From positions 1-13,629 of the forward strand of contig DAOVRJ010000038.1 in assembly GCA_030628225.1 (NCBI GenBank): a stretch of 13,629 nt of DNA, given 5' to 3'. The translations under genes were made by a program, and so were the position numbers. The notes beneath the pieces were generated by a model that did not search any database, was not told the origin of the DNA, and was given only the letters and a program-made list of their open reading frames with translations. This document shows positions 1 to 13,629 of this stretch, in pieces (position 1 is the stretch's first letter; each line of letters begins with the position of its first letter). Origin of the DNA: Candidatus Zixiibacteriota bacterium (GTDB lineage Bacteria; SM23-81).

Positions 1-30
1 ATACCCTCTGATGTGGCCCCCAATGCAAAA

Positions 31-145
31 TGAAAAATGCAGAGTGAAAATTTCAAATTGATCTTGTACTGACTACTTGCTCACCAATTATCTTAAGGGT
101 TTGACTCTCATTTTGCATTTTTCACTTTTCACTTTGCATTTTTCA
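31..145. repeat. AT-rich inverted repeat (TGAAAAATGC-type)
   Basis: Two A/T-rich arms, 31-50 and 126-145, are inverted copies of one another over 20 bases with a single mismatch (G at 43). They are separated by about 75 bases. Related GTGAAAA/ATGCAAAATG words extend both arms outward. No coding frame of convincing composition crosses it. Repeats of this TGAAAAATGC type are, from general experience, scattered between genes in some environmental genomes. The function is unknown; it could form a large cruciform or an RNA stem. Confidence 0.6.
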
Positions 146-181
146 ATGCGCCATTTCCAGAATGGCGGGCACCGGCTGGCT

Positions 182-206
182 ATGCCCCGGGACAAGCCCG
201 GGGCAT
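182..206. repeat. REP-like palindrome, ATGCCCCGGG arms
   Basis: A perfect inverted repeat has 10-base arms (ATGCCCCGGG at 182-191, CCCGGGGCAT at 197-206) around a 5-base loop. It is GC-rich and intergenic. It has no following T-run on either strand, so it is not a classical intrinsic terminator. It belongs to the general class of short extragenic palindromes. Confidence 0.65.
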
Positions 207-339
207 GCCGTCCTCACTCTTCCGTTCGGCCGGCCGCCAGCCTCGCTGTCTTTCGCTACCCCCTCTGCGGGACGACTTGGGAATAGCTATCAGTTGAGGT
301 CTGTGGCCGTAGAGACACAGCCCTACCTTATGCCCATGT

Positions 340-368
340 GTAGGGGCGGGTTTCAAACCCGCCCCTAC
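340..368. repeat. REP-like palindrome, GTAGGGGCGGGTTT arms
   Basis: A near-perfect 29-base palindrome: 14-base arms (GTAGGGGCGGGTTT at 340-353 and its complement at 355-368) surround a single central C. This exact kind of GTAGGGGCGGG palindrome is familiar as a dispersed extragenic repeat in several phyla. No transposase is nearby, so any mobilising enzyme would act in trans. Confidence 0.7.
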
Positions 369-370
369 TC

Positions 371-390
371 GTCTGTCGAAGTCTGTCGAA
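371..390. repeat. short tandem duplication, GTCTGTCGAA x2
   Basis: The ten-base word GTCTGTCGAA occurs twice back to back (371-380, 381-390) and is followed by GCTCGAAGCT. It is a simple local duplication within the repeat-rich intergenic block. Confidence 0.6.
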
Positions 391-426
391 GCTCGAAGCT
401 GGAAAACAGACGAAAAGAACTCGTAG

Positions 427-451
427 GTTGGGTTGAGGAACGAAACCCAAC
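427..451. repeat. GTTGGGTT / AACCCAAC extragenic palindrome
   Basis: Eight-base perfect arms (427-434 and 444-451) enclose a 9-base loop, GAGGAACGA. The GTTGGGTTGAGGAACGAAAC form is a well-known dispersed extragenic element in many unrelated bacteria. A short A-run follows on the plus strand. Read on the minus strand the hairpin is preceded, not followed, by T residues, so it is not an obvious terminator for the restriction gene at 616-3750. Confidence 0.65.
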
Positions 452-500
452 AAAAAACTAATATTCTGAACCTTTGCCAGATCCAAAAGACATGTCGGTA

Positions 501-551
501 GAACAGGCGTCTCGCCTGTTCAATTTTCCGCAGGGGCAGGAGCCCCTGCGG
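501..551. repeat. double palindrome (GAACAGGCG and CCGCAGGGGC hairpins)
   Basis: Two perfect hairpins lie side by side. GAACAGGCG (501-509) pairs with CGCCTGTTC (513-521) over a 3-base loop, and CCGCAGGGGC (528-537) pairs with GCCCCTGCGG (542-551) over a 4-base loop. They are separated by only six bases (AATTTT). Downstream of the minus-strand restriction gene they could stop or stabilise its transcript. The minus-strand read has no clean U-run after the second hairpin, so this stays a repeat call. Confidence 0.65.
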
Positions 552-569
552 GGCAAAAGGCTGGAGAAG

Positions 570-603
570 TATTGTCATGCCTGCGTATGCAGGCATCTCC
601 GAA
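570..603 (+). repeat. 34-bp direct repeat, copy 1 (hairpin ATGCCTGC/GCAGGCAT)
   Basis: Identical over 34 bases to 3839-3872. Its core is a hairpin with arms ATGCCTGC (577-584) and GCAGGCAT (589-596) and loop GTAT, flanked by TTGTC on one side and CTCCGAA on the other. The architecture matches the dispersed TGTCATTCC...GGAATCTCC family (dRS3-like repeats). It lies 13 bases beyond the stop codon of the restriction-modification gene, and copy 2 lies just upstream of that gene's start. Confidence 0.8.
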
Positions 604-615
604 CAATTCCTTTCC

Positions 616-3600
616 CTACTCGATTGGCCATGAAGGAATCAACTCGTCTATCGCGGTCATCAAACGAATTGTTTCCTTAAGAGCAACGACGATTTTCTGG
701 TAGTGCATCAGATCATCAAAAGACAGCTTGCGACTCTTGCGGTCCTTAAGCCATTTTTGTAGCACCTGGTAGCCACCGATCTGAAATTCCCACACCTCAG
801 GCTCAATCCCTTCAAAATACTGAGTTTTGTTGATGAATACTCGGCCTGGAACAGCTTTGCCAGACTCAGTCTGACGCGGCTCGGTGTAGCGAACTTTCTC
901 TACCTCATTGGAGCCGGTTTCGGGAAAGCTGGTGATGAGCTTGTCGAGCTTGGGAGATTCCATCAGGTGCAGGGCGATCAGTTCTTCGCCCTTGTTTGCC
1001 AACTTCTTGAATAGATTCAGGTTCGAAGTCAAAGGCAGCCGCGGGAAGTCGATTTTAAGGAGCTCGGCATACCGTTCCCGGTAGGTGGGGGAGTGGAAGA
1101 CGGCGTAGGCATAGTGGAGGATATCCTCTGGCCCAAAGGTCTTTTTCAAGTCCCCCTTACCGTCTGGCACGAAATCGAGACTAAGTTTTTCTTTGACGGT
1201 AGCAATGAACTTGGATGAGAGATTGGGCTCACGGGTTACTTCTTCCGTAGCGAGGAAGGTACCCGCGGTGTCTTCGGGGGTGGTGTAGAGGTAGAGCGGG
1301 AAATAGTAATTGTACTCCCGAGTATGGAGAGATATAGCATTACCGTCGCCAATGAACTTTGTAGCGTAGATATGCCTGAATCCAGCCTCTCTTTGCTGGC
1401 GACAAGTGACTAGAGCAAGGTTTTCTCGTAGCATATGCCTCATTACTTCAAAGCGAGAACGTTCGATAACTGCGTCATAATAGAAGATTGCTCGAATGTC
1501 AAAAGGTCTGTAAAAACAACAGGTGAAACATTTTTGCCAGTCTTTGTTTTTTCCCAGGATCTCACGGGCCCGGGTCACGGTCCAACCTTTTTTGTCCTTC
1601 AGCCCGAATCGTTCTCGTACTTCATCATATGAAAAGGTCTTATCTTGAAAAGCAGCAATTCGTGACCGCAAATGATCTTCCTCAAAGTCAATGACGAAAT
1701 GGTCACGATGAGTTTTAATACCACTTGAGTTAATCGGGAAAATATCCGTAACGCTCCATCCCTTCCCGTATTCTTTCTGCAAATCAAATGCCTTGGGTAC
1801 AAAGAAGAAGTAAGGAGAATCCAGTTCAAGTGTTTGCCATTCAGTAGTGCTGACGTCATCCTCTAGCAGATAGCGATACTTCCCCACTCTCAAGCCCCAG
1901 AGGTCGGCGTGCTTAACCTTGGCTGGACTGTTGCCCTCCGGTGTTTTCACAAAAAGAGCAATCGCCACTCCCTGCCGGATGTCGAAGACATTCTCATCTG
2001 GCCCTCCATCGGGTGTAGTTTCTCCCATCAGTGCGTTACCATGCAAGTTTAGCACATAGATCTCATCGAAAGTCTTCAGCAATTCCTCCCTCATTCCACG
2101 ATGGATCAGCCCAGAAAGGTACGAATGGTTGGTAATCATTCCGATTACACCGTAACCAGTGCGTTCTATACGATCATGAGCGAAGCGGATGAACTTGATG
2201 TAGTCGTCGGACAAAGGCTGGATGTTGCGTTCGCCTCGGACAGCGGTTTTGTAACGATCCATCAGTTGCTTGATGTGCTTGCCCTTATTGGCCGAGCTGA
2301 CCGAATATGGTGGATTGCCTAAAACCACCATGATGGGTTTGTCCCGCTTGACCTCTGCTGCAGCGTTGGCTTCATCTGTGATGAATCTGGCAAAACCCAG
2401 CATTTCTGTTTTGGTGATTGCTTCCTCTAATGAATTGGTCAAGTAGATACCCAGACGCTGGTCACCGGCAAAGTCGTAGCCCGTTTCCTGGAGTTGAATG
2501 CCAAGTTTCATATGAGCCACAGCGTAGGGGGCCATTAGAAGCTCGAAGCCGAAGATGCGGGGAAGGAGATACTTCTCCACGTACTCGTTCCAGGCTCCTC
2601 CCTGTTCCATCTCCATCAAGGTGTCGTGGATTTGCTGAATGACGAAGTAGAGAAATGTAGCTGTGCCGACTGCCGGATCAAGGATGAATGTTTTCATGTC
2701 CGCCAAGCCTAATGGACGGTTGAAGCGATTCTTGAGTATATGATCGATGGAACGAACGATGTAGGATACTACCGGCTCGGGGGTATAATAGACGCCACGT
2801 TTAACTCTCTCCTTCGGATTATAAGCGGCAAGAAATGTTTCGTAGAAATGGATTACCGGATCTTGCTGTCGCGTGCGCTTCCCGAAATCCCGCAAGATCT
2901 CCGCCATGTCCGCCCGAGCCAGAAGGTAAGCAAGATTGTCCACCTGCCAGGCAATGCGATCATCCAGGTCCGGGCCGGCGATTTCATTGAACAGCCTGCG
3001 CAGAAAGGGATTGGTTTTGGGCAGATTCCAGGCTGCCTTCTCTCGGGTAAAGGATTGCCCTGTGGGAACACGGAGACGGGCGGCAAATAGGCCATAAGCG
3101 ATGGTCTGGGCGTACATGTCGGCAAACTGGGCCGGTGTCAGTTCGGGAATCAACGCCTCTCGGAAAGCTTTCAATTGGGTGTGCAGCGCGCCCTCTTCGC
3201 TCTCGCACTTGAAGGTTTCTTCGATGAGATTGCAGATCATGCGGGCTAAAGCGGCCATCCGCTGAGCTAATTCTTTCGGAGTGCCAACGGTAGGAACTTC
3301 CTCGGCGAAGAACTTCTGTAGCAGATCGTGGACTTCCTCAATGCCGTTTTTGGATCGCTTGATCTTTCCATCCCTGGTGACGGTTGCCAGTCGAGCAGTT
3401 TGGCGATGTTCGCCCCACACGTACCATCGGAATTCGAGATAATCGGTTAGGATCAGGTTGTGCAGACCATCACGGTAGCGAGCCAATTGCTCGGATCGCT
3501 CCTCTTTGTCCAGATTTATGCCGATGTCTTTCGCCTCGATACTGCCGATGGGTGTATTAGCGCGGGTGAGGATGTAATCTGGTGCGCCGCACTCAACGCG

Positions 3601-3750
3601 CTTGGGCTCATTAGTGGCCAGGACTCCGTCGCCTATGGCCTCCAACAAGGTCTTCAGGGCAGGACGATGAGTGTGCTCCGTCGCCGCGCCTGTGGAGAGG
3701 TTTTTCTGAAGGTTTTTTATATACTCGTTAAAATGACTGATATTATCCAT
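616..3750 (-). CDS. single-chain restriction-modification enzyme (type IIG / helicase-less type ISP-like)
   Basis: A 1044-residue protein predicted to cut DNA and methylate adenine N6 at the same recognition site. The N-terminus shows a PD-(D/E)xK nuclease signature, D58...E72-A-K74. A helical connector (about 150-310) follows. The methylase core has motif X-like GVYYTPEPVVSYIV (319-332), SAM-binding motif I ILDPAVGTATFLY (356-368) and catalytic motif IV GNPPY (478-482). The C-terminal region contains YRPFDIRA and ends in a segment with GGYQVLQKWLKDRK (from about 992), both typical of type ISP specificity domains. No Walker A or DEAD-box helicase motif is seen, unlike LlaGI/LlaBIII, which are much longer. 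The ATG at 3750 is preceded in frame by a TGA two codons upstream, so the start is firm as to maximum length. The ribosome binding site is weak. No separate methylase or specificity gene is adjacent, so it would act alone. Recognition sequence and activity cannot be read from the sequence. Confidence 0.9.
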   Translation of the reverse strand: MDNISHFNEYIKNLQKNLSTGAATEHTHRPALKTLLEAIGDGVLATNEPKRVECGAPDYILTRANTPIGSIEAKDIGINLDKEERSEQLARYRDGLHNLILTDYLEFRWYVWGEHRQTARLATVTRDGKIKRSKNGIEEVHDLLQKFFAEEVPTVGTPKELAQRMAALARMICNLIEETFKCESEEGALHTQLKAFREALIPELTPAQFADMYAQTIAYGLFAARLRVPTGQSFTREKAAWNLPKTNPFLRRLFNEIAGPDLDDRIAWQVDNLAYLLARADMAEILRDFGKRTRQQDPVIHFYETFLAAYNPKERVKRGVYYTPEPVVSYIVRSIDHILKNRFNRPLGLADMKTFILDPAVGTATFLYFVIQQIHDTLMEMEQGGAWNEYVEKYLLPRIFGFELLMAPYAVAHMKLGIQLQETGYDFAGDQRLGIYLTNSLEEAITKTEMLGFARFITDEANAAAEVKRDKPIMVVLGNPPYSVSSANKGKHIKQLMDRYKTAVRGERNIQPLSDDYIKFIRFAHDRIERTGYGVIGMITNHSYLSGLIHRGMREELLKTFDEIYVLNLHGNALMGETTPDGGPDENVFDIRQGVAIALFVKTPEGNSPAKVKHADLWGLRVGKYRYLLEDDVSTTEWQTLELDSPYFFFVPKAFDLQKEYGKGWSVTDIFPINSSGIKTHRDHFVIDFEEDHLRSRIAAFQDKTFSYDEVRERFGLKDKKGWTVTRAREILGKNKDWQKCFTCCFYRPFDIRAIFYYDAVIERSRFEVMRHMLRENLALVTCRQQREAGFRHIYATKFIGDGNAISLHTREYNYYFPLYLYTTPEDTAGTFLATEEVTREPNLSSKFIATVKEKLSLDFVPDGKGDLKKTFGPEDILHYAYAVFHSPTYRERYAELLKIDFPRLPLTSNLNLFKKLANKGEELIALHLMESPKLDKLITSFPETGSNEVEKVRYTEPRQTESGKAVPGRVFINKTQYFEGIEPEVWEFQIGGYQVLQKWLKDRKSRKLSFDDLMHYQKIVVALKETIRLMTAIDELIPSWPIE

Positions 3751-3838
3751 CGCTCACTCTCGCCGATGGGGAATTCATAACTAAATGGCACCAGCTCTAT
3801 TATCTTCCAAAGAATGGAGGGGTGGGAAGCATCTAGAA

Positions 3839-3872
3839 TATTGTCATGCCTGCGTATGCAGGCATCTCCGAA
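3839..3872 (+). repeat. 34-bp direct repeat, copy 2
   Basis: Exact 34-base match to 570-603 in the same orientation, carrying the ATGCCTGC/GCAGGCAT hairpin. It lies 88 bases upstream of the restriction gene's start codon. Copies 1 and 2 therefore bracket the restriction gene with about 3.2 kb between them. Confidence 0.8.
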
Positions 3873-3901
3873 AGCAGAACAAGTGAAGCATACGGCCAAT
3901 G

Positions 3902-3930
3902 CGGAGATTCCGGCATTCGCCGGAATGACA
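3902..3930 (-). repeat. inverted relative of the 34-bp repeat
   Basis: Read on the minus strand, this is a 29-base relative of the 34-bp repeat. It has the same TGTCAT lead and ATCTCCG tail, with arms ATTCCGGC/GCCGGAAT and loop GAAT. It differs from the other copies at five positions; four of these form two compensatory base-pair changes in the stem and one lies in the loop. It faces copy 2 head to head across about 29 bases. Confidence 0.7.
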
Positions 3931-3968
3931 GAAGAGAAGTTCTCCCAACGCTTCGACAATGTTAACCC

Positions 3969-4006
3969 AGCATCGAGCTTCGCAGCTCTTCCAGAAGCTC
4001 GATGCT
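3969..4006. repeat. strong hairpin, 13-base arms
   Basis: Perfect arms AGCATCGAGCTTC (3969-3981) and GAAGCTCGATGCT (3994-4006) enclose a 12-base loop. It sits about 110 bases past the stop of the minus-strand beta-propeller gene and could terminate or protect that transcript. On the minus strand the T-rich stretch precedes the hairpin rather than following it, so it does not fit a standard intrinsic terminator. GAAGCTCGA words also occur at about 384-397, so it may be another dispersed repeat type. Confidence 0.6.
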
Positions 4007-4117
4007 AATAAAAACACAGACCGCTTCGATCTCCGTTTCCCGACAACCCGATCCACGTAACGCATATCGAGGCCGATAAACGACAAACGACAGACGTTAT
4101 GGTCCGCACAACTCCGC

Positions 4118-5794
4118 TCACTTCATCAACACAACCTTCCGCGTCGCTACCAGCTCCCCGGCCTGCAGACGCACGAAATACACCCCGCTGGCCAACTCAC
4201 CGGCGTTCCACACCAGCTCGTATTGACCGGCTGTTTGCTCTGCACTCAGCAGAGTGGCGATCTCCTGGCCCAGCAGGTTGTATATCTTCAGGGTCACGTG
4301 ATTATCCTCAGGCACACAGTAGTGAATGGTCGTAGTTGGATTGAAGGGATTGGGATAGTTCTGGGCCAGCCGGAAATCTCTGGGCTGGCTAGTTATTTCC
4401 TCTTCAACCAGGGTTCCCGGGGTTTGGGTGTACTTGATGGTGGTGTATGTGGTTTTGACCTCATGTCCATGACTGGTCGTCGCCCCCACGAAGACGTTGC
4501 CCTCGTTGTCCACGGCCATGGCGGAGGCCCAGGTGGTCCACATCTCTGAGCCATTGTAGTAGAGGATCTCCCACTCCTTGGTGCCATCCGGGCTGTATTT
4601 GATCGTGCCCAGATCGCTGGCATTCGCTCCAGACATGTCAGCATCCCCGGTGACATAGATGTTCCCAGCCTGGTCGAGGGCCACATCCATGGCATATTCT
4701 CCGCAATTGTCCGGATGATGCCATAGTTCCGACCACTGCACGACGCCGGCGGAATTGATCTTGATGGTCATGAAATCGGGGGGGTTAGTCTGACCGGTCA
4801 CGTAAACGTTCCCCGAGCCATCGACGGCCAGGGCGACGGGCCAGTCGGAATCTACATCTCTGTCGTAACGGCAGACCCATTTCCGCGTGGCCAGGGAATC
4901 GTAGTGGTTATATTTGATGGTGGTGAAATCCCGGTCCGTGCCCGAACCATAGCTCGCCCCGGTGACATAGACGTACCCCGAGTCATCTACGGCTATGTCC
5001 TCGGCCTGGTCGTCATCATTTCCCGGACCGTTGTAGACGTCAATCCACTTCTGGGTCCCATTGATGTCGTAGCAGATGGTCACCATATCGCCGTCATCAT
5101 GCTCGCTGATATATCTGTAGATGAGCACGTAGACATTTCCGGAGTCATCCACGGCAACGCCCCGGGGCACGTCATTCGTGGCTCCGGGACCTTCGTAGCG
5201 GGCATCCCAGACCTGCCCGCCGGCGGCGTTGTATTTCACCGTGGCCGCGTCATCATCGAGAATGGCGAATGAGGTGCTCGTTCCGGTCACATAGACATTG
5301 CCCTGTTTGTCCACGGCGATGTCGGTGGCCTTTTCGTTAAGCAGGACTCCATTATATTGGGAGACCCACTGCTCGACGCCAGCGGAGTTGTACTTGATGG
5401 TCACGAAATCCTTGGCATTTAAAGTGAAGATGTCGTTGCCCCATCCGGTCACGTAGATGTATCCCTGGTCGTCGACCGTGATGGCGGTGGCTCTGTCGGC
5501 CTCACCAAGATCGTAGCGGGCGTCCCACTGTTGAAGGCCGGCGGAATTGTACTTGACCGTGGCCATATCCGTGTAGTTGCCATTGCTATATCCGGTCACA
5601 TAGACATTGCCCGAGTTGTCCACGGCGATATCGTTGACCCAGTTGACCATGGAATCCGAGCCCACATAATGCCTGACCCATTCCTCCTGGACGGTGTCGG
5701 CCGTCGCGTATCTGGCAAAGCTGGTGCCCTGGGAGGCAATCAAGAGAGTGGGCACAAGCAGGCCGAAAATAGCACAGGTTCTTGCTGTTTTCAT
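4118..5794 (-). CDS. exported SBBP-repeat beta-propeller protein with C-terminal sorting / FlgD-like domain
   Basis: A 558-residue secreted protein. Residues 1-27 form a signal peptide (positive start, hydrophobic stretch, SFA cleavage-like end). From about 52 to 456 there are eight repeats of roughly 49-56 residues built on AVDxxGNVYVTG...TIKYNxxGxxxW, the SBBP beta-propeller repeat, beginning near 52, 101, 155, 209, 262, 318, 367 and 422. Residues 474-558 form an Ig-like C-terminal domain starting QNYPNPFNPTTTI and ending RKVVLMK, of the type IX secretion sorting / FlgD-like class. The likely location is the cell surface or the medium; the ligand is unknown. The start is supported by AAGGAGA seven bases upstream of the ATG. 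The gene stands 130 bases downstream of the aminotransferase and may share its transcript or have its own promoter. No secretion-system genes lie in the window, so the type IX assignment is by domain resemblance only. Confidence 0.88.
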   Translation of the reverse strand: MKTARTCAIFGLLVPTLLIASQGTSFARYATADTVQEEWVRHYVGSDSMVNWVNDIAVDNSGNVYVTGYSNGNYTDMATVKYNSAGLQQWDARYDLGEADRATAITVDDQGYIYVTGWGNDIFTLNAKDFVTIKYNSAGVEQWVSQYNGVLLNEKATDIAVDKQGNVYVTGTSTSFAILDDDAATVKYNAAGGQVWDARYEGPGATNDVPRGVAVDDSGNVYVLIYRYISEHDDGDMVTICYDINGTQKWIDVYNGPGNDDDQAEDIAVDDSGYVYVTGASYGSGTDRDFTTIKYNHYDSLATRKWVCRYDRDVDSDWPVALAVDGSGNVYVTGQTNPPDFMTIKINSAGVVQWSELWHHPDNCGEYAMDVALDQAGNIYVTGDADMSGANASDLGTIKYSPDGTKEWEILYYNGSEMWTTWASAMAVDNEGNVFVGATTSHGHEVKTTYTTIKYTQTPGTLVEEEITSQPRDFRLAQNYPNPFNPTTTIHYCVPEDNHVTLKIYNLLGQEIATLLSAEQTAGQYELVWNAGELASGVYFVRLQAGELVATRKVVLMK

Positions 5795-5801
5795 ATCAAA
5801 T

Positions 5802-5808
5802 TCTCCTT
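5802..5808 (-). promoter_or_regulatory. ribosome binding site of the beta-propeller gene
   Basis: On the minus strand AAGGAGA lies seven bases before the ATG at 5794. It is a strong Shine-Dalgarno match that fixes the start of the signal peptide. Confidence 0.75.
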
Positions 5809-5924
5809 TTTGTTTGAGATGCTAAAGTTGTATTGTTTACTCCCAATTCTGGACGATGGTTTCTTTTGGCTTCCAGGTGGGGATTCTCTCGTCCGTGCGT
5901 TTTGGCGTTCGCCGGTTTTGGTTC

Positions 5925-7115
5925 TCATCGGAAATAAACCTCCATTCGGTCAAAGGCCTTATTGATCTCATCTTCAGAAACGCAGAAGGATAACCGCAGA
6001 TGTCCCTGGCCTGTTGGTCCAAACGCGATTCCCGGCGTGGTGGACACCTTGGCTTCTCTGAGCAGTTTTTTACAGAATGCCGTCGAGTCAGCCTGGCCCT
6101 CGGGCAATAAGATCTTAGGGAACATCAAGTAAGAACCACCTGGTTTTTTGTACTCGAAGATGGAGCCGAGTCCGTCAAGACGCCGGCACATCAGATTGCG
6201 GGCAGACAGATAGTGCTCACGGAATTCAGCCACACAATCCTGGGGGCCTTTCAGGGCGGCCAGGGCCGCATATTGCGAGACGACCGGCGCACAGATGGCA
6301 AAAGGAATATGCGCCTTGAGAATTTGGGGAATCAATTCCTGGTCCGCGTGCAGATAACCAATTCTCCATCCGGTCATGGCATATGTTTTTGTGAGTGTGT
6401 AACAGCTGACCACGTGCTCTCTCATCTCCGGAACCGAGGCGATGCTAAAATGCCTGTGATCATCGTAGACAAAGTATTCGTATGCCTCGTCGGTAATCAC
6501 CATCAGGTTATTCTCTAAAACAACCTCGGCTAACTGACGAAGCTGTTCCTCGGAAAAGACGGTGCCGGTTGGATTCGAGGGGGAACAGTACAGAATTGCC
6601 TTCGTCCGGTGAGTGATCGCCTTTTTGATGCCGGCGATATCCAGAATAAATCCGTCCTTTTCAATCGTTGGAACGAGAACGGGTTTTCCCGAGGCGATGA
6701 TCACCTGACGAATGTGGGTAGAATAGGTTGGTGATGGTAAGATGACCTCGTCACCGGGATCGATCAGGGCCATGATCGCAGCGGACAATCCTTCCACGGC
6801 GCCGACGGTTACCAGTATCTGGGAAACATCAGCATCGAGATCGTTGTCTCTCTTTAGCTTCTTGACGATCTCTTTTCGCAGTTCCGGCAGACCTGAAGCT
6901 TCTGAATATCCGCCGACCAGTCCGTTCTGGATGGCAGAGATCGCCGCGTTTTTGATGTGCTCCGGCGTGTCAGAGGTCGGTTTCGCCCAGGATAGAAATG
7001 CCACATCCTCTATTTCTTTCGACAATCTGGTCATCTCATGGATGGCGGATTTTTGTATTTGCTTGACTCTATCCGATATTCTCGGGGTATTTTTCATCCT
7101 ACTTCTTTTTTCCAT
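5925..7115 (-). CDS. PLP-dependent class I aminotransferase (aspartate/aromatic type)
   Basis: A 396-residue fold-type I aminotransferase, normal length for the family. It should transfer the amino group from an amino acid to a 2-oxo acid using pyridoxal phosphate in the cytoplasm. Visible landmarks are GGYSEASGLPELR (68-80), SNPTGTVFSEEQ with N181, TDEAYE with D209 and Y212, the Schiff-base lysine K243 in TLTKTYAMTGWRIGY, and the carboxylate-binding arginine R374 in GHLRLSFCVS. The N-terminal substrate loop reads LSWAKPTSDTPEHI where relatives usually have a GEPDFDTP-like sequence. Substrate specificity is therefore uncertain and no gene symbol is given. The first ATG (7115) has GAGGGG about ten bases upstream; a second ATG at 7097 (MKNTPRIS) is also possible and would remove six residues. 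It is a lone gene between the beta-propeller gene and the membrane protein gene, with 158 bases upstream. Confidence 0.9.
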   Translation of the reverse strand: MEKRSRMKNTPRISDRVKQIQKSAIHEMTRLSKEIEDVAFLSWAKPTSDTPEHIKNAAISAIQNGLVGGYSEASGLPELRKEIVKKLKRDNDLDADVSQILVTVGAVEGLSAAIMALIDPGDEVILPSPTYSTHIRQVIIASGKPVLVPTIEKDGFILDIAGIKKAITHRTKAILYCSPSNPTGTVFSEEQLRQLAEVVLENNLMVITDEAYEYFVYDDHRHFSIASVPEMREHVVSCYTLTKTYAMTGWRIGYLHADQELIPQILKAHIPFAICAPVVSQYAALAALKGPQDCVAEFREHYLSARNLMCRRLDGLGSIFEYKKPGGSYLMFPKILLPEGQADSTAFCKKLLREAKVSTTPGIAFGPTGQGHLRLSFCVSEDEINKAFDRMEVYFR

Positions 7116-7207
7116 GTAGCTTATCCCCCTCGGTGACGCCCTGTGGATTTGACGAACGTATCCACCGTGAACGGAAGATGTTCAGTGGCTGATAGATGTT
7201 TTGTTAT

Positions 7208-7222
7208 GAGAAATTATTTCTC
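7208..7222. promoter_or_regulatory. palindrome upstream of the aminotransferase (possible operator)
   Basis: GAGAAAT and ATTTCTC form a perfect 7+1+7 dyad about 93 bases upstream of the aminotransferase start. On the minus strand TTGAAG stands just upstream, but no good -10 follows at standard spacing. No T-run follows the dyad, so a terminator for the membrane protein gene is less likely. A regulator site is a guess. Confidence 0.25.
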
Positions 7223-7273
7223 TACTTCAACGACGAGCCTTGGACATAATCCATCCGCTATCCCTTTATCTTC

Positions 7274-7774
7274 TCAGTCCAGATACGAGTCGATGACCCG
7301 CCAGTAGATCGCTCCCCCCTTGGATACTCCATACTCCAGCAGCATCCAGCCGGCGATGTGCCCGTCCTCGAAGTAGGCCAGGACGTATTTTTCGGTCAAG
7401 ACATGGATCTTCTCCGCAAAGCCGAAGGCCATGGTGCCGCCCAGAACGCCCTTGTGGGGGATAAGCTGGGGATGATTCTGCAGGTCGGCGACCAGATCCG
7501 CCACGGGGTTCTCCAACCCCTTCTTCTGCAGCTCCTCTATTTCCCAGGGTAATAGTCCCGGCTGGTTCAGGGCTCGCTGCTCGTATTCTGTGCACCGGTT
7601 TTGCAGGTCCGTCACCTGCGCTGTTAGTGCCTCGTTTTCAGCCAGCATCTCCCGCAGGTCTGCGCGCTGAGAGGCGCTTTTGACCAGCAGCACGATGGAC
7701 AGCAGGATGGCTGCGGCCATCACCGCCAGCCACCAGATGGCCTCGATGCGCAAGGATCTCTTGGAAGCGGGCAT
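7274..7774 (-). CDS. membrane-anchored coiled-coil protein of unknown function
   Basis: A 166-residue protein, not recognised. A short basic N-terminus is followed by one transmembrane segment (about 12-31, WWLAVMAAAILLSIVLLV). A charged, heptad-like coiled coil follows (about 33-68). A compact C-terminal domain (about 71-166) is rich in aromatic residues and glycines (GGTMAFGF, YFEDGHIAGWMLLEY, IYWRVIDSYLD) and probably lies outside the membrane. The frame stays open to 7801, but the ATG at 7774 is chosen because GGAGGT sits six bases upstream. It lies 144 bases downstream of the endonuclease IV gene on the same strand and may be the last gene of that operon. Topology is inferred from hydrophobicity by eye. 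Confidence 0.72.
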   Translation of the reverse strand: MPASKRSLRIEAIWWLAVMAAAILLSIVLLVKSASQRADLREMLAENEALTAQVTDLQNRCTEYEQRALNQPGLLPWEIEELQKKGLENPVADLVADLQNHPQLIPHKGVLGGTMAFGFAEKIHVLTEKYVLAYFEDGHIAGWMLLEYGVSKGGAIYWRVIDSYLD

Positions 7775-7780
7775 GATTTC

Positions 7781-7786
7781 ACCTCC
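7781..7786 (-). promoter_or_regulatory. ribosome binding site deciding the start at 7774
   Basis: GGAGGT on the minus strand with a six-base spacer to ATG 7774 is a near-ideal Shine-Dalgarno site. It rules against the upstream ATG at 7801. Confidence 0.8.
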
Positions 7787-7918
7787 ATCTTGGGGTTTCA
7801 AGTTCTGGTCGGCGACACTTCCTGGTTTGCAAAGCCGTCAGCCGGTGCCCGGGGCGTCTCGTTGCCGGCGGCGCTTTGGTGATGCTGTTTTTCCGGCAGG
7901 CCACGCTTCAGATCACTC

Positions 7919-8878
7919 CTACTTGCGCAGCGAGCGGAGCACGGGTAGATCAAACTCATATCCGCCCAGCTCGTCGTGCGGTGTCTCCAGGATGAAGGGC
8001 AGGCCGCGCAGCAGGGGATGATTGACGATGTTCCGGAAACCCTCCAGGCCGATCTGGCCCTTGCCGATGTGCTCGTGACGGTCGGAGTGAGAGCCAAGGG
8101 CCGTTTTGGAGTCGTTAGCGTGGATAACCTGCAGGTGTTCGATGCCGATGCAGCGGTCCAGCTCGGCCAGCGTTTTTGCCAGCCCCTGTGCGGTGGCCAG
8201 GTCATAACCGGCCTCAAAGGCGTGGGCGGTGTCCAGACAGATCCCCAGCCGGCCGGGCATATCCACGGCCTCGATGATAGCCTGAAGCTGTTCGAAAGTG
8301 TGCCCCATAGAGTTGGCCGAGCCGGAGGTGTTTTCCAACAGCACCAGCACTTCGGAATTATGCTGAGTGAGAATTTGCCGCAGGGCCGATGAGATCTGAG
8401 CCAGTCCCATCTCCTGGCCGCTTCCCTTGTGACTGCCCACGTGGCTGACGAAAAAGTCCGCCTCAATGCTGGCTGCCCGGGCGAGGTCGGCAGTGAACTC
8501 GGCGGTGGACCTGGCGTGCAGCTGGGGGTCTGGCGTGCACAGATTGACCAGGTAGGGGATGTGCACCACCACCGGATCGATGCCCGCGTTCTGTCGTCTT
8601 TGGCGGAATTCAATGACATCCTCCTCGGCAAGCTCTTTGGCCCGCCAGCTCCGCGGCGAGCGGGAGAAGATCTGCATGCAGTCGCAGCCATAGCTGATGG
8701 CTCGATCCACGGATTCGTAGATGTGCCCGGCGATGGACACGTGCGCTCCGACGCGCATGGGGGATTCTTCCATCAGCTCTTTGAACTCGGGAAAAGGTTC
8801 CAGTAAAGCCTCGCTGGACCCCGTGCCCCGTTCTAGCTCATTTGGTTCTTCGAGGAAGTTGTCCTTTGAGTTCTTCAT
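7919..8878 (-). CDS. nfo: endonuclease IV (AP endonuclease, deoxyribonuclease IV)
   Basis: A TIM-barrel, three-zinc enzyme that cleaves DNA 5' to abasic sites in base excision repair. All nine metal ligands known from E. coli Nfo are present with identical spacing. Counted from ATG 8878 they are H106 (VHIPY), H146 (SHVGSH), E182 (LLENTSG), D216 and H219 (CLDTAH), H253 (IHANDSK), D266 and H268 (SDRHEHIG) and E298 (ILETPHDE). The family normally begins at the MRVGAHVSIAGH segment (ATG at 8758, giving 279 residues). Here the frame continues upstream for 40 acidic residues to ATG 8878, or 46 to a TTG at 8896. None of these starts has a strong ribosome binding site. The TTG overlaps the TGA of the upstream TIM-barrel gene as TTGA, which suggests translational coupling. 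If the extension is not translated, the true start is 8758. Confidence 0.93.
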   Translation of the reverse strand: MKNSKDNFLEEPNELERGTGSSEALLEPFPEFKELMEESPMRVGAHVSIAGHIYESVDRAISYGCDCMQIFSRSPRSWRAKELAEEDVIEFRQRRQNAGIDPVVVHIPYLVNLCTPDPQLHARSTAEFTADLARAASIEADFFVSHVGSHKGSGQEMGLAQISSALRQILTQHNSEVLVLLENTSGSANSMGHTFEQLQAIIEAVDMPGRLGICLDTAHAFEAGYDLATAQGLAKTLAELDRCIGIEHLQVIHANDSKTALGSHSDRHEHIGKGQIGLEGFRNIVNHPLLRGLPFILETPHDELGGYEFDLPVLRSLRK

Positions 8879-8892
8879 GGCTTTTGTGTTTT

Positions 8893-9897
8893 TCAACAGT
8901 GAGATAGTTTATGGAGACGGGCGTATTCCTCGCCCAGGATCTTCCACACCCGTTCAGGGTCTTTCGACCTGAGCCAGGCCATGTAGCCGGTTCCCCGGTA
9001 GCTCCAGGCGGCGATATTTCGTATGCCCGCCCCATAAGCGGTGCGGATGGCCGTGCGGATGTACTCTTCCGTCTCCGGGGTGATCAGAAAATTCTGCACC
9101 CAGATCTGGCCCTCCTTGCCATGTTCTCTGGCCAGCTTGACGATCTTCTCAGCATAGTTTGCCACGAAAGGTTCCACCGCTATCTTTTTCGACCACCAGT
9201 AAGGGTCGGTGCCCAGAATATCCAGCGTCTCGATGCTGGCCAGCCGGTTCCACAGGGCCAGCTCTTTTTCTTCGTCCTCCTGGTCGGGCAAAAAACAGAC
9301 GGCGTTTTTGCATCCCTCTGATCTGGCCAGATGGCAGAGCTCTTCCAGGAAGTCCATCACGGAGTCGTGGCGAAAGCGGCGCACCTCATCGGTGAGCTCC
9401 CCGGGCAGAGGATAGCCGAACTGCTGCCGAAACTTATGTCCACAGGCATCACAGCGGCAGGCCCACGGCGCATCTTTTCCTTTTGCATCGGCCTTGATGA
9501 AGTGCGGCTCGTCCCAGAACAGCACGTCTGCCCCCATCTGGACGGCTGATCGGGTCCAGTGACTCATATACTCCCGGAAGGCCGGCTGGTTGAAGCAGGC
9601 TGCCGGGAGAGAGCTGCCGTCGGAGAGGATCTGCCGGGCCGGCAGATGTTCCGAGGCGAAGCGGGAATATGCCTCCCCGCCGAACACCCGGCCCACGCCC
9701 CAGGGATCCAGCCAGACCTCCAGGCCGGCCTGGTGGGAGATCTTCACGATCTGTTTGATGGTGCCGTGGTAATATTGCAGATCGTTCTCCGAGCAGGTGT
9801 GAACCACGAAGGTGCAGTGGTTTCCGGCGATCTCCGCCATATCCTCCTCGACGTGCCGGGGAATTCTGTTGCCATAGTAGCTAACGCCGGTTTTCAT
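8893..9897 (-). CDS. glycoside-hydrolase-like TIM-barrel protein, function unknown
   Basis: A 334-residue protein with no signal peptide, so probably cytoplasmic. A series of hydrophobic strands spaced as in a (beta/alpha)8 barrel is visible: TFVVHTCS (29-36), GLEVWLDPWGVG (58-69), DVLFWDEP (124-131), NAVCFLPD (198-205), DILGTDPY (226-233), QIWVQNFLI (264-272) and IAAWSYRG (295-302). WDEPHF (128-133) places an acid at a strand end, as in many glycoside hydrolases, and is followed by CRCDAC (C147, C149, C152). A Cys cluster after the catalytic strand is seen in several glycoside-hydrolase-like families. The substrate is unknown and catalysis is inferred. Its ATG overlaps the stop of the exported HEAT-like gene as ATGA, with GAGGTGA about ten bases upstream. 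Its own stop overlaps a possible TTG start of endonuclease IV. Confidence 0.75.
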   Translation of the reverse strand: MKTGVSYYGNRIPRHVEEDMAEIAGNHCTFVVHTCSENDLQYYHGTIKQIVKISHQAGLEVWLDPWGVGRVFGGEAYSRFASEHLPARQILSDGSSLPAACFNQPAFREYMSHWTRSAVQMGADVLFWDEPHFIKADAKGKDAPWACRCDACGHKFRQQFGYPLPGELTDEVRRFRHDSVMDFLEELCHLARSEGCKNAVCFLPDQEDEEKELALWNRLASIETLDILGTDPYWWSKKIAVEPFVANYAEKIVKLAREHGKEGQIWVQNFLITPETEEYIRTAIRTAYGAGIRNIAAWSYRGTGYMAWLRSKDPERVWKILGEEYARLHKLSHC

Positions 9898-10703
9898 GGG
9901 ATCTGCTCACCTCTGGCAACGGCCGCCGTGTCTTCGGGGGCGAACTGTTCCTGCGCATCCGGGAAAGCGATGGTCCATTTCTCACCCTCACGTTCCCACC
10001 AGGCCAGACACCCGGTTTTCTCTGCATCCTCGGGCATTGCCCCCTCACTCAGCTCTGAGATGGCAGGCAGCAGAGCGATCTCGCCGTCGGCCACCTTCTC
10101 CACCATCGCCGGCAGGGCCACGACGCCCAGGTCCACCAGCTTCCGGTAGGCTCCCTCGGTCTCATTCGGTTCCTTTTGAGCCTTCCACTCCTGATAGAGC
10201 CTCTCGAACTCCTCCGGGGTCTCCTGGATTTTTTCCCGCCACCATCTGAGCCACAGGATGTTGATATCCGGATGGCTTTTGCCCGGCGCGATGTCCGGGA
10301 ATTCCTCCACCATCCAGAGGAGCTGGCCGTCGATCTCCTCCTGCCGGACATGGAACTTCTTCTTGGTGATGGCCATCAGGGCGTGATGCAGCAGGCGTCC
10401 CTCGATGGGAGCTTCCTCGATCCTCTCCATGAGGTAGGGCAGGGTAGGGATGCCCAGCCGGATGATCTGTTGGAAGGGCTCATTGTTCACGAAGACATCG
10501 CCCCGGGAGTGTCGCCACACCTCCGGACGCTGGCAGTACTTGAGCCAGGCCTGGTGCTTTTCCTGGAAGAGAGCTCTCGTTGAGTCTGGTGTGCTTTCCA
10601 CCTCCTGCGCACAGGGTGGCGAGCTGACCATGACAACCAGAATGAACAGCCAGCAGAAGAGCCATCGTCCAAACATCTGCCATTGTGTCGGTTTTATGTG
10701 CAT
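9894..10703 (-). CDS. exported protein with two HEAT-like repeat units
   Basis: A 269-residue protein, not recognised as a named family. A signal peptide is likely: W/F/L/V-rich segment 14-27, then SSPPCAQ, with cleavage near residue 32; there is no proper lipobox. The mature part contains two related units. One has IIRLGIPTLPYLMERI (about 80-95) followed by LRWWREKI (about 152-159); the other has KLVDLGVVALPAMVEKV (188-204) followed by LAWWEREG (about 233-240). The LG...LP helical pair followed by a WW-E segment resembles exported HEAT-repeat proteins of environmental bacteria. A binding rather than catalytic role is likely. The start at 10703 has only GGAA upstream; a second ATG at 10676 would spoil the basic N-terminus. 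Its start lies one base after the stop of a Cys-rich open frame, and its end overlaps the next gene by ATGA. Confidence 0.7.
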   Translation of the reverse strand: MHIKPTQWQMFGRWLFCWLFILVVMVSSPPCAQEVESTPDSTRALFQEKHQAWLKYCQRPEVWRHSRGDVFVNNEPFQQIIRLGIPTLPYLMERIEEAPIEGRLLHHALMAITKKKFHVRQEEIDGQLLWMVEEFPDIAPGKSHPDINILWLRWWREKIQETPEEFERLYQEWKAQKEPNETEGAYRKLVDLGVVALPAMVEKVADGEIALLPAISELSEGAMPEDAEKTGCLAWWEREGEKWTIAFPDAQEQFAPEDTAAVARGEQIP

Positions 10704-10704
10704 T

Positions 10705-10809
10705 TTATGATTTCCAACAGGTCAGTTTGTGTTCACACCAGTGGCACATCTTGAAATCGCCGGAGACGATGATGATCCGGCCGTATCTGGGACAATGCCC
10801 TTTATTCTT
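10705..10809 (-). pseudogene. start-less zinc-ribbon-like reading frame (small gene or remnant)
   Basis: On the minus strand an open frame of 34 codons ends with TAA at 10705, one base before the ATG of the HEAT-like gene. It reads KGHCPRYGRIIIVSGD followed by FKMCHWCEHKLTCWKS. The pattern is CPxYG...CHWC...C, resembling a treble-clef / zinc ribbon whose second Cys is replaced by Tyr. Most of its codons end in G or C, as in neighbouring genes, which supports coding ancestry. No ATG, GTG or TTG precedes the Cys-rich part: the frame is closed by TAA at 10810-10812. Further upstream in the same frame is an ATG at 10905, separated by another TAA at 10870-10872. It could be a decayed gene, a sequencing error, or a small protein with an unusual start. 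Confidence 0.4.
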
Positions 10810-10971
10810 TTACGCTAAGAGCCAACCCTCAACCTTCTTGACACTGATTCCGGAGAACGATGCTGCTTTTTAACCTCTTCGCTCATCTGCGCGCTTTTTC
10901 GACATCTCTTTCCCAGACGATTGCCAAGAAATATCAAACCTTCCTCTCGACTGCCCAAACAATATCACACT

Positions 10972-11050
10972 CATGGGGAAATGTCAAGGGAAAATCCGTT
11001 TTTCCGCTTATCGGGAGAACAGAATTGTGTTGACCACATGGGGAAAATGT
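10972..11050. repeat. two CATGGGGAAA(A)TGT words upstream of murQ
   Basis: CATGGGGAAATGT (10972-10984) and CATGGGGAAAATGT (11037-11050) are 65 bases apart. Each has CAT...ATG symmetry. The second is embedded in a longer dyad, CCACAT (11034-11039) / ATGTGG (11047-11052), that lies between the -35 and -10 boxes of the proposed murQ promoter. Two copies at this spacing look like paired operators for a dimeric regulator. This is inference. Confidence 0.4.
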
Positions 11051-11058
11051 GGTAAATT
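11030..11058 (+). promoter_or_regulatory. sigma-70-like promoter of the murQ operon
   Basis: TTGACC (11030-11035) matches five of six -35 consensus positions. It is separated by exactly 17 bases from TAAATT (11053-11058), four of six at -10. Transcription would begin near 11065 and give a leader of about 40 bases. A dyad occupies the spacer. Confidence 0.5.
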
Positions 11059-11104
11059 AAGCAGAGAATTTACCAGTCATTCCCTGCTTTTGAGGATTTT
11101 AGAG

Positions 11105-12025
11105 ATGAGCAAAACCATTTTTAACGAGATAAAAAAATTGGTCACGGAACAGCGCAACCCGGCCACCATGGATATCGACACCAAGTCGGCCCTGGAGATC
11201 GTCCAGTTGATCAATGCCCAGGACCACAAGATCGCCCCCGTGGTCAAGGAGGAGCTGCCCTATGTCGCCCGGGCGGTGGAGATCATCGTCGAGGCCTTCA
11301 AGAAAGGGGGCCGGCTGATCTACATAGGGGCCGGCACCAGCGGACGGTTGGGGGTCCTGGATGCCTCCGAGTGTCCGCCCACCTTCGGGGTTCCGCCGGA
11401 GATGGTCCAGGGGATCATCGCCGGGGGCTACGGAGCCCTGGTGCGGGCCGTGGAGGGGGCGGAGGACCTGGCCGAGGATGCTGCCCGGGATCTGGCGGAG
11501 CGGGAGGTGACCGATAAAGATGTGATCTGCGGCCTGGCCGCCAGCCGGCGCACTCCCTATGTGGTGGCGGCGGTCAAGAGAGCCCACCAGATCGGGGCCA
11601 GGACCCTCTACATCACCTGCACGCCCCGGTCGGAGATCAACTTTCCGGTGGACGTGGCCATCTGCCCGGTGGTGGGGCCCGAGGTGGTCATGGGCTCCAC
11701 CCGGATGAAGTCGGCCACCGCCCAGAAGATGGTCCTGAACATGCTGACCACCGCCGCCATGATACGGCTGGGCAAGGTCTACGGCAATATGATGGTGGAC
11801 CTGCAGATGACCAGCAAGAAGCTCCAGGAGCGCTCCAAATGGGTGGTGATGATGGTCACCGGCGTCGATTACGAGAAAGCCGCCCAGGTGCTGGCAGAGG
11901 CCCGGGGACATGTGAAGACGGCCATCGTCATGATCCTGGCCAAGATGGATGCCCATGAGGCCCGGGAGAGGCTTCAGGCCTCCGATGGCTTCGTCCGGGG
12001 GGCCATCGGGGGGGTGGAGAAATGA
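11105..12025 (+). CDS. murQ: N-acetylmuramic acid 6-phosphate etherase
   Basis: A 306-residue SIS-fold enzyme that removes the lactyl ether from MurNAc-6-phosphate to give GlcNAc-6-phosphate and D-lactate, a step of peptidoglycan sugar recycling in the cytoplasm. The family signature YIGAGTSGRLGVLDASECPP lies at 73-92. The two glutamates corresponding to E. coli E83 and E114 are E89 (ASEC) and E120 (EGAED), 31 residues apart as in E. coli. ASRRTPYVVAAV (146-157) and VGPEVVMGSTRMKSATAQK (190-208) are also typical. The ATG at 11105 is chosen because GAGG lies nine bases upstream, the promoter fits, and the product starts as the family does (MSKTIFNEIKKLVTEQRNP). The open frame upstream to 10973 is not family sequence. 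The stop overlaps the next gene as ATGA, giving an operon with the SpoIID-domain gene. Confidence 0.95.
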   Translation: MSKTIFNEIKKLVTEQRNPATMDIDTKSALEIVQLINAQDHKIAPVVKEELPYVARAVEIIVEAFKKGGRLIYIGAGTSGRLGVLDASECPPTFGVPPEMVQGIIAGGYGALVRAVEGAEDLAEDAARDLAEREVTDKDVICGLAASRRTPYVVAAVKRAHQIGARTLYITCTPRSEINFPVDVAICPVVGPEVVMGSTRMKSATAQKMVLNMLTTAAMIRLGKVYGNMMVDLQMTSKKLQERSKWVVMMVTGVDYEKAAQVLAEARGHVKTAIVMILAKMDAHEARERLQASDGFVRGAIGGVEK

Positions 12026-13596
12026 GGGTCGAGGTGCGAGAGGGCCGTCCTCATTTGATGGTGCGCATTGCCATTGTGCAGGGTGAGGAGAGCGTTCGCT
12101 TTGAGGCTGATGGATCATTCACCGTGGAAGACGATTGTCACAACAAGAAGACGGAGGGAAAACCCGGTGAGGTCTGGGAGGTGCGGCTGAAAGACGGTCA
12201 GGCGGCTAGCTTTGCCCATTACGTGCGCAGCGATCTTTTAACGGACGATGGCGAAGCAAACCAGGTGTTGAAAGAGCGGCAGAGCCAGGATCCTTGCGCA
12301 CATCTGCTGTGTGTTGGGCAGCGGGTGGAACACCGGGAGAAGGTGATCCTGGACAACCGGGAGTACTGGGTATGCATGGGGCCATATGTTTCAGAGGAGG
12401 AAGCTGGAGAGGTCAGGGTCAGGTCGGAGCTGGGGAAGACCGCCCTGGTGCTTCCGGAGATGACCGGCGTGCCCTGCGGTCACATAGAGGTGCTGGGTCC
12501 CGACGGCATGGTTCGGTGTCTGGGCCGGTGGGTGCGGGTGCAGACGGTCGATTCCGGCCAGATCATCCTGCACGACACGCCTGTGGGCCGCGACTTTCAC
12601 TGGCAGCACCGGGAGAAGCTGTCCTACAGGGGGACCGTGGAATTTTTTGTGGGCAATGATGGCAAGTTGCTGGTCGTCAACGAGCTGCCCCTTGAGGAGT
12701 ATCTGGTCAGCGTCAATTCCTCGGAGATGGACGCCCGCTGTCCCCTGGAGCTGCTCAAGGCTCAGACCGTGGCCGCCCGGGCTACCATCCTGGCCACGGC
12801 GGGAAAACACCATCGGCAGGAGCCCTTTGATCTGTGCAATGGCGACCACTGCCAGTGCTACTATGGGGTGGTGCGGGAGGGGCCGGCATCGCGGCAGGCT
12901 GTGGAGGAGACCCGGGGAGAGATCCTGGTCTCCGACGGCCAGGTCTGTGACGCCCGTTACTCAAAGGTGTGTGGGGGGATCATGGAGGCCAACGAGTATG
13001 TTTGGCCCGGGGAGCCCATTCCCTACATGCGCTCCGGGGTCGACGCTCCATCCCCCCGGGCGGCGGAGGGGTTTTATCCCATCTCCACCGAGGAAAAGGC
13101 CCGGGAGTGGATCATGACCACGCCGCAGGCATACTGCAACCCGGATGCGCTCGACCTGCCCGACTACCTGGCCTACGCACGGGACTACTTCCGCTGGCAG
13201 GTCTCATATGGCCGGGAGGAGCTGGAGGAGATCATCGCCGGAAAAAGCGGTTGTAAGATCGGCACCCTGCTGAGGTTGGAACCCCAGGTCAGGGGAGAAT
13301 CAGGCCGCATTTCTCAACTGGCGGTGGTTGGCCAGGATGGTATCCTGGTGCTGGAAAAGGAGTTGGAAATCCGCCGGGTCCTGTCCGAATCTCACCTGTT
13401 CAGCTCCTGTTTCGTTGTCGATTACGATAGAGACTCACGGGGCAGGATCGAAACCGTCACCCTGCGTGGGGCTGGCTGGGGTCACGGGGTGGGATTGTGT
13501 CAGGTGGGGGCCACCATGATGGCCGTGCGGGGGAAGAGATACGACCAGATCCTGGCCCATTATTACCGGGGAAGCGCTCTGCAGAAGATCGTATAA
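12022..13596 (+). CDS. SpoIID/LytB-domain protein (putative lytic transglycosylase)
   Basis: A 524-residue protein with a SpoIID core. SpoIID proteins cleave peptidoglycan glycan strands from which stem peptides have been removed. The core runs from about 200 to 300 with YRGTVEFF, LPLEEYLVSVNSSEM (candidate catalytic acid E235), PLELLKAQTVAARA and the Zn-site-like C272/H277/C278 in DLCNGDHCQCYYG. It resumes at 483-517 with GAGWGHGVGLCQVGA and YDQILAHYYRG. Between lies a family-typical insert (about 300-470) with many Cys residues. No signal peptide is visible: the product starts MRVEVREGRPHLMVRIAIVQG, so either it acts in the cytoplasm or is exported by another route. The start overlaps the murQ stop (ATGA), so translation is probably coupled; a second in-frame ATG at 12058 (MVRIAIVQG) is closer to where relatives begin. 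With murQ it suggests an operon for cell-wall turnover. Confidence 0.88.
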   Translation: MRVEVREGRPHLMVRIAIVQGEESVRFEADGSFTVEDDCHNKKTEGKPGEVWEVRLKDGQAASFAHYVRSDLLTDDGEANQVLKERQSQDPCAHLLCVGQRVEHREKVILDNREYWVCMGPYVSEEEAGEVRVRSELGKTALVLPEMTGVPCGHIEVLGPDGMVRCLGRWVRVQTVDSGQIILHDTPVGRDFHWQHREKLSYRGTVEFFVGNDGKLLVVNELPLEEYLVSVNSSEMDARCPLELLKAQTVAARATILATAGKHHRQEPFDLCNGDHCQCYYGVVREGPASRQAVEETRGEILVSDGQVCDARYSKVCGGIMEANEYVWPGEPIPYMRSGVDAPSPRAAEGFYPISTEEKAREWIMTTPQAYCNPDALDLPDYLAYARDYFRWQVSYGREELEEIIAGKSGCKIGTLLRLEPQVRGESGRISQLAVVGQDGILVLEKELEIRRVLSESHLFSSCFVVDYDRDSRGRIETVTLRGAGWGHGVGLCQVGATMMAVRGKRYDQILAHYYRGSALQKIV

Positions 13597-13609
13597 GTTC
13601 TGGAGCTCC

Positions 13610-13614
13610 AGGAG
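13610..13614 (+). promoter_or_regulatory. ribosome binding site for the next gene
   Basis: AGGAG with a five-base spacer (AAAAC) precedes ATG 13620, 24 bases after the SpoIID-domain stop codon. Confidence 0.6.
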
Positions 13615-13619
13615 AAAAC

Positions 13620-13629
13620 ATGGCGGAGG
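13620..13629 (+). CDS. start of a third gene in the murQ operon (truncated by window end)
   Basis: An ATG following a good Shine-Dalgarno site opens a frame, MAE, that runs off the window. Short spacing and shared strand suggest it belongs to the murQ-SpoIID operon. Only three codons are visible, so the product cannot be named; an amino-sugar or anhydro-sugar kinase or a transporter would fit the pathway, but that is a guess. Confidence 0.5.

Follow-up and report, generated by a model that had tools for sequence, protein, structure and literature searches.

A start-less, cysteine-rich frame in a Zixiibacteriota genome is most probably the 3' stump of a truncated DUF3795 gene

The window analyzed here, a stretch of 13,629 nucleotides from a Candidatus Zixiibacteriota bacterium, contains a short cysteine-rich frame of 34 codons which adjoins an operon on the same strand and has the divergent murQ gene on its other side (Table 1). 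Its closing TAA (10707-10705) was separated by one base from the ATG of the next gene at 10703, and 22 of the 34 codons ended in G or C; the preliminary description of this DNA was correct in both respects. It had also stated that the frame has no canonical start. No start codon was found ahead of the first Cys pair, and the frame has no usable one; an in-frame ATG does occur at 10749 (codon 21, K-M-CHWC), where initiation would yield only 14 residues with the second Cys pair. Besides, with Tyr in place of the second Cys, the frame did not provide four zinc ligands. The peptide was present once in its own genome. A Pfam search with the 34 residues gave no match, and an Rfam scan of the window revealed no RNA family. 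Distant genomes gave weak matches to these residues (E >0.02), which were attributed to chance or to zinc ribbons in unrelated proteins and discarded. Among the genomes searched, a single further member of the family turned up, candidate division Zixibacteria bacterium SM23_81 (G001; contig C87, LJUY01000016.1), which provided the sole collinear relative of the locus and is referred to below as SM23_81.

Table 1. Positions of features around the cysteine-rich frame, numbered from the first letter of the window.
Feature	Position	Strand	Basis or comparison
Conserved 334-aa gene; SM23_81 orthologue (72%) lies directly after the DUF3795 gene	8893..9897	-	Sequence comparison
Next gene, 269 aa, HEAT-like according to the preliminary description	9894..10703	-	Absent in SM23_81
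Probable DUF3795 gene stump, C-terminal zinc ribbon KNKGHCPRYGRIIIVSGDFKMCHWCEHKLTCWKS*	10705..10809	-	Translation, homology to SM23_81, profile search
In-frame TAA at the conserved Gln position (WLxEQ) of intact relatives	10810..10812	-	Alignment
Reading-frame remnant 5' of the TAA, ISVKKVEGWLLA, matching IKEKGLEEWLKEQ of relatives	10813..10848	-	Alignment, profile search, DNA alignment
Putative deletion junction, 71 bp versus 1417 bp in SM23_81	10838..10908	.	DNA alignment
Promoter-like TTGACA-17-TATTGT, TG before second hexamer, conserved in SM23_81	10959..10987	-	Motif, DNA alignment
murQ (N-acetylmuramic acid 6-phosphate etherase), divergent neighbor	11105..12025	+	84% identical, collinear in SM23_81

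The HEAT-like protein encoded directly after the frame showed an apparent signal peptide and no Pfam or NCBIfam match, and a single distant relative (27%) was found among the 193 genomes searched. Its gene begins at the TAAAATG string that ends the frame; the string is kept in SM23_81, where its ATG starts no more than MIPY and a stop. The 334-aa protein also had no Pfam or NCBIfam family. Its relatives were found in Omnitrophota, Cloacimonadota and one archaeal genome (37-49% identity), and it looks like a member of an uncharacterized conserved family. Between murQ and the operon, the region of the divergent promoters (10909-11105) was well conserved in the two genera; it lies in an aligned block of 344 columns with 76% identity and carried promoter-like sites on both strands. 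The promoter-like site listed in Table 1 would transcribe the frame and the genes after it. Elsewhere in the window (616-3750), a 1044-aa protein weakly matched adenine-specific DNA methyltransferases of the BREX and MADS defence systems and is probably a restriction-modification-type enzyme.

The preliminary description had proposed a search for homologues upstream of the same HEAT-like gene in related genomes. We found the peptide again in SM23_81 (61% identity, E 2.2e-6), in the corresponding position of the collinear locus, next to the 334-aa gene rather than to a HEAT-like gene. There, the peptide ends a longer reading (MAVDKNLMGRCGLYCGICEIYRAYKD...FSFCYDCGEYDTCPKH...LSEQGQKWRCPECGRPIIVSYDFDECHWCGIKL, a single frame with three stops), which, when read through, matched Pfam DUF3795 (PF12675, E 2e-13). 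Intact genes that combine a DUF3795 core with a C-terminal zinc ribbon were found in G002 (same phylum), G105 and many other genomes. Intact relatives from other bacteria, one of them from the same phylum, were approximately 142-168 aa long and had the tail WLxEQxxKWxCPxCG...CxxCG. The alignment ran through the TAA of the window (VERWLEEQAQKWRCPSCG against VEGWLLA*KNKGHCPRYG); that is, homology started upstream of the frame and crossed the TAA that seemed to open it, which stands in place of the conserved Gln of relatives. Similarly, a profile built from ten intact relatives only, with the window and SM23_81 kept out, had the frame as its top match in a six-frame reading of the window (E ~0.01, versus ~1.4 for the next match) and aligned it from SFSGISVKKVEGWLLA across the stop to the end. 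This profile match and the recurrence of the peptide in SM23_81 show that the frame is more than a chance reading.

The elements of the ribbon motif were present in order but with losses, 7 of the 11 conserved tail columns being retained compared with 8-11 in intact relatives, and the collinearity with the DUF3795 reading in SM23_81 points to common descent. The DUF3795 core (CGxYCGxC...CxGC...C) was not found upstream of the tail: the profile matched with its positions 101-148 only, and a local DNA alignment of the upstream stretch with SM23_81 detected no core remnant (score 16, versus 24-29 for the best shuffles). When one intact relative was compared with solved structures, no match was better than E 0.03, and the weak ones obtained included rubredoxins. 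On the strength of these alignments, the frame appears to be not a small protein but the last fifth of a larger gene, whose full-length product would have combined DUF3795 with the zinc ribbon in ~160 aa. We regard it as a remnant, not a working member, of this kind, which lacks a start codon because the front of the larger gene is missing.

Comparison of the two loci suggested how the front was lost. The order in SM23_81 is murQ, the shared divergent promoter, a dihydroorotate-dehydrogenase-like gene, the DUF3795 gene and then the downstream genes of the window. Both sides were collinear, with a SpoIID-domain gene and murQ on one side and, on the other, the 334-aa gene, deoxyribonuclease IV (76%), a 175-aa gene (73%) and an aminotransferase (88%). 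At the DNA level, two blocks of the window aligned with SM23_81: 10909-11247 (E 2e-62), which covers the beginning of murQ together with the divergent promoter region, and 10701-10837 (E 2e-13), containing the tail. They are 71 bp apart in the window and 1417 bp apart in SM23_81, where the intervening DNA comprises the dihydroorotate-dehydrogenase-like gene (PRK07565 subfamily) and the first ~3/4 of the DUF3795 gene. No DNA similarity to the missing SM23_81 sequence was detected in the 71 bp. Also, the genome of the window showed no orthologue of the dihydroorotate-dehydrogenase-like gene elsewhere, only paralogues at 24-25%, and no full copy of DUF3795 plus ribbon. The difference in spacing therefore suggests that a deletion of ~1.35 kb took the first gene and most of DUF3795. 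A deletion in the lineage of the window, and not an insertion in the other, appears to be the simplest account of the direction of change, because an insertion in the SM23_81 lineage would leave no partial gene here.

Thus, we consider it highly probable (about 0.94) that the start-less frame is the 3' stump of a DUF3795 gene, i.e., the scar of a deletion in an ordinary broken gene. The ancestral operon, which can still be seen in SM23_81, probably consisted of a promoter followed by the dihydroorotate-dehydrogenase-like gene, DUF3795 with its C-terminal zinc ribbon, the 334-aa gene and deoxyribonuclease IV. The proposed deletion would have fallen just downstream of the shared promoter, and the stump would have no start because the start was deleted. 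What remains, with its stop and its substitutions of structural residues, is presumably untranslated or meaningless. Since the promoter-like site is kept in SM23_81, the stump may still be transcribed as an operon leader. Decay had been one of the options in the preliminary description, and it agrees with the 5' truncation by deletion, the stop at a conserved Gln and the changes at conserved W, C and G positions.

The residues and substitution rates of the stump were also examined. Four tail residues were lost in the window: W to G, the second C to Y, the G after the last Cys to E, and another G to K. The Tyr, already pointed out as odd, replaces a Cys that is present in 10 of 10 intact relatives used and in SM23_81. 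Between the window and SM23_81, the tail had a pN of 0.335 and a pS of 0.48, and the neighboring gene a pN of 0.165 (34-codon stretches: mean 0.16, maximum 0.28) and a pS of 0.56; thus, the pN of the tail was above that of every 34-codon stretch of its neighbor, at similar pS. The dN/dS was ~0.58 for the whole tail and 0.38 in its 27-codon core. These values below 1, together with the fact that the tail is still recognizable, suggest that selection probably acted on it during part of the divergence. The pattern is one of relaxed constraint, not of its full absence across the divergence, which is as much as 34 codons allow, and it is what one would expect of a gene that died only some way down the branch.

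A dN/dS below 1 would also be consistent with a functional small zinc-ribbon protein that heads the operon and starts in an unusual way, either at a non-AUG codon (ATC at 10776, 10773 or 10770) or by a frameshift from an upstream ORF, and the frame is indeed open, one base from the next ATG and downstream of a conserved promoter-like site. Such a protein is very unlikely, given that homology runs upstream across the TAA, that the second Cys zinc ligand, the W and the G after the last Cys have been lost, and that the ATC starts would drop the first Cys pair. Moreover, in the relatives examined the piece was never a free protein but the C-terminal end of one of ~160 aa, which argues against the small regulatory or metal-binding protein suggested earlier; for a start by an unusual route we found no supporting evidence. 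It may also be asked whether assembly or sequencing errors produced the stop and the missing part of a gene that is in fact intact, as the genome of the window is a draft in 306 contigs. However, both flanks were collinear with SM23_81, neither the missing gene nor a full DUF3795 plus ribbon copy occurred on the other contigs, and the residue losses within the stump would need several more errors, so that the probability of such an artefact is almost negligible.

The DUF3795 gene of SM23_81 (C87:9669-10154, corresponding to L003:1114-1599) showed no frameshift and was full length, with three in-frame stops (one TAA and two TAG). None was common to the two genomes: SM23_81 has Gln at the TAA of the window, and the window has Trp at a TAG of SM23_81. 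Pseudogenization inherited unchanged from a common ancestor was rejected, as the stops differ, and DUF3795 was therefore broken independently in the two lineages, unless an earlier lesion, not seen here, came before both. The stops aside, the SM23_81 copy looked well conserved: it kept 26 of 29 conserved columns and scored 111 bits against the profile, compared with 78-178 for intact relatives. Under neutral decay, three stops with so little other damage had a probability of about 0.015 to 0.10; the value depends on whether the two further changes of this copy in conserved columns are counted as damage. This is somewhat unexpected under neutral decay but too little to claim readthrough, and draft sequence or recent loss are ordinary accounts of these stops. 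That in-frame stops in the DUF3795 genes of this locus are tolerated via readthrough or bypass, the stump of the window being a second case, is hardly credible.

As a deletion scar, the stump leaves the picture of gene expression unchanged. It suggests caution with start-less, Cys-rich frames beside operons, which can turn out to be 3' ends of truncated genes, and it adds evidence that two genera of one family are losing this DUF3795 gene via different mutations. Among the closest systems, the 172-aa open frame of G002 (L043) and the 176-aa frame of G105 (L042) share the tail motif, its order and its spacing with the window. In contrast to these, the window has the tail only, with the core deleted, a stop for Gln, Tyr for the second Cys and Gly for W; also, the G002 and G105 copies are not beside the neighboring genes of the window. 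The SM23_81 copy shares with the window the 61% identical tail, the promoter block and the flanking murQ and 334-aa genes, but it differs in being full length with three stops, in having the dihydroorotate-dehydrogenase-like gene in front, and in lacking the HEAT-like gene behind.
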